DNA of 64,000 nucleotides from Pirellulales bacterium (lineage in GTDB: Bacteria > Planctomycetota > Planctomycetia > Pirellulales > JALHPA01): contig JANRLT010000007.1 of assembly GCA_033762255.1 (NCBI GenBank), positions 62,001 through 126,000 on the forward strand. Reading direction: 5' to 3'. Positions 1 through 64,000 of this stretch are shown here, piece after piece. The translations under genes were made by a program, and so were the position numbers. Numbering within the stretch: the stretch's first letter is position 1; every line of letters begins with the position of its first letter. The notes under the pieces were generated by a model that did not search any database, was not told where the DNA came from, and saw nothing but the letters and a program-made list of their open reading frames with translations.

Positions 1-804
1 GAAGGGGAAGAGATGTGCGCGGCGGTGGAACAGGCCGGGGTTCCCAACACGGTTTGGTACAACTATCGCCGCGTTCCCGCGGTGACCATGGCCAAGCAAC
101 TGGTCGATGAGGGACGGCTGGGGCGGATTTTTCATTACCGGGCCAACTTTTTGCAGGACTGGACCATCAACGCCGACCTGCCCCAGGGGGGAAACGCCCT
201 CTGGCGGTTGGATGTCGCCGCCGCCGGCTCCGGCGTGACCGGGGACTTGCTCGCGCATTGCATCGACACCGCCATTTGGATCAATGGTCGGATCAACACC
301 GTGTCGGCCATGACCGAGACCTTTGTCAAGGAACGCCTGCACAACCTCACGGGCAAAAAAGAACCGGTCGGCATCGACGACGCCTGCGCTTTTCTGTGCC
401 GCTTTGACAATGGTTCGCTGGGCCTGTTTGAATCGACCCGCTACGCCCGCGGGCATAAGGCGTTGTATACGTTTGAGATTAACGGCGAAAAGGCCTCGAT
501 CAAATGGGACCTGCACGACCTGCACCGCCTGCAATATTTTGAATATGGCGACGAGGGAAAGATGCGCGGCTGGAAATCCATCCATGTCACCGATGGCGAC
601 CAGCCGTACATGGGCCGGTGGTGGGTGCCGGGGCTGCAAATTGGCTACGAACACAGCTTTGTGCACCAGGTGGCGGACTTTTTGCAGGCCCTGGGGGATG
701 GCAAGCCCTGCCCGCCGACCTTCCGCGACGCGCTCGAAACGCAAAAAATTTGTGACGCGGTCCTGGCCAGCGCAAAAACGGGACAATGGAATGAAGTTAT
801 CTAA
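1..804 (+). CDS. Gfo/Idh/MocA family oxidoreductase (5' end outside window)
   Basis: The frame is open from the first base to the TAA at 802-804, so this is the C-terminal 267 residues of a longer gene. An ATG at 13 lies inside the protein and is not a credible start. The visible part begins near the end of the Rossmann domain (YNYRRVPAV, then [12 protein letters not shown]) and covers the alpha/beta catalytic domain, with the family-typical [16 protein letters not shown] segment, where the His and Asp sit near the active site. Family members are NAD(P)-dependent sugar or inositol dehydrogenases, abundant in planctomycetes. The substrate cannot be read from the sequence. The nucleotide-binding GxGxxG motif would lie upstream of the window. 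Confidence 0.9.
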
Positions 805-931
805 ATGTCATTTGTGGAAAGATATAATTTATCACATAAATAATTGGAAATTTTCAACCTAGTTGGATAACATAACGACATAGGAATTTACTTTATTGAC
901 AACCGATAACGAATTTGCAGGGGCAATCAAG

Positions 932-2056
932 ATGCACACGCGTACGCAATTTGAATCCCTGGAACACCGCCTCCCCTTGGCTGGCAATATCACCGCCAGC
1001 TTTGACAATGGCGTCCTCACGCTGGCCGGCGACGACCTGGCCAACGCGGTCGAAGTCGGCCTGGCCGCTCCCGGGCAGGTGTTTGTTCAGGGCGTGGGCG
1101 ATTTGCAACAAAACCAGCCCACGGCAATTAATGGCGTGGCCAACGGGACCCAAGTATTTACCGGCGTTGACAAGCTCTATGTGTATTTGCGCGGCGGCGA
1201 TGACGAATTACGGGTCAATAATATCGCGCTTTCGGTCCTGCATGTCGAAGGGGGAACCGGCAGCGACAATGTCCGCATCGGCGCGCCCCAGGCGGCGTTT
1301 CTGGGGGCCTTGGGGAATATCAACGATGGTTCCGTGGGCGTGTCGCAAACATTGCGGGTCGATTTGGGGACCGGTGGGGATGAACTGGTCCGCCTGCAGC
1401 GGGTCTTTGGCGGCGCGGCGTGGGATCTCGACGCCACCAGCGCGCTCGCGCGGGTGCAGGTGTTTGACGCCTCAAGCGGCGCGGTCGATGTGCGCACCGG
1501 CGGCGGGAACGATTTGCTCTTGATTTACAATCATACGGCGCACGGCGTGGTCAATATAAACACGGACGGCGGTAACGACCAACTGCAACTGGTCAATAGC
1601 TCGCTGCGCAAGGATGCGTTTTTAATTGGCGGCGACGGGGATGACCTGTTTGGGCTGGATGTGAACAATTACGGCGGGTTGGTCCAGGCGGATACCGGCG
1701 CGGGGAATGATTTTCTGCTGTTTTCGCGGTCGGTCGCCGCCAAGGAAGTGCGGTTATTTACCGGCGGCGGCTTTGACACGCTGCTGGTCGGGCGCTATTA
1801 CACCTCGCCCAATACGCTGGCCAACGGCGGCAGCACCGCCAAAAAGATCACCATCGACACCGGCGCGCAGACCGATACCGCGCACGTGGCGGCCAACGCG
1901 GTGGATGATTTTTATGCGGCGTATGGCGCGGGGGACGATAATGTGACGTTTGATTACAACCTGATCCGCCATCGGGGCACGGCGGACGGAGGAGGGGGCT
2001 CTAACCCGCTGACACAACTGGGTGGAAATAATTTGAAGTTTCTGAATTTTACCTAG
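932..2056 (+). CDS. Secreted RTX-like beta-roll protein with planctomycete FExLExR motif
   Basis: The protein has 374 residues from the ATG at 932. A TTG at 896 would add 12 residues, but the N-terminal motif sits naturally just after the 932 start. Residues 6-14 read QFESLEHRL, followed by LAGNI; this matches the F-E-x-L-E-x-R motif at the start of many large secreted planctomycete proteins. The rest contains repeated Gly/Asp/Asn-rich turns (RGGDDELRV, GGGNDLLLI, DGGNDQLQL, GGDGDDLFG, GAGNDFLLF, GAGDDNVTF), about one every 25 to 40 residues. They resemble degenerate calcium-binding RTX nonapeptides and suggest a parallel beta-roll. No catalytic domain is recognised. A surface or matrix role is inferred. 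The gene stands alone. Confidence 0.75.
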   Translation: MHTRTQFESLEHRLPLAGNITASFDNGVLTLAGDDLANAVEVGLAAPGQVFVQGVGDLQQNQPTAINGVANGTQVFTGVDKLYVYLRGGDDELRVNNIALSVLHVEGGTGSDNVRIGAPQAAFLGALGNINDGSVGVSQTLRVDLGTGGDELVRLQRVFGGAAWDLDATSALARVQVFDASSGAVDVRTGGGNDLLLIYNHTAHGVVNINTDGGNDQLQLVNSSLRKDAFLIGGDGDDLFGLDVNNYGGLVQADTGAGNDFLLFSRSVAAKEVRLFTGGGFDTLLVGRYYTSPNTLANGGSTAKKITIDTGAQTDTAHVAANAVDDFYAAYGAGDDNVTFDYNLIRHRGTADGGGGSNPLTQLGGNNLKFLNFT

Positions 2057-2638
2057 ATTACCCTGCTAGGAAATGGCATGTTCCCCGCTGGCAACCGGCA
2101 CATTTTGCGGTCGGATTCTTATTGATAATTTTTTAGCTCTCAAGCAAATCGTAAATTTATCGAGTTCCTTATACTAATCGCTAGTAATCATAGCGCGGTT
2201 TTTACCAGTATACCAGAGGATTCCGCAACTCCGTTGGAGTAGGAGTTCATTGATTTTCCCCTTTACCCAGGGTTGTTCGCTGCGTTCCAACCCGTGGGCT
2301 TTGTTCCCCAGTATTACCAATGAACAGGGCGCGTTGCGGTACTCCCTCTCCCTCTGGGAGAGGGCCGGGGTGAGGGAATTTACCGCAACGCGGTTATGGA
2401 ACTCAGCCCAGGGTTGCCGCGTAGCGGCTACCCTGGGAATACCGCAAGCCAAAAAATTCTACCGCAACGCGGTTGCGTTATCCGTAAACAATCTATTAAT
2501 ACTAGGTCCATTCGCAAATTGTTAGCCGTGCTGTTATCAAACTCTTTATTCAATATTACTTTACCTAAACAAGTGTTTAATCGTTTTATCTTCTTAACGC
2601 ACCGCAAATGCGACTGACCGGAATCAGGTTGACCCCCG
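2057..2638. repeat. Intergenic region with several hairpin repeats
   Basis: No convincing gene is seen in these 582 bases. The first 150 bases are AT-rich and plain. Then follow an imperfect hairpin at 2266-2298 (CCCAGGGTTG to CAACCCGTGGG), a perfect 9-bp stem with 3-base loop at 2344-2364 (CCCTCTCCC TCT GGGAGAGGG) followed by GCCGGGGTGAGGG, and a 14-bp stem with one mismatch at 2407-2437 around GTA. Three GCAACGCGGTTGC-like palindromic pieces lie at about 2332, 2381 and 2459. These look like dispersed hairpin repeats and not coding sequence. Confidence 0.7.
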
Positions 2639-3025
2639 ATGCACCGTGAAATCCAAATCCTGGCCTTGATTCAATTTTTGATCGTCGGCCTGTCGCATTT
2701 TTGCTATCCCCGCGCTTGGGCGGAGTTTTTTATCTGGCTGCGGGGGCGGGGTTATGCGGGCGTCTTTGTGCATGGCTTTCTCAGTTTGGCGCTAGGCTCG
2801 CTGGTTGTGGCGTTTCATCAGGTCTGGGCGGGACCAGCCGCCGTGCTGACCGTCGTCGGCTACATCTACCTTTTCAAGGCGGCACTTTGCTTCTTGTGGC
2901 CCGCCACCCAGATGGCCACGCTTGGTCGTGTCTCGGTTGAGCGCACTTGGGTGTTTATGGTACCCGGAGTGGTTTATATCCTCATCGCTGGCGTGCTAAT
3001 GTATGCGCTCTGGGAAAAGCGGTAA
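2639..3025 (+). CDS. Small four-helix membrane protein, unknown function
   Basis: The protein has 128 residues and is almost entirely hydrophobic, with about four predicted membrane helices: near residues 7-25, 38-58, 67-90 and 103-124. The helices are joined by short polar loops (RAWAEF, LRGRGYAG, LGRVSVERT). No catalytic or binding motif is recognised. The ATG at 2639 overlaps the end of a GACCCCCGATG stretch and has no strong ribosome binding site. The gene is flanked on both sides by repeat-rich intergenic DNA and has no operon partner. The call as a real gene rests on length, composition and the clean membrane pattern. Confidence 0.65.
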   Translation: MHREIQILALIQFLIVGLSHFCYPRAWAEFFIWLRGRGYAGVFVHGFLSLALGSLVVAFHQVWAGPAAVLTVVGYIYLFKAALCFLWPATQMATLGRVSVERTWVFMVPGVVYILIAGVLMYALWEKR

Positions 3026-3498
3026 TAGATATTAACACGGCAAATTAAATGCACCGCAGGCCCTCGGAAGACTGGATGACGGGCCATTGAACACCGCAAA
3101 ACACGGCAGAGCTCGTGTGGGTCAGGGTTAATTAGGGGTTCCCTGAGTAGCCACTGAGCATAAACCTCGGGCTGAGTTACCAAACCGCCTTGGGGAAGAA
3201 AGCAACCAATTCGGCAACGGAGTTGCCTCCTACAATTCTGCGCGCCCCGCACCGCCGATATCAACGGCCGCTTTGTGTGTGGTTAACGAGCACCCAGCAT
3301 TCAAAAAAACCAGCAACCAAATACCGCGCTCCGCTGCGCGTCGCGGCTAAGCAAAACTCCCGCGTCCCGCGACTCTCGCCTCCCATCCCTCATTCCGCCG
3401 ATACGAGCGGCGGCTTTGTGCGGGAGCAGCTTACCAAATACCAAACGCCAAAAACCAAACGCCACGTCCCGTCCGGCGGACGGGACCTACTTTCCTCC
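3026..3498. repeat. Repeat-rich intergenic region downstream of ugd
   Basis: A plus-strand open frame crosses this interval, but its far half is only the antisense of ugd, so it is not taken as a gene. Contents include a GTAG-headed REP-like hairpin at 3213-3233 and two related pieces at about 3256 (GCCGATATCAACGGCCGCTT) and 3397 (GCCGATACGAGCGGCGGCTT). There is a degenerate tract of CCAAA-type units at 3433-3462 and a perfect 9-bp stem at 3466-3486 (GTCCCGTCC GGC GGACGGGAC). The last hairpin lies 13 bases past the ugd stop and could act as a transcript end, but it has no T run. Confidence 0.6.
3213..3233 (-). repeat. GTAG-headed REP-like hairpin (GGCAAC stem)
   Basis: On the minus strand the element reads GTAGGA, then stem GGCAAC, loop TCC and stem GTTGCC, followed by GAATT. 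The copy at 53632-53655 has the same frame of bases but stem GGCGAC/GTCGCC. The GTAG tetranucleotide just before a short hairpin is the known signature of REP elements recognised by RAYT transposases. Confidence 0.65.
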
Positions 3499-4830
3499 CT
3501 AGCCCAGTCCCCGTGCTTCGCCCAGGACGGGCGCTTTGCCAATACCGTAATATGTAAACCCGTATTGGCGGGCTGCTTCGGGGTTGAGGACATTCCGCCC
3601 ATCAAAAACCAGTGGTCGGGCCAGGGCGCGTTTAAGCTCGTCCCAGTCGGGATTGCGGTAGTCCCCCCATTCGGTCACGATGGCCAGGGCGTCGGCACCG
3701 GCCGCGGCCGCCAGCGGATCGACGGCATAGTGCAGCTTATCTCCGTAAATTTTTCGCACGTTGGCCGTGGCCACCGGGTCATGCACCCTCACCACGCAAC
3801 CCGCCCCCAGCAGTTGGTCGATCAGCACCAGCGACGAGGCCTCGCGGATGTCATCCGTCCGGGGCTTAAACGCCAACCCCCACACGGCTATGATTTTCCC
3901 CCGCAGTTCCCGCCCAAAGAATTGCTCGATCTTGCGAAAGAGGGTCTCTTTTTGCCGCAGATTGACTTGGTTTACCGCGTCCAAGAGCGTGGGTTGGATG
4001 CCGCACGCGCGGGCCAGTGCCGAAAGCGCCCGCACATCCTTGGGAAAGCAGCTTCCGCCGTAGCCGACTCCCGGCATGAGAAACTCAAACCCAATTCGGC
4101 GGTCATGGCCGATGCCGCGGCGGACCTCGTCGATGTCGGCCTCCAGCTTTTCACACAGGTTGGCGACTTCGTTGATAAAGCTGATTTTGGTCGAAAGCAT
4201 GGCGTTGGCCACGTATTTGGCCATTTCAGCGCTTTCGGGGGTCATTACTAAAAATGGGTTGCCGCTTTGCAGGAAGGGCTCATACAGCAGGCGCAGAATC
4301 TCGCCCACCGGCGGACTGCGCACACCCACCACGACGCGGTCGGGGTTGAGAAAATCCTCGATTGCGGCCCCTTCCCGCAAAAATTCGGGGTTATTGGCCA
4401 CTTCGCACTCGCGGCCGGTTAGCTCCATGAGCCGCTTGTGCACCTGGGCGTTCGTTCCAACGGGGACAGTGCTTTTAATAACGACAATCGCGTGCGGTTG
4501 CAGGTGCGGGGCCAGCCCCTCCAGCGCCTGCAGCATGTATTGCAAATCCGCCGAGCCGTCACTGGCGGCGGGGGTCCCCACGGCCAGAAAAACCAGCTTG
4601 GCCTGCGGAATGGCCGCTGCGGCCTGGGTGGTAAAGTGCAGCCGCCCCGCGCGCAGGTTCCGCTCGACCATTTCGGCTAGGCCTGGCTCATAAATGGGGA
4701 CTTCGCCAGCGTTCAGCCGCGCGATCTTGCGTTCGTCAATATCGACGCAAAAGACCTGATTGCCGCTTTCGGCAAAGCAGGTTCCCGTGACCAGGCCAAC
4801 GTATCCGGTGCCAATAATTGCGATCTTCAT
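3499..4830 (-). CDS. ugd: UDP-glucose 6-dehydrogenase
   Basis: The enzyme oxidises UDP-glucose to UDP-glucuronate with NAD+ and supplies acidic sugar for surface polysaccharide. At 443 residues it has normal family length. The N-terminus [16 protein letters not shown] is the Rossmann NAD-binding motif. A central helical segment follows, and the catalytic cysteine lies in [14 protein letters not shown] at about residue 262. The C-terminal UDP-binding domain includes [16 protein letters not shown]. The ATG at 4830 starts directly with the Rossmann strand. A NusG-like gene lies 251 bases upstream on the same strand, which suggests a link in expression. The stop TAG is followed at once by GGAGGAAAGTAGGTCCCG, part of a repeat. 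Confidence 0.96.
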
Positions 4831-4870
4831 GGTGTATCGGAAATGTGAGTGCGCAAGCGGTAGTTCGGGG

Positions 4871-5054
4871 CGCGGGCATTAGCCCGCGATCCAAATGTTT
4901 ACGGCTGAATATGTTGAAAAATGAGGATGAATCGGGCCTGTGATTATTAGCCTACGGGCACTAGCCCACAGTTGAATAACGCTCAAAAATCAAATTTAAC
5001 CGGACGCTAGCGCGTTCCGGCTGATGGCATCAGCCGACGGGCGCTAGCCCACGG
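4871..5054. repeat. Cluster of GGGCGCTAGCCC-type hairpins between NusG-like gene and ugd
   Basis: At least four related palindromic pieces occur in under 200 bases: CGCGGGCATTAGCCCGCG at 4871, TACGGGCACTAGCCCACA at about 4953, CGGACGCTAGCGCGTTCCG at 5001 and GACGGGCGCTAGCCCACGG at about 5036. Two are followed by GTT(G/A)AATAACGCTC. A related piece occurs at 11061-11084. They sit in the transcribed gap between two same-strand genes, so they could fold in the RNA. No T run follows any of them. Confidence 0.65.
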
Positions 5055-5081
5055 TTGTATGACCCCACGGTTAAATAACGC

Positions 5082-5699
5082 TCAAATCGGCTCCAGGTAG
5101 TAATCTTCCACTTCCAGCGACACGCCTTGCTGTAAAAAGCGGACTTCCACGATGAGGCGGGATTGCGTCCGCCGCTCGGCCACGGTCCCTTCCACGCCCA
5201 GGAGCGCGCCACTTTTGACGCGTACCCTTTGTCCGGGCTGCAGGCGGCTTTCCACGGTCAAGGGAGCATTTGCCGTGATCAGCCGTTCGACCTGGCTGAG
5301 GTCAAATTGCAGTTGCCTTTGGTCGGGCACCGCCAAGGTTTGGGAAATACGGTTGGTGGTCAAAGCCCGCCCCCGTTCCTCGGGGGTTCCCCATAAAAAC
5401 AAATAACCCCCAAATAACGGAACTTGCGACTTGCGCCGCTTTCCCCCGATGACATGGGTGCGCGTCACCAGCGGCAGATAAAAGGGGATCTGCCAGGTGA
5501 GCAAGTCGCGAGCGAGCGATTTTTCTTGGCGGGCTTTGGTATAAATGGCCCACCACGCCCGCGCCGCGGGGTTAGCGGTTGTTTCCGGCGCGGTAGGGAC
5601 CGTCGGCGCGTCGTGACTGTTGGCCAACAAATCCGGCGGGTAGAGGTGCGTTTCGGTGCGAATAAACGGCATATAACGGTCGTGGGGGGCGTTCCCCAA
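5082..5699 (-). CDS. NusG/RfaH-like transcription antitermination factor
   Basis: The protein has 205 residues. After a roughly 40-residue polar leader comes the NusG N-terminal domain, beginning ARAWWAIYTKARQEKSLA and continuing through PFYLPLVTRT and PLFGGYLFLWG. The C-terminal KOW-type segment is QPGQRVRVKSGALLGVEGTV. NusG-family proteins bind RNA polymerase and modulate pausing and termination; specialised paralogues such as RfaH, UpxY and LoaP act on long polysaccharide operons. General nusG normally sits next to ribosomal protein genes, so this lone copy beside ugd and wecB is more likely such a paralogue. A 10-bp inverted repeat lies 35 bases upstream of its start. Target operons cannot be proven from the sequence. 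Confidence 0.85.
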   Translation of the reverse strand: MGNAPHDRYMPFIRTETHLYPPDLLANSHDAPTVPTAPETTANPAARAWWAIYTKARQEKSLARDLLTWQIPFYLPLVTRTHVIGGKRRKSQVPLFGGYLFLWGTPEERGRALTTNRISQTLAVPDQRQLQFDLSQVERLITANAPLTVESRLQPGQRVRVKSGALLGVEGTVAERRTQSRLIVEVRFLQQGVSLEVEDYYLEPI

Positions 5700-5733
5700 A
5701 AAGCCAGGGGCCAGGGACCGAGCCTAAATTTAG

Positions 5734-5761
5734 TAAAATGCTACGTTAGTATAGCATTTTA
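5734..5761. promoter_or_regulatory. Perfect 10-bp inverted repeat between divergent NusG-like and wecB genes
   Basis: TAAAATGCTA and TAGCATTTTA are exact reverse complements separated by 8 bases. The element lies 35 bases upstream of the NusG-like start and 178 bases upstream of wecB, in the shared divergent promoter region. Symmetry and position fit an operator for a dimeric regulator. An AT-rich hairpin with a T-rich flank is the alternative reading. Confidence 0.45.
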
Positions 5762-5938
5762 TTCGCTCCGCCCGAGAGTGCATCCGCGGCGAATTCACTT
5801 GATTTCACGCGGATTTCACAATCGCATCATAGTCGGCCCAATCGGTTTGAGGTAAATTGTCGTTGAGGCGGGGATGGGGGCGGATAACGGACCAGGGGTT
5901 GTCGCCGCCGATTACTTTTTTCATTGTAAAAAAATCGC

Positions 5939-7033
5939 ATGACTGCTGGACTTGCTTGTATTGCCGGTGCGCGCCCCAATTTTATGAAGATCGCCCCCCT
6001 GGTAAAGGCGTTTACGGCGGCAAATCTCGATCCCTATGTGATCCACACCGGCCAGCATTACGACGAAAAAATGAGCGAATCGTTTTTTCGCGATTTGGGC
6101 ATTCCGCAACCGCGCGTCAATCTCGAGGTCGGTTCCGGCTCGCACGTCTTTCAAATTGCCGAGGTCATGAAACGTCTGGAGGCCGAATTTGCCAAACAGC
6201 CCCCTCGGGCGGTCGTTGTGGTGGGGGATGTGAATTCCACGGTGGCAGGAGCGATAACCGGGGTGAAGCTGGGGATCCCCGTCGCGCATGTGGAAGCAGG
6301 CCTGCGCAGCGGGGACCGATCAATGCCAGAGGAGACCAACCGCATTTTAACGGATGCCATTGCCGATTGGTTGTTTACCTCGGAACCGGCGGCCAATGAC
6401 AACCTGCGGCGGGAAGGGGTGCCGGAGGAAAAAATCCACTTTGTGGGAAATGTCATGATCGACACGCTGCTGGAAAATCTGCGGCGCGCCCGGCAGGTCA
6501 AGGCATACGAACAGTTTGATGTGCCGTCGCGGGGATATGCGGTCTTGACCCTGCATCGCCCGTCCAATGTTGACCAACCGGAGCGGCTGCAATCGATTTT
6601 GCGGGCCATTACCCAACTGCACCGCCAGGTGCCGGTGCTGTTTGTGATGCATCCCCGGACGCAGGCCAAAATTCGCGAGTTTGGCTTTGCTGACCAACCG
6701 GAACTCAACGGCTACCGTTGGATCGATCCGCAGCCCTATCATTCCATGCTTAGTTTGACAGAAAATGCCCGCCTGGTTCTGACCGACTCCGGCGGTCTGC
6801 AAGAGGAAACCACCATGCTGGGCGTTCCCTGCCTGACCATTCGCGACAATACCGAGCGACCGATTACGATCGATGTGGGGAGCAACCGGCTGGTGTCGCA
6901 TGAAACGGGCGTCCTAGCGACGGCTATTCGCGACTGTCTGGATATCAGCGACAAACCTTGGCAAGTGCCGGAATTGTGGGATGGACAGGCGGCGGTCCGC
7001 ATCGCCGAGATTCTGCGGCGGGATTTGAACTAA
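5939..7033 (+). CDS. wecB: UDP-N-acetylglucosamine 2-epimerase (non-hydrolysing)
   Basis: The enzyme interconverts UDP-GlcNAc and UDP-ManNAc, a precursor for surface polysaccharides. It has 364 residues, the usual length. Family hallmarks include GARPNFMKIAPLVKAF near the start, HTGQHYDEKMS, HVEAGLRSGD at about residue 119 and DSGGLQEETTMLGVPCLTIR at about 281, which together form the UDP-sugar-binding GT-B cleft. The N-terminus MTAGLACIAGARPNF places the start at the ATG at 5939. The gene is divergent from the NusG-like gene and shares its upstream region, consistent with a common role in polysaccharide supply together with ugd. Confidence 0.95.
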   Translation: MTAGLACIAGARPNFMKIAPLVKAFTAANLDPYVIHTGQHYDEKMSESFFRDLGIPQPRVNLEVGSGSHVFQIAEVMKRLEAEFAKQPPRAVVVVGDVNSTVAGAITGVKLGIPVAHVEAGLRSGDRSMPEETNRILTDAIADWLFTSEPAANDNLRREGVPEEKIHFVGNVMIDTLLENLRRARQVKAYEQFDVPSRGYAVLTLHRPSNVDQPERLQSILRAITQLHRQVPVLFVMHPRTQAKIREFGFADQPELNGYRWIDPQPYHSMLSLTENARLVLTDSGGLQEETTMLGVPCLTIRDNTERPITIDVGSNRLVSHETGVLATAIRDCLDISDKPWQVPELWDGQAAVRIAEILRRDLN

Positions 7034-7233
7034 GGAATGGGTGATTTTCCGTTATTCCCCACCGTAAATCGGAGATTTCTGATTGAACGGGGAGTGCTTT
7101 GGAATATTTCGTTGTATAGAATGCATTACTCCCTGACATGATGGTTTGACGTCCTACCTGTTTGCCTGGTTTTATTCCTCCCTTGCCAGGCCGCCACCCC
7201 GCCTGCTTGGCCAATTCTTGCCATATTGCAACT

Positions 7234-7767
7234 ATGTCTGACGCTCCAAAATTGGACGAATTGCTTAAGTTGTATTATGCGGACCCCCGTCAATTAGCCG
7301 AGTTTACACCGGTGGATTCCGCGGAAATGCCCCGAGTATACCAGGAACTGCTCGCCCACGAGCATCACATGACCGTGACGGTGGAGAACCACCATGGCTG
7401 TCTGGTGGATGTGGAAGTATTATCGGCGGGGCAGGCGGGGGAATACTACATTCGTAAAATTGTGCTGCGGCGGCAGTCGGATGGGCGGGTGGTGTTGTTT
7501 GGCATTGTGCGGCTGCAATTAGCGGCGGTCAGCGAGGGGGTGCGAGCGGAAATTTTGAGCCAGCGTTTGCCGCTGGGGCGGATCCTCATTCAACATAATG
7601 TCTGGCGGCAGATTCATTTGTGCCAATTGTACAAAGTCATTTGCGCCCCCGAACTGGCGGAAATTTTTGGCTGCGCCGCGGGGACCACCACCTATGGGCG
7701 GAGGGCGATGATCAGCATGGACCACCAGCCGGCGTTGCAGCTTTTGGAAATTGTCTCTCCGGAGTGA
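7234..7767 (+). CDS. Chorismate-lyase-like (UbiC/UTRA fold) protein
   Basis: The protein has 177 residues from the ATG at 7234. An earlier in-frame ATG at 7162 would add 24 residues of unlikely sequence. The layout resembles chorismate lyase: a mixed segment MTVTVENHHG, then YYIRKIVLRR, RVVLFGIVRLQL, RLPLGRIL, and TTYGRRAMISM, which parallels the conserved Arg-Arg strand of UbiC and of UTRA effector domains, ending LLEIVSPE. UbiC makes 4-hydroxybenzoate from chorismate, but the match is by pattern only, so another ligand or reaction is possible. It is followed after 6 bases by a glycosyltransferase gene, so the two are almost certainly co-transcribed. Confidence 0.55.
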   Translation: MSDAPKLDELLKLYYADPRQLAEFTPVDSAEMPRVYQELLAHEHHMTVTVENHHGCLVDVEVLSAGQAGEYYIRKIVLRRQSDGRVVLFGIVRLQLAAVSEGVRAEILSQRLPLGRILIQHNVWRQIHLCQLYKVICAPELAEIFGCAAGTTTYGRRAMISMDHQPALQLLEIVSPE

Positions 7768-7773
7768 CGCCGC

Positions 7774-9081
7774 ATGAAAATCGCCTATCTGGGAGCGGGC
7801 GCGGCGGGGCGCATCTGCGGCGCGTGTTTTCATGACAACGGCCTGGCCACGGCGCTGCGGGCCCGGGGAGAAGACCTGCTGCTGATTCCCACGTATACGC
7901 CCATTCGCACCGATGAAGAGAACGTCAGCCATTCGCGGATATTCTTTGGCGGCGTAAATGTGTATTTGCAGCAAAAATCGGCTCTCTTTCGGCATACGCC
8001 GTGGTTTTTGGACCGGTTATTGGATTCTCCACCGCTGCTCGATTGGCTATCGCGGCGCAGCGCGGGAATGGAAGCCAAGGACCTGGGGGACTTGGCCGTC
8101 AGCACGCTGCAAGGACGCGACGGCAAGCAGCGCAAAGAGGTCGAAAAACTAGTTTCCTGGCTAGAGCGGGACTTTCGGCCCGATATTGTCCACCTTAGCA
8201 ATATCCTCTTGGTGGGACTGGCCGAACCACTGGCCGAACGTCTGGGCGTGCCGATCCTGAGTAGTCTGATGGGGGAGGATATTTTCTTGAATGGGCTGGT
8301 CGAACCGCACGCCAGCCAGGCCCGCGAACTGTTGCGGGCCAAGTCCCGAGCGATCGCCCAGATGGTGGCGCTGAATGACTATTACGCCGACTACATGAGT
8401 GAGTATCTGCAATACCCGCGCGGAAAAATCAGCGTGATCCGGCATGGGCTAAATCTGGATGGATATCCTCCCGTGCGGCAGCGGCATTGGAATATAAATC
8501 AAGCGCAGCCGGTGCGGATTGGTTATTTTGCCCGGATCGCGGTGGAAAAGGGGCTGCACCAGTTGGTGGAGGCGTTTGCGCTATTAACCGGGCAACCGGA
8601 TTTGCCCCCGCTGGAACTGCATGTTGCCGGGTATATGTCGGCCGCGGACCAGCCGTATTTTCAACGGATCACCGAGCGCGTGGCCGAACTGGGCCTGCGG
8701 GAAAAATTTATCCATCAGGGCGAACTGGACCGCGCGGCCAAGTTGCGGTTTCTGAGCGAGCTTGATCTATTCGCCGAACCAACCATATATCACGAAAGCA
8801 AAGGGATTTCCGTGCTCGAGGCCCTGGCCAGCGGCGTGCCTGCGGTGTTGCCGCGACATGGAACGTTTCCGGAATACATTGCCGAAACCGGCGGAGGCAG
8901 CCTGTGCGAGCCGGAAAATCCCGCCGACCTGGCGGCCAAGCTGCGCGAGCTGTTGCTTGATCCCGCTGGGGCGTCATCCCGGGGCCTGGAGGCGGCGGCC
9001 GCCATCCGCGAAAAATTTACCGCGGACCAAATGGCCCTGCGCCATCAAGAGTTGTATCACAACATCTTGGGTGGGAGGTAA
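7774..9081 (+). CDS. Glycosyltransferase family 4 protein
   Basis: The protein has 435 residues with GT-B architecture. The N-terminal domain opens MKIAYLGAGAAGRICGACFH and contains the acceptor-binding segment DIVHLSNILLVG. The C-terminal donor domain starts around residue 245 (VRIGYFARIAVEKGLHQLV) and contains the E-x7-E motif ESKGISVLE, followed by ALASGVPAVLPRHG. Such enzymes transfer a sugar from a nucleotide-sugar donor, often UDP-glucose or GDP-mannose; the donor here is unknown. The gene begins 6 bases after the UbiC-like gene. The pairing raises the possibility that a hydroxybenzoate-type or similar small molecule is glycosylated, which is inference. Confidence 0.9.
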   Translation: MKIAYLGAGAAGRICGACFHDNGLATALRARGEDLLLIPTYTPIRTDEENVSHSRIFFGGVNVYLQQKSALFRHTPWFLDRLLDSPPLLDWLSRRSAGMEAKDLGDLAVSTLQGRDGKQRKEVEKLVSWLERDFRPDIVHLSNILLVGLAEPLAERLGVPILSSLMGEDIFLNGLVEPHASQARELLRAKSRAIAQMVALNDYYADYMSEYLQYPRGKISVIRHGLNLDGYPPVRQRHWNINQAQPVRIGYFARIAVEKGLHQLVEAFALLTGQPDLPPLELHVAGYMSAADQPYFQRITERVAELGLREKFIHQGELDRAAKLRFLSELDLFAEPTIYHESKGISVLEALASGVPAVLPRHGTFPEYIAETGGGSLCEPENPADLAAKLRELLLDPAGASSRGLEAAAAIREKFTADQMALRHQELYHNILGGR

Positions 9082-9246
9082 GATCGCCCTGCTCATCCTG
9101 GGGAATGACACGCCTTGATTGCTTGGCTTGCGGTCGGCCGGAAAGCAATTTCCCCTCGGCCAGGAATTTGCTAGCCGCGAGAGAGGGGGTAAGTTAAAAT
9201 CAACGACAGTCCCCCCGCCAGAATCCCGCCGCTCCATTGTAAAATT

Positions 9247-10284
9247 ATGCCGCGACTTGCATCTTCCCGCACGCTGGTCTCGAGACTGCTAATGGCAATT
9301 CTGTGCATCGGCGGATCCGCGTCTTTTGCGGGGGAACCAGAAAACAAATCCGTCCCTGTTATCTTTGACACGGACATGGGGAATGACATTGACGATGTCT
9401 TTGCCTTGGGACTATTGCATGGACTCCAAAGCCGTGGCGAATGCAAAATTATCGCGGTCACGGTGAGCAAAGATCATGAATTGGCCGGGCCGTTTTGCGA
9501 TGTCATCAATACTTTTTACGGTTGTGGGAATATCCCGATTGGTGTACTAAGAACGGCCAAACCGAGTGGGGACGGTCCGTACCTTACGCAAGTCATGGCT
9601 CCCGGAAAATTCAAGTTTTCCGATCATCATCAACTTTTAAAAAAATTCAGTGACGCTCCGCTGGCGGTCACTGTACTACGAAAGACGCTGGCCACCCAGC
9701 GGGATGGATCCGTGGTGGTCATCGCGGTGGGGCCGATGACAAATCTGGCGAGCCTGTTGAATTCCCCGGCGGATCAAGCGAGCGATCTGACCGGCAAGGA
9801 ACTGGTTGCCGCCAAAGTTCGCTTGTTAGTTGTCATGGCGGGTGATTTCAGCCGACCCAAAGCGGAATTCAATGTGTTCAGCGATCGGGACTCCGCGGCC
9901 ACCGTGTTGGCAACCTGGCCAACCGAGTTGATTGCCTGTCCCTTTGAAATGGGCAGCGCGATTCATTATCCCAGTCTGGATAACGACTTTCACTACGTGG
10001 AAGGGCATCCGTTGCTCATGGCAAATCTGGCCACCTTTGGAGGGCGCACCAATGGATTTATGGCTTGGGATCTAGTGGCCACGCTGCACGCAATTCGACC
10101 AGATCGCGGTTATTTCAACCTGTCCAAACCCGGCACAATTCGGCTGGACGCAGAAAATGTCACCCATCACGATGAGGATGCGTCGGGCAAGCATCGTTAT
10201 TTGATGCCCCGTGATAATACTGAGCGGGTGCGCGAAGCCATTTCTGGCTTGGCAAGCCAGCCCCCGGCGGCGAAACAAAAATAG
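9247..10284 (+). CDS. Secreted inosine-uridine nucleoside hydrolase family protein
   Basis: The protein has 345 residues with an N-terminal signal peptide (about residues 1-28, MPRLASSRTLVSRLLMAILC to SASFAG). The calcium-binding signature follows at once: VIFDTDMGNDIDDVFAL, the D-x-D-x-G-x-D-x-D-D motif that anchors catalysis in nucleoside N-ribohydrolases. Later features include VIAVGPMTNLASLLN and a C-terminal half with WDLVATLHAIRP, where the second metal-ligand aspartate is expected. The family cleaves the N-glycosidic bond of ribonucleosides. The signal peptide points to the periplasm, so a role in nucleoside salvage from outside is likely. No operon partner is close. Confidence 0.9.
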   Translation: MPRLASSRTLVSRLLMAILCIGGSASFAGEPENKSVPVIFDTDMGNDIDDVFALGLLHGLQSRGECKIIAVTVSKDHELAGPFCDVINTFYGCGNIPIGVLRTAKPSGDGPYLTQVMAPGKFKFSDHHQLLKKFSDAPLAVTVLRKTLATQRDGSVVVIAVGPMTNLASLLNSPADQASDLTGKELVAAKVRLLVVMAGDFSRPKAEFNVFSDRDSAATVLATWPTELIACPFEMGSAIHYPSLDNDFHYVEGHPLLMANLATFGGRTNGFMAWDLVATLHAIRPDRGYFNLSKPGTIRLDAENVTHHDEDASGKHRYLMPRDNTERVREAISGLASQPPAAKQK

Positions 10285-10385
10285 CCTTAGGCAGGGGAAT
10301 GTCCCAACCCCCAGCCGCGGCGGTCGCGGGGGGAATCGTCCCTCCGGCGGTACAAATGCCATCATCAACGAGCCGCCACTGAATC

Positions 10386-10404
10386 GCGCAGCGCGGCTTC
10401 CTAC
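10386..10404 (-). repeat. REP-like element abutting the DoxX start
   Basis: On the minus strand this reads GTAGGAAGCCGCGCTGCGCG, with GTAG followed by a GC-rich hairpin. Its CTAC end on the plus strand touches the ATG at 10405. The same CATGTAGGA string occurs at the gltB stop, so the ATG could belong to the repeat. Confidence 0.4.
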
Positions 10405-10935
10405 ATGAAATTACGAAAAATGACACTTCTTCGACCGTTAGCGCTAGGTTCCCCCTTTCCCCGGTCCCTCTCCATTGATTTCGGCATCCTGTTGATTCGA
10501 CTGGCCACGGGAATTTTGCTCTGTACGGTCTTTGAAAAATTTTTACCCCGTGAAGGACGCTGGGGACCCCAAGACTGGTTCATCGCCGATGTCGCCAAGA
10601 TGGGCTTTCCTTTGCCGGTATTCTTTGCCTGGTGCGCGGTGCTGGCGGAATTTTTTGGCGGAATTTTACTGGCGCTCGGCCTGCTGGCCCGCCCAGCGGC
10701 ATTCTTTAACGCGGTTACAACCTTTGTCGCGGCGTTTATTTTTCACAAGGGAGATGTTTCGGGCAGTGGCCTGCTGGGGACGGTGTTTTTTGCCTCGACC
10801 CTGGGACTAACCTTGACTGGTCCGGGACGCGTGAGCTGCGACTATTTGATTTGCTATTTTTGGCCCGCGACAACGGCACAGCTCGACTTACTCGATGAAC
10901 CAAAAACGCACAATAACCAGATAGCAAGCAAATAA
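10405..10935 (+). CDS. DoxX family membrane protein
   Basis: The protein has 176 residues. It has the DoxX pattern of four membrane helices: DFGILLIRLATGILLC (about 30-50), then VFFAWCAVLAEFFGGILLALGLL (70-95), AAFFNAVTTFVAAFIFH (97-115) and LLGTVFFASTLGLTLTGPGR (120-145). The GRVSCD segment after the last helix is also family-like. DoxX proteins are related to the small subunit of thiosulfate:quinone oxidoreductase, but most members have no proven activity. The start is uncertain: the ATG at 10405 abuts a repeat, and a second ATG at 10420 gives an equally good protein. Confidence 0.85.
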   Translation: MKLRKMTLLRPLALGSPFPRSLSIDFGILLIRLATGILLCTVFEKFLPREGRWGPQDWFIADVAKMGFPLPVFFAWCAVLAEFFGGILLALGLLARPAAFFNAVTTFVAAFIFHKGDVSGSGLLGTVFFASTLGLTLTGPGRVSCDYLICYFWPATTAQLDLLDEPKTHNNQIASK

Positions 10936-11061
10936 CTTTCGACAGAGTTGCTATAAATCAGCGGATCAACACGGCAGAGTGTTGCTCAAGCATCTGTCAT
11001 TTGGAAAGTTAATCACATACCTACTTCTTTGTCACAGTTAATGATTTGTGTTTTACAAATC

Positions 11062-11123
11062 AGCCGCTGGGCGCTAACCCACGGTTTTTGCCGCTCTAAA
11101 CGTGGCCTAGCGCCCTATGGCTC
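11062..11123. repeat. Imperfect long inverted repeat between convergent genes
   Basis: The left arm AGCCGCTGGGCGCTAACCCA and a right arm, whose complement reads AGCCATAGGGCGCTAGGCCA, match at about three quarters of positions. They lie head to head between the ends of the DoxX gene and the PEP-CTERM gene. The arms belong to the same GGGCGCTAGCCC family as 4871-5054. A bidirectional transcript end is possible. Confidence 0.5.
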
Positions 11124-11187
11124 ATCCTAAAGCGAATCGTTGACAATGCACTGTAACCTGACACAAGCGGACCCCCGCTACACTGGG

Positions 11188-11988
11188 TTAGACGACGAAT
11201 TTCTTGAACATCCCCCCCAGGCCCAAGATTGTCGCAATCACCAGGGCAGGTAACAACGTCGGTTCTGGCACGGGAGTCGTAATGAACGCCCAATCGTCGC
11301 TAGCGGTATTATTCGTGGCCGAAAACTGAATATGCGTAATGTAATGGCCGGCTGGGGCGGACCATCCAAAAAAAGTATCGTTGGTATTAAAGGCGGCGGG
11401 AATGGTAAAATTTCGCACAACGGAGGAGTTATTGGAAAAATGAACGTTAAAACTTAGGTTATTGCCCGCTCCATTAAAGTTGGCATCGATCACGGTCATC
11501 CCAAAAGTTGTGACACGCTCCGGGAGTATTTTGTTGGATACCAGATCCAACACTTCGCCAAACACAATATCGTTAAAGTATGGAGTGGGAAAAGGATCAG
11601 GTGCCCCATTAAAAATCACGCGCGCGCCCGAAATAGCTCCACTACTACTGGAACTTCCTAAAAATCCAATTTGCCAATCTCGTCGAGCATTGGTCAATCG
11701 CAAAGATTTACCACCACCTTGAAAACGGGCATCGATCGTGCGGGCGTTAGTAAACGTTCCATTATCAAAATCAATAACCCCTCCCCGCCCTTGGTCGAAC
11801 GCGGCAGCGGCAGATGCCTGCATTTGCGAAAATGTTAACGAAGTTGCGCTGACATCCACCCTATTGGTTTGCACGAGATTTTCATCATAGGTACGCACGA
11901 CGTCGACGGCACCTTTGGCACTTTCGCCTAGCATTAAAACCAAAACCGCGCATAACACCCCAGTTGGAACCGCAGGAATATTGTTCAT
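11188..11988 (-). CDS. PEP-CTERM surface protein, unknown ectodomain
   Basis: The protein has 266 residues. A signal peptide covers about residues 1-27 (MNNIPAVPTGVLCAVLVLML to SAKGA). The C-terminus has the full PEP-CTERM layout: VPEP at about 239, a hydrophobic helix (LLPALVIATILGLGGMF) and a short basic tail KKFVV. PEP-CTERM tails are cut by exosortases, and such proteins are displayed outside the cell, usually in species with large exopolysaccharide loci. The middle is rich in Asn, Ser, Thr and Phe and looks like a beta-sandwich; no specific domain is recognised. No exosortase gene is visible in this window. Confidence 0.85.
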   Translation of the reverse strand: MNNIPAVPTGVLCAVLVLMLGESAKGAVDVVRTYDENLVQTNRVDVSATSLTFSQMQASAAAAFDQGRGGVIDFDNGTFTNARTIDARFQGGGKSLRLTNARRDWQIGFLGSSSSSGAISGARVIFNGAPDPFPTPYFNDIVFGEVLDLVSNKILPERVTTFGMTVIDANFNGAGNNLSFNVHFSNNSSVVRNFTIPAAFNTNDTFFGWSAPAGHYITHIQFSATNNTASDDWAFITTPVPEPTLLPALVIATILGLGGMFKKFVV

Positions 11989-12335
11989 TAGCTGACACCC
12001 TCAAAGAAAGTGAAGTCCGCCGTGGATAATCGGCTAAAAATTAAGACACCCACATATTAAAACGAAATTCTCCCTCGGTCGCAACTTTTTTTAACTTTGC
12101 GGGATAATGCCAATTGCGCAGGTCTTTTGAGCAACACGAGTGTGGTGGTTAGCCCCTAGGTGGCGGCATGTTACCCTCTCGCAACTTGGCGGATGATGTT
12201 TATTAGTCCCACCACAAAAAACACATGGGAAACTTCAATTCAACTGCACCCCAAAAGACTGCAATCTTTTGTAAACTAATGCCAAGTATCATCTTAGAGG
12301 TAAATTGCAAGGTAGCGACAGGGTGACAATACAGA
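11989..12335. other. Intergenic region upstream of the PEP-CTERM gene
   Basis: No gene is supported. The 100 bases next to the PEP-CTERM start are AT-rich and would hold its promoter. The remainder is unremarkable up to the REP-like cluster that begins at 12336. Confidence 0.5.
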
Positions 12336-12490
12336 GGCGACAAAATGTCGCCAGGAAAGGCGCTGCGATAGTAGGGCGTGAAAATACAGAGGCGACAAAA
12401 TGTCGCCACTACGGGGTACAGAGGCGACGGAACGGCGTGACAATACAGCGGCGACGGAACGTCGCCACTACGGGAGAATCGCCGCTCCTA
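12336..12490 (-). repeat. Cluster of GTAG-headed REP-like hairpins
   Basis: Four hairpin units of the type GGCGAC, a 5-base loop (AAAAT, written from the plus strand, or GGAAC), then GTCGCC lie at 12336-12352, 12391-12407, 12423-12435 (degenerate) and 12450-12466. The units at 12391 and 12450 are followed by ACTACGGG, so on the minus strand they read CCCGTAGT then the hairpin. A further GTAGGAGCGGCG head ends exactly at the stop codon of the next gene (CTA at 12488-12490). Plus-strand spacer ACAATACAG recurs. Unit spacing of 55, 32 and 27 bases excludes a CRISPR. Confidence 0.75.
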
Positions 12491-13351
12491 CCGCGTTACT
12501 AGCATTTTATTTTTTAATAGACCCGGAGTCTCCTCGGCGGTCGCCAAACCCGTGACATATTGCAGTTCGTTCATGGTCTTTTCCGTCTCGACCATGCTAT
12601 TGGCGATTTGATTCACTTGGGTGCTGATAAACTCCGGTTCGTGGCGATTCACCGCCAATTCGCTCAAGCTGCGGATTTTGTTCTCGAGTGCTTCGATTTG
12701 CACTTTGACCAATTCAAAGTTGGCCCGCGCTTTTTGCAGATTTTCCAACCGGTCGCGGCTGGTTTGCAGATTTTCCAGCAGAGTCTGGCGGATACGTTGT
12801 TCCTGGGGGTTGGTGGAGTCCGCCGGATATTCGGCCAGCCGCTGCTCGCTACGGCGAATGTCCACCTCAATTTGGTCGTCGCTGGTCTTATTTAAAAAGC
12901 GGGCCAGCGATTGATGCGTATACAACAGCCGCAAATGCAGCCATAGGAGCCGGTCCAGCCCCTCGGTCTGAAAATTTTCCAGACCCACGGCGGGTAGTTC
13001 CCCCGGTTGGCGCAGATCCCCCGCGATTTGCTCTAGCTCTAGGCACCGCTGCCGCAACTGCAAAAACCTGTCCAGCGACTCGCGCGGCAGGGTCTGCATG
13101 ATCCGCTCCAGCGCCTTTTGCGATTCCTCGCCCACCGTGGCGCGGGTGGCTTTGGCCTCTTGGGCCTCGACATAACTTTGAAATTTGGGGTTGGTGGACA
13201 ACATTCCCAGGTAGGCGACTTCCCCCGCCGCCACCAGCGACAGGCCGATTTCCGGGTTGTCCGTCATGAGCGACAACGCCACACCGGCACCCATGACTAG
13301 CAGGTTCCAATGGTTCAGAAAGGCCGTTTTCAGGTACTTGCCAAAGCCCAA
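12488..13351 (-). CDS. Membrane-anchored coiled-coil protein, unknown function
   Basis: The protein has 287 residues. Two short hydrophobic segments near residues 14-28 (HWNLLVMGAGVALSL) and 34-50 (IGLSLVAAGEVAYLGML) form a probable membrane hairpin. The remaining 230 residues are charged, mostly helical and rich in Glu, Gln, Arg and Leu with heptad-like spacing (for example LENLQTSRDRLENLQKARAN and VQIEALENKIRSLSELA), which implies long coiled coils in the cytoplasm. No enzyme motif is seen. It is not in an operon. The TAG stop lies within a GTAGGAG repeat head, so the final residues may have been altered by repeat insertion. Confidence 0.7.
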   Translation of the reverse strand: MGFGKYLKTAFLNHWNLLVMGAGVALSLMTDNPEIGLSLVAAGEVAYLGMLSTNPKFQSYVEAQEAKATRATVGEESQKALERIMQTLPRESLDRFLQLRQRCLELEQIAGDLRQPGELPAVGLENFQTEGLDRLLWLHLRLLYTHQSLARFLNKTSDDQIEVDIRRSEQRLAEYPADSTNPQEQRIRQTLLENLQTSRDRLENLQKARANFELVKVQIEALENKIRSLSELAVNRHEPEFISTQVNQIANSMVETEKTMNELQYVTGLATAEETPGLLKNKMLVTR

Positions 13352-13759
13352 GGGAGAATTCCTGCCAAAATGAGGTAAAAAATGGCCCCGGGGAGCGAAA
13401 AAACTTCACGTTCCTTCGCCACCCCCCGACTGTCCTTATTGTTGTGATCCGAGGTGGCGATGCAAGCCCTAGCCAGCGGGAATTGGTCAAGGGGGACGGC
13501 CTAAGCCCGCCGGAGGATCAATCGGACATGCACCTCTTATAACGGGAAGGTCGGCCCCGCCGGCTAATGATTTTTCCACCTAAAAATTCTATCAAAATTC
13601 CCGCTCATACTAGGCGATTTTTCGGGCTTTGATTACGATACGGACACGTTATTGGCATTAGGAGCAGCTGGCATAACCCGACGCCCAACGCGGGCTAGCC
13701 GCAGGTGCCGCTCCCCGAAACGATTTTTTTAATTCGCGGCTTTTGCAGGAGTTTTTTTC
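13352..13759. other. Intergenic region upstream of amt
   Basis: The 408 bases hold no gene. They carry the promoters for the coiled-coil protein gene (minus) and for amt (plus). A possible sigma-54 site was examined and not accepted because the GG-GC spacing at about 13652 is one base too long. Confidence 0.4.
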
Positions 13760-15337
13760 ATGAGCACTTCTTGGCGGATGGTGCGTGTAAGCTTGGTGCT
13801 AGCGTGCCTGGTGGGGATTTGTTGGGCGAAGGGGGGACATGCCCAGGGAACGGGAACGGAAACTAGCGCGGCGGCGCCGATGAATCCCGAAACGACAACC
13901 ACGGCGGCGGCCCCCGCGCCGGAAACGCCGGCGGTTTCTCCCCCGGCTACGCAGGCCGACGTGGCCGCAGCCAAAAATGCGGCGAATATGAACGCGAATA
14001 ACGCTTGGATGCTGACCAGTTCAGCTTTGGTGTTATTTATGACCGCGCCGGGGCTGGCCATGTTTTATGGCGGTCTGGTGCGCAAAAAAAATGTGCTCAG
14101 CGTTATTATGCAGTGTCTATTTCTCATGGGCATGATGAGCGTCGTGTGGGCAATCTATGGATACACATTGTCCTTTGGCGGGGACAATACCGCAGCAGAC
14201 GCTCCCGCCTACACAAAATATATTGGCACGACGGATAATCTCATGCTCAAAGGCGTCACTCCCGAATGGGATGAAGCCACCAAATCCAGAAAGACATTTA
14301 ATTTCTCCGGCGGCGGGATTGACCTGATCCCCATGCCCACGCACATGTTGTTTCAAATGATGTTTTTTATCATCACCCCCGCGCTCATTTGCGGAGCTTT
14401 TGCCGAGCGGATGAAATTTAGCGCGATGGTGCTCTTTAGCCTGCTGTGGGGGACGCTGATATACACACCGCTGTGCCACGCGGTCTGGGACACGGGAATC
14501 TTGGCCTGGGGGAGCCCGAATGCCATTCAGGGGGGCGCGCTCGACTTTGCCGGGGGGACCGTGGTGCATATTAGCTCCGGCGTGTCGGCCCTGGTCTGCG
14601 CCCTGGTTATTGGCAAGCGGGTCGGCTATGGCATCAAGCCCATGCCTCCGCACAATTTGACTTATACGGCCCTGGGGGCCGCGATGCTATGGGTAGGTTG
14701 GTTTGGCTTTAATGGCGGCAGCGAATTGGCGTCCGACGACATCGCCGCCAGTGCTTTTGCCGCGACGCACTTTTCCGCGGCGGCCGCCACGCTCTCTTGG
14801 GCGGGAATGGAATGGATTTTACGCGGCAAACCGAGCGTCCTGGGGGCGGCGTCGGGGGCGGTGGCGGGACTGGTGTGCATTACGCCCGCTTCGGGATTTG
14901 TGGACCCGATGTCGGCGATACTGATGGGCCTGGCGGCGGGGGTGGTGTGCTTTATCGCGTGTACCAGCCTGAAAAACAGCTTTGGCTATGATGATTCGCT
15001 GGATGTATTTGGCGTGCATGGGGTCGGCGGCACCCTCGGGGCGATCTTGACCGGCGTGTTTGCCACCCGCGCGGTCAACGACTGGGGCCTCTACTTGCAT
15101 GATTCGGGGTTAAAGGATGTGCAACCCGGTTCGCCCTTGGGAATTCTAGATGGAAATTACAGCCTGATCGTGGGGCAGATCACCGCCACGGTTATTACCT
15201 GGATCGTGGCGATTGTCGGGAGCTTTATTCTGCTCAAGGTGTTGGACATGACCGTGGGCCTGCGTGTCAGCGAGCAAGAGGAACAGCAGGGCCTGGATGT
15301 CAGCCAGCACGGCGAAGAAGGGTATATCTTTCAGTAG
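13760..15337 (+). CDS. amt: Ammonium transporter (Amt/MEP/Rh family)
   Basis: The protein has 525 residues. A cleavable signal peptide (about 1-29, ending GHAQG) and a Thr/Ala/Pro-rich stretch of about 50 residues precede the 11-helix Amt channel, which starts near residue 85 (AWMLTSSALVLFMTAPGLAM FYGG). Both histidines of the twin-His pore are present: DFAGGTVVHISSG and VFGVHGVGGTLGAI. Also typical are CGAFAERMKF and WVGWFGFNGGSE. It conducts ammonium into the cell for glutamine and glutamate synthesis. GAGTTTTTTTC precedes the ATG, with GGAG about 10 bases upstream. No glnK (PII) gene follows, which is unusual; a strong terminator closes the gene instead. Confidence 0.96.
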   Translation: MSTSWRMVRVSLVLACLVGICWAKGGHAQGTGTETSAAAPMNPETTTTAAAPAPETPAVSPPATQADVAAAKNAANMNANNAWMLTSSALVLFMTAPGLAMFYGGLVRKKNVLSVIMQCLFLMGMMSVVWAIYGYTLSFGGDNTAADAPAYTKYIGTTDNLMLKGVTPEWDEATKSRKTFNFSGGGIDLIPMPTHMLFQMMFFIITPALICGAFAERMKFSAMVLFSLLWGTLIYTPLCHAVWDTGILAWGSPNAIQGGALDFAGGTVVHISSGVSALVCALVIGKRVGYGIKPMPPHNLTYTALGAAMLWVGWFGFNGGSELASDDIAASAFAATHFSAAAATLSWAGMEWILRGKPSVLGAASGAVAGLVCITPASGFVDPMSAILMGLAAGVVCFIACTSLKNSFGYDDSLDVFGVHGVGGTLGAILTGVFATRAVNDWGLYLHDSGLKDVQPGSPLGILDGNYSLIVGQITATVITWIVAIVGSFILLKVLDMTVGLRVSEQEEQQGLDVSQHGEEGYIFQ

Positions 15338-15384
15338 TGATTAGCAGGCGGGTTTGCCCCGTTGTGCTAATTGATGATAGAACC

Positions 15385-15421
15385 GCCAGCCGTCCGGGTA
15401 ATCGGACGGCTGGCTTTTTTT
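15385..15421 (+). terminator. Rho-independent terminator of amt
   Basis: A perfect 12-bp stem (GCCAGCCGTCCG to CGGACGGCTGGC) with loop GGTAAT is followed by seven T. It lies 47 bases after the amt stop codon, so amt is monocistronic. Confidence 0.92.
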
Positions 15422-15503
15422 GTGGATTGTTGCCGCAACATCGACTACCCGGGGGTAAACAGCACCGGGAGTTGTACCACTCTATAAAAGACTGCTTGCT
15501 AAC

Positions 15504-15863
15504 TTACGATGATTGCATTTTCCGGAGAGTTGCGGCTTGAATCGTTTCCCATGGGATCACGTCATCAGGATTTGCCAAATCGTCGTTAAGGCGACTATCT
15601 AATTCATTACGTTGTTGCATCGTCAGCAACGAACCCGGTTGTGGGGCAAAATCATCCAAAGGCCCATTAAAGTCAGGAGCCATCCAGTGCTCGGTATCTT
15701 TGGCGGAGCCTGGCTGACATGGCCAAGTGGTACGCACAGGTTTGGTTACAATCGCTTGAGGCAACCCCTCAACGGTTAAGATGATTTCTTCACCTGGAAT
15801 CATTCCGGCAATTAATTGTTCTAGTGAAGTAGCGGCGACTTGGAGGGGCATGGTGCGCGACAT
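15504..15863 (-). CDS. Fused Phd/YefM-like and addiction-module-component antitoxin, without toxin
   Basis: The protein has 119 residues and two antitoxin-like parts. Residues 1-75 resemble Phd/YefM-type antitoxins of the form GEEIILTVEGLPQAIVTKP followed by DFNGPLDDF, the place where such antitoxins normally end. Residues 80-119 (LLTMQQRNELDSRL, then NPDDVIPWE) resemble the small addiction-module component family (Unstab_antitox), usually paired with ParE/RelE toxins. No toxin gene adjoins it: downstream is the amt terminator, and upstream is only a doubtful 67-codon frame. It could be an orphan immunity gene, a remnant of a toxin-antitoxin module, or a regulator. Confidence 0.6.
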   Translation of the reverse strand: MSRTMPLQVAATSLEQLIAGMIPGEEIILTVEGLPQAIVTKPVRTTWPCQPGSAKDTEHWMAPDFNGPLDDFAPQPGSLLTMQQRNELDSRLNDDLANPDDVIPWETIQAATLRKMQSS

Positions 15864-16165
15864 GGAAATTAAATTCAGTTATGAATAAGCATGTGGTAGT
15901 CATATCGCCCGTCGTACCGTGGGCCTTCATCTTTAATTTCGCGCATTTTCACCGCAAAGCCAAGCGAAACCGGTTGCGATAAAGAAATAAGCCGCGCCCT
16001 TACCCTTTGGATTTTCGCTGGATGCTGCGGCTCCCTACTATTCTTGTGTTGGGAATTCTCCGTTTTCCTAGTATTCAAAACAGGTTATAATTTTAAGATC
16101 AGCAGCTCCCGTAGTATCGCCCGATGAATACCGTTGCCCCCCTCTTTTTGCACTGACGGCACCCC
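15864..16165. other. Intergenic region with a doubtful short frame
   Basis: A minus-strand frame of 67 codons (15875-16078) ends 11 bases before the antitoxin start, the position expected of a partner gene. Its sequence is basic and Gln/Arg-rich at the start and matches no toxin family I know, so it is not called as a gene. The rest is AT-rich promoter DNA for the peptidase gene. Confidence 0.35.
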
Positions 16166-17302
16166 ATGTCCGCCTCTCCCCCCGCCTTCCCTTCGGTAAA
16201 TTCCCCTCCCACTGGAAAAGCCGCTCAGCCCCGCTTTGCATCACAGTTATTAAACGCCCACTGGCAAAACGTGCTCTTGGCCGGGGTGATATTGGCTGGC
16301 GGGGGACTCCTGTGGTATTTATCGAGCGGCGCAAATCCCCCCTCCGTTCCCTTGGGCGACTCTTTGCAAGATGCCGGCCCCGCCGAGCAGGTCGCCTTTG
16401 CCCAACCCGCCAAGAATCCCGCCAAACCTCTCACGCTGGCCACGATCCCCTTTGACGGGCAAAAGGCGTATGAATACCTCAAGCAAATTTGTGCCATTGG
16501 CCCGCGCGTCAGTGGAACGCCCGGGATGGAAAAGCAGCAAAAGCTGCTTATTGAACATTTTGAAAAACTGGGAGCCAAGGTGAGCAAGCAAGAGTTTTTG
16601 GCTCGCCACCCGCTGACCGGTGAGCAGCTCACCCTGGCCAACCTGGTGATCAAATGGCACCCCGATCGCCAAGAACGGATTTTACTCTGTGCCCATTATG
16701 ACACCCGTCCCTATCCCGACCGCGATCCGCGCAATCCCCAGGGCGTGTTTATCGGCGCAAATGACGGGGCTAGCGGCGTGGCACTGCTGATGGAACTGGG
16801 CAAGCAGATGCCAGCCCTAAAGGGTGCCGTGGGAGTCGATTTTGTGTTGTTTGACGCCGAGGAACTGATTTATGGTGCGGATACCAGCGAGGGATATTTT
16901 TTAGGCTCGGGCTTTTTTGCCAAGGAATACGCCACGGGAAAATGGGACTGTAAATACAGGTGGGGCGTGCTCTTGGATATGATTGCCGATAAAAACCTCG
17001 AGTTGCCCGTCGAGCCGACTTCTTGGAGTTGGGCCGAATCGCAACCGCTGATTAAGGAAATCTGGTTGACCGCCCGTGACCTGGGAGTGAGCGAATTTCA
17101 AAATAAGATTTTTGATCGCGAGATTCAGGATGATCACTTGATGCTGTACCATGTGGGAAAAATCCCCAGCGTGGATATTATTGACATGAATTATAAATAT
17201 TGGCATACCACGCAGGATACTCCGGCCAATTGCTCGGCCCTGTCATTGGCCAAAGTCGGCTATGTGCTGCAGGAATGGCTGAAAAAAGCGACAGAGAAGT
17301 AA
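16166..17302 (+). CDS. M28-family peptidase / glutaminyl-peptide cyclotransferase-like
   Basis: The protein has 378 residues. A membrane anchor or uncleaved signal lies near residues 33-50 (VLLAGVILAGGGLLWYLSSG), so the enzyme faces the periplasm. The M28 fold carries the expected single-zinc site of glutaminyl cyclases: CAHYDTRPYPD, GANDGASGVA (zinc Asp), LFDAEEL (catalytic Glu then ligand Glu), and IDMNYKYWHTTQDTP (ligand His). QC enzymes turn N-terminal glutamine into pyroglutamate, whereas aminopeptidase relatives bind two zincs. The conserved WHT near the C-terminus favours the cyclase branch. It stands alone before an MFS gene. Confidence 0.85.
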   Translation: MSASPPAFPSVNSPPTGKAAQPRFASQLLNAHWQNVLLAGVILAGGGLLWYLSSGANPPSVPLGDSLQDAGPAEQVAFAQPAKNPAKPLTLATIPFDGQKAYEYLKQICAIGPRVSGTPGMEKQQKLLIEHFEKLGAKVSKQEFLARHPLTGEQLTLANLVIKWHPDRQERILLCAHYDTRPYPDRDPRNPQGVFIGANDGASGVALLMELGKQMPALKGAVGVDFVLFDAEELIYGADTSEGYFLGSGFFAKEYATGKWDCKYRWGVLLDMIADKNLELPVEPTSWSWAESQPLIKEIWLTARDLGVSEFQNKIFDREIQDDHLMLYHVGKIPSVDIIDMNYKYWHTTQDTPANCSALSLAKVGYVLQEWLKKATEK

Positions 17303-17518
17303 GCGGGCGTTGCCTGATTCTTATCTGTGCCGCCGCCGAGACGGGGAAAATTGTGGGGAACGCCGCGATTTGGCGGGGGAAATCGCTGGACCTTGGCTCC
17401 AAAGTATGCTAATTTCGCGGTTTTGCCGCGCTCCCCTTGCTGCGCGCTCAAATTCCCCTTCCCGCCAGTTTTCATCCCTTGTACGTCCACGCCCGCCTCC
17501 GGATCGTTCTTTCATATC

Positions 17519-19093
17519 ATGCCGCAAAATCCCTACCAGGCTTCCCAAGTTCCCCAGGCTAAAGTTGTTCCTCCCGCCAGTCCATTGACCGTTACCGCCT
17601 GGCTGATCTGTATTATCGCCGCAATTGGTTTTGCGTTTGATATTTATGAACTACTGATGTTGCCGCTGATCTTGCGACCGGCGCTGTTGGAGTTATTAAA
17701 TGTCACGCCCGGCACGCCGGAATTTAACTATTGGTTGGGGATGTTGTTTTATGTGCCGGCGTTCGCAGGGGGGATATTTGGCCTGTGGGGGGGGTATTTG
17801 ACGGATTTGTTAGGTCGGCGGCGGGTATTGACCTGGAGCATCTTACTCTATGCGGTATCCGCTTTTTTGGCCGGATATTCGACCAATATCTATCAACTGC
17901 TGTTTTTACGCTGTACCACGTTTATCGGAGTTTGTATCGAGTTTGTGGCGGCCGTGGCTTGGCTGGCGGAGTTGTTTCCCAATCCCCAGCAACGGGAAAA
18001 GGTCCTGGGCTACACCCAGGCTTTTTCATCCATCGGTGGGCTGTTGGTGGCGGTGGTGAATGGTATTTGCATTACATATGGAAACTACTTTCCGCCGATT
18101 GGCATTCCTGAAAGCCTTAGCGGCCTGTGGGGAACCATTGATCCCGCGCACCAGCACGAGGCGTGGCGATACACGCTGATGTCGGGGCTGATTCCCGCCT
18201 TGCCGCTGTTGATTATCAGGCCATTTCTGCCGGAATCCCCCGTATGGGCCCAAAAGCGGGCCACGGGCACGCTCCGGCGGCCCAGTATCGCCGCGATTTT
18301 TGCCCCGGAACTGCGAAAAACCACCATCGTCACCACACTCATGTTTGCCTGTAGCTATGGGGCGGCCTTTGGCGCTATCCAGCAGATGCCGCAGATTGTG
18401 CCCGGACTGACGGAGGTCCAGGCCGGTGGTCAGGCCGCGGCCGATGCCGCGGCAAAAAAGCTCACCGCCGCCGGCGAGCCGGATAAAGTGGTGGCCGCCC
18501 GTTCCCGGGCCGCTTCCGGAACTTATACTCAAAAAATCGCCGCTGAATATACCAAGGTGCAGGAGATAGGAGGGTTGGTGGGGCGGTTTTTGATGGCGTA
18601 TTTGGCGGTGATTTTCATTAGCCGCCGCGCGCTGTTGCGGGTGTTTCAGATTCCCGGACTGCTCTTTGTGCCACTCTTGTTTTATTTCTTTTTGCAAATA
18701 CCCAACACGACTTTCTTTGAAATTCCACTGGAGAGCGTTTTTTTAGGCCGGTTACCGATCACGACGATGTCCGTGGGGATGTTCTTTGCCGGATTATTCA
18801 CGGTGGCCCAATTTAGCTTTTGGGGCAATTACCTGCCGCTGGTATATCCGGTGCATTTGCGAGGGACGGGGGAGAGCTTTGCCGCGAACATTGGCGGGCG
18901 GATGATTGGCACCTCGTTCGCGGCGGTGACCTCGATTATCGCGGGATTTAATTGGAGCGGCCAAGCGATGGACACCTGGAGCGCGCCGCTCAAGACCAGC
19001 TTGACCGCGGCGGGGGTGGCGTTGTTTGTCTATCTGGCGGGAACGATCTTATGCTCGTTTTTGCCCGAGCCCGATCCCCATATGGAAGAATAG
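17519..19093 (+). CDS. MFS transporter
   Basis: The protein has 524 residues from the ATG at 17519; a longer frame to 17327 has a Pro/Arg-rich leader unlike a transporter. The short cytosolic start MPQNPYQASQ is a common style in planctomycete membrane proteins. About 12 helices are visible. The MFS signature between helices 2 and 3 is present (GGYLTDLLGRRRVLTW), and the glycine-rich helix 5 follows. An extra polar loop of about 60 residues (near 290-350, rich in Ala, Lys and Gln) interrupts the second half. It is probably a sugar or organic acid symporter; the substrate is unknown. It ends at a terminator hairpin. Confidence 0.88.
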   Translation: MPQNPYQASQVPQAKVVPPASPLTVTAWLICIIAAIGFAFDIYELLMLPLILRPALLELLNVTPGTPEFNYWLGMLFYVPAFAGGIFGLWGGYLTDLLGRRRVLTWSILLYAVSAFLAGYSTNIYQLLFLRCTTFIGVCIEFVAAVAWLAELFPNPQQREKVLGYTQAFSSIGGLLVAVVNGICITYGNYFPPIGIPESLSGLWGTIDPAHQHEAWRYTLMSGLIPALPLLIIRPFLPESPVWAQKRATGTLRRPSIAAIFAPELRKTTIVTTLMFACSYGAAFGAIQQMPQIVPGLTEVQAGGQAAADAAAKKLTAAGEPDKVVAARSRAASGTYTQKIAAEYTKVQEIGGLVGRFLMAYLAVIFISRRALLRVFQIPGLLFVPLLFYFFLQIPNTTFFEIPLESVFLGRLPITTMSVGMFFAGLFTVAQFSFWGNYLPLVYPVHLRGTGESFAANIGGRMIGTSFAAVTSIIAGFNWSGQAMDTWSAPLKTSLTAAGVALFVYLAGTILCSFLPEPDPHMEE

Positions 19094-19146
19094 CTGTCGG
19101 CCACCGTGCCCAGCGGCAACGTTCGTATGTTGATCAACCAATAAAT

Positions 19147-19180
19147 AGGCCGCATCAATCCACGGGGATTCATGCGGCCT
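19147..19180 (+). terminator. Probable terminator of the MFS gene
   Basis: A 15-bp stem with one mismatch (AGGCCGCATCAATCC to GGATTCATGCGGCCT) and loop ACGG lies 54 bases after the MFS stop. The T-rich tail is weak (GATTAAATAT). The facing minus-strand gene ends at 19263, so it may serve both directions. Confidence 0.7.
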
Positions 19181-19262
19181 GATTAAATATCCCCCACGCC
19201 GGAAAACGGTGTGGATGAATACCTTTATGTTGATATGTTCCAGCTTGTGATGAATTATCCCG

Positions 19263-19592
19263 TTAGCCAACCTGCAGTTGAGTTTGGGTCAGGGCGGTCA
19301 CCACATCATGCAAGCGCTTTAAGCTGCCAAATTCCTTGATCATGCTATGCGCTTTCATCAGTTCGTCAAAACTGATAGGTCCATCCGTCGCGGCGACGCG
19401 TTGCTTTTTCTTGGGTGCGCCATTGGATTTCTTGGACTTATACATGCTAAACATTTGGGGACTGATATCCAGATTAAATTTCTCCTTGACCAGGACGACG
19501 CCTTCCTTGGGCTTGATCGCGGGATTATCCCGCAGGATTTCCTGTACCGCCGACATTTTGGTTTTGCCTTCCGCGGATTTACGTCGTGCCAT
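19263..19592 (-). CDS. Small basic planctomycete protein, possibly DNA-binding
   Basis: The protein has 109 residues from the ATG at 19592, which is preceded by GAGGAGTTGATTTGC, a good ribosome binding site; a 120-residue version from 19625 is less likely. The N-terminus is basic (MARRKSAEGKTKM). Residues 13-55 look like a helix-turn-helix or winged-helix unit (AVQEILRDNPAIKPKEGVVL, then FNLDISPQMFSMYKSKK). A Lys-rich linker (APKKKQRV) and a C-terminal helical segment FDELMKAHSMIKEFGSLKRL follow. I believe related small proteins are common in planctomycetes, but none has a known function. DNA binding is inferred from the fold pattern and charge. Confidence 0.7.
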   Translation of the reverse strand: MARRKSAEGKTKMSAVQEILRDNPAIKPKEGVVLVKEKFNLDISPQMFSMYKSKKSNGAPKKKQRVAATDGPISFDELMKAHSMIKEFGSLKRLHDVVTALTQTQLQVG

Positions 19593-20185
19593 GCAAATCA
19601 ACTCCTCTAGAACAAAAAAGGTCATAAATTAGTCCGCCCCCATCCAGGCCGCATGAATATTGATACAAAATTCAAGGTACTAAAGACCTGGCGGGGCAAT
19701 AGCCATATATCTTCTTTAACCAAAGTTATAAAAGATAGTGACGGATATAGTTTCCTGATTTTACAGCTAATGTCAATGCACTGAAATAAAAAGAAATCGA
19801 TTTTTTGGCAAATAATATTACATTGTCATAGCCGCCTCTAGGCAAATTAATATTTTGCGCATGCGAGAAAGACAAAATATTATATATGTATGTATACCAT
19901 ACCGCCGCGCAAGGCGTGTTCTGTCAAAAAGACATTACTCTCTCCTTTCCCCTTATCCGTTCTGCGGACACCCAGCGTCCATGGGCATTTACCGCCAAAA
20001 TTAGCCGCTTCCCGGGAATTTTCGCGCGCCAAAGCAATTTATTTCTCCCCCGTTGTAACATCTCACCCGCCGCTACGCTCTAGCAGTTAGATCGGAAATC
20101 CTATCCGACACTGGATCAAAAATGTGCGGCCTAACCGCTTTTGATACTGTTGCATCTGGCTTTTTTACCAAGAGGTTACCGTTCC
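19593..20185. other. AT-rich intergenic region
   Basis: These 593 bases hold no supported gene. The part from 19690 to 19890 is clearly AT-rich, with repeated ATATTA-type words (for example AATATTACATTG, TTAATATTTTGCGC, AAAATATTATATATG). It probably carries promoters for the two divergent genes. The last 100 bases form the leader of the CARDB protein gene. Confidence 0.45.
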
Positions 20186-21415
20186 ATGTCAAAGTCCTTT
20201 ACCAAATTCCTGCTCGCCGTCAGTTTGCTCGGGGTCTCTACCGCCGCTTTGGCCGCCCCGCCCAAGTTGAACCGCGGTCCCGCTGTGGGGGGAAACGCCT
20301 CGGCCCGCTCGTTGGGTGGCAGCTTTAGCCCCCGCAATGTATCCCCGCAGTTTCAAATGCCCAAGCAAAATTTTGCCCGCCTGCCCCAGGGGAGTTCCCT
20401 GGGTAAACTGCAAGCGCCAAAATTGCAGCCGATTCAGTTACAACCCAAGCCAAACTTTCAGCTTAATCCAGGGCTGGTGGCCAAACCGACCAACCCCAAC
20501 CTGGGTAAGATCAAGCCGCTATTGCCGATCAACGGCACACCCGGTTTGAACCCCAATGTGATTGGCAAACTGCCCAAGCCGATCACGCCTCCGATTGTCA
20601 AAGTACCGCCGATCATCAAGCCAGGAACCTTGACTCCGATTGGCAAGCTACCGCCGGTTGTCACGCTCCCGCCACTCAAGCCGCTGCCGCCGGTGATTCC
20701 GCAGCTCCCTTGCCTTCCTCCCCCCAACTATGGCCATCATTGCCATTTTCCCTGGTGGTTTGGCTGGGGCGGAATTCACTGTCAGCCCTATCCGTACCCC
20801 TATCCCTGCCCCACTTACCCCGTGTATCCCATTTGCCCCCCCGGCAATACTGTGGTCATTGAAAACCCCGCCATCATTGATGCAGGCGTGCCCGCCGCAC
20901 CGGTGGTGAATGTGGAAACCAATGTCATCGACAACAGCGTCGAACAGGCACCCGAGGCCCCCACGGCCACAACCGACCCGGCCCTGGGCAAGGCGGATTT
21001 GACACTCCAGGAAGTGCGGCTGCTGGAAGCGGGTGACTTAAATAAGAATGTCGGCCCGTTGGTGGCGGTAACCGTGGCTAATACCGGCGACATTGCCGCG
21101 ACAAAGTTCAGCGTGGCCGTATACGCCAGTCTGCAAAAAGAACCCAGCCCGCAAATGCTGGCCAATGGGACGGAACTGAACGAATTGTTGGCCGGAGAAA
21201 TCAAGACCGTGGAAATCCGCCTGCCGGTGGAAGCATTGGCCCTGCCTGGCGATGGCCAAACCCCGCCGCAAGCCTATGAGCACTTGTTCGTGGTGGCGGA
21301 TGTCCGCAACGAAGTGATCGAAACGGATGAAGCCGATAACCTACTGCCAGCCAGCAAAGCCAGTTTGCTCTTGCAACCGGTCAAAGTTGGGGTGGACGTG
21401 GTTGGCGGACGGTAA
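20186..21415 (+). CDS. Secreted Pro-rich protein with C-terminal CARDB-like domain
   Basis: The protein has 409 residues from the ATG at 20186, preceded by AGAGG. The signal peptide MSKSFTKFLLAVSLLGVSTAALA is cut near residue 23. Residues 60-195 are a low-complexity Pro/Lys/Leu/Ile tract (such as LGKIKPLLPI, KLPKPITPPIVKVPP, LPPLKPLPPVIPQLP). A His/Trp/Tyr/Cys-rich patch at about 195-230 (HHCHFPWWFGWGG, then QPYPYPYPCP) follows. Residues 280-390 form a CARDB-type Ig-like domain: LTLQEVRLLE, VAVTVANTGD, VVADVRNEVIETDEADN. The design suggests a surface or cell-envelope adhesive or scaffold protein. It is monocistronic as far as can be seen. Confidence 0.75.
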   Translation: MSKSFTKFLLAVSLLGVSTAALAAPPKLNRGPAVGGNASARSLGGSFSPRNVSPQFQMPKQNFARLPQGSSLGKLQAPKLQPIQLQPKPNFQLNPGLVAKPTNPNLGKIKPLLPINGTPGLNPNVIGKLPKPITPPIVKVPPIIKPGTLTPIGKLPPVVTLPPLKPLPPVIPQLPCLPPPNYGHHCHFPWWFGWGGIHCQPYPYPYPCPTYPVYPICPPGNTVVIENPAIIDAGVPAAPVVNVETNVIDNSVEQAPEAPTATTDPALGKADLTLQEVRLLEAGDLNKNVGPLVAVTVANTGDIAATKFSVAVYASLQKEPSPQMLANGTELNELLAGEIKTVEIRLPVEALALPGDGQTPPQAYEHLFVVADVRNEVIETDEADNLLPASKASLLLQPVKVGVDVVGGR

Positions 21416-21660
21416 TGACAATCACCGCGGCCACGTCCGCGGTGTGACGATACGGTGGTCTCCGGCGTGCTTTGAACCCGGAGACCTCAACTGAGGGGTG
21501 CTGGTGGGGGTTGGCGGTGTAAAAAACGGGCCTTTGAACGCCGCCAGCCCCATTTATGAAATTTAGAATGATGAATGGGTTCGCAGCAATTCTGACTTCT
21601 TCATTCTGAATTCTGACTTTGCCCCCACGTTTCTAGACCCGCGTCTCGCCATTCACGTCG

Positions 21661-22194
21661 CTAAACTGCTCCGCGGGCGATTTCCTCGGCTTCCAGGGCT
21701 CCCAGAAAGGGGAGATTGCGGTACATGTCTTGATAATCCAGGCCATAACCGACGACAAATTCGTTGGGAATTTCAAATCCGACATGGTCCGGCTCGAGCG
21801 AGACTTCCTTGCGGCCATGTTTGCGCAACAGCACCATTGTTCGCAGGGAGGCCGGTTCATGTTGCCGCAGCCGTTCCAGCAATTCCTTCATGGTGTGTCC
21901 CGTGTCAAAAATGTCATCGACAATCAGGACATGTCGATCCTTGATATCGGGCAGGGTTTCCAGCTTGATAATCAACTGGCCCGGAGTGGTGGCGTTGCCA
22001 CGGTAGCTGCTAGCCTGGACAAAGCCAATCCGCACCGGCAGATCGACCCGCCGGACCAAATCCGCCACCAACATGATGCAGCCGGTCAATACGCCTATTA
22101 TCGTCAGGGGCTGTTGTTGATAATACTGTTGGGTTTCCCAAGCCAGGCGGTCGACACCCTCGTCCAGTTGTTCTTTGGTTAATATGGTTTTCAA
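21661..22194 (-). CDS. hpt: Hypoxanthine phosphoribosyltransferase
   Basis: The enzyme salvages hypoxanthine (and often guanine) with PRPP to form IMP or GMP. The protein has 177 residues, the normal length. The PRPP-binding motif VLIVDDIFDTGHT is complete at about residues 89-101; the preceding flexible-loop region holds VQASSYRGN, and the C-terminal hood has NEFVVGYGLDYQDMYRNLPF with the conserved Asp and aromatic base-stacking residues. The start ATG at 22194 is unambiguous. The gene is divergent from the esterase gene and stands alone. Confidence 0.95.
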   Translation of the reverse strand: MKTILTKEQLDEGVDRLAWETQQYYQQQPLTIIGVLTGCIMLVADLVRRVDLPVRIGFVQASSYRGNATTPGQLIIKLETLPDIKDRHVLIVDDIFDTGHTMKELLERLRQHEPASLRTMVLLRKHGRKEVSLEPDHVGFEIPNEFVVGYGLDYQDMYRNLPFLGALEAEEIARGAV

Positions 22195-22465
22195 GCGGAC
22201 AGACTCCCTCGGGCTGGATAATCATGATAAAGGTGGGGTCTGTTATCTTAACACCCATAACGCCGGGACTAAACAGCCGATCTTGAAAAAAGCCGTAAAA
22301 CATCCAGTCCCAATTGCCAAAGCCCCGCCTCATGCCACAAAATACATGGTAGCGAATGCCGGGCGTCAATTTTTTGCCTGAACTTCCACTTTTGTTTTTC
22401 GCGCTGGCATAAGCCGGTGTTTTGGCAACTCAAAATTCATCAGTGGTAAATCGTCAGTGAATTTT

Positions 22466-23215
22466 ATGGATCATAGCGGGAATTGGTCGCGGGTGGTGAT
22501 CGCGGGACATCCATGCGAGTTGTACCAGCCAGTCCGTTCCGTACCCGGGCGGGGAATGATTTACCTGCATGGCGTCCATATGCAAAAATTATCCGGGTAT
22601 CCCGCGTTTGCCGCGGAGCTGGACCGGCACGGACTCCCGTGTCTTTGTCCCGAAACCGGGCGAAGTTGGTGGACGGATCGGCCTTGTTTAGAGTTTGACC
22701 CCCATCTGACAGCCGAGCGTTACCTGTTGAATCATGTTTTGCCTTGGTTAGAGCAAGAGCGGGGCATTCGACCGCCGGGGATCGGCCTGTGGGGGACCAG
22801 CATGGGGGGACAGGGGGCCTTGCGATTGGCGTTTAAGCATCCCGCCAGGTTTCCCGTGGTGGCGGGGATCAGTCCGGCTATCGATTATTGGCTACGGATG
22901 AAGGACGATTATGGCGATCCCCTCTGGCAAATGTACCCCGATCCCGAGGCCGCCCGCCAGGATTCCGCCACATTGCATGTCCATCCCCTCAACTGGCCCC
23001 GCAATATTTGGTTCTGCTGTGATCCCGTCGATTTGCGCTGGCACGAAAGCGCGGACCGCCTGCGCATGAAACTGGCCGCGCTAGGCATCCCGCAAAAATA
23101 CGATTTAGAAACCACGGGCGGCGGGCATAGTTTTGAGTATTATTCGCGCATGGCGCGTCCCGCGCTCGACTTTGTCGCCGCGGCCCTGGATCAAGAAAGC
23201 CGCCGCGTGGCTTGA
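22466..23215 (+). CDS. Alpha/beta hydrolase (esterase/dienelactone-hydrolase-like)
   Basis: The protein has 249 residues from the ATG at 22466 (a GTG at 22457 would add three). It has no signal peptide. The nucleophile elbow is GLWGTSMGGQGALRLAF, with Ser at about residue 119 in G-x-S-x-G. An oxyanion strand GMIYLHGVHMQ precedes it. Near the C-terminus WFCCDPVDLRWH may supply the acid and GGGHSFEYYSRM the catalytic His. This is the pattern of serine esterases and small prolyl-oligopeptidase-like hydrolases; the substrate is unknown. It is followed after 52 bases by an SGNH-like hydrolase gene on the same strand, so the two may be co-expressed. Confidence 0.8.
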   Translation: MDHSGNWSRVVIAGHPCELYQPVRSVPGRGMIYLHGVHMQKLSGYPAFAAELDRHGLPCLCPETGRSWWTDRPCLEFDPHLTAERYLLNHVLPWLEQERGIRPPGIGLWGTSMGGQGALRLAFKHPARFPVVAGISPAIDYWLRMKDDYGDPLWQMYPDPEAARQDSATLHVHPLNWPRNIWFCCDPVDLRWHESADRLRMKLAALGIPQKYDLETTGGGHSFEYYSRMARPALDFVAAALDQESRRVA

Positions 23216-23267
23216 TGTTGGGCGGGATAATCCCGGAGTGTCAATTTTCTGTCAAATACCCCCTTCC

Positions 23268-24158
23268 ATGACACTTACCTTGGCACCAATACCCCCTGAC
23301 GTATCGCGGGCGATAACCCTTCGCCAGCGAGTGATTTTATTGGGGGCCAGCAATCTTACCCGGGCGTTCCGCACCGTTTATCGGCTCTTGACCAAAAAAT
23401 TTGGCTCAAATCTAGAGATCATGGCCGCCTTGGGGGCGGGTCGGTCGTATGGATTGCACTCGCGAGTTATCGCCCGGGTCTTAGGCCCGATCACAGAATC
23501 TTCAATCTGGGAAACTTGGGCAGCCCGCACAAACCTGCCGACGGCCGCGCTGCTGACGGATATCGGAAATGACCTGTTTTATGGGGCGGAGGTGCCGCAA
23601 ATCGCAGCTTGGGTGGAGGAATGTCTGGCGCGGCTGCGTCCCCGTTGCGCGCGGATCGCCCTCACGCTGGTCCCGGCTGATAATGTGCGGCTGATATCGG
23701 CTTGGCGGTTTGGTTTGTTGCGCCGGGTCAGCTTTCCCCATTGCCGGTTATCCCTGAAAGAGGCGGGCGACCGCGCTGCCGCGCTCAATGAACGGTTAGT
23801 CGCGCTGGCCGCGCGCTATCAAGTCGAGACAGTCCCCCAGCCCGTGGACTGGTACGGATTTGATCCGATCCACCACCAACTGTTCCAATATTTTCCAATT
23901 TGGGAAAAAATTTTTTCCGCCTGGGATCGGCCCGACTTACCCCCCGAACTACCTGGTCAACAGGTGCCCGCGCGCGGGGCGATGACACTGTCGCTGGAAC
24001 CGCGGCGCGCAAGTGACAATGCCAATGCGGAGACGTTGCCGCTGTGGAATTGGTGGCGGCGGTGCTGGCCACAGCGACAAACTATTTGGGGGCGGGAATG
24101 CTTTACGCCCCAGCCCTCGTATGACTCGCGGTCGGGCACAACATTGGAATTGTATTAA
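23268..24158 (+). CDS. SGNH/GDSL-hydrolase-like protein
   Basis: The protein has 296 residues from the ATG at 23268; a start at 23133 would overlap the esterase gene by 83 bases. The block layout of SGNH hydrolases is visible in altered form: RVILLGASNLTRAF (block I, Ser in G-A-S-N), AALGAGRSYG (glycine of block II), LTDIGNDLFYGA (block III with G-x-N-D), and WYGFDPIHHQL (block V with Asp and His three apart). This suggests an active hydrolase acting on an acyl or acetyl ester. The substrate is unknown, and family membership is by motif only. The C-terminal 50 residues are Arg/Trp-rich and look poorly constrained. Confidence 0.7.
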   Translation: MTLTLAPIPPDVSRAITLRQRVILLGASNLTRAFRTVYRLLTKKFGSNLEIMAALGAGRSYGLHSRVIARVLGPITESSIWETWAARTNLPTAALLTDIGNDLFYGAEVPQIAAWVEECLARLRPRCARIALTLVPADNVRLISAWRFGLLRRVSFPHCRLSLKEAGDRAAALNERLVALAARYQVETVPQPVDWYGFDPIHHQLFQYFPIWEKIFSAWDRPDLPPELPGQQVPARGAMTLSLEPRRASDNANAETLPLWNWWRRCWPQRQTIWGRECFTPQPSYDSRSGTTLELY

Positions 24159-24827
24159 CCACGACACAGCCCGATGGTGGCAAAACAACGCGGAAAACGC
24201 GGATGTTTTATCATTCTCGACAGGATGCCACGCCTGTTGACCGACGGCAATTAACGTATCCGTGACGCACATCCCGCGTGATGCCGCTCGCCTGTGCCGG
24301 CCCGTTACGTGTTCCTTGCCGGACTGTCCACGATTCAACTCCGCGCGCGGTCCATCATGTACTAATCACTCTTGTCGGAGCGCATGCGCGGCAACAGAAT
24401 TAGCGCGCTGAAACAGCTTTTACGCATCGATAAAATCAACCACCCAGGGATGACACAAAACATAGCAGGGAAAAAATCTTTGTGATAAATGCAAAAATCA
24501 TGTTGCCAAAAATGAGAGAATCGTTAATGTTACTAGCAGGTGTGGAGATTTTGTTGGTTGTCAGGACATGCTTGTTGGCCAAAACTACATGTCGCGGCAA
24601 TCAATAAACGTTTGGTTGGGATGTTGGATGATCGCGGCTTAGGCTATTCGATGATCCCTCCCGTCCCGACGCCCATGATCCCCCGACAATTACCCCGCGC
24701 TTGGTATTCTGGAGGAATGCTATTCGCGGAGTCGGTGGAGGAATGGATCTTCGTCCCAGGATATTGTGCGTCAGGTTCGGACTGGGCAGCGTGTGCCTGG
24801 TGGGCTTGACGCCGTTGGTTTCTCATT
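24159..24827. other. Intergenic region before the Ala/Lys peptide gene
   Basis: The open frames here (for example 24540-24809) have Trp/Cys-rich translations with no domain signal, so none is called. The region is unusually long for a leader. It should contain the promoter of the Ala/Lys peptide gene, but no confident -35/-10 pair is assigned. Confidence 0.4.
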
Positions 24828-24833
24828 GGAGGA
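24828..24833 (+). promoter_or_regulatory. Strong ribosome binding site for the Ala/Lys-rich peptide
   Basis: GGAGGA lies 7 bases before the GTG at 24841. It decides the start of the short gene, because the only nearby ATG (24834) is in another frame. Confidence 0.75.
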
Positions 24834-24840
24834 ATGTACC

Positions 24841-24933
24841 GTGGCTAAAGCGAAGAAGAAGGCTGCCAAGAAGGCCGCATCCAAGAAGGCTGCTCCCAAG
24901 AAGGCTGCAAAGAAGGCCGCCAAGAAGAAGTAG
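24841..24933 (+). CDS. 30-residue Ala/Lys-rich peptide, histone H1-tail-like
   Basis: GTG start, 30 residues, TAG stop. Apart from Met1, one Ser and one Pro, the peptide is only Ala and Lys, in blocks such as KKAAKKAASKKAAPKKAAKK. Composition is about 50 percent Lys and 40 percent Ala. It looks like the C-terminal tail of histone H1, or of the bacterial H1-like proteins Hc1/Hc2, without any globular domain. The mixed use of AAG/AAA and GCC/GCT/GCA codons argues against a simple DNA repeat. A strong ribosome binding site precedes it and a hairpin terminator follows 95 bases later, so it looks like a complete transcription unit. Binding to nucleic acid is inferred from charge. Confidence 0.7.
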   Translation: MAKAKKKAAKKAASKKAAPKKAAKKAAKKK

Positions 24934-25028
24934 TTTCCTTGACGTGCTCTGTGCAAAATCGGCCTTCCCTACCCACCGTCAGGTAGCTGGGAACTGCCAT
25001 TTTGGCACCTTTATGACACGACGAGAAA

Positions 25029-25062
25029 GAGCCGCCCGGGCTGTACGCAGCCTGAGCGGCTC
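25029..25062 (+). terminator. Terminator hairpin after the Ala/Lys-rich peptide gene
   Basis: A 15-bp stem with two mismatches (GAGCCGCCCGGGCTG to CAGCCTGAGCGGCTC) closes on loop TACG. The tail TATTGCATTTG has only a weak T run. It ends the unit that begins at 24841. Confidence 0.7.
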
Positions 25063-25298
25063 TATTGCATTTGGGGGGTAGTTCTCAGGCCAGAAATAGT
25101 GCTTTCTTACATTTTGAATGATGCGGTTATCATCTTGGGTGGACCTGGGCGTATTCAGTAAAATAGTTATGTGAAATTAGCTGGGTTAAAAGCCAGAAAA
25201 CCCCCGGACTTTATGTGATATATTCTGCAGAAAGGGATGATTTACCATGGTAAGGCATGGTAGCGGCTAAAAATAGGTAGCCATATTCCACTACGTGA

Positions 25299-25515
25299 CG
25301 CGGTTCATCAAATTTTAGCCCCTAGAATGCAAATACAAGTTCGGCGACGGAACGTCGCCGCTACGGGCTGCAAGTCCTCGCCAATAACATCGGCGGCTTT
25401 GTAAGAGTCGCGGTTGATCAAATTTTAGCCCCTAGAATGCAAATACAAGTTCGGCGACGGAACGTCGCCGCTACGGGCTGCAACTCCTCGCTAATAACAT
25501 CGGCGGCTTTGTTAA
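25299..25515. repeat. Tandem duplication of a 110-bp intergenic unit containing a REP-like hairpin
   Basis: Two direct copies start at 25299 and 25409 with CGCGGTTCATCAAATTTTAG and CGCGGTTGATCAAATTTTAG and run to GGCGGCTTTG plus a few bases. Only a handful of mismatches separate them. Each holds a GTAG-headed hairpin (25343-25367 and 25453-25477), which on the minus strand reads CCCGTAGC then GGCGAC, loop GTTCC, GTCGCC. Each also ends with the CATCGGCGGCTTTG motif related to pieces at 3256 and 3397. Confidence 0.88.
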
Positions 25516-25560
25516 GTTCCCGCGTCTCGTGACCCACGTCCCTCGTCCCACCCCTCAATC

Positions 25561-26856
25561 TCATACGATCCGTAGCAGCGCGTACTTTTTCTTTCCGCTA
25601 CGGAGCACCAAAGTCGTCGCGCTGGCCAAATCCGCCGTTGTCAGCAGTGCTTTGGGATCTTTTTGGACACGATTGTTGATGTACGCCCCTCCCTGCTCGA
25701 TGGTCCGCCGCGCTTCTCCCTTACTGGGGGAGAGTCCTGTCTCCACCATTGCATCGGTCAGCGGGATCCCTTGCTCCAGTCGGTCGCGGGGGATTGTCGC
25801 GCTGGGAACATCGGCAAAAATCTGCCCCAGTTGAGCGTCGTCCAGATCGCGAATTTCCGCTCCAAAGAGGATTTCCGTCGCGCGGGTGGCGGCGGTTAGT
25901 CCTTCTGGCCCATGCACCAGCAGGGTGAGGGCCTCCGCCAGGCGTTTTTGGCTATCGCGGCGGGCGGGATCCGTCGCGCGGGCGGCATCGAGCGCGGTAA
26001 TTTCGTCCAGCGGCAGTTCCGTCAGATAGCGCAGGCATTGGCCAGCCTCGGCGTCATCGACATTGACCCAATATTGGTAGAACTGGTAGGGGCTGGTCCG
26101 TTCGGCGGAGAGCCAGACGGCTCCGGACTCGGACTTGCCCATTTTTGTGCCGTCGCTTTTCAATAGCAGCGGCGTGGTCATCCCGTACAGGGACGCGCCG
26201 CGCATCCGCCTGCCCAGGTCGATTCCGGCGGTGATGTTACCCCACTGGTCGCTTCCACCGACCTGCAGTTCGCAACCATATTGGTCATACAAATGCACAA
26301 AATCGTACGCTTGCAGCAGCATGTAGCTGAATTCGGTGTAAGAGAGGCCGCTATCGGTCCGTTCCAGCCGGGCCTTGACGCTGTCCTTAGTCAGCATGAC
26401 ATTGACGGGAAAGTGTTTGCCGATCTCGCGTAAAAAATCGAGATAGCCAAAGCGGCTCATCCAGTCCAGATTATTCACCAGGCGGGCTCCGCCACCGTCT
26501 TTACCGCCCGCGGGTTCAAAGTCCAGCAGGCGGGCCATTTGCCGCCCAATGCAGTCCACATTGTGTTGTAGCGTTTCCAGGTCGAGCAGTTTGCGTTCTT
26601 CGGATTTTCCGCTGGGGTCGCCGATCATGCCGGTCGCCCCCCCCACCAGGGCCAGCGGCCGGTGCCCCGCCCGTTGGAACCGCCGCAGCATCATCAAGGG
26701 TAAAAAGCTCCCCACGTGCAAGCTGTCGGCGGTGGGGTCAAACCCGATATACAGCGTCCGGGGGGCGGAAAGCAGCCACTCACGCAGGTGTGCCTCGTCC
26801 GTGGTCTGGTTGACCAACCCACGGGCCTGCAAGTCGGAAAAAATATCGCTGGGCAT
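25561..26856 (-). CDS. tyrS: Tyrosyl-tRNA synthetase
   Basis: The enzyme charges tRNA-Tyr with tyrosine. The protein has 431 residues from the ATG at 26856 (MPSDIFSDLQARGL), the normal bacterial length. A longer frame to 27051 translates low-complexity repeat DNA and is rejected. The class I signatures are HVGS (HIGH equivalent) in ADSLHVGSFLPLMM and KMGKS (KMSKS equivalent) in SDGTKMGKSESG. Tyrosine-pocket segments YTEFSYMLLQAYDF and VGGSDQWGNITAG are present. A C-terminal S4 RNA-binding domain follows from about 365 (DAMVETGLSPSKGEARRTI). A simple GC-rich repeat tract lies immediately upstream. Confidence 0.97.
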   Translation of the reverse strand: MPSDIFSDLQARGLVNQTTDEAHLREWLLSAPRTLYIGFDPTADSLHVGSFLPLMMLRRFQRAGHRPLALVGGATGMIGDPSGKSEERKLLDLETLQHNVDCIGRQMARLLDFEPAGGKDGGGARLVNNLDWMSRFGYLDFLREIGKHFPVNVMLTKDSVKARLERTDSGLSYTEFSYMLLQAYDFVHLYDQYGCELQVGGSDQWGNITAGIDLGRRMRGASLYGMTTPLLLKSDGTKMGKSESGAVWLSAERTSPYQFYQYWVNVDDAEAGQCLRYLTELPLDEITALDAARATDPARRDSQKRLAEALTLLVHGPEGLTAATRATEILFGAEIRDLDDAQLGQIFADVPSATIPRDRLEQGIPLTDAMVETGLSPSKGEARRTIEQGGAYINNRVQKDPKALLTTADLASATTLVLRSGKKKYALLRIV

Positions 26857-26937
26857 GATAAATAAGCGAGTAGATTGGGCGAAAGGGGATTTTCCCCCTT
26901 TGCTTACCATATTTGGTGTAGTTTTGCCAGTTGGAGG

Positions 26938-27089
26938 GCGCGAGACGCGAGACGCGAGGCGCGGGGTGCGGGGTGCGGAGCGTGGGGCGTGGGGCGTGGG
27001 GCGCGAGACGCGGGACGCGGGCGTTTGATACTTTGTGGGCCAAAGGCCCAACCTATTCCAGCCTAGGGCAAGCGTAGCGTCGCCCTAGG
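26938..27089. repeat. Degenerate GCGAGACGC tract and hairpins upstream of tyrS
   Basis: From about 26938 to 27030 the DNA is built from short variants of GCGAGACGCG and GCGTGGGGCG in rough tandem. It is followed by GGGCCAAAGGCCC at 27038-27050 and a hairpin at 27062-27089 with 8-bp arms CCTAGGGC/GCCCTAGG. GGGCCAACGGCCC occurs at 27112-27124. No gene is supported in 26857-27253, so this is also the leader of tyrS. Confidence 0.7.
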
Positions 27090-27253
27090 TTAATAGGGGA
27101 ACATCATGGCAGGGCCAACGGCCCGATTTATCCGCTTCGACCAACGAAATAAGTTAACAGTCCCTAGGGTTTCGGGTAGATGCACGAACTACGTGCTGGA
27201 ATGCTCTGTTTGTTACCAACTTGCTTTTTTCATACCACACCAGCGGATTCCTC

Positions 27254-28522
27254 TCACGGAGTGAGAGGAGCACATTCACCCCTGCTCTCTAACTCCCCGG
27301 GTGCTCCGCGTGGCGTACTGGACACTTTCTCTTCACCCCTAACCCCTACTCTTTTACCCCTAACCTCTGCCCCGCCCCCGCATTTTTCCCCATACAGCCG
27401 CGATAAGAGTTCCTCGTAGCCGCAGACCATTCGCTCGAGCGACCAGTTAGCCACCACATTGGCCCGCGCGGCCGCGCCATAACTTGCCCGCAACGCTGGT
27501 TCCATGAGCAACCGCACAATCCCCTGGGTCAGTTCCTTACCGCTTTCCGGCGTGGCCAAGAGGCCCGTTTGCTCGTGCAGGACAGTCTCGGGTATCGAAC
27601 CGACCCGCGTCGCCACCACCGGTACGCCGCAGGCCTGCGCCTCTAGGATCGACACTGGGTTGGCCTCGATCTTGGAACAGAGGACAAAAATATCCAAAAG
27701 CGGCAAGAGCTGCGGCACATCGTTGCGCGCCCCTAAAAATCGCACCTGCGAAGCTATCCCCAGCTTGGCCGCCAACGACTGCAACTCCGCCAGTTTCGGC
27801 CCGCTCCCTATTAGCAAAAAATGCGTCTCCGGCACTTGTTGGACCACCGCGCGGGCGACATGCAAAAACAACTCGTGGTTTTTTTCCGGGCGCAGTTGCG
27901 CGACGATCCCCACAAGCGGCGCGTCGGGGGGAAGTTGCAGGCTGGCGCGTAGCTCCGCCGGAACATTCCGGGGGCAAAACTTTTGCGTGTCGACGCCATT
28001 GGGAATCCAGTGGACCTTTGCGGGGGGAAATTGCTCCACATCGGTCAAATAGCGGGCGTGCGGCGCGGCACACCCCACAAACGCATCGGTCCAGGGAGTC
28101 AGCCAACGATTCGGCCGGTGAATAATATCCGGCCAGCCGGTCGAATGCAGGGCCGAGACCACCACCGGCGTCCCCGCCAGTCGGGCGGCGATACGACCAT
28201 AAAACATCCGGTCCCCCGCCCCCACGGTCACAATCGCGTCAAATTTGCCGCGCCTGAGTAACCCCGTCAGTTTCCACAAAATGCGCAAATCCAGCTTATG
28301 GGCAAGTAAATGCGTGTGCACGGGAATTTCCGTGGCGAGTTTCTCGCCCAAGAGGCCGGCCTCGCGCATGCAGGCCAGCTCGGGGGCAAAGTGTTCCCTG
28401 TCCAGCCGGCGCAGTAGCTCATAGGTCAGCATTTCCGCCCCGCCGACCTGCAAATTATTTATGGCAAACAGCACGCGTAAGGGTCCGCGATCCGCCAGGG
28501 GAATTAAATTGGGTGAGGGCAT
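27254..28522 (-). CDS. Glycosyltransferase family 4 protein with repeat-derived tail
   Basis: The protein has 422 residues with a GT-B fold. The N-terminal domain shows INNLQVGGAEMLTYELLRRL, the loop typical of GT4 enzymes. The donor domain starts near residue 205 (PLVGIVAQLRPEKNHELFL), and the E-x7-E motif is in EANPVSILEAQACGVPVVAT. The catalytic domain ends around residue 380 (YEELLSRLYG). The last 40 residues (EVRGKRVGVRGEEKV and on) are encoded by degenerate GGGGTTAGG-type repeat DNA, so the original stop was probably lost. It is 31 bases downstream of the O-antigen ligase-like gene on the same strand and acts in surface polysaccharide assembly. Confidence 0.9.
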   Translation of the reverse strand: MPSPNLIPLADRGPLRVLFAINNLQVGGAEMLTYELLRRLDREHFAPELACMREAGLLGEKLATEIPVHTHLLAHKLDLRILWKLTGLLRRGKFDAIVTVGAGDRMFYGRIAARLAGTPVVVSALHSTGWPDIIHRPNRWLTPWTDAFVGCAAPHARYLTDVEQFPPAKVHWIPNGVDTQKFCPRNVPAELRASLQLPPDAPLVGIVAQLRPEKNHELFLHVARAVVQQVPETHFLLIGSGPKLAELQSLAAKLGIASQVRFLGARNDVPQLLPLLDIFVLCSKIEANPVSILEAQACGVPVVATRVGSIPETVLHEQTGLLATPESGKELTQGIVRLLMEPALRASYGAAARANVVANWSLERMVCGYEELLSRLYGEKCGGGAEVRGKRVGVRGEEKVSSTPRGAPGELESRGECAPLTP

Positions 28523-28553
28523 GGCGTGCCAATTAAAAATTAGGAATTAAAAA

Positions 28554-30017
28554 TTAAGAATTGGGGATACTGCGGGAAAATGGAGCGGAGGATAAGGTTG
28601 CCGCCGCCGGGTTGCCGGAATGCGCTAGCCACCACTCGTGGTTCGTACTGGTCCGCTCGCGATCCAGGCGCAGCTCTGGTTGGGGGGGTCGGGCGTATAA
28701 ACCGCTAGCCACACCCGCCAGCGTGAACAGCAGCGCGTTGTCATGGCTGGTAAAGGTAACCTCGTGAAATAGCATTTGGATCATATAACTGGCCAGCGCT
28801 CCCAAAAAGAGCACACCGTGGCATTTGACCCAGGTCGGCTGGCGGGCTCCGGTGGCCAGTTTCCAGCCCATCCACGCCCAACCCAGCAAGACGGCCAAAT
28901 ACAACGCTAAGCCGATTAACCCCAACTCGACCAGCAGATCCAGATAGGTGTTGTGATGAATCAGGGGGCGGATCAGTTCCATGTTCATGTCGACATTGCG
29001 GAGGTCCAGATAGGGCATTTTTTCTTCGGGAAAATTGCCAAAGCCAAACCCAAACAGCGGTTTATCCTGAAACATTAGCCACGAGACATAAGCAAATTGC
29101 GCCCGGCATTCGGCGGAGCTGCGGGTGTCCTCGACGGAGCCTTCGCGTTGAAAGCCGGTAATACTTTCCAGGCTGGTGGCCACGATCAAGAGCGCGGCGG
29201 CCGCTCCTCCCGCCAGGACGATTTTGCGCCAGGGGTCTCTCAGACAAAATCCCGTCAGCAGCGCAACGACCGCCGCGGTTCCCATCCACACGCTACGGGT
29301 CAAGGTCAGACCCGCCCCCCCCAGCATTAAGATGCCCAGCGGCCAGGCCAGCAGTTTCCCTTTGATAGGCCAGCGATACGCGGCCAGAAACGCGGCACAG
29401 GCGCACACACTCATGTAAAAACCATAGCTGACGGACTGCACCATCGGCCCGCGCGCCCGGCCAAAGTGCAGGCCCACCTTTTCATCGGCGATGTACCGCG
29501 GCCAAACTGCCCACCATTGTTTGGACATTTCCAGGCAACCGGTGACGCCCAAGTAAAGCCCAAAGGCGATCAAAAACCCGTGCAAGGCCAGCACCCGTTG
29601 TTCGGTCAAGGCCGACTGCCGGGCGATAAAGTAGAGCGCCACGGGAAAGAGATAGCCGATCACCAAATGCCAATACGCCGCGCCAGAGAGTTTTCCCCGG
29701 GTAAAGCTATCTTCCAGCATCGCCACATGCAGGGTCAACAGGCATAGAAACGCCGCCAGCGTCCATTCGACCTTGCCCCAGGGTTTTGGTTCGTGCAAGC
29801 CCAGGCAACGCTGGATGACCGCGATCAAGCACAGAACCAGCATCCAGGCGCGATCGATGGTGATTTGCGTGCCAATGTTGACATTAAAAAATTCGTGTCC
29901 CAGGACACACGTGGCGAATAAAAACAGCGCGCAGCCCCACAAAATTGGTCCCCGCAGGGTAAACACCCCCAGCCAGACAATTCCCGCCAGCACCGCGACT
30001 AACAGCAAAAACTCCAC
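28554..30017 (-). CDS. O-antigen ligase / Wzy-type polysaccharide polymerase
   Basis: The protein has 487 residues from the GTG at 30017, chosen because GGGAG lies 6 bases upstream and the first helix begins at once (EFLLLVAVLAGIVWLGVF). In-frame ATG codons at 30068 and 30200 are further out. About 11-12 helices are visible. The large outer loop precedes the Wzy_C-type signature LFGFGFGNFPEE, then HHNTYLDLLVELGLIGLALY, typical of O-antigen ligases and polymerases. It would join or transfer repeat units of a surface glycan at the periplasmic face. It is co-directional with the GT4 gene and divergent from the acyltransferase, deacetylase and flippase genes. Confidence 0.85.
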   Translation of the reverse strand: MEFLLLVAVLAGIVWLGVFTLRGPILWGCALFLFATCVLGHEFFNVNIGTQITIDRAWMLVLCLIAVIQRCLGLHEPKPWGKVEWTLAAFLCLLTLHVAMLEDSFTRGKLSGAAYWHLVIGYLFPVALYFIARQSALTEQRVLALHGFLIAFGLYLGVTGCLEMSKQWWAVWPRYIADEKVGLHFGRARGPMVQSVSYGFYMSVCACAAFLAAYRWPIKGKLLAWPLGILMLGGAGLTLTRSVWMGTAAVVALLTGFCLRDPWRKIVLAGGAAAALLIVATSLESITGFQREGSVEDTRSSAECRAQFAYVSWLMFQDKPLFGFGFGNFPEEKMPYLDLRNVDMNMELIRPLIHHNTYLDLLVELGLIGLALYLAVLLGWAWMGWKLATGARQPTWVKCHGVLFLGALASYMIQMLFHEVTFTSHDNALLFTLAGVASGLYARPPQPELRLDRERTSTNHEWWLAHSGNPAAATLSSAPFSRSIPNS

Positions 30018-30358
30018 AACACTCCCTGCCCGTTGGCATTCTATGGCATTTGCTCCCCGCACAAACATAGGACATATCTGAGCGTGACTTTGCCCAAGAA
30101 AAGAGGGGATTCCGCGGATTAATACGATTTTGCGGACTGTACTGTTCCAGCGACTGCTTGTGGGTCCCAGGCAGTGGAGTTCGGTTAAAAACGTGGTCAA
30201 TCGCTGGCGTTTTTCAAGCTAGACTTTGCGCGACTTGGCATGTGACCGCGAGGTAGGTCCCTGGGGAGCGCGGCGGGCTAGGGCGCCCCTGGCTGACGCT
30301 GCGGGCTGAGAACACATGCAATCAGAATCCAATTGATATTTTGTCGGGGAGATCGGGG
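30018..30358. other. Divergent promoter region of the polysaccharide block
   Basis: These 341 bases separate the minus-strand polymerase/GT genes from the plus-strand acyltransferase genes and must hold promoters for both. A repeat element at 30291-30310 (GGCTGACGCTGCGGGCTGAG) is the inverted form of two copies at 33725-33794. No gene is called. Confidence 0.5.
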
Positions 30359-31537
30359 ATGACCGCATTACGCGTCACACCACACAATAACTTTGCCGAA
30401 TTAGCTGCCCACCGCGACTGCTGGAATCAGTTGGCGGCGGGATTGCCATTTTTGGAATGGGAATGGCTGGAAAGCTGGTGGCGGCACTATGGCCACGAAG
30501 CGGGTCGCCTACGCTCCGGGCATGAATTGCTACTCTTGGCCGTGTGGGAGGGTGACCAACTGCTGGGGGTGGCCCCTTGGTATCTCCAACGGACAGTCGC
30601 CTATGGCAACGTGATCCGCTTTTTAGGCTCCGGAGAGGTCTGCGGCGATTATCTGTCGATCTTGTCACGGCCCCCACAAGCCCGCGCGGTGGACGAAGCT
30701 ATTGCCGATTGGCTGCATGGCTGCGCTGTGGGAACCCAAAATGACGGTATGACGTGGGACCTGCTGGAATTAACGGGGGTGCTAGAGTCCGAACTAGCCA
30801 CGCGGGGGCTGGCGGTCTTTATGCTGGACCGGGGGCATTGGGTGGAGACGGTCCACCTGATGAGTGGCTGGCGGATTCCCTTGCCGCAAACCTGGGAAGA
30901 GTATGTGGAACGCCTGTCCAAATCACACCGTAAAAACGTCCGCCGCGTCGACAGACTGCTAAAAGACAACCCCGACTATCAATTACGCCGCACCGCCACG
31001 TCGGCGGACTTTGACAAAAATTGGGCAACATTAGTGGATCTGCATCGGCGGCGTTGGCAGTTGCAGGGGCAAGCAGGCTGCTTTGAATCGCGGCGATTTG
31101 CGGATTTTCACCTGGAGCAGGCGCAACGGTTGCTAGCCGCCGGGCGATTGGAACTCTTGATCCTGGATTACGCGGGAACGCCCATCGCGGCGGAATATCA
31201 GTTTCGCGGCGCGGCGGGGATGTTTGCCTATCAGGCGGGGATTCACCCTGACTATCTGGAACACGAACCAGGTCGCATGGTCGGCATTGCCGCGATTCAA
31301 GGGGCGATTTCCCGCGAAGAGGCCTACTACGACCTCTTACGCGGCGATGAACCGTACAAGGCCCATTGGCGGGCCGAACCGCGCCCGCTTGTCACCCTGC
31401 GAATCGTGCCCAATCGCCTGGTTTCCAAGTGGCGCTATCGTTGGCAAAGCACGCGGCATTCGGTCAAACGCTGGCTCAAGCAAAGCTGGCAAGATTGGGT
31501 GCTGGCCACCACCGACACCACGCAATTTAGTGGGTAG
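30359..31537 (+). CDS. FemAB/BioF2-like GNAT acyltransferase, copy 1
   Basis: The protein has 392 residues from the ATG at 30359, preceded by GGGGAGATCGGGG; an upstream TTG at 30341 is less likely. The N-terminal half carries FLEWEWLESWWRHYG and LLGVAPWY. The C-terminal GNAT-6 half has SKSHRKNVRRVDRLLK, CFESRRFADFH, PIAAEYQFRG and YYDLLRGDEPYKAHW. This set is seen in BioF2-like/CelD-type and FemAB-related acyltransferases of polysaccharide loci, where they are thought to add acyl or aminoacyl groups to glycans. The copy at 31606 shares the same landmarks. The TAG stop is part of GTAGTAGGAGGC repeat DNA. Confidence 0.82.
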   Translation: MTALRVTPHNNFAELAAHRDCWNQLAAGLPFLEWEWLESWWRHYGHEAGRLRSGHELLLLAVWEGDQLLGVAPWYLQRTVAYGNVIRFLGSGEVCGDYLSILSRPPQARAVDEAIADWLHGCAVGTQNDGMTWDLLELTGVLESELATRGLAVFMLDRGHWVETVHLMSGWRIPLPQTWEEYVERLSKSHRKNVRRVDRLLKDNPDYQLRRTATSADFDKNWATLVDLHRRRWQLQGQAGCFESRRFADFHLEQAQRLLAAGRLELLILDYAGTPIAAEYQFRGAAGMFAYQAGIHPDYLEHEPGRMVGIAAIQGAISREEAYYDLLRGDEPYKAHWRAEPRPLVTLRIVPNRLVSKWRYRWQSTRHSVKRWLKQSWQDWVLATTDTTQFSG

Positions 31538-31577
31538 TAGGAGGCGGGTAGTGGGTAGTGGGTAGTGGGTAGTGAGA
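31531..31577. repeat. GTGGGTA heptamer tract between the two acyltransferase genes
   Basis: About five near-perfect units of GTGGGTA follow the stop codon of copy 1, beginning inside its last codons (AGTGGGTAG). The first unit is interrupted by GTAGGAGGC. It fills most of the 68-base gap to copy 2. Confidence 0.8.
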
Positions 31578-31605
31578 AGCAGAGAGGACATAGTCGCAGG
31601 AATTC

Positions 31606-32769
31606 ATGGTTCAGACACAACAAAACTTATCGCTGACGGTCGTGGACACACCAGAGCTACCCAGCGCGCTGGCCGCCGATTGGCGCCGCCTGGCCGCGGG
31701 GATGCCGCTGCATGATTGGGACTGGTACGAACCGTGGTGGCGGCATTATCGCACCACGCGCGACCGCCTGTGTGTCTTGGTGGCCCATGATACCGACCGC
31801 CAAGTGCGGGGCATTATTCCCTGGTACCAATCCCGCTCCCTGGCCAGCGGCAAAGTTCTGCGGTTTTTAGGCGATAACGAAATTTGCACCGATTACCAGT
31901 CCCTGCTGGCACTCCCCCAGGATGGCCCCGCCGTGGGTCGGACAGTGGCACATTGGCTGCTGGCCGAGGGGAGCGACCGCTGGGACTTGTTGGACTGGCG
32001 GGGCAAAACGGCGGATGACTCGGCCCTTTGTGAATTAAGCCAGATCCTGGAATCCCAGGGAGCCACTTTCCAACGCAAAGAGCTAGAAAATAGCTGGCGG
32101 ATCGAACTTCCCGACACCTGGGAAGCTTACTTGCGGGAATGCATCTCGAAATCACGCCGCGAAAAAGTCCGCTATTTGGAGCGACGTTACTTTAAATCGG
32201 GCCGCGCGGTGCATCATGTCCTGGAATCCCCCGCGCAAATCGATGAATACCTGAACATTTTGGTCGAATTGCACCAGGCCCGACGCGCGGAACTGGGTGA
32301 CGCCGGCTGTTTCGCCGATCCCGCGTTTTTACGATTTCACCGCGAGGTCATGCAGCGGATGGCCGCCACGGGAAGGCTGCGCCTGCATTATGTCACGCTA
32401 GATGGCCAGCCCGCCGCCGCTGAATACAGTTTGCTGGGTGATGACGGCCAATATTACTACCAAAGCGGCATGCAGCCCAAGTTAGGCCATGACAAGCCGG
32501 GCTGGTTATGCCTGATGTCGTCGCTACGGCTGGCGATTGAGTCGAAACTGAAATTTTTTGATTTTTTACGGGGCAACGAGGCCTACAAGGCTTCCTGGGG
32601 GGCGCGACCTATTCCGCTGGCCCAACGGCGGATTGCCGCGCGTAATCCGCTTTCCCAGTTGCGCAACGCGGTCCGCGTGGCGGGGGAACGGTTTCGCCAT
32701 TGGGCCAAATCGTGCCTGCGCCCCGTCCCCCCCGCGGCATCCGAGCCTCCCCCGACACTTACAAATTGA
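31606..32769 (+). CDS. FemAB/BioF2-like GNAT acyltransferase, copy 2
   Basis: The protein has 387 residues and is a diverged tandem duplicate of the preceding gene: DWDWYEPWWRHY, VRGIIPWYQSR, ISKSRREKVRYLERR, CFADPAFLRFHREVM, PAAAEYSLLGDDGQYYYQ and FDFLRGNEAYKASWG align in order with copy 1. The retained Arg/Asn/Tyr/Lys residues suggest both are active but perhaps on different acyl donors or acceptors. It is followed after 9 bases by the deacetylase gene, so they are translationally close and likely one operon. It is cytoplasmic with no signal peptide. Confidence 0.82.
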   Translation: MVQTQQNLSLTVVDTPELPSALAADWRRLAAGMPLHDWDWYEPWWRHYRTTRDRLCVLVAHDTDRQVRGIIPWYQSRSLASGKVLRFLGDNEICTDYQSLLALPQDGPAVGRTVAHWLLAEGSDRWDLLDWRGKTADDSALCELSQILESQGATFQRKELENSWRIELPDTWEAYLRECISKSRREKVRYLERRYFKSGRAVHHVLESPAQIDEYLNILVELHQARRAELGDAGCFADPAFLRFHREVMQRMAATGRLRLHYVTLDGQPAAAEYSLLGDDGQYYYQSGMQPKLGHDKPGWLCLMSSLRLAIESKLKFFDFLRGNEAYKASWGARPIPLAQRRIAARNPLSQLRNAVRVAGERFRHWAKSCLRPVPPAASEPPPTLTN

Positions 32770-32778
32770 GGATCTGCT

Positions 32779-33690
32779 ATGAAATTGCCCGCAAGTCTGC
32801 GCAAGGTGTTGTTGGGTTTGTATTATGGCGGCACGCTGCCGTACCGGCTGTGGAATAACGCCCGGCTGTACGCGGCGGGACGCGCGCCGATTTTGGTCTT
32901 TTTTTATCATCGGATCGCGCACGATCGCTGCGTTCCCTGGAGCCATACCAACGAGGAATTTGCCCGGCAAATTCACTGGCTGCGGGACAACTTTGAATTA
33001 ATCTCGCTGGCGGAGGTTCAACGGCGAATCCGCGCGGGGTTAAATGACCGCCCCGCCGCCTGCATCACCTTTGACGATGGTTACGCCGAAAACTGCGACC
33101 ACGCCCTGCCGCTGCTGATCGAAGAGCAAATTCCCTGCACCTATTTTGTCTGCACGCATTACATTTTAGAGCAGCAGCCTTTTCCACATGATATTGCCCG
33201 CGGATTTCGCCTCCCCCCCAATACCGTGGAACAAATCCGCCACATGGCCGCGGGGGGAATCGAAATCGGCGCCCACACCCGCACCCACGCCGATATGGGC
33301 AAAATTCACGATCCCCGGCTGATTCGGGAGGAAGTGTGCGCCAGCGGACAAGAGTTGGAGCAGATCCTCGGTCAGCGCGTGCGGTATTTTGCCTTTCCCT
33401 ATGGCTTGCAAAAAAACATGACCAGCGCGGCGTTCCAGATGGCGCGGGAGCATGGCTATGACGGCGTGACCTCGGCCTATGGCGACTACAACTATCCCGG
33501 GGATGACGCTTTTCATATCCGCCGGATTCATGCCGATGACATGCTGGTGCTGCGCAATTGGGCGACGCTGGACCCGCGCAAACTGGGTAATCCCGTTCCT
33601 TGTCATTACGAATTACCCACGAACCAACCAGTTTCTGCCTCTCCGGGGGAGCGGGAGTTGACGGACAGCTGCCAAATCGCCGCCACCTGA
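32779..33690 (+). CDS. Polysaccharide deacetylase (NodB family)
   Basis: The protein has 303 residues. The NodB domain (about 85-220) has the catalytic ITFDDGYAENCD motif (the two Asp of T-F-D-D), the metal-binding GAHTRTHADM motif (H-x3-H) and YFAFPYG, the third conserved motif. A segment VFFYHRIAHD at about residue 37 is typical of the membrane-associated glycan deacetylases of EPS loci. It removes N- or O-acetyl groups from a glycan. It has no clear signal peptide; the N-terminal 25 residues are weakly hydrophobic. It sits directly after the two acyltransferases, suggesting that the same glycan is both deacetylated and modified. Confidence 0.9.
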   Translation: MKLPASLRKVLLGLYYGGTLPYRLWNNARLYAAGRAPILVFFYHRIAHDRCVPWSHTNEEFARQIHWLRDNFELISLAEVQRRIRAGLNDRPAACITFDDGYAENCDHALPLLIEEQIPCTYFVCTHYILEQQPFPHDIARGFRLPPNTVEQIRHMAAGGIEIGAHTRTHADMGKIHDPRLIREEVCASGQELEQILGQRVRYFAFPYGLQKNMTSAAFQMAREHGYDGVTSAYGDYNYPGDDAFHIRRIHADDMLVLRNWATLDPRKLGNPVPCHYELPTNQPVSASPGERELTDSCQIAAT

Positions 33691-33724
33691 TATTCACCCC
33701 GGCCTATTTTTACCCGCAGCGTTT

Positions 33725-33794
33725 TCAGCCCGCAGCGTCAGCAAGGGACCAACATTCACCCCACCATAATTCAGCCCGCAGCGTTAGCAAGGGA
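33725..33794 (+). repeat. Two direct copies of a TCAGCCCGCAGCGT-AGCAAGGGA element
   Basis: Copies at 33725-33748 and 33771-33794 differ by one base (GCGTCAGC versus GCGTTAGC). A partial copy precedes them at 33713. The inverted form is at 30291-30310. A GGGCCAACGAGCC piece at about 33827 resembles 27112-27124. Confidence 0.8.
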
Positions 33795-33933
33795 GCGAGA
33801 ACAGGCCAACGGTCTTTCATCCTTGCGGGCCAACGAGCCGATTCATCAACTTAAAGACTAGCATCGCGCGGGCTTAGCCCCCCTGACTCATTCCCTTCCC
33901 CAGTTGAACTTTGCAAACGTTGCAGCATCGTCC

Positions 33934-35616
33934 ATGAGTCGCGGCACATTGCTTACCCCCGTTAACGCAGACCTAGGCTCCTCAGCGGAGCTGGAAGACT
34001 TTCCCTGCGCTCTTTCCCCCGTGGAGGAAACACAGGGGGGATGGGATATGCCAGCTTTGCCCCTGGAATATGCGGCCTGCGATGCCGAATTGGAACAAAC
34101 CGCGGCCCTGGTGGAAGTCGACGCTTCATATTCCGTACCAACGCCATCCACGGGAGAATCCACCCTCGCCCAATCCGTGGTGATCCTGCTGGTCATGTCG
34201 ATCGCACAGCGGGTCGTGGGACTGGCGCGGGGACTTTTAGTCTGCTTGTGGTTAACCCCCGCGCTTTTGGGAACGTGGGATCTGGCCAATCGCTTTTTCT
34301 TTTTGGCGGCACCGCTGATTGTCCTGGGCGTGCCGGGAACCTTTGGCCGCTACCTGGAACATTATCGTCAACGGGGGGTTCTACGGACGGTGCTATTTCG
34401 CACGGCGGTGGCGTGCGGGGGGCTGAGTTTGCTGGCCTGGGGGGCGCTCTTGGCCGCGCCGGGGTTTTTTGCCGAGCAGGTCTTTGGCAGCCCCGCCCAA
34501 GAAGGGTTGCTAGTCTTGTCGGCGACCTGTTTATTGGCGGTGATCGCGTTTAACTATCTGAGCGAGGCGCTTGTCGCCCTGCGGCTGGTGCGGGTCAATG
34601 CCATTTTGCAGTTTTTGACCTCAATTGGTTTTGCGGCGCTGAGCATCGGATTATTGTGGGGCTGGCGGACGGATGCCGCGGCGCTCATCGTCGCGTATGC
34701 GGGCTCCTGTTTGCTGTTGGTGATCGGCGGTGGCTGGTATCTGCGCCATTACTGGCGGGAACTTCCAGCGGATCACGGCCAGTTGGGCCATGGCGAAATG
34801 TGGGCCAAATTGCTCCCCTTTGCCGGTTGGATCTGGCTGACAAATTTGTTAACCAACAGCTATGAGAGCGCCGGTCGCTACATGATCGTGCATCACTCGG
34901 GATTGGCGGAATATGACGCTTTGGTGGGAAATTACCATGCGGCGCAACTTGTTCCCGGCTTGATCATTACCCTGGCCAGCATGTTCGGCGGGATTTTGTT
35001 ACCCTATTTGTCGCGAGATTGGGAGGCGGGTCGCCGGGGGGCGGTCTCGGACACGCTCAATTTGTCACTCAAACTGCTCACCTTTTTGAATGTCGCCGCC
35101 GCCGCCGGCGTGCTCTTTGTCGGACATGGGGTCTTTGAATATGCCTTGCGGGGCAAGTATCCCGAAGGAGAACGGATTTTACATTTGGCCCTGGCGAATT
35201 GCGCCTGGAGCGCGGCCGCCGTGATCGCGCAAATGTATTTATGGTGCGCCGAGAAAGCCCGCTGGGGTTGTCTGGCCCTGGCGCTGGGGTTGGTGGTGAA
35301 TGTGCTGCTGAATTGGCTTTGGCTCCCCCAGGGGGGATTGGCCGGGGGAATGCTGGCCACCGCCGTGGCCAGCCTGGCCATGCTGGGCGTGTTGTACGGC
35401 CTGTGCGTCTGGCTGGGGATGCGCCTGGATGGGCAAACCGTGGCGATTTCGGTCTTGCCGGGCATCTTGCTGCTGGGATTATGGCCGACGTTGGCTCTGC
35501 TGGCGGGAATCGCGGGGATGGCGATATCACGGCCCCAATGGCTATTCTCCACTGATGAACTACAAACCCTCGCCCGCTACAATTGGCTATCGCGGCGACA
35601 AAAAAATTCAGCGTAG
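33934..35616 (+). CDS. Wzx-like polysaccharide flippase
   Basis: The protein has 560 residues from the ATG at 33934; a TTG at 33904 would add 10. A polar acidic leader of about 75 residues is unusual for the family. Then come 12-14 helices of the polysaccharide biosynthesis (MATE-like) superfamily: SVVILLVMSIAQRVVGLARG, FFLAAPLIVLGVPGTFGRYL, IITLASMFGGILLPYLS and so on. It would move lipid-linked glycan units across the inner membrane for the O-antigen polymerase encoded 4 kb away. It shares the strand with the deacetylase gene but is separated by 243 bases of repeats. Confidence 0.87.
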   Translation: MSRGTLLTPVNADLGSSAELEDFPCALSPVEETQGGWDMPALPLEYAACDAELEQTAALVEVDASYSVPTPSTGESTLAQSVVILLVMSIAQRVVGLARGLLVCLWLTPALLGTWDLANRFFFLAAPLIVLGVPGTFGRYLEHYRQRGVLRTVLFRTAVACGGLSLLAWGALLAAPGFFAEQVFGSPAQEGLLVLSATCLLAVIAFNYLSEALVALRLVRVNAILQFLTSIGFAALSIGLLWGWRTDAAALIVAYAGSCLLLVIGGGWYLRHYWRELPADHGQLGHGEMWAKLLPFAGWIWLTNLLTNSYESAGRYMIVHHSGLAEYDALVGNYHAAQLVPGLIITLASMFGGILLPYLSRDWEAGRRGAVSDTLNLSLKLLTFLNVAAAAGVLFVGHGVFEYALRGKYPEGERILHLALANCAWSAAAVIAQMYLWCAEKARWGCLALALGLVVNVLLNWLWLPQGGLAGGMLATAVASLAMLGVLYGLCVWLGMRLDGQTVAISVLPGILLLGLWPTLALLAGIAGMAISRPQWLFSTDELQTLARYNWLSRRQKNSA

Positions 35617-35730
35617 CCGCAAGAAATACAATAAGAGCAAGAAGATAAACAAGAACGATTTACGTTATCCCCCTTTTTGCCTTTCTTGTTGTTCTTGCGG
35701 CTAATCCGTCTTTGCCTTTCTTGTCGCCAC

Positions 35731-36363
35731 TTACAGGTTGCCCGTGTTATCTTCCCGATCCAGCCCTTCGGCGCGCAGATGCTCCAGTTGATTCAGCGTC
35801 ACTAACTGAAATTCTTCTTCCCAGCGAACTTTGCTGATAGAGGCATTGCACAGGCTAATGCAACGTCGCTGGCAAGGAATTTCCAAGTATCCTTTGAGCG
35901 CGGCGGATAAGACCCCTCCATGCGCGACAATCGCCACTGTCCGCAGACCTAATGCCCGCACCGCGGCCAGACCCGCCATCCCTCGAGTTTGCAACTGCCG
36001 TCGGGATTCGCCCCCGGGAATGATAAAGTCCGGCTCCTGCCCCAGCCACGGAGCAGCATAGTCGGGATATCGCTCGGAAATTTCGCTCCACAGCAATCCC
36101 TGAAACACCCCGGCGTGAATTTCCCGCAAGAGCGGCTCATACCGCACGCTAAGTCCCTGGCTGGCGGCGATGGGGGCCGCCGTCTCCGCCGCCCGCCGCA
36201 ACGGACTGCTGATCACCGCATCGAGGGGAATTTGCGAAAGATAACGGGCCAAGGCCGCGCTTTGCCGCTGCCCCAAGTCCGAGAGGGGGATATCCAGTTG
36301 CCCCTGAATCCGCCCCGCGGCGTTCGAGACGCTTTCACCATGACGGATCAGATACAAAATCAT
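35731..36363 (-). CDS. Histidine phosphatase family protein
   Basis: The protein has 210 residues from the ATG at 36363 (MILYLIRHGESVSNAAGRIQ); a longer frame to 36438 is unlikely. The phosphohistidine motif is LIRHGES (His8). Also present are SPLRRAAETA (second Arg), LLREIHAGVFQG (catalytic Glu) and IVAHGGVLSA (second His). These mark the phosphoglycerate-mutase-like/CobC branch of histidine phosphatases. The substrate could be a sugar phosphate or alpha-ribazole phosphate; no cobalamin genes are nearby. A tandem-like A/G-rich stretch (35610-35715) separates it from the convergent flippase gene. Confidence 0.88.
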   Translation of the reverse strand: MILYLIRHGESVSNAAGRIQGQLDIPLSDLGQRQSAALARYLSQIPLDAVISSPLRRAAETAAPIAASQGLSVRYEPLLREIHAGVFQGLLWSEISERYPDYAAPWLGQEPDFIIPGGESRRQLQTRGMAGLAAVRALGLRTVAIVAHGGVLSAALKGYLEIPCQRRCISLCNASISKVRWEEEFQLVTLNQLEHLRAEGLDREDNTGNL

Positions 36364-36511
36364 GGGCAGGTGATTGCTGGCAGAAAGATGATCTTGCGAA
36401 AAACCCGGCAAAATACGTACGCGGGGATCAAACGGCACACCGCCCAGGATATGCTAGAGTTGTGCGGGGACGACCGTAACGGCTTTTTGATCATTTTTCC
36501 AGTTGTGGTCC

Positions 36512-36769
36512 ATGCTGTACTTTTGCTGGTTTGTCCTGGTGATGACGCTCTTAACCATCGGTCAATTGCTGACTGGTTGTCTGTTGGCCTTTTACTATCG
36601 GGCTGGCGATCTCAAGCGGGCGGTGCAGGCCCTGCAGTTTATGATTACCAATCCGTTGGGAGCTTCGCCGGAGGAACTGCGAATGGTCCTGGGCATCTGT
36701 GATGACGAGCTGCCCCCACCACTGGAACATCCCGCCACCGAGACCGCTGTGCAACCAAGCAGCCATTAA
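36512..36769 (+). CDS. Small single-helix membrane protein, unknown
   Basis: The protein has 85 residues from the ATG at 36512. The first 30 residues form one hydrophobic helix (MLYFCWFVLVMTLLTIGQLL and on). A basic stretch YRAGDLKRAVQALQF and an acidic proline-rich end DDELPPPLEHP follow. It resembles small membrane proteins with a short cytoplasmic tail, but I recognise no family. It is transcribed away from the phosphatase gene and shares the 148 bases between their starts. Coding status rests on its clean membrane pattern. Confidence 0.5.
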   Translation: MLYFCWFVLVMTLLTIGQLLTGCLLAFYYRAGDLKRAVQALQFMITNPLGASPEELRMVLGICDDELPPPLEHPATETAVQPSSH

Positions 36770-36918
36770 GACAAGCAATTTCAAAGTTAACAAAAGTTGG
36801 GCTTGAAGTACACGTCTATTAATTAGTTATATCATTTCTTGCTGAACAAGAGTAACTAGAAAGAGCGCAGGAATGGCATTCTGATAATGTCTCTGCTAAA
36901 TCCTGTGAAATCTAAACC

Positions 36919-38004
36919 TCAATCCCCGCCCGCCAAAATTTCTCTTACCAATTCAGGCGGAATATCCCCCACCAGTTCGACATGTCCCAAGCGGCTGGGC
37001 AGCACAAAGCGCAATCGGCCATGCTCGACTTTTTTGTCATGGCTCATGGATTGAATAAGGGCGTCAAGATCGAGCGGCGGCACCGTCACGGGTAAACCGA
37101 CCCCCCGCAGTAACGCGCGTTGACGCTCAACCAAACTGGCATCGATACGCCCGAGGCGCATCGCCAAACGAGCGGCGCAGTCCATGCCAATGGCGACCGC
37201 CTCGCCATGCAGCAGTTCGCCATAGCCGCTCACGGCCTCGAGCGCGTGGGCAAATGTATGCCCATAGTTTAAAATCGCCCGCAGGCCGGTTTCTTCCCGC
37301 TCGTCTTGCGTCACCACGGCCGCTTTGAGTTCGCAGCAGCGGGCGACCACCTGGCCTAGTGTTTCCGCGTCGCGGGCCAGCAGTTGCGCGGGATGCGCCT
37401 CGAGAAATTCAAAAAACTCCGCGTCCTGGATCACGCCATACTTGATCACTTCCGCCAGGCCGCTGGCAAAGTCCCGCGCCGTCTGTGATTGCAACGTGTT
37501 GGTGTCGATTAGCACCCCCCGCGGCTGCCAAAACGCCCCCACCAGATTTTTTGCCGTGGAGAGATTGATCCCGGTCTTGCCCCCGACAGAGCTATCAACC
37601 TGGGCGAGCAGCGTGGTCGGAATTTGCAAAAAGGCCAACCCCCGCGCGTAGGATGCCGCCAAAAAACCAGCCAGATCGCCTACAACTCCGCCACCCAGCG
37701 CGACAATTGCCGATTTGCGATCGGTTCCGAACTCGAGCAGTTTTTCCCACAGGGCCGCCAGGCAATCGACCGATTTGCTTGTCTCTCCCGCGGGAATCCC
37801 CACCATGTCACAACGCTCCGTCACACCCGCCAGCGACTTTAGCACCACTTCGCCATAAAGTGGCTCCACGTTCTCGTCGGTCACCACCACCACGTGGCTG
37901 GCCCGCAACCGCGATTGGACAAACTGCCCCGCATGCGCCAGCAAATTTTGGCCAATCACAATGTCATAACTGCGTGGGCCTAAGGCCACCGAAACATTTG
38001 GCAT
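36919..38004 (-). CDS. aroB: 3-dehydroquinate synthase
   Basis: The enzyme is the second step of the shikimate pathway, turning DAHP into 3-dehydroquinate with NAD+ and zinc or cobalt. It has 361 residues, the usual length. Hallmarks are the NAD-binding ALGGGVVGDLAGFLAASYAR, the substrate loop QVDSSVGGKTGINL and the metal-binding region LNYGHTFAHALE with a further GEAVAIGM segment. A 76-residue gene of unknown role starts upstream on the same strand and ends 20 bases before aroB, so they likely form an operon. The start ATG at 38004 is clear. Confidence 0.97.
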   Translation of the reverse strand: MPNVSVALGPRSYDIVIGQNLLAHAGQFVQSRLRASHVVVVTDENVEPLYGEVVLKSLAGVTERCDMVGIPAGETSKSVDCLAALWEKLLEFGTDRKSAIVALGGGVVGDLAGFLAASYARGLAFLQIPTTLLAQVDSSVGGKTGINLSTAKNLVGAFWQPRGVLIDTNTLQSQTARDFASGLAEVIKYGVIQDAEFFEFLEAHPAQLLARDAETLGQVVARCCELKAAVVTQDEREETGLRAILNYGHTFAHALEAVSGYGELLHGEAVAIGMDCAARLAMRLGRIDASLVERQRALLRGVGLPVTVPPLDLDALIQSMSHDKKVEHGRLRFVLPSRLGHVELVGDIPPELVREILAGGD

Positions 38005-38024
38005 GAAATTCCCCGATCCAAGGA

Positions 38025-38255
38025 CTATTGCAGTACGCCCAAGCGTTCGAGATCGGCGGTGGTAACTGTAATGACACGGGCAAAACCGGTGTGCTGCCGC
38101 ACATAGGTCAAGTTAAGGGCGGCCTGGGGATCGGCGTGTAATTCGGCCTCGGCCCGCAGACGGGTAGCGGCGTCCCAATCGGCAAATTCATCGGGCCAGT
38201 TGGTGTTTTGTTCGATCACCAACGCTTCACGGTAGGGGTCAAACTCGTTGGCCAT
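38025..38255 (-). CDS. Small acidic protein upstream of aroB, unknown
   Basis: The protein has 76 residues. It begins MANEFDPYREALVIE and has a helical middle ATRLRAEAELHADPQAA. It ends in a short beta-like segment RVITVTTADLERLGVLQ. It is acidic overall and has no membrane helix or signal. The gene ends 20 bases before aroB on the same strand. I do not recognise a family; the close spacing suggests co-transcription and perhaps a regulatory or accessory role. Confidence 0.6.
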   Translation of the reverse strand: MANEFDPYREALVIEQNTNWPDEFADWDAATRLRAEAELHADPQAALNLTYVRQHTGFARVITVTTADLERLGVLQ

Positions 38256-38582
38256 AAATATGGTGTGGTTCGATAAAAAAGAGGTTACTGTTGTGGCGAA
38301 TGGGCGGAGATTTTTCCATAATATACGGATAACAGACAGATTTTCAAAGTCGTGGCATTAATTCGGGGGGTATTTGGCCGAATTGTCTCTTTCTTTTATG
38401 CTAAAGAACGGTTTTAGGGGCAAAATAAGCGTCGCGCGGACGAGGGTCCGTTGATCCCACAGGCCAGCTTTTTACGGGACAAACAGCTTGACGCACGAAA
38501 GCCCCGATGACAGCCAAGCAAACTTTTTTAAACTTTGCCCAAACAACCGAAACACCCACCCATCCCCTATTTGGTGATTTTT
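38256..38582. other. Intergenic region between divergent genes
   Basis: I see no gene, strong hairpin or repeat in these 327 bases. They should hold the promoters for the small-protein/aroB unit and for the RraA-like gene. Confidence 0.4.
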
Positions 38583-39302
38583 ATGGCCCAGTTGCTTAGC
38601 CGGTTGGCACAAATTGACACGCCCACAATTTGTAATGTGATTGAGTTGTTTGGAGTGGTGCCGCGAAATTTTGGTTATGTGGATCGGCGGATTCAGGCTG
38701 TATTTCCGCAATTACCGCCGATGGTGGGCTATGCGGCGACTGCCGCGTTTCGCAGCGCGACTCCGCCGCAAACCGGCGATGCGTATGCCAGTCTGGAGCG
38801 GCAGTTGGAACAATTTGCGGATTTGGCGGGTCCGGCGGTGGTGGTGTTTCAGGATTTGGACGATCCATCCGTCGCGGCCACCTTTGGCGAGGTGATGTGC
38901 AGCGCCTACCGCGCGTTTGGCTCGAGCGGGTTAATTACCAGCGGCACAGGACGGGACATCGAACAGGTAAAGGCCCTCAATTATCCCGTCTTTACCGGCG
39001 GAACCGTCTGCTCGCATGGCTACTGCCACCTATTACACCTGGGACTGCCGGTGCACGTGGGTGGATTAACGATCTCTACGGGGGATTTATTGCACGGAGA
39101 TGTCAATGGCATTACCCGGATTCCCGCCGAAATCGCCACGGAGATTCCTGACGTTGCCCGCGAATTTATCGCGGCCGAACGGATCATGCTGGATTATGTC
39201 CAAGGGGAAGGCCCCTGCGATATCACGGGGTTTACCGAACGTCGGCAAGAGTTCACCAGCATGATCCAGCAACTTACGACTCGGCTGCGGCGGACTGGCT
39301 AA
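38583..39302 (+). CDS. RraA-like / dimethylmenaquinone methyltransferase-family protein
   Basis: The protein has 239 residues from the ATG at 38583; 16 more could be added from 38535 but look unlike the family. Features include DTPTICNVIELFG, VVVFQDLDDPSVAATFGEVM, GSSGLITSGTGRDIEQV (a match to the G-x(6)-G-x-x-R-D loop of RraA and HMG/CHA aldolases) and YPVFTGGTVCSHGY. In this family the Arg-Asp pair of the G-x-x-R-D loop supports class II aldolase or decarboxylase activity; RraA itself is an RNase E inhibitor. The conserved loop favours an enzymatic role here. It is monocistronic. Confidence 0.8.
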   Translation: MAQLLSRLAQIDTPTICNVIELFGVVPRNFGYVDRRIQAVFPQLPPMVGYAATAAFRSATPPQTGDAYASLERQLEQFADLAGPAVVVFQDLDDPSVAATFGEVMCSAYRAFGSSGLITSGTGRDIEQVKALNYPVFTGGTVCSHGYCHLLHLGLPVHVGGLTISTGDLLHGDVNGITRIPAEIATEIPDVAREFIAAERIMLDYVQGEGPCDITGFTERRQEFTSMIQQLTTRLRRTG

Positions 39303-39487
39303 AATTTTAAACAAGCGGAATTTTTACACATGTGGAATTCATTACCATCATTTTATGTTAAGAATTTTGGCTTTTGACTTTCACCCACTATCCACTGCAC
39401 ACTACCCACCATCCACTTCCCCCCAGCGGGGTCCTCGCCAAGGCTCGCCCCCCGCCACCCTCGTCCCACACCACCCACCTCTCTCCG

Positions 39488-40627
39488 TTAACCCTTAAAG
39501 ACAATCGCCGGTTCCACGGTGAGTGCCCGCCACAGGCTAAAAATACTTGCGATGATGATGATTAAAAGCACCGCGGCTAGCGTGATAATAGGGATGGGCC
39601 AGATCATCAGAAACGCTAGCTTGGTGTTGCCGCGGGTCATGTGGCCGAACAGGGCGGCTCCTCCCAGGCCCAGCCCCAGGCCGATTAGTCCCACCTGCAA
39701 GGATTGAAACATCACCATAAAAAAGATGCGCAGGTTGGTCATGCCCATGGCCTTTAGCGTGCCAAACTGCTTGATATTATCCACGGTAAACAAATAAAAT
39801 GTCTGCCCGGCGATCGCCGCTCCCACGATAAACGCCAGCACCACCACAAATCCAAAGTTAATCGGGATGCCGGTGTTCTTCATAAAATACCAAATCGTTT
39901 TGTCAATAAACTGCGCGTGGGTGTACGCGGCCAGGCCTGTTTGCTGGTTGATTTTTTGGCATAGTGCGGCAATATCCACATCCGGATCCGCCTTGGCCAG
40001 GATATAAGAAAGGGTGCGCCGCTCGGTCGGCGAGTACTGCACCGCGTTGTTGAATCGCGTATAAATGACGGGGAATGTCTCAAATGTGCGAGAGGCGGTG
40101 CAAATGCCGACCAACACCCCCCGACGGTCGTTCATCTCAATCGTGCGGCCCAACTGGTAATCCGGATCATTGGGCCACAGTTGCTTATAACCCGCGTCAT
40201 CCATGATGATCGCGTCGGTTTTATTCAAATCGGCCAGGCTCCCCCGCAGAATCGTTTGCGGCGCGCCGACAAAGCTGCTTTCATCCAGGCCCAAGAGGAT
40301 CACCTGCTGAAATTTGCCGCTGGGAAGCCGAGCCTTGGCGATTCCGCGATAAAATTTGACCGCCCATTCAATCCCGCTGACCCCCCGGACGCGATTGAGC
40401 GCGGTGTCGGTCATCGGCAGGGACTCGCTGACAAACTGGATGCTTTCGTCGCAAACCCATAAATCCACCCCTTTGACGTCCCGGATCTGGCTGGCCGTCA
40501 TGTTCATTAGGCCGCAAAAGATGCTGGCCTGCTGGGCAATCAAAAACGCCGAAACAGCCACGCCCAGCACAATGCCCAGGTATTTGCCGGGATTGCCGAT
40601 GAGCATTCGCCACGCGATCCAAAACAT
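39488..40627 (-). CDS. ABC transporter permease (MacB/DevC-like FtsX family)
   Basis: The protein has 379 residues from the ATG at 40627 (MFWIAWRMLIGNPGKYLG); 8 more are possible from 40651. The layout is one N-terminal helix (about 17-40), a periplasmic domain of about 200 residues, and three C-terminal helices with the FtsX pattern INFGFVVVLAFIVGAAIAGQ, KQFGTLKAMGMTNL and IITLAAVLLIIIIASIFSL. These permeases work with an ATPase and often a periplasmic adaptor, exporting lipids, glycolipids or peptides (DevC exports heterocyst glycolipids). No partner gene lies beside it here, so it must pair with one elsewhere. Confidence 0.82.
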   Translation of the reverse strand: MFWIAWRMLIGNPGKYLGIVLGVAVSAFLIAQQASIFCGLMNMTASQIRDVKGVDLWVCDESIQFVSESLPMTDTALNRVRGVSGIEWAVKFYRGIAKARLPSGKFQQVILLGLDESSFVGAPQTILRGSLADLNKTDAIIMDDAGYKQLWPNDPDYQLGRTIEMNDRRGVLVGICTASRTFETFPVIYTRFNNAVQYSPTERRTLSYILAKADPDVDIAALCQKINQQTGLAAYTHAQFIDKTIWYFMKNTGIPINFGFVVVLAFIVGAAIAGQTFYLFTVDNIKQFGTLKAMGMTNLRIFFMVMFQSLQVGLIGLGLGLGGAALFGHMTRGNTKLAFLMIWPIPIITLAAVLLIIIIASIFSLWRALTVEPAIVFKG

Positions 40628-40808
40628 AGTACATCCCGCGGAAATCGCCAAAAAACCAGAAAAGTCAGGTTCGCCCGACGTGTGCCGGGAGATATATTAT
40701 GTATTTTAACACCGCCAAAGTGGCTGGGGAGTTGTTCCGGCCTAGTGCGGTTTTTAGCATACCGCTTGCCACGAAACAAATCTTACTTTAAATGACAAAC
40801 CAAGGGGA

Positions 40809-41513
40809 ATGATGATGATGGGAAATTTATCGCTGTTTGGGGGTCAAAATCATTGCCCGGGGTTTGGCGGACGGCTTTTGGCCATCTTGGTCGGGGGTTT
40901 GGCCTGCTTTTTACCCCTTGTGGCGAGAGCCGTCGAGCCGCAAGCGGTGGCCTTTAATGAGGTGCTAAAAATTGGGGATGCCGCCCCAGACTGGAGCAAG
41001 CTGACCGGCATTGACGGGCATGAACATGCCCTGGCCGAATATGCCGCCAGCGAGGTGGTGGTGCTGGTCTTTACCTGTGTGACATGCCCGACCGCCGCCG
41101 ATTATGAAGCCCGGATTCAGGCGTTGATTCAGACCCACGGCCAAATTCCCGCCGGTCAGGATCATCCCCGCGTCCGGGTGATCGCGATTAATTCCAATCA
41201 AGGTGAGGCTGATTCGTTAGCGGCTATGACCGCCCACGCCCAGGCGCGCAAGTTTGCGTACCCTTTTCTGGCCGATCCCAGCCAGAGTGTCGCGCGGGCG
41301 TACGGAGCGTTGACCACGCCGCAGTTTTTTGTGCTGGATAAAGAACGGCGGGTGGCATACCAGGGGGCGATGGACGACAACAGCGAACCAGCCCAAGCCA
41401 AGGAGAATTATGTGACCGCCGCCGTGGAGTCGCTGCTGGGGGGGAAGGAAGTCATCAAAACGAGCGAACCCCCGCGCGGGTGCCGGATCAAATTTGCCCG
41501 GGTCAAGCGGTGA
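40809..41513 (+). CDS. Exported thioredoxin-fold (redoxin) protein
   Basis: The protein has 234 residues. Four ATG codons in a row make the start uncertain by up to 9 bases; GGGG lies just before. A signal peptide or membrane anchor covers about 20-42 (RLLAILVGGLACFLPLVARA). The thioredoxin-like domain follows, with the active-site pattern VVVLVFTCVTCPTAADYE (C-x-x-C) and later VRVIAINSN, YPFLADPSQSVARAYGA and TPQFFVLDKERRVAYQG, typical of AhpC/TSA-type redoxins. It probably works in the periplasm in disulfide or peroxide chemistry. It ends with a hairpin terminator. Confidence 0.85.
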   Translation: MMMMGNLSLFGGQNHCPGFGGRLLAILVGGLACFLPLVARAVEPQAVAFNEVLKIGDAAPDWSKLTGIDGHEHALAEYAASEVVVLVFTCVTCPTAADYEARIQALIQTHGQIPAGQDHPRVRVIAINSNQGEADSLAAMTAHAQARKFAYPFLADPSQSVARAYGALTTPQFFVLDKERRVAYQGAMDDNSEPAQAKENYVTAAVESLLGGKEVIKTSEPPRGCRIKFARVKR

Positions 41514-41520
41514 TGATTAC

Positions 41521-41541
41521 AAGTGGCGTAGCGCCGCTTTT
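41521..41541 (+). terminator. Short terminator of the redoxin gene
   Basis: An 8-bp stem with one G-T pair (AAGTGGCG to CGCCGCTT) and loop TAG or TA is followed by TT. It starts 7 bases after the stop codon. Confidence 0.55.
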
Positions 41542-41655
41542 CGATAGGATGCAAATGGGTGGCGAGCGCGGACAGATATCAACCAGATAGGGAAGTTAAC
41601 AACAAAACTTGGTGAATACAGTTGTTGTCACTTTATCTAAATGTTTTGATCGCGT

Positions 41656-44600
41656 TTAAGGTGTGGGTTTCTTATATCGCGCGCCGATAACGATGCCATG
41701 ATTGCCGTTGCCGCTTTGGTCAAAAGCAAAGTCTCCAGAATCAACGGTGAAATCGAATAGCGCCGCTGTTTGTGGTGTTTTTTGCAAATTCTCGGGAGAG
41801 GTAAAGGAATCGGTGTATTCGACTCCCCGCGAGATGCGCACCGCGCGCATCGTTCCTTGAAAGTATCCATGAGCAAGATTCACACCAAAATACGAGTCAG
41901 GATCCGCGCCTACCATCATGCACAGTCCAGAAAGCCGCGTGCAGCGATTGACATCCTTACGAACTTCTTGCAGTTTACCATTCAGGTATAAGCGGAGTTC
42001 CTTGCCATCCCAAACGCCAGCGACATGTTGCCACTTTCGCAGTCGTAATACCCCGCGCGAGGTGGCCATGGAGTAATTTTCGGTCCAATACCTTCTATGC
42101 TTATGGTAATTGGTGGTGCAAAGGGCGATACTCCACCGATTATCCAGGGTTTCCAGCGACATCGAGCCTGCATCCGTCGCACTAATGAGGGAGATCCAGG
42201 AATCGATTCCAGGTAAGTAAGAAGTTGGTTTGACAATGGCTTCCAGTGTCCAGGGTGGCTGTCCGTCAAAATGCAGACTCGGAATAATGACATAGTCGAG
42301 ATCCCCGTCGAATTCCAATCCCTCCTGTCCGGGGACGCCCTTTTGGTCCGTCGCCGCGGCCTCTAATTTTCGCCACTTCTCTGTTAATTCCAGCGCATCG
42401 GCAGCATCACTCCGCGCGAGTTTCTCCCGTAGCAAGTCGTTGGCCAGGCGGGACGCTTCCTGGGATTTGCCTTGCCTGAGAAAACAACTAACCATGCCAA
42501 CGCGAGCATCGATATTCTGGCCGGGCGACTTGGATTGGGTGATCAATTCTTGATAGATCCGTTCGGCTTCTGCATAACGTCCCGCGCTTTCCAGGACATT
42601 TCCCAGAAGCATTTTGAGTCGCAAAGTTTGGGGGTGCAATGGGCTATATTTAACCTGACAGATCTTCAATGCATCCTCTACCGCCTTTAGCGCGAGAGAA
42701 TCTTTATTTTGCGCGCTATAGGTTTCCACCAAAAAATATAGTTTAAGTTCCGATTGTTTATCTTCAACACCCCACCCGCTCTGAATCGTTTTGGCAAATT
42801 CCGACAATAGTTCGGTATATTTTGATTCTTCGCCAAGTGTCTGGTAAAGCGTGACAAGATGATCCAAGGCATTCGTGAGCCTGGACTTGGATAACGCGGG
42901 AATATGAGCGTCACGTTCTTGCATCCCCCGGTATCCGGACAACAGCAGCGGTTCTGCCTGGGAATACTTTTTTTGTCCCAGCAATGCGGCACCCAAGAGC
43001 GATTGGACATGAAAAGCTTCCCAGTGATCCGGGGACTTAGCCTTGTAAATCGCCAAGCACTGGCGTAGCAATGGTTCAGCCTCGGCATAGGAATTGAGCT
43101 GCATCAGGTTGTGGGACTCTGTGATTAAGCGTTCAATCGCTTGCCGATCTTCGGACTGGAGTTTGGCCGGGGCATCCACCGGAGCCGTACTAGCCAGAAG
43201 GGGCTTGGCGGGATTTGTGTTCTTGCGGACGGGCACTTCCCACTGTTTTGCTTTCTCTGGCATCTCCCAAGCGGAATAGAGCTTGAAAAGTCGCACCTGG
43301 GCTTCTTCCAAGGTTTTTTTACGAAGATTGTCAGGGATTTTTTCCGCGCGGTCCTTCAGCCCCGCATAACCCTTTAGCAGTAATGGTTCGGCATCGGCAT
43401 ATTTTAATTCGCCCACCAGGGCTTCCCCCAAGAGGGAATGAGCGTTGTACGTAGTCCACTCCTCAGGTTGATTTTGCACACGCCATTCTTGACATACTTT
43501 CAGGATCTCGCGTGCTTCCTGGTATTTTTCCTGCAGAATCAAATTTTTTCCCAATAAGGCTTGGAATACCATCACTTCCTCGGTCTTGGCTTTCACCCGC
43601 TTGGCATCCACCAGCGCCATGCGCAGCGCATTCTCCATTTCGGCATATTGGGCACGGTCGGCATAATTTCTGCTAACGATCAGCCAGAAGTTGAAAATTT
43701 GAGTCGCGTTAAGTTTCTGCAGGTAGCCACTCGCGGTGTCGGGACGGTTCCATTGCCAGTACAGCGACGCCAGTTGTATTGTGCATTCGTCTATTAATTG
43801 CAGATCCTCGGTATTAAAAACAATGGACCTGAATAAACGAGAGGTACCAAAGAAATTACCGACACTGGGCGCTGTGCCTCTGAATTCCTTGTCAAGTGTC
43901 ACAAGAATTTGTTCCGCTTCGGCAAACTTGGCTTGGGCAATCAAGCAGCTTGAGAGTCCTAATTGGACCATGTGTATTTCCCTTTGCGGCAGGAATTGAT
44001 TATTGGCGGGATCGCTCTGCAGTAAGTCCAGGATTTCCCGTATTGCCGTTTCAGCCTGGGCATATTGTGAAAGCTCAAGCAAGGTTCCCGCATGTGCGTC
44101 CAAATGCTGGCACAGCACGGTCATATGAATATTATTTTTTAGGAAATCCGCGCGGTAGTAGGCGACCAATGCGCGTTGCATGCGTTCCTGTCCCTCCAAG
44201 TCGCCTGTTACCAGGTAGGCCATAATTAATAACGAACGGACCGTTTGCGGGTTCTTCAGTGTCTTCCCTTCGTCCGCCAGCATTTCCTCCAACAAGACAA
44301 TTGCTTCTTCATTTCGTCCCGTATTCACTAAATAGATCGCTAATTCCTGTTTCAATTCATGGGTATAAGTATGCGCTTTTCCGTACATCGATTCCCAAGT
44401 CCGCAGTATATCCTGGAGTAAGGCAATCGCCTCTGGCTTATGATCCAAGCCATATTGAAGGTTTGCCTGGCTGCGTAGCGCGCGGATGCGCCAGAAATTA
44501 ATCGGGCTAAACGCGCGATTTGCCCTGGGTAGCATGGTTTCCAGCAAGTCATTGGCTTCCGCGAACTTTTCTCTTTCGATTAGTTCCTCGACAAAAATGA

Positions 44601-46614
44601 TGGCGGCCCTGATTCGCAAGGGATCTTCCTCCGCCAATAGTGTTTTTGCCTTTTCATATACGGCTTTCGTTTGCTTTAATGGCCAGTTTGCATAGGGATC
44701 GTCGGTGGTTTGCAGCCCCCCGCAACTCGCCAGAAACCACTCAATTTCAAGGATTTCCCGCGGATCGCTGGCTGGGTTGGATTTTTCCCGCAGCAGCAGT
44801 TCCCGCATGAGCTTAATCGCACGATTTGGCTGGTTAAGATGCAGATACGCATCCGCCAAACATTTCACGAGATTCCGATAAGTCGCGTTGTCAATTGTTT
44901 GTGTCGTTTCAAAATAAATTCGGGACTTCTCCCCGACGTCTACAGCCTTTTGATCCAACCCTAATTCCATATAGACTTTTGCCAAGACCGCCTGGACTTC
45001 GGCGCGCACCCGAGGTTGCTTGTCAAAGCGTTGATCGATGCGGCTTGCCGCCCGATCAAGCAGCGCGCGGAGCTTGATCTCGGGATCGGGGGCCAACCCC
45101 GCGCTTTCTTGTGTTTGCGGATCGGCTAACAACAATAGATCATTCTGCAGAAAATCCTTGATCGCGAGGGCAAGGGCAGAATTTTCAACGGCGAGCGCGC
45201 TTTGCTTGATCGCTTCAAGTTTTTGTTCGTTCGCCAGCTTGGCACTGCTAATCGCCTTCCTGCTGGCCAGTTCAGCCAGTTGGCGTTGCTGAGTTTCTGC
45301 TTCTCGCGCGGTATTTGCCTCATCGCGCTCCAATCGGGCCGTATAAAAGCCCCAAGCCGTGCCGACAATCCCAACCGCCAGCGAAGCGAAAAGCAGCAGG
45401 CCAAATCCCACCAGTTTTTTATTTCTATGCAGAAACTTGCGAAATTTGTAATGCATGCTTGGCGGGCAAGCCTCCACCGCTTCGTCATTCAGATAACGTT
45501 CTATATCCCGCGCCAGACCGTTAGCCGTCTCATAACGCCGACTTCGTTCTTTTTCCAACGACTTCATGACAATCCAATCAAGATCTCCCCGGATGGAGCG
45601 AGTCAATTTACCTGGATCAAGTCTCCGTTGGGCCGCAATGCTGGGGAGACTGGCACTGCCGCTGAGCCGCGTGCTCGGCTTGACGGGTTCCACCTCCTTG
45701 ATAAGACGCAGGATCTCATTGAGCGCGGCTTTGTGGAATTGCTGTTTTTGCAATGGGGTCGTGCCGGTCAGCAATTCATAGAGGATGACTCCCAACGAAT
45801 AAATATCGCTGCGGGTGTCAATATCCAGATTATTAAACTCCGCTTGCTCGGGACTCATGTAGAGGGGAGTCCCCACCATCACACCGTGCGCCGTGTACAG
45901 CGACTGTTCGGTCAGGGATTGGTGCATAGCCTTGGCTAAGCCAAAATCGATGACCTTGGCTACTGGTTTGCCGTCGTAAAGACAAACTAAAATATTCGAC
46001 GGTTTTAAATCTCGATGAATAATCCCTTTTTGATGGGCATGTTGCACCGCTTGGCAAACTGCTGTAAAGAGCTGCAACCTTTCTCGGAGCGGCATCTGGG
46101 CATCGTCACAAAATTGCATTAACGGCACGCCCTTGACGTACTCCATGACAAAGTACGGTCGTCCCTGTTCGGTCAAACCGCCGTCATAGACCTTGGCGAT
46201 ATTCGGGTGGTCCATCAGCGCGAGCGCTTGGCGTTCAGCGCTAAATCTAGCTAACACTTGCCGAGAGTCCATGCCCGGTTTGACAAGCTTGAGCGCCACT
46301 TTACGACGAATGGGTTTTGCCTGCTCCGCAACCCAAACTGTCCCCATGCCACCTTCGCCGATGGCCTCCAATAATTTATAACGACCAGCGATGATTTCAC
46401 CCTCGCGAAATCCTATCGATTGATCGGTCGTGTCACCCAGAACTACATCGGGCCTGCCCTCTAAAAAGCTTCCCATCTGCTGATGCGCCGCCAATAAAGC
46501 CGCCACATGTTCGCGTAGCTGATGATCCTCCCCGCAAGCTTGATCCAGAAAGGCGGCCTGTTCCCGAGGCTCACTGATTGCCAAGGCGTTTACAAAGATT
46601 TCTTGCTCGCGCAT
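41656..46614 (-). CDS. Giant Ser/Thr protein kinase with TPR region and C-terminal LamG-like domain
   Basis: The protein has 1652 residues. The Hanks-type kinase domain spans about 79-380: GEGGMGTVW (P-loop), VALKLVK (Lys109), HRDLKPSNIL (200-209), DFGLA (223), GTPLYMSPEQ. One membrane helix lies at about 401-425 (LVGFGLLLFASLAVGIVGTA). The remaining 1200 residues are outside the cytoplasm: a helical stretch, then many TPR-like repeats (for example AEPLLLKGYAGLKDRAEKIP and AEPLLRQCLAIYKAKSPDHW), and at the end a LamG/concanavalin-like domain from about 1440 (LEFDGDLDYVIIPSL, WTLEAIVKPTSYLP, WQHVAGVWDGKELRLYLNGK). It is preceded on the same strand by an ECF sigma gene, the usual planctomycete arrangement. 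Confidence 0.93.
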   Translation of the reverse strand: MREQEIFVNALAISEPREQAAFLDQACGEDHQLREHVAALLAAHQQMGSFLEGRPDVVLGDTTDQSIGFREGEIIAGRYKLLEAIGEGGMGTVWVAEQAKPIRRKVALKLVKPGMDSRQVLARFSAERQALALMDHPNIAKVYDGGLTEQGRPYFVMEYVKGVPLMQFCDDAQMPLRERLQLFTAVCQAVQHAHQKGIIHRDLKPSNILVCLYDGKPVAKVIDFGLAKAMHQSLTEQSLYTAHGVMVGTPLYMSPEQAEFNNLDIDTRSDIYSLGVILYELLTGTTPLQKQQFHKAALNEILRLIKEVEPVKPSTRLSGSASLPSIAAQRRLDPGKLTRSIRGDLDWIVMKSLEKERSRRYETANGLARDIERYLNDEAVEACPPSMHYKFRKFLHRNKKLVGFGLLLFASLAVGIVGTAWGFYTARLERDEANTAREAETQQRQLAELASRKAISSAKLANEQKLEAIKQSALAVENSALALAIKDFLQNDLLLLADPQTQESAGLAPDPEIKLRALLDRAASRIDQRFDKQPRVRAEVQAVLAKVYMELGLDQKAVDVGEKSRIYFETTQTIDNATYRNLVKCLADAYLHLNQPNRAIKLMRELLLREKSNPASDPREILEIEWFLASCGGLQTTDDPYANWPLKQTKAVYEKAKTLLAEEDPLRIRAAIIFVEELIEREKFAEANDLLETMLPRANRAFSPINFWRIRALRSQANLQYGLDHKPEAIALLQDILRTWESMYGKAHTYTHELKQELAIYLVNTGRNEEAIVLLEEMLADEGKTLKNPQTVRSLLIMAYLVTGDLEGQERMQRALVAYYRADFLKNNIHMTVLCQHLDAHAGTLLELSQYAQAETAIREILDLLQSDPANNQFLPQREIHMVQLGLSSCLIAQAKFAEAEQILVTLDKEFRGTAPSVGNFFGTSRLFRSIVFNTEDLQLIDECTIQLASLYWQWNRPDTASGYLQKLNATQIFNFWLIVSRNYADRAQYAEMENALRMALVDAKRVKAKTEEVMVFQALLGKNLILQEKYQEAREILKVCQEWRVQNQPEEWTTYNAHSLLGEALVGELKYADAEPLLLKGYAGLKDRAEKIPDNLRKKTLEEAQVRLFKLYSAWEMPEKAKQWEVPVRKNTNPAKPLLASTAPVDAPAKLQSEDRQAIERLITESHNLMQLNSYAEAEPLLRQCLAIYKAKSPDHWEAFHVQSLLGAALLGQKKYSQAEPLLLSGYRGMQERDAHIPALSKSRLTNALDHLVTLYQTLGEESKYTELLSEFAKTIQSGWGVEDKQSELKLYFLVETYSAQNKDSLALKAVEDALKICQVKYSPLHPQTLRLKMLLGNVLESAGRYAEAERIYQELITQSKSPGQNIDARVGMVSCFLRQGKSQEASRLANDLLREKLARSDAADALELTEKWRKLEAAATDQKGVPGQEGLEFDGDLDYVIIPSLHFDGQPPWTLEAIVKPTSYLPGIDSWISLISATDAGSMSLETLDNRWSIALCTTNYHKHRRYWTENYSMATSRGVLRLRKWQHVAGVWDGKELRLYLNGKLQEVRKDVNRCTRLSGLCMMVGADPDSYFGVNLAHGYFQGTMRAVRISRGVEYTDSFTSPENLQKTPQTAALFDFTVDSGDFAFDQSGNGNHGIVIGARYKKPTP

Positions 46615-46752
46615 CGCAGCCTCTTAGTTCATGAGGGTAACCAAGTCTCCGATTATCATGCGAATAATGGCAACGCGGTCCGCCAAAATTTTAACTGCTT
46701 TCTTGTAAATTCGCTTCATGGTAGATGTAATATAAGCTGGTAATTCGATCCC

Positions 46753-47301
46753 TTATTGTTTTATCTCTTTATACAGAAAAGACTTAGCGTAAGCCCAGAT
46801 TCTTTCGGCGGTCCGTTCGCTCACACCCAAAATTTCGGCGGCGGCCGAATTGGAGAAACCGGCAAAAAACCGCAACTTTACCAATTCTGCTGCCTGCGGG
46901 TCTTGCTGCTCAAGGGTTTGCAAGGCTGTCGAAAGGGTCTCCAAGTCGGGGACGGGTTTAGTCTGAGGTAAGTCTTGCAATTCGCATCGCCGCCAATTTG
47001 CGCCCCGTTTAATGGTTTTTTTTCGCCGCGCTTGTTCGATCAGAATTCGACGCATGGCTTCCGCTGCGGCACCAAAGAAATATCGCCGATTTGTAAAAGT
47101 CTGACTACTATCGGATCCAACCAAGCGTAGATATGCTTCGTGAACCAGTGCTGTGGCTTGGAGTGTTTGCCCAGACTGCTCCTGCGCCACTTGGGCAGAG
47201 GCTAATCGATGCAACTCTTTGTAGACCAAAGGTAGCAATTGCCCTATCGCAACTGTGTCGCCTGCTTCGATTTGTGCAAACAGACCAGTAAGCTCGGACA
47301 T
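46753..47301 (-). CDS. ECF sigma factor linked to a Ser/Thr kinase
   Basis: The protein has 182 residues. Region 2 covers about 10-85 (LLPLVYKELHRLASAQV, LVHEAYLRLVG, FFGAAAEAMRRILIEQARR), and region 4 covers about 125-178 (LVKLRFFAGFSNSAAAEILG, VSERTAERIWAYAKSFLY). The form matches the acidobacterial/planctomycete sigma-70 subfamily often encoded beside Ser/Thr kinases. The kinase gene starts 138 bases downstream on the same strand, so phosphorylation control of the sigma factor is likely but inferred. No anti-sigma gene is visible. Confidence 0.93.
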   Translation of the reverse strand: MSELTGLFAQIEAGDTVAIGQLLPLVYKELHRLASAQVAQEQSGQTLQATALVHEAYLRLVGSDSSQTFTNRRYFFGAAAEAMRRILIEQARRKKTIKRGANWRRCELQDLPQTKPVPDLETLSTALQTLEQQDPQAAELVKLRFFAGFSNSAAAEILGVSERTAERIWAYAKSFLYKEIKQ

Positions 47302-47971
47302 TTCAAATGTTGATCTAGTGAAATTTATTTTGATATTTCACGATTTTTAGCATATTACAAGTTGCTAAACAAACAAAATAAACCTGGCTTACTTTACCGC
47401 GTTTTTTTGTTCGAATACCGAGGTGTGACAAAATTTCCATAGAAATGTTAGAGTTCAGTTCCCCCCACACCCCGGCTGCACCCTTAATACAGGTTAGGTA
47501 AAACAGGGAAATTTGCGGGAGAGGGGGGAGGCGGAATGCCGCAATCTGTCAGCTCGTCTTTCGCCACGGCCTAAAGATCAGGCGGGCTGACTCTTGCAAC
47601 ATCAAGCTTCGCTTATCCGGCCCTAGACTTAAGCCGCCCCAAAAATGAACACAACCTGAACAATTAATGATACAGCACGCATAACGATTAGAAATACTAA
47701 TCAAAATAAGAACGCTTTTGTGAAATTTTAATAAAGCTTTAATTCTCAAGTTAGCTCCTAGCGTTTTTGAAAAAATATCACAAACACTTGATAATAAATA
47801 ACTTATATTCATTCTATCAACCCTCGAATAGGCCACCCCCAGAACCTAGACTGGTGGGTCGTTGTCACCCAAGTCCTTGACAAAAACCATAATTCTTCCT
47901 ATTTTATCATTCGCACTTGAAATAGTGCTCCAGCTTTGTATTTGCATTTCTGATTCTGAGATGGGCCCCTC
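47302..47971. other. AT-rich intergenic region between sigma factor and LysR genes
   Basis: The 670 bases contain only short, poorly supported frames (for example 47549-47836 on minus, Cys/Ser/Leu-rich with no domain). The region is AT-rich, as expected for the divergent promoters of the sigma and LysR genes, and holds no repeat of the families described here. Confidence 0.45.
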
Positions 47972-48961
47972 ATGCATTTGAAATCCCTGAAAATTTTCTG
48001 CGATGTGGTTTCCCGCCGCAGTTTTTCCAAGGCTGCCGACGACAATAACATTTCCCAGTCGGGTGTCAGCCAGGTAATTAACCAACTGGAAGCCCGGGTG
48101 GCGGTCAAGTTGATCGACCGTTCGAAGCGGCCATTTGGCCTAACTCCCGAAGGGGAAATGTATTACGACGGCTGCCGTAAACTGGTGGACCGCTATTTTG
48201 CCCTCGAGGAAGAAGTTCGCTCTCTGCATGGCGAGGTCGCCGGGCGCGTCCGGGTGGCATCGATTTATTCCATCGGCCTCACCCACATGAGCCGCTACAT
48301 CCAGGAATACATGGGCCAATATCCGAAGGCGAACGTGCGGTTAGAGTACTTACACCCGCATCGGGTATACGAAGCGGTAGAAAACGACCAGGCGGATTTG
48401 GGGTTGGTCAGCTATCCCAAGGCATCCCGCACGTTAAAGGCGATCCCCTGGCGGGATGAGCCGATGCACCTGATTTGTGCTCCCGGGAACAAATTTGCCA
48501 ACCAGACCGAGGTGGACCTGGGGGAACTGAACGGCGTGACCATGATCGGCTTTGACAGCGATCTGACCATCCGTCGCGAGATCGACCGGGTGCTGGCCCT
48601 GCACCAAAGCGAAGTGAAGGTGACGATGGAGTTTGACAATATCGAAACCATCAAACGGGCGATCGAAATTGACGCTGGCGTGGCGATTTTGCCGGAACCG
48701 ACCGTCGCCCGTGAAGTCGCGGCCGGCAGTTTGGTGGCGATTCCCATCCAGGGGGAAGAACTGGTGCGGCCGATTGGCATTTTGGTGCGACGGGGCAAAG
48801 AGCTAGGCGTGACGATTCGCCGATTTATCGAACTGCTGCGTCAGAATAGCGAAGTGGTGTTAAGTTCGCCCGCGGGATCAACCCACGCCCCGGGCAATCC
48901 CAAGGGGAGCCCCGGCCCGTTAAATGGCACGGTTGCGGAATACGCCATCGCCGGAAATTGA
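47972..48961 (+). CDS. LysR-family regulator upstream of gltBD
   Basis: The protein has 329 residues. The N-terminal helix-turn-helix (1-60) contains FCDVVSRRSFSKAADDNNIS and VSQVINQLEARVAVKLIDR, the standard LysR form. The effector-binding domain covers about 90-295 with RVASIYSIGLTHM, YEAVENDQADLGLVSYP and IDAGVAILPEPTVARE. Some members control cysteine or glutamate synthesis genes. It ends 59 bases before gltB on the same strand, unlike the usual divergent layout of gltC and gltAB. Control of gltBD in response to a nitrogen or carbon metabolite is inferred from position. Confidence 0.9.
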   Translation: MHLKSLKIFCDVVSRRSFSKAADDNNISQSGVSQVINQLEARVAVKLIDRSKRPFGLTPEGEMYYDGCRKLVDRYFALEEEVRSLHGEVAGRVRVASIYSIGLTHMSRYIQEYMGQYPKANVRLEYLHPHRVYEAVENDQADLGLVSYPKASRTLKAIPWRDEPMHLICAPGNKFANQTEVDLGELNGVTMIGFDSDLTIRREIDRVLALHQSEVKVTMEFDNIETIKRAIEIDAGVAILPEPTVAREVAAGSLVAIPIQGEELVRPIGILVRRGKELGVTIRRFIELLRQNSEVVLSSPAGSTHAPGNPKGSPGPLNGTVAEYAIAGN

Positions 48962-49020
48962 CTCGAAGATTCCCCGCTCATTTCCCTTACTTTACGACAA
49001 TATATAGCGGTTAGCGACTT

Positions 49021-52000
49021 ATGCGGAAATTAATCACCAATCACGGATTACCGGCCCCCCAGGGACTCTATCACCCGGAACAAGAACACGACGCTTGCGG
49101 CGTGGGCTTTGTCGTGAATATGCATGGTGTAAAAAGCCATCGCATCATTGAGCAAGGGATTGAAATCCTGGAGCACCTGGAACATCGCGGAGCCTGCGGC
49201 TGCGACCCGCAAACCGGCGACGGGGCCGGGATCTTGGTGCAGATGCCTGACGAATTTTTACGCGCGAAGGCCGCCGAGATTGGCATTACCCTGCCGCCGG
49301 TGGGGGATTATGCGGCGGGCAACATCTTTTTTATGCCGGATGACGCCGAGCGCGCCGAATGCGAGGCGCGGCTGGTCCAAGTGATCGAGGCCGAAGGGCA
49401 AATCTTTTTGGGCTGGCGGGATTTGCCGGTCGATAGCGGCGTCATCGGCCAATTGGCCCGCGATGTCGAGCCGCGCATTCGCCAGGCGTTTGTCGCCCGC
49501 GGCCCCCAGACCCCGCCGGAACTATTCGAATGGAAGCTGTTTGTCATTCGCAAGCGCGTCGGCGTGGCCACCTCCCAGGCCAATCTGGGCAAAAAGAAAT
49601 ACTTTTACATCAATTCGCTGTCATCGCGGACGCTGGTGTACAAAGGGCTGCTGTTGGCACCGCAGGTGTTCAAATACTACCCCGATTTGGCCGACCCCCG
49701 GTTCAATAGCGCGCTGGCGCTCGTGCATCAGCGGTATAGCACCAACACTTTTCCCACGTGGGACCTCGCGCATCCGTTTCGCTTTATCGCGCATAACGGT
49801 GAAATCAACACGCTCAAGGGAAATTACAACTGGATGCACGCCCGCGAGACCATGCTGGCCGATCCGCGCTACGGCGACGACATCAAAAAAATCTTTCCCA
49901 TTTGCACCCCCGGCGGGTCCGATTCGAAAATTTTTGATAATGTCCTGGAACTCTTGCTCCTCAGCGGCCGCTCCCTGCCGGAGGCCATGAGCATGATGAT
50001 CCCCGAGCCGTGGGCGGGGCACGAATCAATGAGCGACGAGCTCAAGGCCTATTACGAATATCAGGCCTGCCTGATGGAACCGTGGGACGGCCCCGCGGCC
50101 ATCGCCTTTACCGATGGCACGGTCATTGGCGGCTGCCTGGACCGCAACGGACTGCGTCCCTGCCGCTACTGGGTGTTAAAGGACGGCACGGTCATCATGG
50201 CCAGCGAGGCGGGCGTGCTGGATGTGCGACAAGACCAAGTCGAACATAAAGGCCGCCTCCGTCCGGGGCGGATGTTCCTGGTCGATACCGCGCAGCGGCG
50301 AATCATTAGCGATCAAGAAATCAAAGCCGGTCTGGCCGCCAAGCAGCCCTATCGCGAATGGATCAACACCCAACAAATCCGGCTAGAGAACCTGCCCGAG
50401 GCCGAATCGACCAATGGCCAGATTGATGGCGACCTGCTGACGCAGCAACGCGCGTTTGGGTACACGCTCGAGGATTTGCGGATCATCATGGGTCCGATGG
50501 CCGCGGATGGCTACGAGCCACTCGGTTCCATGGGGAATGACACGCCGCTGGCCGTATTATCTAACCGGCCGCAACTGCTGTACAACTATTTTAAGCAACT
50601 CTTTGCGCAGGTGACCAACCCTCCGCTGGACGCCATACGCGAAGAGATCATCACGATGATGATCACCACGATCGGCAGCGAGGGGAACCTCATGACCGAA
50701 ACGCCAGAGCAGTGCCACCTGCTGCGGCTGGAAATTCCGATCCTGTCCAACGCCGAACTAGCCAAGATCCGCCACTACAGCGATCAACGCCTACGGAACC
50801 AGACGTTCTCGATCCTCTTTCCCAAAAGCAGCGGCGCGGCGGGGATGCGGCAACGCCTGCAAGAGCTGCGCACCGAGGTTTCCGCCGCGATCCAGGCGGG
50901 TGTGTCGATCATCATCCTTTCAGATCGGGGCGTCAACCGCGACTTGGTTCCCATCCCCGCGCTCTTGGCCGTGGCCAATGTGCATAACCACCTCGTGCGG
51001 GAAGGGACCCGCACCCAGTGCGGCCTGGTTGTGGAAACCGGCGAAGCCCGCGAGGTGCACCACTTTGCCCTGCTGACCGGCTACGGCGCGGGGGCGGTCA
51101 ATCCTTATTTGGCCTACTCCACGCTGGAAAACATGCTGGCCGAGGGGTACCTCCCCAGCACGCTCAATAAAAAACTACTGGTCAAAAACTTTAACAAGGC
51201 CGTGGTGAAGGGACTGTTAAAGGTCATGTCCAAAATGGGCATTTCCACCCAGCAAAGCTACCGCGGCGCGCAAATTTTTGAGTCGGTCGGGCTTAACACC
51301 CCCTTTGTCCAAGAGTACTTTACCGGCACGCCCAGCCGGATCGAGGGGATCGGCCTGGAGGAAATCGCCGCCGAGGCCCTCCGTCGCCATGAACACGCTT
51401 ATCCCAAGATCAAGCCGGCGCAACTGTTGGACCTGGACGTGGGTGGCGAATACCAGTGGCGGCGCAAGGGGGAACTGCACGTCATGAACCCCGAAGTGGT
51501 CGCCAAACTCCAGCATTCCACCCAGTTGAACAGCCGCGAGGAATTTCGCAAGTTTTGCGCGGCCATCGACCAGCAAGAGCGTCAATTGTTGACCCTGCGG
51601 GGTTTGCTGGACTTTAAGAAAACCGCGCAGCCCATTCCGCTGGACCAGGTCGAACCCGCGACTGAAATCGTCAAGCGGTTTGCCACGGGGGCGATGTCCT
51701 TTGGCTCCATCAGCAAGGAAGCGCACGAGACCTTGGCCATTGCCATGAATCGGATTGGCGGCAAAAGCAACACCGGCGAAGGGGGGGAGGATCCCATCCG
51801 TTACACGCCCGACGCCAATGGCGACTCCCGCAAAAGCGCGATCAAGCAAGTCGCCAGCGGCCGCTTTGGCGTCACGAGCGAATATCTGGTCAGCGCCCAG
51901 GAATTGCAAATCAAAATGGCCCAAGGAGCCAAACCAGGCGAGGGGGGGCAACTTCCCGGCCACAAGGTTGATAAGGAAATTGCCCGCGTGCGGCATAGCA

Positions 52001-53598
52001 CGCCGGGCGTGGGTCTGATTTCCCCGCCGCCCCACCACGATATTTACTCGATCGAGGACCTGGCGCAACTCATTCATGACCTAAAGAATTCCAATCGCCA
52101 TGCGCGGATCAGTGTCAAGCTGGTCGCCGAAGTTGGCGTGGGGACCATTGCCGCCGGCGTGGCCAAGGGAAAATCCGACGTCGTGCTCATCAGCGGCTAC
52201 GAAGGTGGAACCGGCGCCAGCCCCCAAACCTCCATCAAACACGCCGGACTCCCCTGGGAACTGGGCCTGGCCGAAACCCACCAAGTGCTGGTGTTAAATG
52301 ATTTACGCAGCCGGATTGTCGTGCAGACCGACGGCATGCTGCGCACGGCCAAGGACGTGGCGGTGGCGTGTCTCTTAGGCGCGGAGGAATGGGGGATTGC
52401 CACGGCGGCCTTGGTCACCATTGGCTGCATCATGATGCGCAAATGCCATCTCAACACCTGCCCAGTCGGCATTGCCACCCAGGACCCCGAACTACGCAAA
52501 AAATTCGAAGGAAAGCCCGAACATGTCGTGAATTACTTTTTCCTCTTGGCCGAGGAATTACGCGAAATCATGGCTTCCCTGGGCGTGCGGACCATTAACG
52601 AAATGGTGGGCCGGGTGGATCTGCTGGACACCCGCCAGGCGATCACCCACTGGAAGGCGCAGGGGCTGGACTTTTCCAAGATTTTGTACAAGCCAGAGGT
52701 GCCCGAACATGTGCTGACCTATCGCGCGTTTGAGCAGGATCATGGCCTGGCGCAGTCGCTGGACCTGACCACGCTGGTTCCGCGTTGCGAACCGGCCCTG
52801 CGCGACCAGACGCCGGTGGTGTTAGAGCTGCCTATCAAAAACCTGAATCGGACCGCGGGGACGATTTTGTCGAGCGAAGTCACGCGCAAGTATGGCGCGC
52901 GGGGCTTTGAAAAGGAAAACACGATCCAACTCAACTTTCGGGGTTCGTCCGGGCAAAGCCTGTTCGCCTTTGGCGTGCATGGGATTACGGTCCGGGTGGA
53001 AGGGGACGTCAATGATTACTGCGGCAAGGGACTGAGCGGCGGGCGGATCATTGTTTATCCGCCGCGCGAGGCAACATTCATCGCCGAGGAAAACATCATC
53101 TGCGGCAACGTCGCCCTGTACGGCGCGACCAGCGGTGAACTGTTTGTGCGGGGAATCGCGGGTGAACGCTTCTGCGTGCGCAATAGCGGCGCGCACGCCG
53201 TGGTGGAGGGGGTCGGCGACCACGGTTGCGAATACATGACCGGTGGGCGGGTGATCATCTTGGGCGAGACGGGTCGGAACTTTGCCGCGGGAATGAGCGG
53301 CGGGATCGCTTATGTCTATGACGAATCCGGCAAGTTCCCCGCGCTGGTCAATAAAGAAATGGTCGAGCTGGAGGATCTGAACGATGACGACCGCGAATAC
53401 CTGCAAATGATGCTGGCCAAGCATATCGACTTTACCCAATCAGCGCGGGGGCGATACATCCTGAATGATTTTGAGTCTCTTTCCGGGCATTTCTTTAAGG
53501 TGATGCCAACCGATTACAAACGCGTGCTGGCGGAAATGAAGAAAGAAGCCGAACAAGCCCGCGCACGGCAAGTTTTGCAAGAGGTGGGGAGCATGTAG
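49021..53598 (+). CDS. gltB: Glutamate synthase large subunit
   Basis: The enzyme makes glutamate from glutamine and 2-oxoglutarate with reducing power from GltD. It has 1525 residues, typical length. The glutamine amidotransferase domain begins at Cys26 ([10 protein letters not shown]) after a 25-residue propeptide, as in other GltB proteins. The central and FMN-binding synthase domains contain [19 protein letters not shown] and [14 protein letters not shown]. The 3Fe-4S cysteines lie in [19 protein letters not shown]. The C-terminal GXGXG domain has the repeated glycine pattern GKGLSGGRI and GMSGGIAYV. The TAG stop is formed by GTAGGAG, the first unit of a repeat array. Confidence 0.98.
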
Positions 53599-53680
53599 GA
53601 GACAAACGTATTGTAGGAAGCGACTGTATTGTAGGAGGCGACTCTGTCGCCGAATTTATTGGCGACTACAGTTTTATAGC
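53595..53680 (+). repeat. REP-like array between gltB and gltD
   Basis: Three GTAGGARRC heads occur at 53595, 53613 and 53632, about 18 bases apart. The third is a full hairpin: GTAGGA, GGCGAC, loop TCT, GTCGCC. A second half-element GGCGACTAC ends at 53680, giving a GTAG to CTAC (REPIN-like) layout. The first head overlaps the gltB stop codon. Confidence 0.75.
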
Positions 53681-53987
53681 CGAACTATTGTCGCTGCCGC
53701 TTAACAAATACGACGATACCCGGAAGGAACCCGGACAGAAAAGGATTGTTCCGAATCAGTCAGGATGGATTGAAATTTGAAATCTGCATACGGCTGATTG
53801 GTAATACCATTGCGGAATTACAGAGAATGTGTGAACAAGAGGCATTGGAGCTAACGGAGAAAATTAATTTGTGTTCTTTCCTGCTCTCTCAGCTTCCTCC
53901 TGTTCAATCTAAATTTATGATTTGAGATTGAATATTGGACAATCAACCAAATACCACCAACCAAAAACCAAATACCACAGGCATACC
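53681..53987. other. Rest of the gltB-gltD gap
   Basis: About 300 bases with no gene. The final 45 bases before gltD are a degenerate CCAAATACCA/CCAAAAACCA tract similar to 3433-3462. No terminator is seen, so read-through from gltB to gltD is possible despite the length. Confidence 0.45.
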
Positions 53988-55475
53988 ATGGGCGACGTCA
54001 AAGGCTTTATGAAGTTCAAGCGCAAGGTCAGCGGCAAAGCGCCGGTGGCCGAGCGGTTGCGCCATTACAACGAATTTTTGACCATCTTGCCGGTGGAAGA
54101 ACTCCGCACGCAGGGTGCCCGCTGCATGGACTGCGGTGTGCCGTTTTGTCATACCGGCTGCCCGCTGGGAAATATCATTCCCGACTGGAACGATCTGGTC
54201 TTTCGCGATAACTGGCGGGAGGCCAGCGAACGCCTGCACGCGACGAACAACTTTCCCGAATTTACGGGGCGCGTCTGTCCCGCTCCGTGCGAAACAGCCT
54301 GCGTGCTGGGTATCAACGAAGACCCCGTCGCCATTAAGCAGATTGAATGTTCCATCGCCGACCGCGCCTTTGACGAAGGTTGGGTTACACCGGAGCCTCC
54401 GCTGGAGCGAACCGGCAAACGGGTGGCGATTGTCGGCTCCGGCCCCGCGGGATTGGCCGCCGCGCAGCAACTCAACCGTGCGGGACATAGCGTGACGGTG
54501 TTTGAGCGCGCCGACCGGCCGGGGGGACTGCTCATGTATGGCATTCCCGATTTCAAATTGGAAAAATGGCGCGTGTGGCGCAGAATCGACCAACTGACCG
54601 CCGAAGGGGTGGTCTTTGAGTGCGGGGCAAATATCGGGGGGAATGTCCCCACACAAAAACTGGTCGACGAGTTTGACGCTATCTTGTTGTGCGGCGGCGC
54701 GACCGCCCCGCGCGACCTCAAGATTCCCGGCCGCGAGCTGGCGGGCATCCATTTTGCCATGGACTTTTTGCCGCAGCAAAACAAAGTCAACCAGGGGGAC
54801 GAGGTGCCCGGCCAAATTTCCGCCGCCGGCAAGGATGTGATCGTGATTGGCGGTGGCGATACCGGCAGCGACTGCGACGGCACCAGCAATCGCCACGGCT
54901 GCAAAAGCCTGACCCAGTTTGAACTGATGCCCCCGCCGCCGGATGTCGGCAGCTACCCCCGCGCCAGCCAGCGCCCCGTCAATACCCCCTGGCCCTATTG
55001 GCCCGCGATTATGCGCACCAGCACCAGCCATGAAGAAGGATGCCAGCGGGAATTCAGCATTTCGACCAAGGAATTTATCGGCGATGGCCAGGGAAATGTG
55101 ACCGCGCTCAGAACCGTGCAATTGGAATGGTATACCGACGAAAACGGCCGCCAACAATGCAAGGAAGTCCCCGGCACCGAGAAAACCTGGCCCACGCAGC
55201 TCGTGCTATTGGCGATGGGCTTTGTCGGCCCGGAAAAGACCGGCCCGATCGCGGATTTGGGGTTGGAGCTGGATCCCCGCGGCAATGTCAAAACTAACGC
55301 CGAGTTTCAATCCAGCCGTGAGGGGGTGTTTGCCGCCGGGGATCTACGGCGGGGTCAATCCCTGGTCGTCTGGGCGATTCACGAAGGGCGCGAAGCCGCC
55401 CGCGCCGTGGACAAATACCTGATGGGCGTCAGCCATTTGCCCAGTGTCAACGCGGGGGACTACGCGTGGCGGTAA
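53988..55475 (+). CDS. gltD: Glutamate synthase small subunit
   Basis: The flavoprotein passes electrons from NAD(P)H through 4Fe-4S clusters to GltB. It has 495 residues from the ATG at 53988 ([16 protein letters not shown]). A longer frame to 53922 translates CCAAA repeat DNA and is rejected. The cluster cysteines are in [18 protein letters not shown] and [15 protein letters not shown]. The FAD site is [17 protein letters not shown], and the NAD(P)H site is [13 protein letters not shown]. The final FAD contact is [19 protein letters not shown]. It is the expected partner of gltB, separated by 389 bases of repeat-bearing DNA. Confidence 0.97.
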
Positions 55476-55656
55476 GGGGCCAATGTGCTCATGTCCGGTA
55501 GGGGCGCAAGTCAGACGAACACAGGCGTCATGCCCGCATGAATTGGCTAGTAGAAACCCGATGACCAACAAATCGATTCATGCGGAGTGGCATTGAGCGG
55601 CCCGAGATCCATCCAATTTATTGGTAAAGCCAATATTCGGCCCCTCTTCCCTTGTG

Positions 55657-55738
55657 AAAAAAAAACCACGGATTATCGCCGGTAAATCAGGGAGCGGAAT
55701 TTCTCCGCTCCCGATCTCCTGGCGATGATTCCGTGGTT
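55657..55738 (-). terminator. Long hairpin terminator of the PQQ-propeller operon
   Basis: Outer arms AACCACGGA and TCCGTGGTT flank a second complementary pair (ATCGCC/GGCGAT) and an inner perfect 8-bp stem GGGAGCGG/CCGCTCCC with loop AATTTCT. On the minus strand it is followed by nine T (55657-55665). It lies 42 bases past the stop of the 55781 gene and also faces gltD, so it may stop both directions. Confidence 0.85.
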
Positions 55739-55780
55739 ATGTGATCGTCTAAATCTTTTCTGCCTGGCGTTGCAAAAGAC

Positions 55781-57613
55781 TTACTTTGGCTCCGCAATGG
55801 CAAAGAGGTAATTCTTGCTGGAGATATACAGCACGCCGTTGGCCACAATGGGCGTGCTATACACGGCCGAGCCCATGTTGATCTCGCCCAGCACGTCTTT
55901 TTCCTTGCCGACGGTAAAGATGGTGATATCGCCATCTTCGTCGCCGCAGTACATTTTGCCATCGGCGATCAGCGGGCTACCCCAAGAAACCGCCAGCATA
56001 TCGTGCGTCCAGTGGGGGACGCCGGTCTGACGGTCCAGGCAATGCACTAACCCGCTAAAGTCCACCACAAACAGCAAATCGCCGCTGATCGCCACGGTGC
56101 CGATTGTGCGGTGCATCTTTTCCTCGAAGTCCAGCTTGCCGTCATTATTGGCGTCATGGCTAGCATATTCCCAAAGCGCCGCAGAGTTGGGATTAGCGCG
56201 GGTGAAATCCCCTTTTTCCTTCTCGCATGCCTGGTTGCGCTTGTGCGGAATCGGGGTCTGCGGATCGGCGGTGTTAAACACCAACTCCGGGCTGACGTCC
56301 GACCCATCCGTCTTTTTTAAGGGATCAATGCACCACAGGTGGCCTTGCCCCTCGCCATGTTCGGGGTCTTCCCCGACCGCCACATAGACCAGCCCGTCAT
56401 AGATGACCGGCGTGCCGATAATATGGTTGCGATCCGCCCCCTGCAGAGTGTACTTGGCAGTCTTGGGGTTGCAGTCAAATTTCCACAAGAGTTTGGCTTT
56501 GCCGTTTTCCCCGCGGGCGTCAAAGCTATACACCCAGCCGTCGCCGGCCCCAAACACCAGTTGGGGAATGCCCCCGATCTCGGCAAAGGCGGGAGACGAC
56601 CACTGCCCATGCAGGACGTTTTCGCCCGGAGTGTTATCCGCCCAAATGACCTGGCCATTGTTTTTATTAAGCACCAGAAACGAGGTCGCCTTGGGCGCGG
56701 GCAAATTCGTGTGCCCCTCGTCCACGCCATTACCTGTCAGCACAAACAGATAGTCCCCGGCGATCGTGACCGAGCACGAGCACATATTATGCTGTGAGAT
56801 GCCCAACTGCTTCATCATGTTAAAGTTCCAGATGACATCCGCCTCGTCCTTGGCGGTAAACTTTTCGTCTTTGACGGAGCCGTCGTTTTCGTCATCGTGA
56901 AAGCCGCGGGTGTCCAGGCATTTGACCTCTCCCCGGCTGGTGACATACCACAAGCGTTCGCCATCGATAAGTGGCGAGCAGCAAATCCCCATCAACGGCC
57001 AATCGTGCACGCGGCCTGTGGGAAGTTTTTCGCTGGAGTCCTGCCACAGGAATTTGCCGGTAGCTTCGTCAAAGCAAAGCAACACGCCCAGGTCCACCGT
57101 CGCGGGATAGCGCTTGAGATAAGCCGCGCCGTTGTTGGTGCCGACATACACTTGGCCGTTGGCGACCACGGTATTCCCATAAGTCTGGGAACCCAGCGGC
57201 ACGGCCCATTTGATGTTTTTGGATTTTTCCGGAACAAATTTGCCGGTGGAGGGATCCATCGTGATTTCCCATTCCGTGGGGAGGTTGCTCGCCTCCGGGG
57301 CGTTATTGCGGCCGGGACTTCCCCCCCATTGATTCCAATCGCCGGGTTGAACTTGGTATTGCGCCGAAAATTGTCCTTTCGCGGGGGCAATTTTGGTGGC
57401 GGGAACCAGTTTTGTGGCGGGGATACCCTGGGCGGGGATACTCTTGGCGGGGACATTCGGGGTGGCAGCACTCTTGGCGGCTGGGGCTTTCTGAGTTGCT
57501 GGGGTCGTGGGGGCCGCGGCTTTGGGTTGGGCACTGGCAGTTCCGGCGCATAAGCTGAAGCTAAGCAAAACCGCAATAGCCAAAAACAGTCGGGAATGCA
57601 AACAACAAGGCAT
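55781..57613 (-). CDS. Secreted PQQ-like beta-propeller protein
   Basis: The protein has 610 residues. A signal peptide covers 1-28 (to GTASA). An Ala/Pro/Lys-rich stretch of about 70 residues follows with repeated PAKSIPAQGIPATK-like words. The rest (about 95-605) is an eight-bladed PQQ-type propeller with Trp-docking style repeats: NTVVANGQVYVGTNNG, GICCSPLIDGERLWYVTSRG, GTPVIYDGLVYVAVGE, SWGSPLIADGKMYCGDEDG and STPIVANGVLYISSKNYLFA. No PQQ-ligand or dehydrogenase residues are evident, so a scaffold or sensor role is more likely. It is downstream of a second propeller gene on the same strand, separated by 58 bases. Confidence 0.85.
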   Translation of the reverse strand: MPCCLHSRLFLAIAVLLSFSLCAGTASAQPKAAAPTTPATQKAPAAKSAATPNVPAKSIPAQGIPATKLVPATKIAPAKGQFSAQYQVQPGDWNQWGGSPGRNNAPEASNLPTEWEITMDPSTGKFVPEKSKNIKWAVPLGSQTYGNTVVANGQVYVGTNNGAAYLKRYPATVDLGVLLCFDEATGKFLWQDSSEKLPTGRVHDWPLMGICCSPLIDGERLWYVTSRGEVKCLDTRGFHDDENDGSVKDEKFTAKDEADVIWNFNMMKQLGISQHNMCSCSVTIAGDYLFVLTGNGVDEGHTNLPAPKATSFLVLNKNNGQVIWADNTPGENVLHGQWSSPAFAEIGGIPQLVFGAGDGWVYSFDARGENGKAKLLWKFDCNPKTAKYTLQGADRNHIIGTPVIYDGLVYVAVGEDPEHGEGQGHLWCIDPLKKTDGSDVSPELVFNTADPQTPIPHKRNQACEKEKGDFTRANPNSAALWEYASHDANNDGKLDFEEKMHRTIGTVAISGDLLFVVDFSGLVHCLDRQTGVPHWTHDMLAVSWGSPLIADGKMYCGDEDGDITIFTVGKEKDVLGEINMGSAVYSTPIVANGVLYISSKNYLFAIAEPK

Positions 57614-57671
57614 AAGGAAAACTCACTAAGGCAAGTGGATGTTGAAAAAATTGGATCGAGTTGGTGTCCAG

Positions 57672-60095
57672 CTAATTTTGGCTGACGGTCGTCGGTGGAT
57701 TGGGGTACACCTGCAAGTTATCAATGTAAATTTCCGCCACACTGGCATTGCCAAACAGGCCCGGCGAGCCGACCACGTTGGGCGTTTCATCGACGGCCTC
57801 AATTTGCCATTCCTGGGGTTCGGGCTGGCCCCGTTCCCATACTTTGCCCCGCAGGATCGCTTTGCCATCTTCGGCATGGGCGCTAAATTTCATCGTGTAC
57901 CACTTTCCACCTTCCCAGGCAAACGGCAAATCCTTGCTAAAGCGGGTCTTGATCTGGCTAGTCCAACTGCGCAGTTGCAGCTTTTGGCTATCCCCCATCA
58001 TGTCCAACGTGTAACGCATGTTGATCAGTCCCATATCGGGAAGTTTGATGATCTCTTGCTTACCTTGGTCGGTTTCGGCGATGGCCTTGACCGCCTGGCC
58101 GCGTAGGTCGGCCTGAATCGTGTAGTTGGTCATGTTCCATGGACCCAGCCACCCTTGGCTGCGAGTGCCGCGAGGAATGGTGGTGACCTTGACCATGACT
58201 TTTTCACCATCGATTTCGCGAATTTTGTGGCGGTGCCGCACGCCGACCCAGGTAATAACCGGTTCCCCCTCGATGGATTTGGCCTTGGTGACGGGATTGG
58301 TTACCTCGGCCAGGGGAATGCTATTAAAATCAAATTTCCAAGGCAGCGGCGGGACCACGCGAATCCGCGCGGTGCCGGTCAAATTCCCCACTTTGGCCGT
58401 GAGAACTGTCGCCACATGCGCCGCGGATTTGTCCGCGGTAAAGTTCCCCTCCGGGGTGATCTCTCCCGGTCCGGCCAGCGTGAATGTGGCGGACTGTTCG
58501 CCCAGCAGTTGACCGCGGGCATTAAACAGCCGCACGCTGAATTTTTGGGCTTCGCCCGGCTGCATCAGGACCTCGCAGGGGACGACCTGCACATGTGAAG
58601 GCGTGTCGGAGCCGCTAACTGGGGGTTCGGGGGAGGAAGTGATGGGGGGCGGGGACGCGCTTGCCGCGGGGTCCCCATCCGCAAAGCAATACAGCGCGTG
58701 ATTGGTCGGCAAATAAACCCGATTTTCGCTGGCGATCATCGAGCCACTCACCTCGTCGACGGGGTCGAGCCGCGCTTTTAGCAAGAATTTGGCCCCTTCC
58801 GCCGTCGGCTGCAAAATGTGCAGCCCGCTCGTCGTCGGCATGTATATTTTATCATCCGCAACTAGGGGACTGGCGCGGGTGAGTGCTCCGACTAGCTTGA
58901 TCGGGCGTTTGGTGATGGTTTGCCCGGTTTTGGCATCCAGAATAAACAAATTGGAAGAGTCATCCACGCAGTACAGCCGGTCGTTATGGATCACCGGCGA
59001 GCTTTTGCCGCACATGACGGACTTTTGCATCCACAACAGATGCTCTTTTTTATCAGTGATGTCTCCCTTTGCCCCTTTGGCATTGATGGCGGCCACGCAA
59101 CCAATGGTCGTGTTGTCCATGTTTTCTTCCCCTTGGGCGATGTACACCGTATCCCCCACGACCAAGGGAGAGACGCTAATGCCGCGGCGGGAAAGCTTGT
59201 AATTCCACAGGGGGACGCCCGTCCGGGGCTGAAAGCTCCAGACGCTGCCGTCGCTACTGCCAAAAATCATTTGCGCCTGGCCGTCGATCACCTTGATCAC
59301 GGGCGTGCTATAGGTCGTGTCCTCGGGAAGTTCCTTCGTCCCGTTAAACCAGCGGACTTCGCCCGTGTGCTTGTCCATACCGAGAAAGCGGTGCGCAGGG
59401 CGGGCCATCTCTCCCCAGCCGATCACCACCGCGCTGGCGATGACCATATCGTCAAAGACCACCGGCACGTTGGTCCGCCCGCCATACGTGCTCAGCGCGC
59501 CGAATTCCTCGTGCAGGGAGCGATCCCACACAACCTTGCCCGTGTCGGCGTCCAGGCAGGCAAAGTAGCCATTGACCCCCTGGGCAAAGATGGTGTTGGT
59601 CTGCGGATCGGCCACACAGCAGGACCAACCGACGCGCTCCGCGGGCACGTCCGACAGATACACGTTATGCTTGGCTTCCCAAATTTTGTTCCCGGTCGCC
59701 GCGTCCAGGCAAATCACTTTTTCCATTTCGCGGTTCGTCTCGCGGGCGTCGCGGACAATGGTGTACAGCTTTCCTTTGTAGATAATCGGCGTGGAGATGC
59801 CCCCCGCCTCTTCGTTCTTCCAGGCGACATTCTTGCCCGAACGCAAATCAACCGTACTAACCAAGTTCGATGAGGAACGAGAAACGCCATCTTGATCGGG
59901 GCCACGCCAATTCGGCCAGTCGGCGGGAGACGAAACCGACGCGTTGACAGCCGCAACGCTAAGGGGGGCGGGGGCGGCCTTGCCCTGTGGCGCGGAAGCC
60001 GCTACACCAAGATTTTTTGCGGTCACTTGGGCAAATAAGGGACTTAGTCCAGATAAAACCAGCAGAAAGCTTAAGCAGGCGCGAAGAATTGGCAT
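57672..60095 (-). CDS. Secreted PQQ-like beta-propeller protein with C-terminal jelly-roll domain
   Basis: The protein has 807 residues from the ATG at 60095 (MPILRACLSFLLVLSGLSPL, signal peptide to about 23); a frame to 60152 adds 19 unlikely residues. The propeller covers about 70-470 with repeats such as NVPVVFDDMVIASAVVIGWG, YSTPVIKVIDGQAQMIFGSS, VSPLVVGDTVYIAQGEE, SSPVIHNDRLYCVDDSS and SPLVADDKIYMPTTSG. A proline-rich linker (SSPEPPVSGS) leads to an Ig-like domain (about 505-590) and a concanavalin-like jelly-roll (about 595-800, DFNSIPLAEV and WYTMKFSAHAEDGKAILRGK). It heads an operon with the next propeller gene. Function is unknown, perhaps binding of glycans or proteins outside the cell. 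Confidence 0.85.
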   Translation of the reverse strand: MPILRACLSFLLVLSGLSPLFAQVTAKNLGVAASAPQGKAAPAPLSVAAVNASVSSPADWPNWRGPDQDGVSRSSSNLVSTVDLRSGKNVAWKNEEAGGISTPIIYKGKLYTIVRDARETNREMEKVICLDAATGNKIWEAKHNVYLSDVPAERVGWSCCVADPQTNTIFAQGVNGYFACLDADTGKVVWDRSLHEEFGALSTYGGRTNVPVVFDDMVIASAVVIGWGEMARPAHRFLGMDKHTGEVRWFNGTKELPEDTTYSTPVIKVIDGQAQMIFGSSDGSVWSFQPRTGVPLWNYKLSRRGISVSPLVVGDTVYIAQGEENMDNTTIGCVAAINAKGAKGDITDKKEHLLWMQKSVMCGKSSPVIHNDRLYCVDDSSNLFILDAKTGQTITKRPIKLVGALTRASPLVADDKIYMPTTSGLHILQPTAEGAKFLLKARLDPVDEVSGSMIASENRVYLPTNHALYCFADGDPAASASPPPITSSPEPPVSGSDTPSHVQVVPCEVLMQPGEAQKFSVRLFNARGQLLGEQSATFTLAGPGEITPEGNFTADKSAAHVATVLTAKVGNLTGTARIRVVPPLPWKFDFNSIPLAEVTNPVTKAKSIEGEPVITWVGVRHRHKIREIDGEKVMVKVTTIPRGTRSQGWLGPWNMTNYTIQADLRGQAVKAIAETDQGKQEIIKLPDMGLINMRYTLDMMGDSQKLQLRSWTSQIKTRFSKDLPFAWEGGKWYTMKFSAHAEDGKAILRGKVWERGQPEPQEWQIEAVDETPNVVGSPGLFGNASVAEIYIDNLQVYPNPPTTVSQN

Positions 60096-60805
60096 GAATT
60101 TCTGTAAAGGCACATTACTTGTTGAAACAACGATTGGGGTGGAAGACATCATTCCCTCTTCTTATTGACTCGGGTTGGACCAATATCAAAGGCTCGGGTT
60201 ATCAATGACCCAGGTTGGAAAACTGCGGGGGAGTGCCATTGGTACTGCCGTCATGCAAAGTGAGCTTTGGCAGTGCAATTTACTCTTTCCCTACGAACGT
60301 GACAGGTGGGATGTTGGGCGGGTCGTGGGAAATTTCCCACGCTACGGGAAGCCAAAAGGAGTCATACTGACTGGCAATCGAAAGATGGGACTCTACAACT
60401 AAATTAAAGAATTTGGGGACTAAATGCAAGCAAACCGTCAGCAAACGATTTGACCGCCACAAGGTGAAAAGCGGCTGTATTTTGCCGGAATTGCGGTCAT
60501 CCGCGATCCATGGCTTTGGGAATAATGTGCTGTAAAAGCAATAAATTTTGCGGATCGTAGGACTGGGAACTGCTACAACGAATCCTCCGTTACTGCGGAA
60601 TTGTCCGTAAAAAACGGTTCCGCACCCTGCCGAGCGCGGGTTCATCCCCCTAGGCGGGAATATCCGACATCATTGATACAGACCGAGAATCTGTCGCGTC
60701 CAGGCGGGGGAAATCGCTTTGACACGGCTGGCCCGAATCCCGCATCTAACAGTGAGGGAATTTGGCCATAAAACAATAAATCTTTACCGGAAAAGGAGTT
60801 CCGTC
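60096..60805. other. Intergenic region upstream of the propeller operon and small secreted protein gene
   Basis: The 710 bases hold short frames on both strands (for example 60175-60402 plus, 60280-60645 minus) that overlap each other and show no domain, so none is called. The region includes a perfect 18-bp palindrome at 60324-60341. It provides divergent promoters for the propeller genes and the 60806 gene. Confidence 0.45.
60324..60348 (-). repeat. GTAG-headed hairpin with an 18-bp perfect palindrome
   Basis: CGTGGGAAATTTCCCACG is a perfect palindrome followed by CTACGGG. On the minus strand it reads CCCGTAGC and then the palindrome, the same layout as the REP units at 12391, 12450 and 25343 but with a different stem. 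Confidence 0.65.
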
Positions 60806-61132
60806 ATGAAATCACTGTCCCTCTTGGCTGCCGCCTGCCTGTGCGTGCTCAGCCTGTCCGCCGAATGTAGTGCCGCTGAGTATTGCCAACCCGGCTCTCC
60901 CGCCGATGTTGGTCGCAATTATTATGTCCCCGGCGTCCCCTGTGGCGATGCCGGAGCTATTGGTGCCCAACTGTACGTCTCCCCCCGGCCGGTACCGGCA
61001 TTCGTGGGCCATACCTACATCACATATGAAGGTTTGATGCCGCACGAGATGCTGTACAAGCACCACCGGACCTATTATCGTCCCTGGGGTCCCTACGGCG
61101 GCGTTACCCGCGCGAAGATTCATTGGTGGTAA
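60806..61132 (+). CDS. Small secreted planctomycete protein, unknown
   Basis: The protein has 108 residues from the ATG at 60806, preceded by AAAAGGAGTTCCGTC, a good ribosome binding site. The signal peptide MKSLSLLAAACLCVLSLSAE is cut near SAAEY. The mature part is aromatic- and Pro-rich (NYYVPGVPCGD, FVGHTYITYEGLMPHE, YKHHRTYYRPWGPYGG) with His, Tyr and Trp clusters, ending IHWW. It resembles the next gene, at 61305, in size and style but the two do not align well. It is probably an envelope or matrix protein. REP-like DNA begins 4 bases after its stop codon. Confidence 0.75.
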   Translation: MKSLSLLAAACLCVLSLSAECSAAEYCQPGSPADVGRNYYVPGVPCGDAGAIGAQLYVSPRPVPAFVGHTYITYEGLMPHEMLYKHHRTYYRPWGPYGGVTRAKIHWW

Positions 61133-61136
61133 GCGG

Positions 61137-61156
61137 GTAGGAGGCAACTCCGTAGG
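61137..61156 (+). repeat. Truncated GTAG-headed REP-like piece
   Basis: GTAGGAGGCAACTCCGTAGG matches the element at 3213-3233 up to the loop and then breaks off. AAATTTC/TTTGAGAT-type tandem words follow to about 61230. Confidence 0.55.
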
Positions 61157-61304
61157 TAAATTTCAAATTTCAAATTTGAGATACTGCATTTGAGATCCGA
61201 GATTTGAGATTTAAAACCTGAGATCAGAGACACCAAACCGCCGCACGACCAGCGATCAAACAACTTTCCCCCCCTTAAATTTATTTACCCTTGGGAACAT
61301 CCCT

Positions 61305-61691
61305 ATGAACCGTTTCCTGTTGGCCGGAGTGGCTGGATTGGTGCTTGCGCTGGGGACGGCGTCCACAGCCCATGCCCAATATCCCTACACCAAGCCCTAC
61401 CTAACCGCCAGTCAACAGGCGGTAAACGTGAGCCAGGGTTTGCCCTGGCATAACAAGTACGCCCATCAAGCCTATGGCGAGCCGTACGCCCTGGTTGTCC
61501 CGCCCAATGCCGAATACCAAACACACTACGCGTGGGGTGTCGGCGGGATGCGGAACACCCCGATCTTTCACCAGTATGGCCGCAGCTATCCTGGCGGGGG
61601 GGGCTTTGGCGGTTATCGCTTTCGGCATCCCCCCTATTGGCCCAGCGACACCAACCAGTTTGGCGTGTATTACATTCGCGGCCCGTGGTAA
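61305..61691 (+). CDS. Small secreted Tyr/Gly/Pro-rich planctomycete protein, unknown
   Basis: The protein has 128 residues. The signal peptide MNRFLLAGVAGLVLALGTAS is cut near AHAQ. The mature protein is rich in Tyr, Pro, His and Gly (YPYTKPYLTAS, NKYAHQAYGEPYAL, HYAWGVGGM, SYPGGGGFGGYRFRHPPYWP), and ends FGVYYIRGPW. The composition suggests a secreted coat or adhesive protein and not an enzyme. It is the second of two small secreted protein genes in tandem and is closed by a strong hairpin. Confidence 0.75.
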   Translation: MNRFLLAGVAGLVLALGTASTAHAQYPYTKPYLTASQQAVNVSQGLPWHNKYAHQAYGEPYALVVPPNAEYQTHYAWGVGGMRNTPIFHQYGRSYPGGGGFGGYRFRHPPYWPSDTNQFGVYYIRGPW

Positions 61692-61746
61692 GCAGCTAAT
61701 TTAACAACCGCCAGCGCAGGACAGATTCGTGGTGATTATCAACAGC

Positions 61747-61784
61747 AACGCCAAGCGAATGTCCCCGGACATTCACTTGGCGTT
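61747..61784 (+). terminator. Strong terminator after the small secreted protein gene
   Basis: An 18-bp stem with one mismatch (AACGCCAAGCGAATGTCC to GGACATTCACTTGGCGTT) with a 2-base loop CC is followed by AATTATTTTAG. It lies 55 bases after the stop codon of the 61305 gene. Confidence 0.8.
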
Positions 61785-61859
61785 AATTATTTTAGGCTGT
61801 TTGTGGTGCTTTAAACTGATAAAGTCCTATCAAGATGCTGCGCGGGATTAGTGGCGCGC

Positions 61860-62717
61860 CTACGCGGCGCTATGTATCCGCGCGGCCCTTTGTGTCTGCG
61901 TGGCGTGGCGGCCGCACAAGACCGCGGCGGCCAAGCTGGCCGCTCCCCACCACCAGCTTGGTTCTGGCACCACCGGGGAGTAACCCACCTGCGTGAACAG
62001 GGCCTGAACTTCGGCGGAGGAAGTGTTGTCGCCGACAAAAATAAAATTACTTAGCCCATACGGATCAGAGGGAAAACCATTGCTGGGATATTGCCGCAAG
62101 GGCCCCACCATGGGGTTGGCCATGCCCGGGGCAAAAAACGCATAGCTGTCGCCAAACACCGATAACGTATAATTTGTGATCGCCGCCGTGGTGTCGTAGA
62201 GTGCTTCCTCGGCATGGGTAAAGGTCGTGCTTTGGGCAAAGACGCGATCCTCCCAAAAACCAATTTCGATCCCGCGATTGTCGTGGCCCAGCACGATCAA
62301 GCTCCAACCGGCGCGGTCATTGGTGTTGTGATTTTCGTTGGTGATTTGCACGTTGATGCTTAGCGAATAACCCAGCGTGCGGTCCAGCACCACACCCGGA
62401 GGGACCGGCGTGACGCCGGGAATGCGGCTATATCCGGCGCGATCGGTTATGGGATCGGCCGTGTCAAACAGCATGGTGTTCCCCAGGTTGTTTTCGATCA
62501 CGGACTGCGGCGGATCAAAAGTCGTCGCCCCCGTGGCCAAATAAAACCAACCCTGGTCTTGCGGCTTTTGGCCAGTCGTGGAATTGTACAAAATTATGGG
62601 CATGGCCTGGGCCACGCTACCGCCACCCGCCAGCAGCAGCAACCCGATCAGTAACAATCGCCGCCAGCCAATTTGCCGCCGCCCCGTTCCGCTGAACTGA
62701 CCAAAGAATGCCGACAT
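61860..62717 (-). CDS. PEP-CTERM surface protein with atypical long basic tail
   Basis: The protein has 285 residues. The signal region is around residues 18-40 (WRRLLLIGLLLLAGGGSVAQ). The ectodomain opens ILYNSTTGQKPQDQGWFYLA and shows RAGWSLIVLGHDNRGIEIGFW, which resembles the beta-sandwich 'choice-of-anchor' domains found with various sorting tails. The C-terminus has VPEPSWWWGAASLAAAVLCG (PEP motif and helix) and then a 16-residue tail RHATQTQRAARIHSAA, longer than the usual few basic residues. It would be an exosortase substrate on the surface. The exosortase must be elsewhere. Confidence 0.8.
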   Translation of the reverse strand: MSAFFGQFSGTGRRQIGWRRLLLIGLLLLAGGGSVAQAMPIILYNSTTGQKPQDQGWFYLATGATTFDPPQSVIENNLGNTMLFDTADPITDRAGYSRIPGVTPVPPGVVLDRTLGYSLSINVQITNENHNTNDRAGWSLIVLGHDNRGIEIGFWEDRVFAQSTTFTHAEEALYDTTAAITNYTLSVFGDSYAFFAPGMANPMVGPLRQYPSNGFPSDPYGLSNFIFVGDNTSSAEVQALFTQVGYSPVVPEPSWWWGAASLAAAVLCGRHATQTQRAARIHSAA

Positions 62718-63270
62718 GCTTGACCCTTTTACAAAGTTGAATCGTCAGTTGATCTGTTAGCCCAAAAGTGATATCGCCTTCGATACCGGTAACACGCAGA
62801 GATCGTCTTCATGTATGGTAATTACCTGTCCCCTCGGATAGGCGCGATTTGCCATCAAAACGTCTAAAAAAGCCAGGGCAATCGTGACTGCAGGGGTATC
62901 GTGGCAACGCCGGTTCGTAACTTAACCAGCAATTACCCGACTAAAACACCGAAACACCCCAAAAAGATGCGGCAAAAGAGCCGCGCAAAGGGGGGATAGA
63001 ATGTATGCGGTAGCGGACTCCCACACAAAAAACGGGGAATAGCAAAACGTGCTGACACCGCCATAAAATTCCCATGACGGCAGGTCAGGCTCCCTTATAG
63101 CATGCACCCGTGCCAAAAATCAAGCGAATTTGAGGGGTAACACGGCAGAAAAACCCCGGCGGGGAAAGCCCGCGGGGTTTATTGACTTGGCGTTTGCCGA
63201 TTTTTGGCCATGTGGGGAAAAGCGCGTTGGTAATTGGCTCTCTTCCCATGCCCAGCCGACGGAGGCGGGA
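62718..63270. other. Intergenic region
   Basis: No gene is supported in these 553 bases. It includes the upstream region of the PEP-CTERM gene and, near the far end, a hairpin at 63149-63180 that serves the facing gene. I see no other repeat. Confidence 0.45.
63149..63180 (-). terminator. Probable terminator of the Asn/Gly-rich protein gene
   Basis: On the minus strand AAACCCCGCGGG pairs with CCCGCCGGGGTTT with one bulged base around CTTTC, and TT follows. It lies about 90 bases after the stop of the 63271 gene. Confidence 0.6.
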
Positions 63271-64000
63271 TTAGCGATACAGACTGCCCGAGGCGCCTGT
63301 TCCGCCATTGGCGGTGCCACTGCCAACGGTGCCGCCGCTGGCGGGCAGGTAACTGTGTGAATAACCTTGCGTGGCGGTTGTTGCCGGGCTGGCCCCCGTG
63401 GGGGAGCTGCCGGCACCGGCAGTTAAGGAATTTGCCGGCAGACAAACGCCGTTTTCACAAACCACGCCACTCGGCAGGCTGCCACTGGCGGCGGCGGGCA
63501 AATTGGGACTGCCGCTGGCCTGCAGGGCATTCATGTTGTATTGGCCGCTCGCCGTCGTGGGCGTGGCCAAACTGCCGTTTTGTGTGGCTGTGCCAGGGGT
63601 TGCTTCATAGTTCGCCGGTTGTACGGTATTTCCCTGCTGCCCATTGTTCAGAGCGGTGGTAGATCCCGCCGTCCCTAAATAGTTGTAATTACTGGTCCCG
63701 CCGGGGCGATAAGAACTGGCGGCGGCGGCAGTCGTTACCCCGCGGTTGCCGTACTGATAGTTAGGGACTTGATAGCCATTGTTTCCCGGCTGGTAATTTG
63801 GCTTGTCAGCCATACTGGCCGAGGCGATCGATTGGTTGTTTTGCGCCGCGTCCAAACCCGCTTGGCTGTTAAAGGGGGTGCCGCCAGCCGGTGTTGTTGA
63901 CAAAGGATAACCGGTGGAAGATACCGTGCCTGTCGCGGAGGTCGTGGCGGCGTTGTTGTTCCAACCACTACCGGTCGCCGCTCCTTGATAGCCGGTGCCA
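63271..64000 (-). CDS. Low-complexity Asn/Gly/Ser/Thr/Ala-rich protein (5' end outside window)
   Basis: The frame is open from the window end (64000) to the TAA at 63271-63273, so at least 242 residues are coded and the start lies outside. An apparent TTG at 63903 is just an internal codon. The sequence is built from short words such as QPGNNGYQVPNYQYGN, SYRPGGTSNYNYLGT, STTALNNGQQGN and TASGQYNM, with one Cys pair (VVCENGVCLP) near the end. It is disordered by composition and matches no domain. It looks like the C-terminal part of a secreted or surface protein. It ends at a hairpin terminator. Confidence 0.65.
   Translation of the reverse strand, partial: GTGYQGAATGSGWNNNAATTSATGTVSSTGYPLSTTPAGGTPFNSQAGLDAAQNNQSIASASMADKPNYQPGNNGYQVPNYQYGNRGVTTAAAASSYRPGGTSNYNYLGTAGSTTALNNGQQGNTVQPANYEATPGTATQNGSLATPTTASGQYNMNALQASGSPNLPAAASGSLPSGVVCENGVCLPANSLTAGAGSSPTGASPATTATQGYSHSYLPASGGTVGSGTANGGTGASGSLYR

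Follow-up and report, generated by a model that had tools for sequence, protein, structure and literature searches.

A conserved gene for a 30-residue Ala/Lys peptide in Pirellulales, with a tagged 3' hairpin and a probable histone H1 tail-like role

The window, i.e. the whole stretch of 64,000 nt analysed here, spans 62001-126000 on contig C7 in a genome of 5.47 Mb in 72 contigs, and carries on its forward strand a short gene whose translation is MAKAKKKAAKKAASKKAAPKKAAKKAAKKK*. Among the 30 residues of this peptide, 15 are Lys and 12 are Ala, with one each of Met, Ser and Pro, giving a calculated pI of 11.1 and a charge of +14. The upstream neighbours, on the same strand, encode an esterase and a GDSL-like protein, and downstream, on the opposite strand, lies a tyrosyl-tRNA synthetase gene. 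A longer frame is possible, a mechanical ORF finder starting at GTG 24766 (55 aa); since the Shine-Dalgarno sequence and the N-terminus are conserved (GGAGGA-N7-GTG-GC), the start was placed at GTG 24841. The start region, GGAGGAATGTACC-GTGGC, shows the features by which members of the family were recognised, namely a Shine-Dalgarno leader, a GTG or ATG start and an Ala/Lys frame without globular domain. The Ala/Lys composition, the coordinates and the distances to the GGAGGA site and to the hairpin given in a preliminary description of this locus were found to be exact, and the ribosome binding site that it attributed to the gene, GGAGGA 7 nt before the GTG, belongs to a conserved leader. Between the peptide gene and the tyrosyl-tRNA synthetase gene, a tandem direct repeat occupies 25292-25511 (two 110-bp copies, 95% identical) and includes the inverted repeat CGGCGACG-GAA-CGTCGCCG and GCCCCTAGAATGCAAATACAAG.

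The hairpin begins 95 nt after the stop codon and reads AGAGCCGC-C-CGGGCTG-TACG-CAGCCTG-A-GCGGCTCT, that is 8 + 7 bp with one internal C/A mismatch. The features of the locus are collected in Table 1.

Table 1. Features of the Ala/Lys peptide locus, in window coordinates
Feature	Position	Strand	Basis
Candidate sigma70-type promoter TTGCCA-16-TAATGT, inside AAAATCATGTTGC...	24503..24530	+	AAAATCATGTTGC shared with genome G001
Putative long 5' untranslated leader	24537..24840	+	Conserved promoter position; about 300 nt, versus about 190 nt in relatives
Shine-Dalgarno GGAGGA	24828..24833	+	Sequence; 7 nt 5' of GTG
30-aa Ala/Lys peptide gene, GTG start	24841..24933	+	Sequence; type 1 of the family; homologues with same leader and element
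Conserved single-stranded tag (A)CGACGAGAA	25018..25027	+	Exact ACGACGAGAAAG match at 25018-25029
15-bp hairpin, intrinsic-terminator-like, stem start AGAGCCGC	25028..25063	+	Fold; covariation of the outer 8 bp in relatives
Weak T-rich tail ATTGCATTT	25064..25072	+	Sequence; most relatives have a strong T-run

Relatives of the peptide were sought with a degenerate DNA pattern for KKAAxKKAA, which gave matches in 16 of 39 relatives, some being tails of larger proteins and several being free-standing short genes with the same leader; in eight free-standing relatives, comparison of the downstream sequence revealed the same element after the stop codon. Many matches to this pattern were discarded as tails inside larger unrelated proteins (sulfatase, porin-like), and a strict peptide pattern, AKKAAKKA, failed to retrieve the window gene, picking up a topoisomerase I tail instead. 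Across relatives, the element consists of (A)CRACGAGAMAG leading directly into a hairpin with A-U and G-C as its first pairs, followed by an A and T's. The tag, (A)CRACGAGAM, is near-invariant and lies unpaired on the 5' side of the hairpin, and the stem covaries strongly. In nine hand-picked elements, whose alignment is independent of any model, all cells of the outer eight pairs are standard and six pairs change on both sides. In 96 elements aligned with the covariance model R1, an alignment that leans to the structure of the model, 99.7% of the cells of the outer 8 bp are paired, with 159 double changes, and the covariation score reaches 0.603 versus 0.178 for shuffled alignments (0 of 500 shuffles as high; slid controls below 0.11). 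Conservation of the tag positions in these 96 elements is 87 for C4, 93 for A6, 95 for C7, 92 for G8, 96 for A9, 95 for G10 and 96 for A11.

R1 was built from nine elements, covers 57 positions and contains no protein information. The window element (25016-25072) scores 58 bits against it (E 2.7e-10), partly by construction, the window being one of the nine training sequences; the same element was also found independently by pattern search. A search of 146 Pirellulales genomes with R1 gave matches in 98, mostly one or two per genome and two in the genome of the window. Of 110 matches inspected, 105 lie behind an Ala/Lys (or Lys/Ser/Thr/Arg) gene that has a Shine-Dalgarno sequence, the composition departing at two of these loci (L076, L124) and the frame being broken by a stop at another (L067). 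The five matches with no gene upstream (L139, L142, L144, L146, L149) stand at the weak end, with E values from 1.8e-4 to 2e-3, and every inspected match better than E = 1.8e-4 has an Ala/Lys gene upstream. An independent scan of 84,980 species with a strict pattern returned 23 matches, all in planctomycete genomes, with an Ala/Lys ORF upstream of at least 21 of them. No further ORF combining the composition with a Shine-Dalgarno sequence was found in 328 kb of strand-sequence around these loci; this composition-plus-SD scan gained the L165 gene and lost the L157 gene. Under strict filters, R1 matches among 392 genomes of the phylum occurred only in Pirellulales; the named matches of the other searches are Pirellulales, Planctomycetaceae or other planctomycete genomes. 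In several genera of family f16 and in some members of f3, type 1 genes (see below) end in ordinary terminators without the tag and lie beyond the reach of R1, so that the tag is not essential everywhere. In the sister order, represented by f21, GTG-start Ala/Lys genes occur behind a leader of the same type; eight were inspected, and in at least three of them a diverged tag (ATAACGAGTAAG, ACAACGAGTGG, ACAACGAGAAA) precedes a hairpin, from which it follows that the element may be older than Pirellulales. Of the sister-order loci, L195, L200 and L201, which R1 does not report, carry the diverged tags AACGAGTAAG, AACGAGTGG and AACGAGAAA before hairpins, behind Ala/Lys genes of 60-92 aa.

The second tag and hairpin in the genome of the window (G000:C21:199.2k, minus strand) lie behind an unannotated 32-aa paralogue, MATKKAAKTPAPKRSPKKAATKKPAKKTAKKS, which has its own Shine-Dalgarno sequence, GAGGAG. 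This gene was not known before the element search; the element thus predicted a second gene, and the protein MATKKAAKTPAPKRSPKKAATKKPAKKTAKKS confirmed it. The earlier remark that genes of this size are seldom annotated is supported. Two types of gene can be distinguished. Type 1, that of the window, has a GTG start, the leader GGAGGA-N7, a protein beginning MAKKK... and the stem AGAGCCG or AGGGCCG. Type 2 has an ATG start, the leader AGGAGCCA, a protein of the form MATKK...RSPKK... and the stem AGGCCGG. Leader, stem and, in many genomes, promoter are type-specific, each type keeping its own. Among 115 non-redundant pairs of gene and element, 70 have a GTG start and 45 an ATG start, with peptides of 17-134 aa and stop-to-element spacers of 16-243 nt. 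At the level of genome sequence, this comparison establishes two paralogues as the usual complement, kept across Pirellulales, with conserved leaders and the 3' element in common. In family f8 only one gene is present, of about 20 aa (MAKKKKKAAKKVAKKKKGHG). The broken frame of L067 (genome G096) is that of a type 2 gene that starts with ATGGTA and meets an in-frame TAG about 14 codons later, its 3' element being intact, and this locus is a decaying or truncated copy. Several peptides of family f18 (L152, L155, L165, L167, L169 and others) have a cluster of Cys residues at their end (CCCK, CAPCCK, CMCRCK, KCCCGK), suggestive of a tail variant with metal or thiol linkage.

On the 5' side, the 13-nt sequence AAAATCATGTTGC is identical in G001, a genome of the same family, where it lies at a promoter conserved across the order, AAAAnnTGTTGCA-N-CGTACAACTAC. 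The promoter is about 220 nt 5' of the GTG in G001 and farther, about 340 nt, in the window, where the -10 region (TAATGT) is weak and only loosely like that of relatives. With a strict pattern, the order-wide promoter was found about 220 nt before the GTG in 32 of the 70 type 1 genes, and the f8 genes have a common promoter, CTCTTGACAGTTTTC-N-CACAAC, at about -120 to -200. The start pattern GGAGG-N5-9-GTGGC occurs in 89 of the 146 genomes of the order and the reversed control pattern in 0, the former count being a lower bound as the gene of the window itself escapes this type 1 pattern. Between promoter and Shine-Dalgarno sequence, the leader showed no conserved sequence, the enriched upstream 7-mers being promoter elements. 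The sequence GGAGGAATG is present three times within 24711-24836 (126 nt of the leader) and five times in the whole window, where 0.6 would be expected; its third copy is the Shine-Dalgarno sequence of the peptide gene, and a 4-codon frame, MYRG, starting at the ATG of this copy would overlap the GTG. Pairing of the 3' tag with the 5' leader was also considered, complements of the tag (CTCGTCG/TCTCGTC) being found 13 times versus 1.9 expected by simple shuffling; their positions are not consistent and some of them come from close relatives, and for this reason the pairing was not accepted.

Taken together, these data make the frame at 24841-24933 almost certainly a genuine gene, conserved and equipped with a 3' element of its own, its excess over chance resting on the recurrence of gene, leader and hairpin across the order. 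The preliminary description had taken the variation of codons for the same residue as an argument for selection; synonymous codons do vary within this frame, and it is the relatives instead that settle the question. Its proposal of a real short gene is thus borne out by a family conserved in peptide, leader and hairpin, and the search of relatives for absence or frameshift that it had called for yielded a single frame-broken copy, L067.

As to the 3' element, the T-run would make it an intrinsic terminator and hence the end of the transcription unit. The terminator announced earlier for the window gene has the 15-bp hairpin, 95 nt downstream, and relatives with T-runs in its favour; the T-tail of the window itself is weak and a consensus terminator scan did not list the site. 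The element could be a plain terminator and nothing else, with the tag kept by descent or as a general feature of planctomycete terminators, and its GC-rich stem, its T-run, its position at the end of a transcription unit and the plain terminators of some family members are in agreement with this reading, to which we leave a substantial, though minor, share of the probability. Against it, the 11-mer CRACGAGAMAG has eight copies in the genome of the window (16 for the reversed control) and only two of the eight are joined to the hairpin, both behind Ala/Lys genes, R1 giving about two matches per genome. Furthermore, the tag is near-invariant in the 96 elements despite a drifting stem sequence and spacer length, and the whole f8 hairpin, loop included, is nearly identical across many genera. 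A terminator motif common to the order was rejected, tag and hairpin being confined to Ala/Lys peptide genes. The common signature after the stop codon suggests a dedicated, possibly shared control, and we tentatively propose, as a conjecture of less than even standing, that the tag is a regulatory recognition site. That a factor acting in trans, perhaps the Ala/Lys peptide, recognises the tag-hairpin and co-ordinates expression of both paralogues with growth or replication is more doubtful; if true, the histone mRNA stem-loop would have a functional counterpart in bacteria.

The best overall explanation, which we hold to be probable, is a small gene with its own transcription, encoding a polycationic peptide equivalent to a stretch of the histone H1 C-terminal tail and having a role in the nucleoid. 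SPKK is a classical minor-groove DNA-binding motif of H1 and H2B. The SPKK motifs of type 2 and the KKAA composition are as in H1 tails, with a pI above 11; in the genome of the window, the 15 Lys and 12 Ala of the 30 residues and the SPKK of the paralogue agree with a predicted binding and condensation of DNA, with the caveat that composition-only peptides can converge. The KKAA composition, the paralogue's SPKK and the precedents of tails and H1-like proteins point by analogy to a minimal H1-tail-like polycation for nucleoid compaction, and DNA condensation is, with some reserve, the favoured main role of the peptide. Alternatively, the polycation may mainly bind RNA or ribosomes, or serve as a counter-ion of polyphosphate. 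Disordered tails rich in Lys bind both RNA and DNA, the sequence has nothing to tell the targets apart, and the H1-like AlgP of Pseudomonas is reported to organise polyphosphate granules (PMC9239181); the minor-groove motifs of the type 2 peptides speak against this reading, which appears rather unlikely.

That the locus is a regulatory RNA in which the Ala/Lys frame is incidental would fit the long leader and the hairpin, which in some families is conserved better than the rest. In f8, 41 codon differences are synonymous and 34 non-synonymous, about 19% synonymous being expected if random (pairwise, non-independent counts on short sequences), and in f13 the pairwise counts, small as they are, are 3 and 0. 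Since the codon changes lean synonymous and the start, Shine-Dalgarno sequence, composition and frame are kept, the frames of the family are very likely coding, as judged from sequence comparison; the kept composition extends to Ser and Pro and the length varies in frame from 17 to 134 codons, which leaves the RNA reading very improbable. An antimicrobial or toxin-like peptide, suggested by the small size and positive charge, is equally hard to credit for a core gene of an order, kept as house-keeping genes are; neither a signal peptide nor a gene for export or immunity was seen, and the peptide has no hydrophobic residues for an amphipathic helix.

In the nucleoid role that we prefer, the peptide would be made in quantity, would bind nucleic acid through its charge and fold into a helix on binding, and could compact or bridge the nucleoid alongside HU, which is present in the genome of the window, much as the tails of H1, Hc and AlgP do. 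The hairpin would act as terminator and as stabiliser of the 3' end, and the tag as a recognition site, for a protein or an RNA, dedicated to the mRNAs of Ala/Lys peptides. A family-specific tag on the hairpin, a second paralogue and a conserved promoter are features of the locus beyond those of the preliminary description. Planctomycetes are known for condensed nucleoids, yet proteins as small as 18-30 aa, nearly all H1-tail sequence and apparently without family model, are kept across an order as a core gene family hidden by gene-calling length limits, and the 3' element offers a simple finder for genes that composition or gene callers miss. The question raised is that of an invariant tag before the terminator hairpin of two chromatin-like peptide genes and almost no other gene.

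The resemblance to a free H1 or Hc tail noted earlier holds for the composition, and neither Pfam nor NCBIfam has a model that recognises the window peptide, which has neither PF00216 (HU) nor another Pfam domain. Rfam gave no family either: nothing in the window matches above the gathering score, and the matches elsewhere in four loci bearing the element are at chance level. Proteobacterial H1-like proteins measure about 200-350 aa. PF07382, NF038052 and NF038053 gave no match for the window peptide, and long relatives score far below the curated cut-offs. The chlamydial Hc1/Hc2 proteins (PF07382 HC2; NF038052) share the Lys/Ala-rich composition of H1-like tails, and Hc2 has repeats varying in number (PMC2848022). 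In contrast, the best long relative reaches only E 0.14 with HC2 (12.7 bits, cut-off 40) and E 6 with NF038052, the window peptide is six times shorter than Hc2, and here two paralogues carry a tagged hairpin. Burkholderia NF038053, Bordetella BpH1 and Pseudomonas AlgP are likewise free-standing AAKKP-type tails without globular domain; with NF038053, one 89-aa relative obtains E 0.0011, its 19 bits staying below the cut-off of 80. H1-like proteins provide experimental precedents (PMC2848022, PMC9239181), as do Lys/Ala tails of bacterial HU and topoisomerase I. The tails of HU (HupB, HupS) and topoisomerase I of Actinobacteria have the same Lys/Ala composition, and DNA compaction or processivity depends on them (PMC5676037, PMC7398561), whereas the Pirellulales tail is a gene of its own. 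In the genome of the window, the HU proteins have no long tail and topoisomerase I has one: L001 (G000:C7:53245-56267, minus strand), about 7 kb before the window, is topoisomerase I-like and has a Lys/Ala tail at its C-terminus (AKKSAKKAAKKTSVAKKAAK...), like that of Actinobacteria.

In the open PMC papers, no description of planctomycete H1-like or Lys-rich small proteins was found. In stress arrays of Rhodopirellula baltica, the unnamed RB6849 (101 aa, pI 12.8) and RB5409 (97 aa, pI 12.7) are repressed together with ribosomal genes and an HU-like gene (PMC2754498), and both have the right size and charge to be candidate members of the family. The metazoan histone mRNA 3' stem-loop offers an analogy only, as a family-specific hairpin with a conserved flank on the mRNAs of basic chromatin proteins; the element described here, in contrast, is bacterial, its stem covaries and its T-run is that of an intrinsic terminator, and no homology is implied. 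On these comparisons, we file the peptides as an H1-tail-like kind without existing family model, the gene-specific tagged hairpin being the less expected part.
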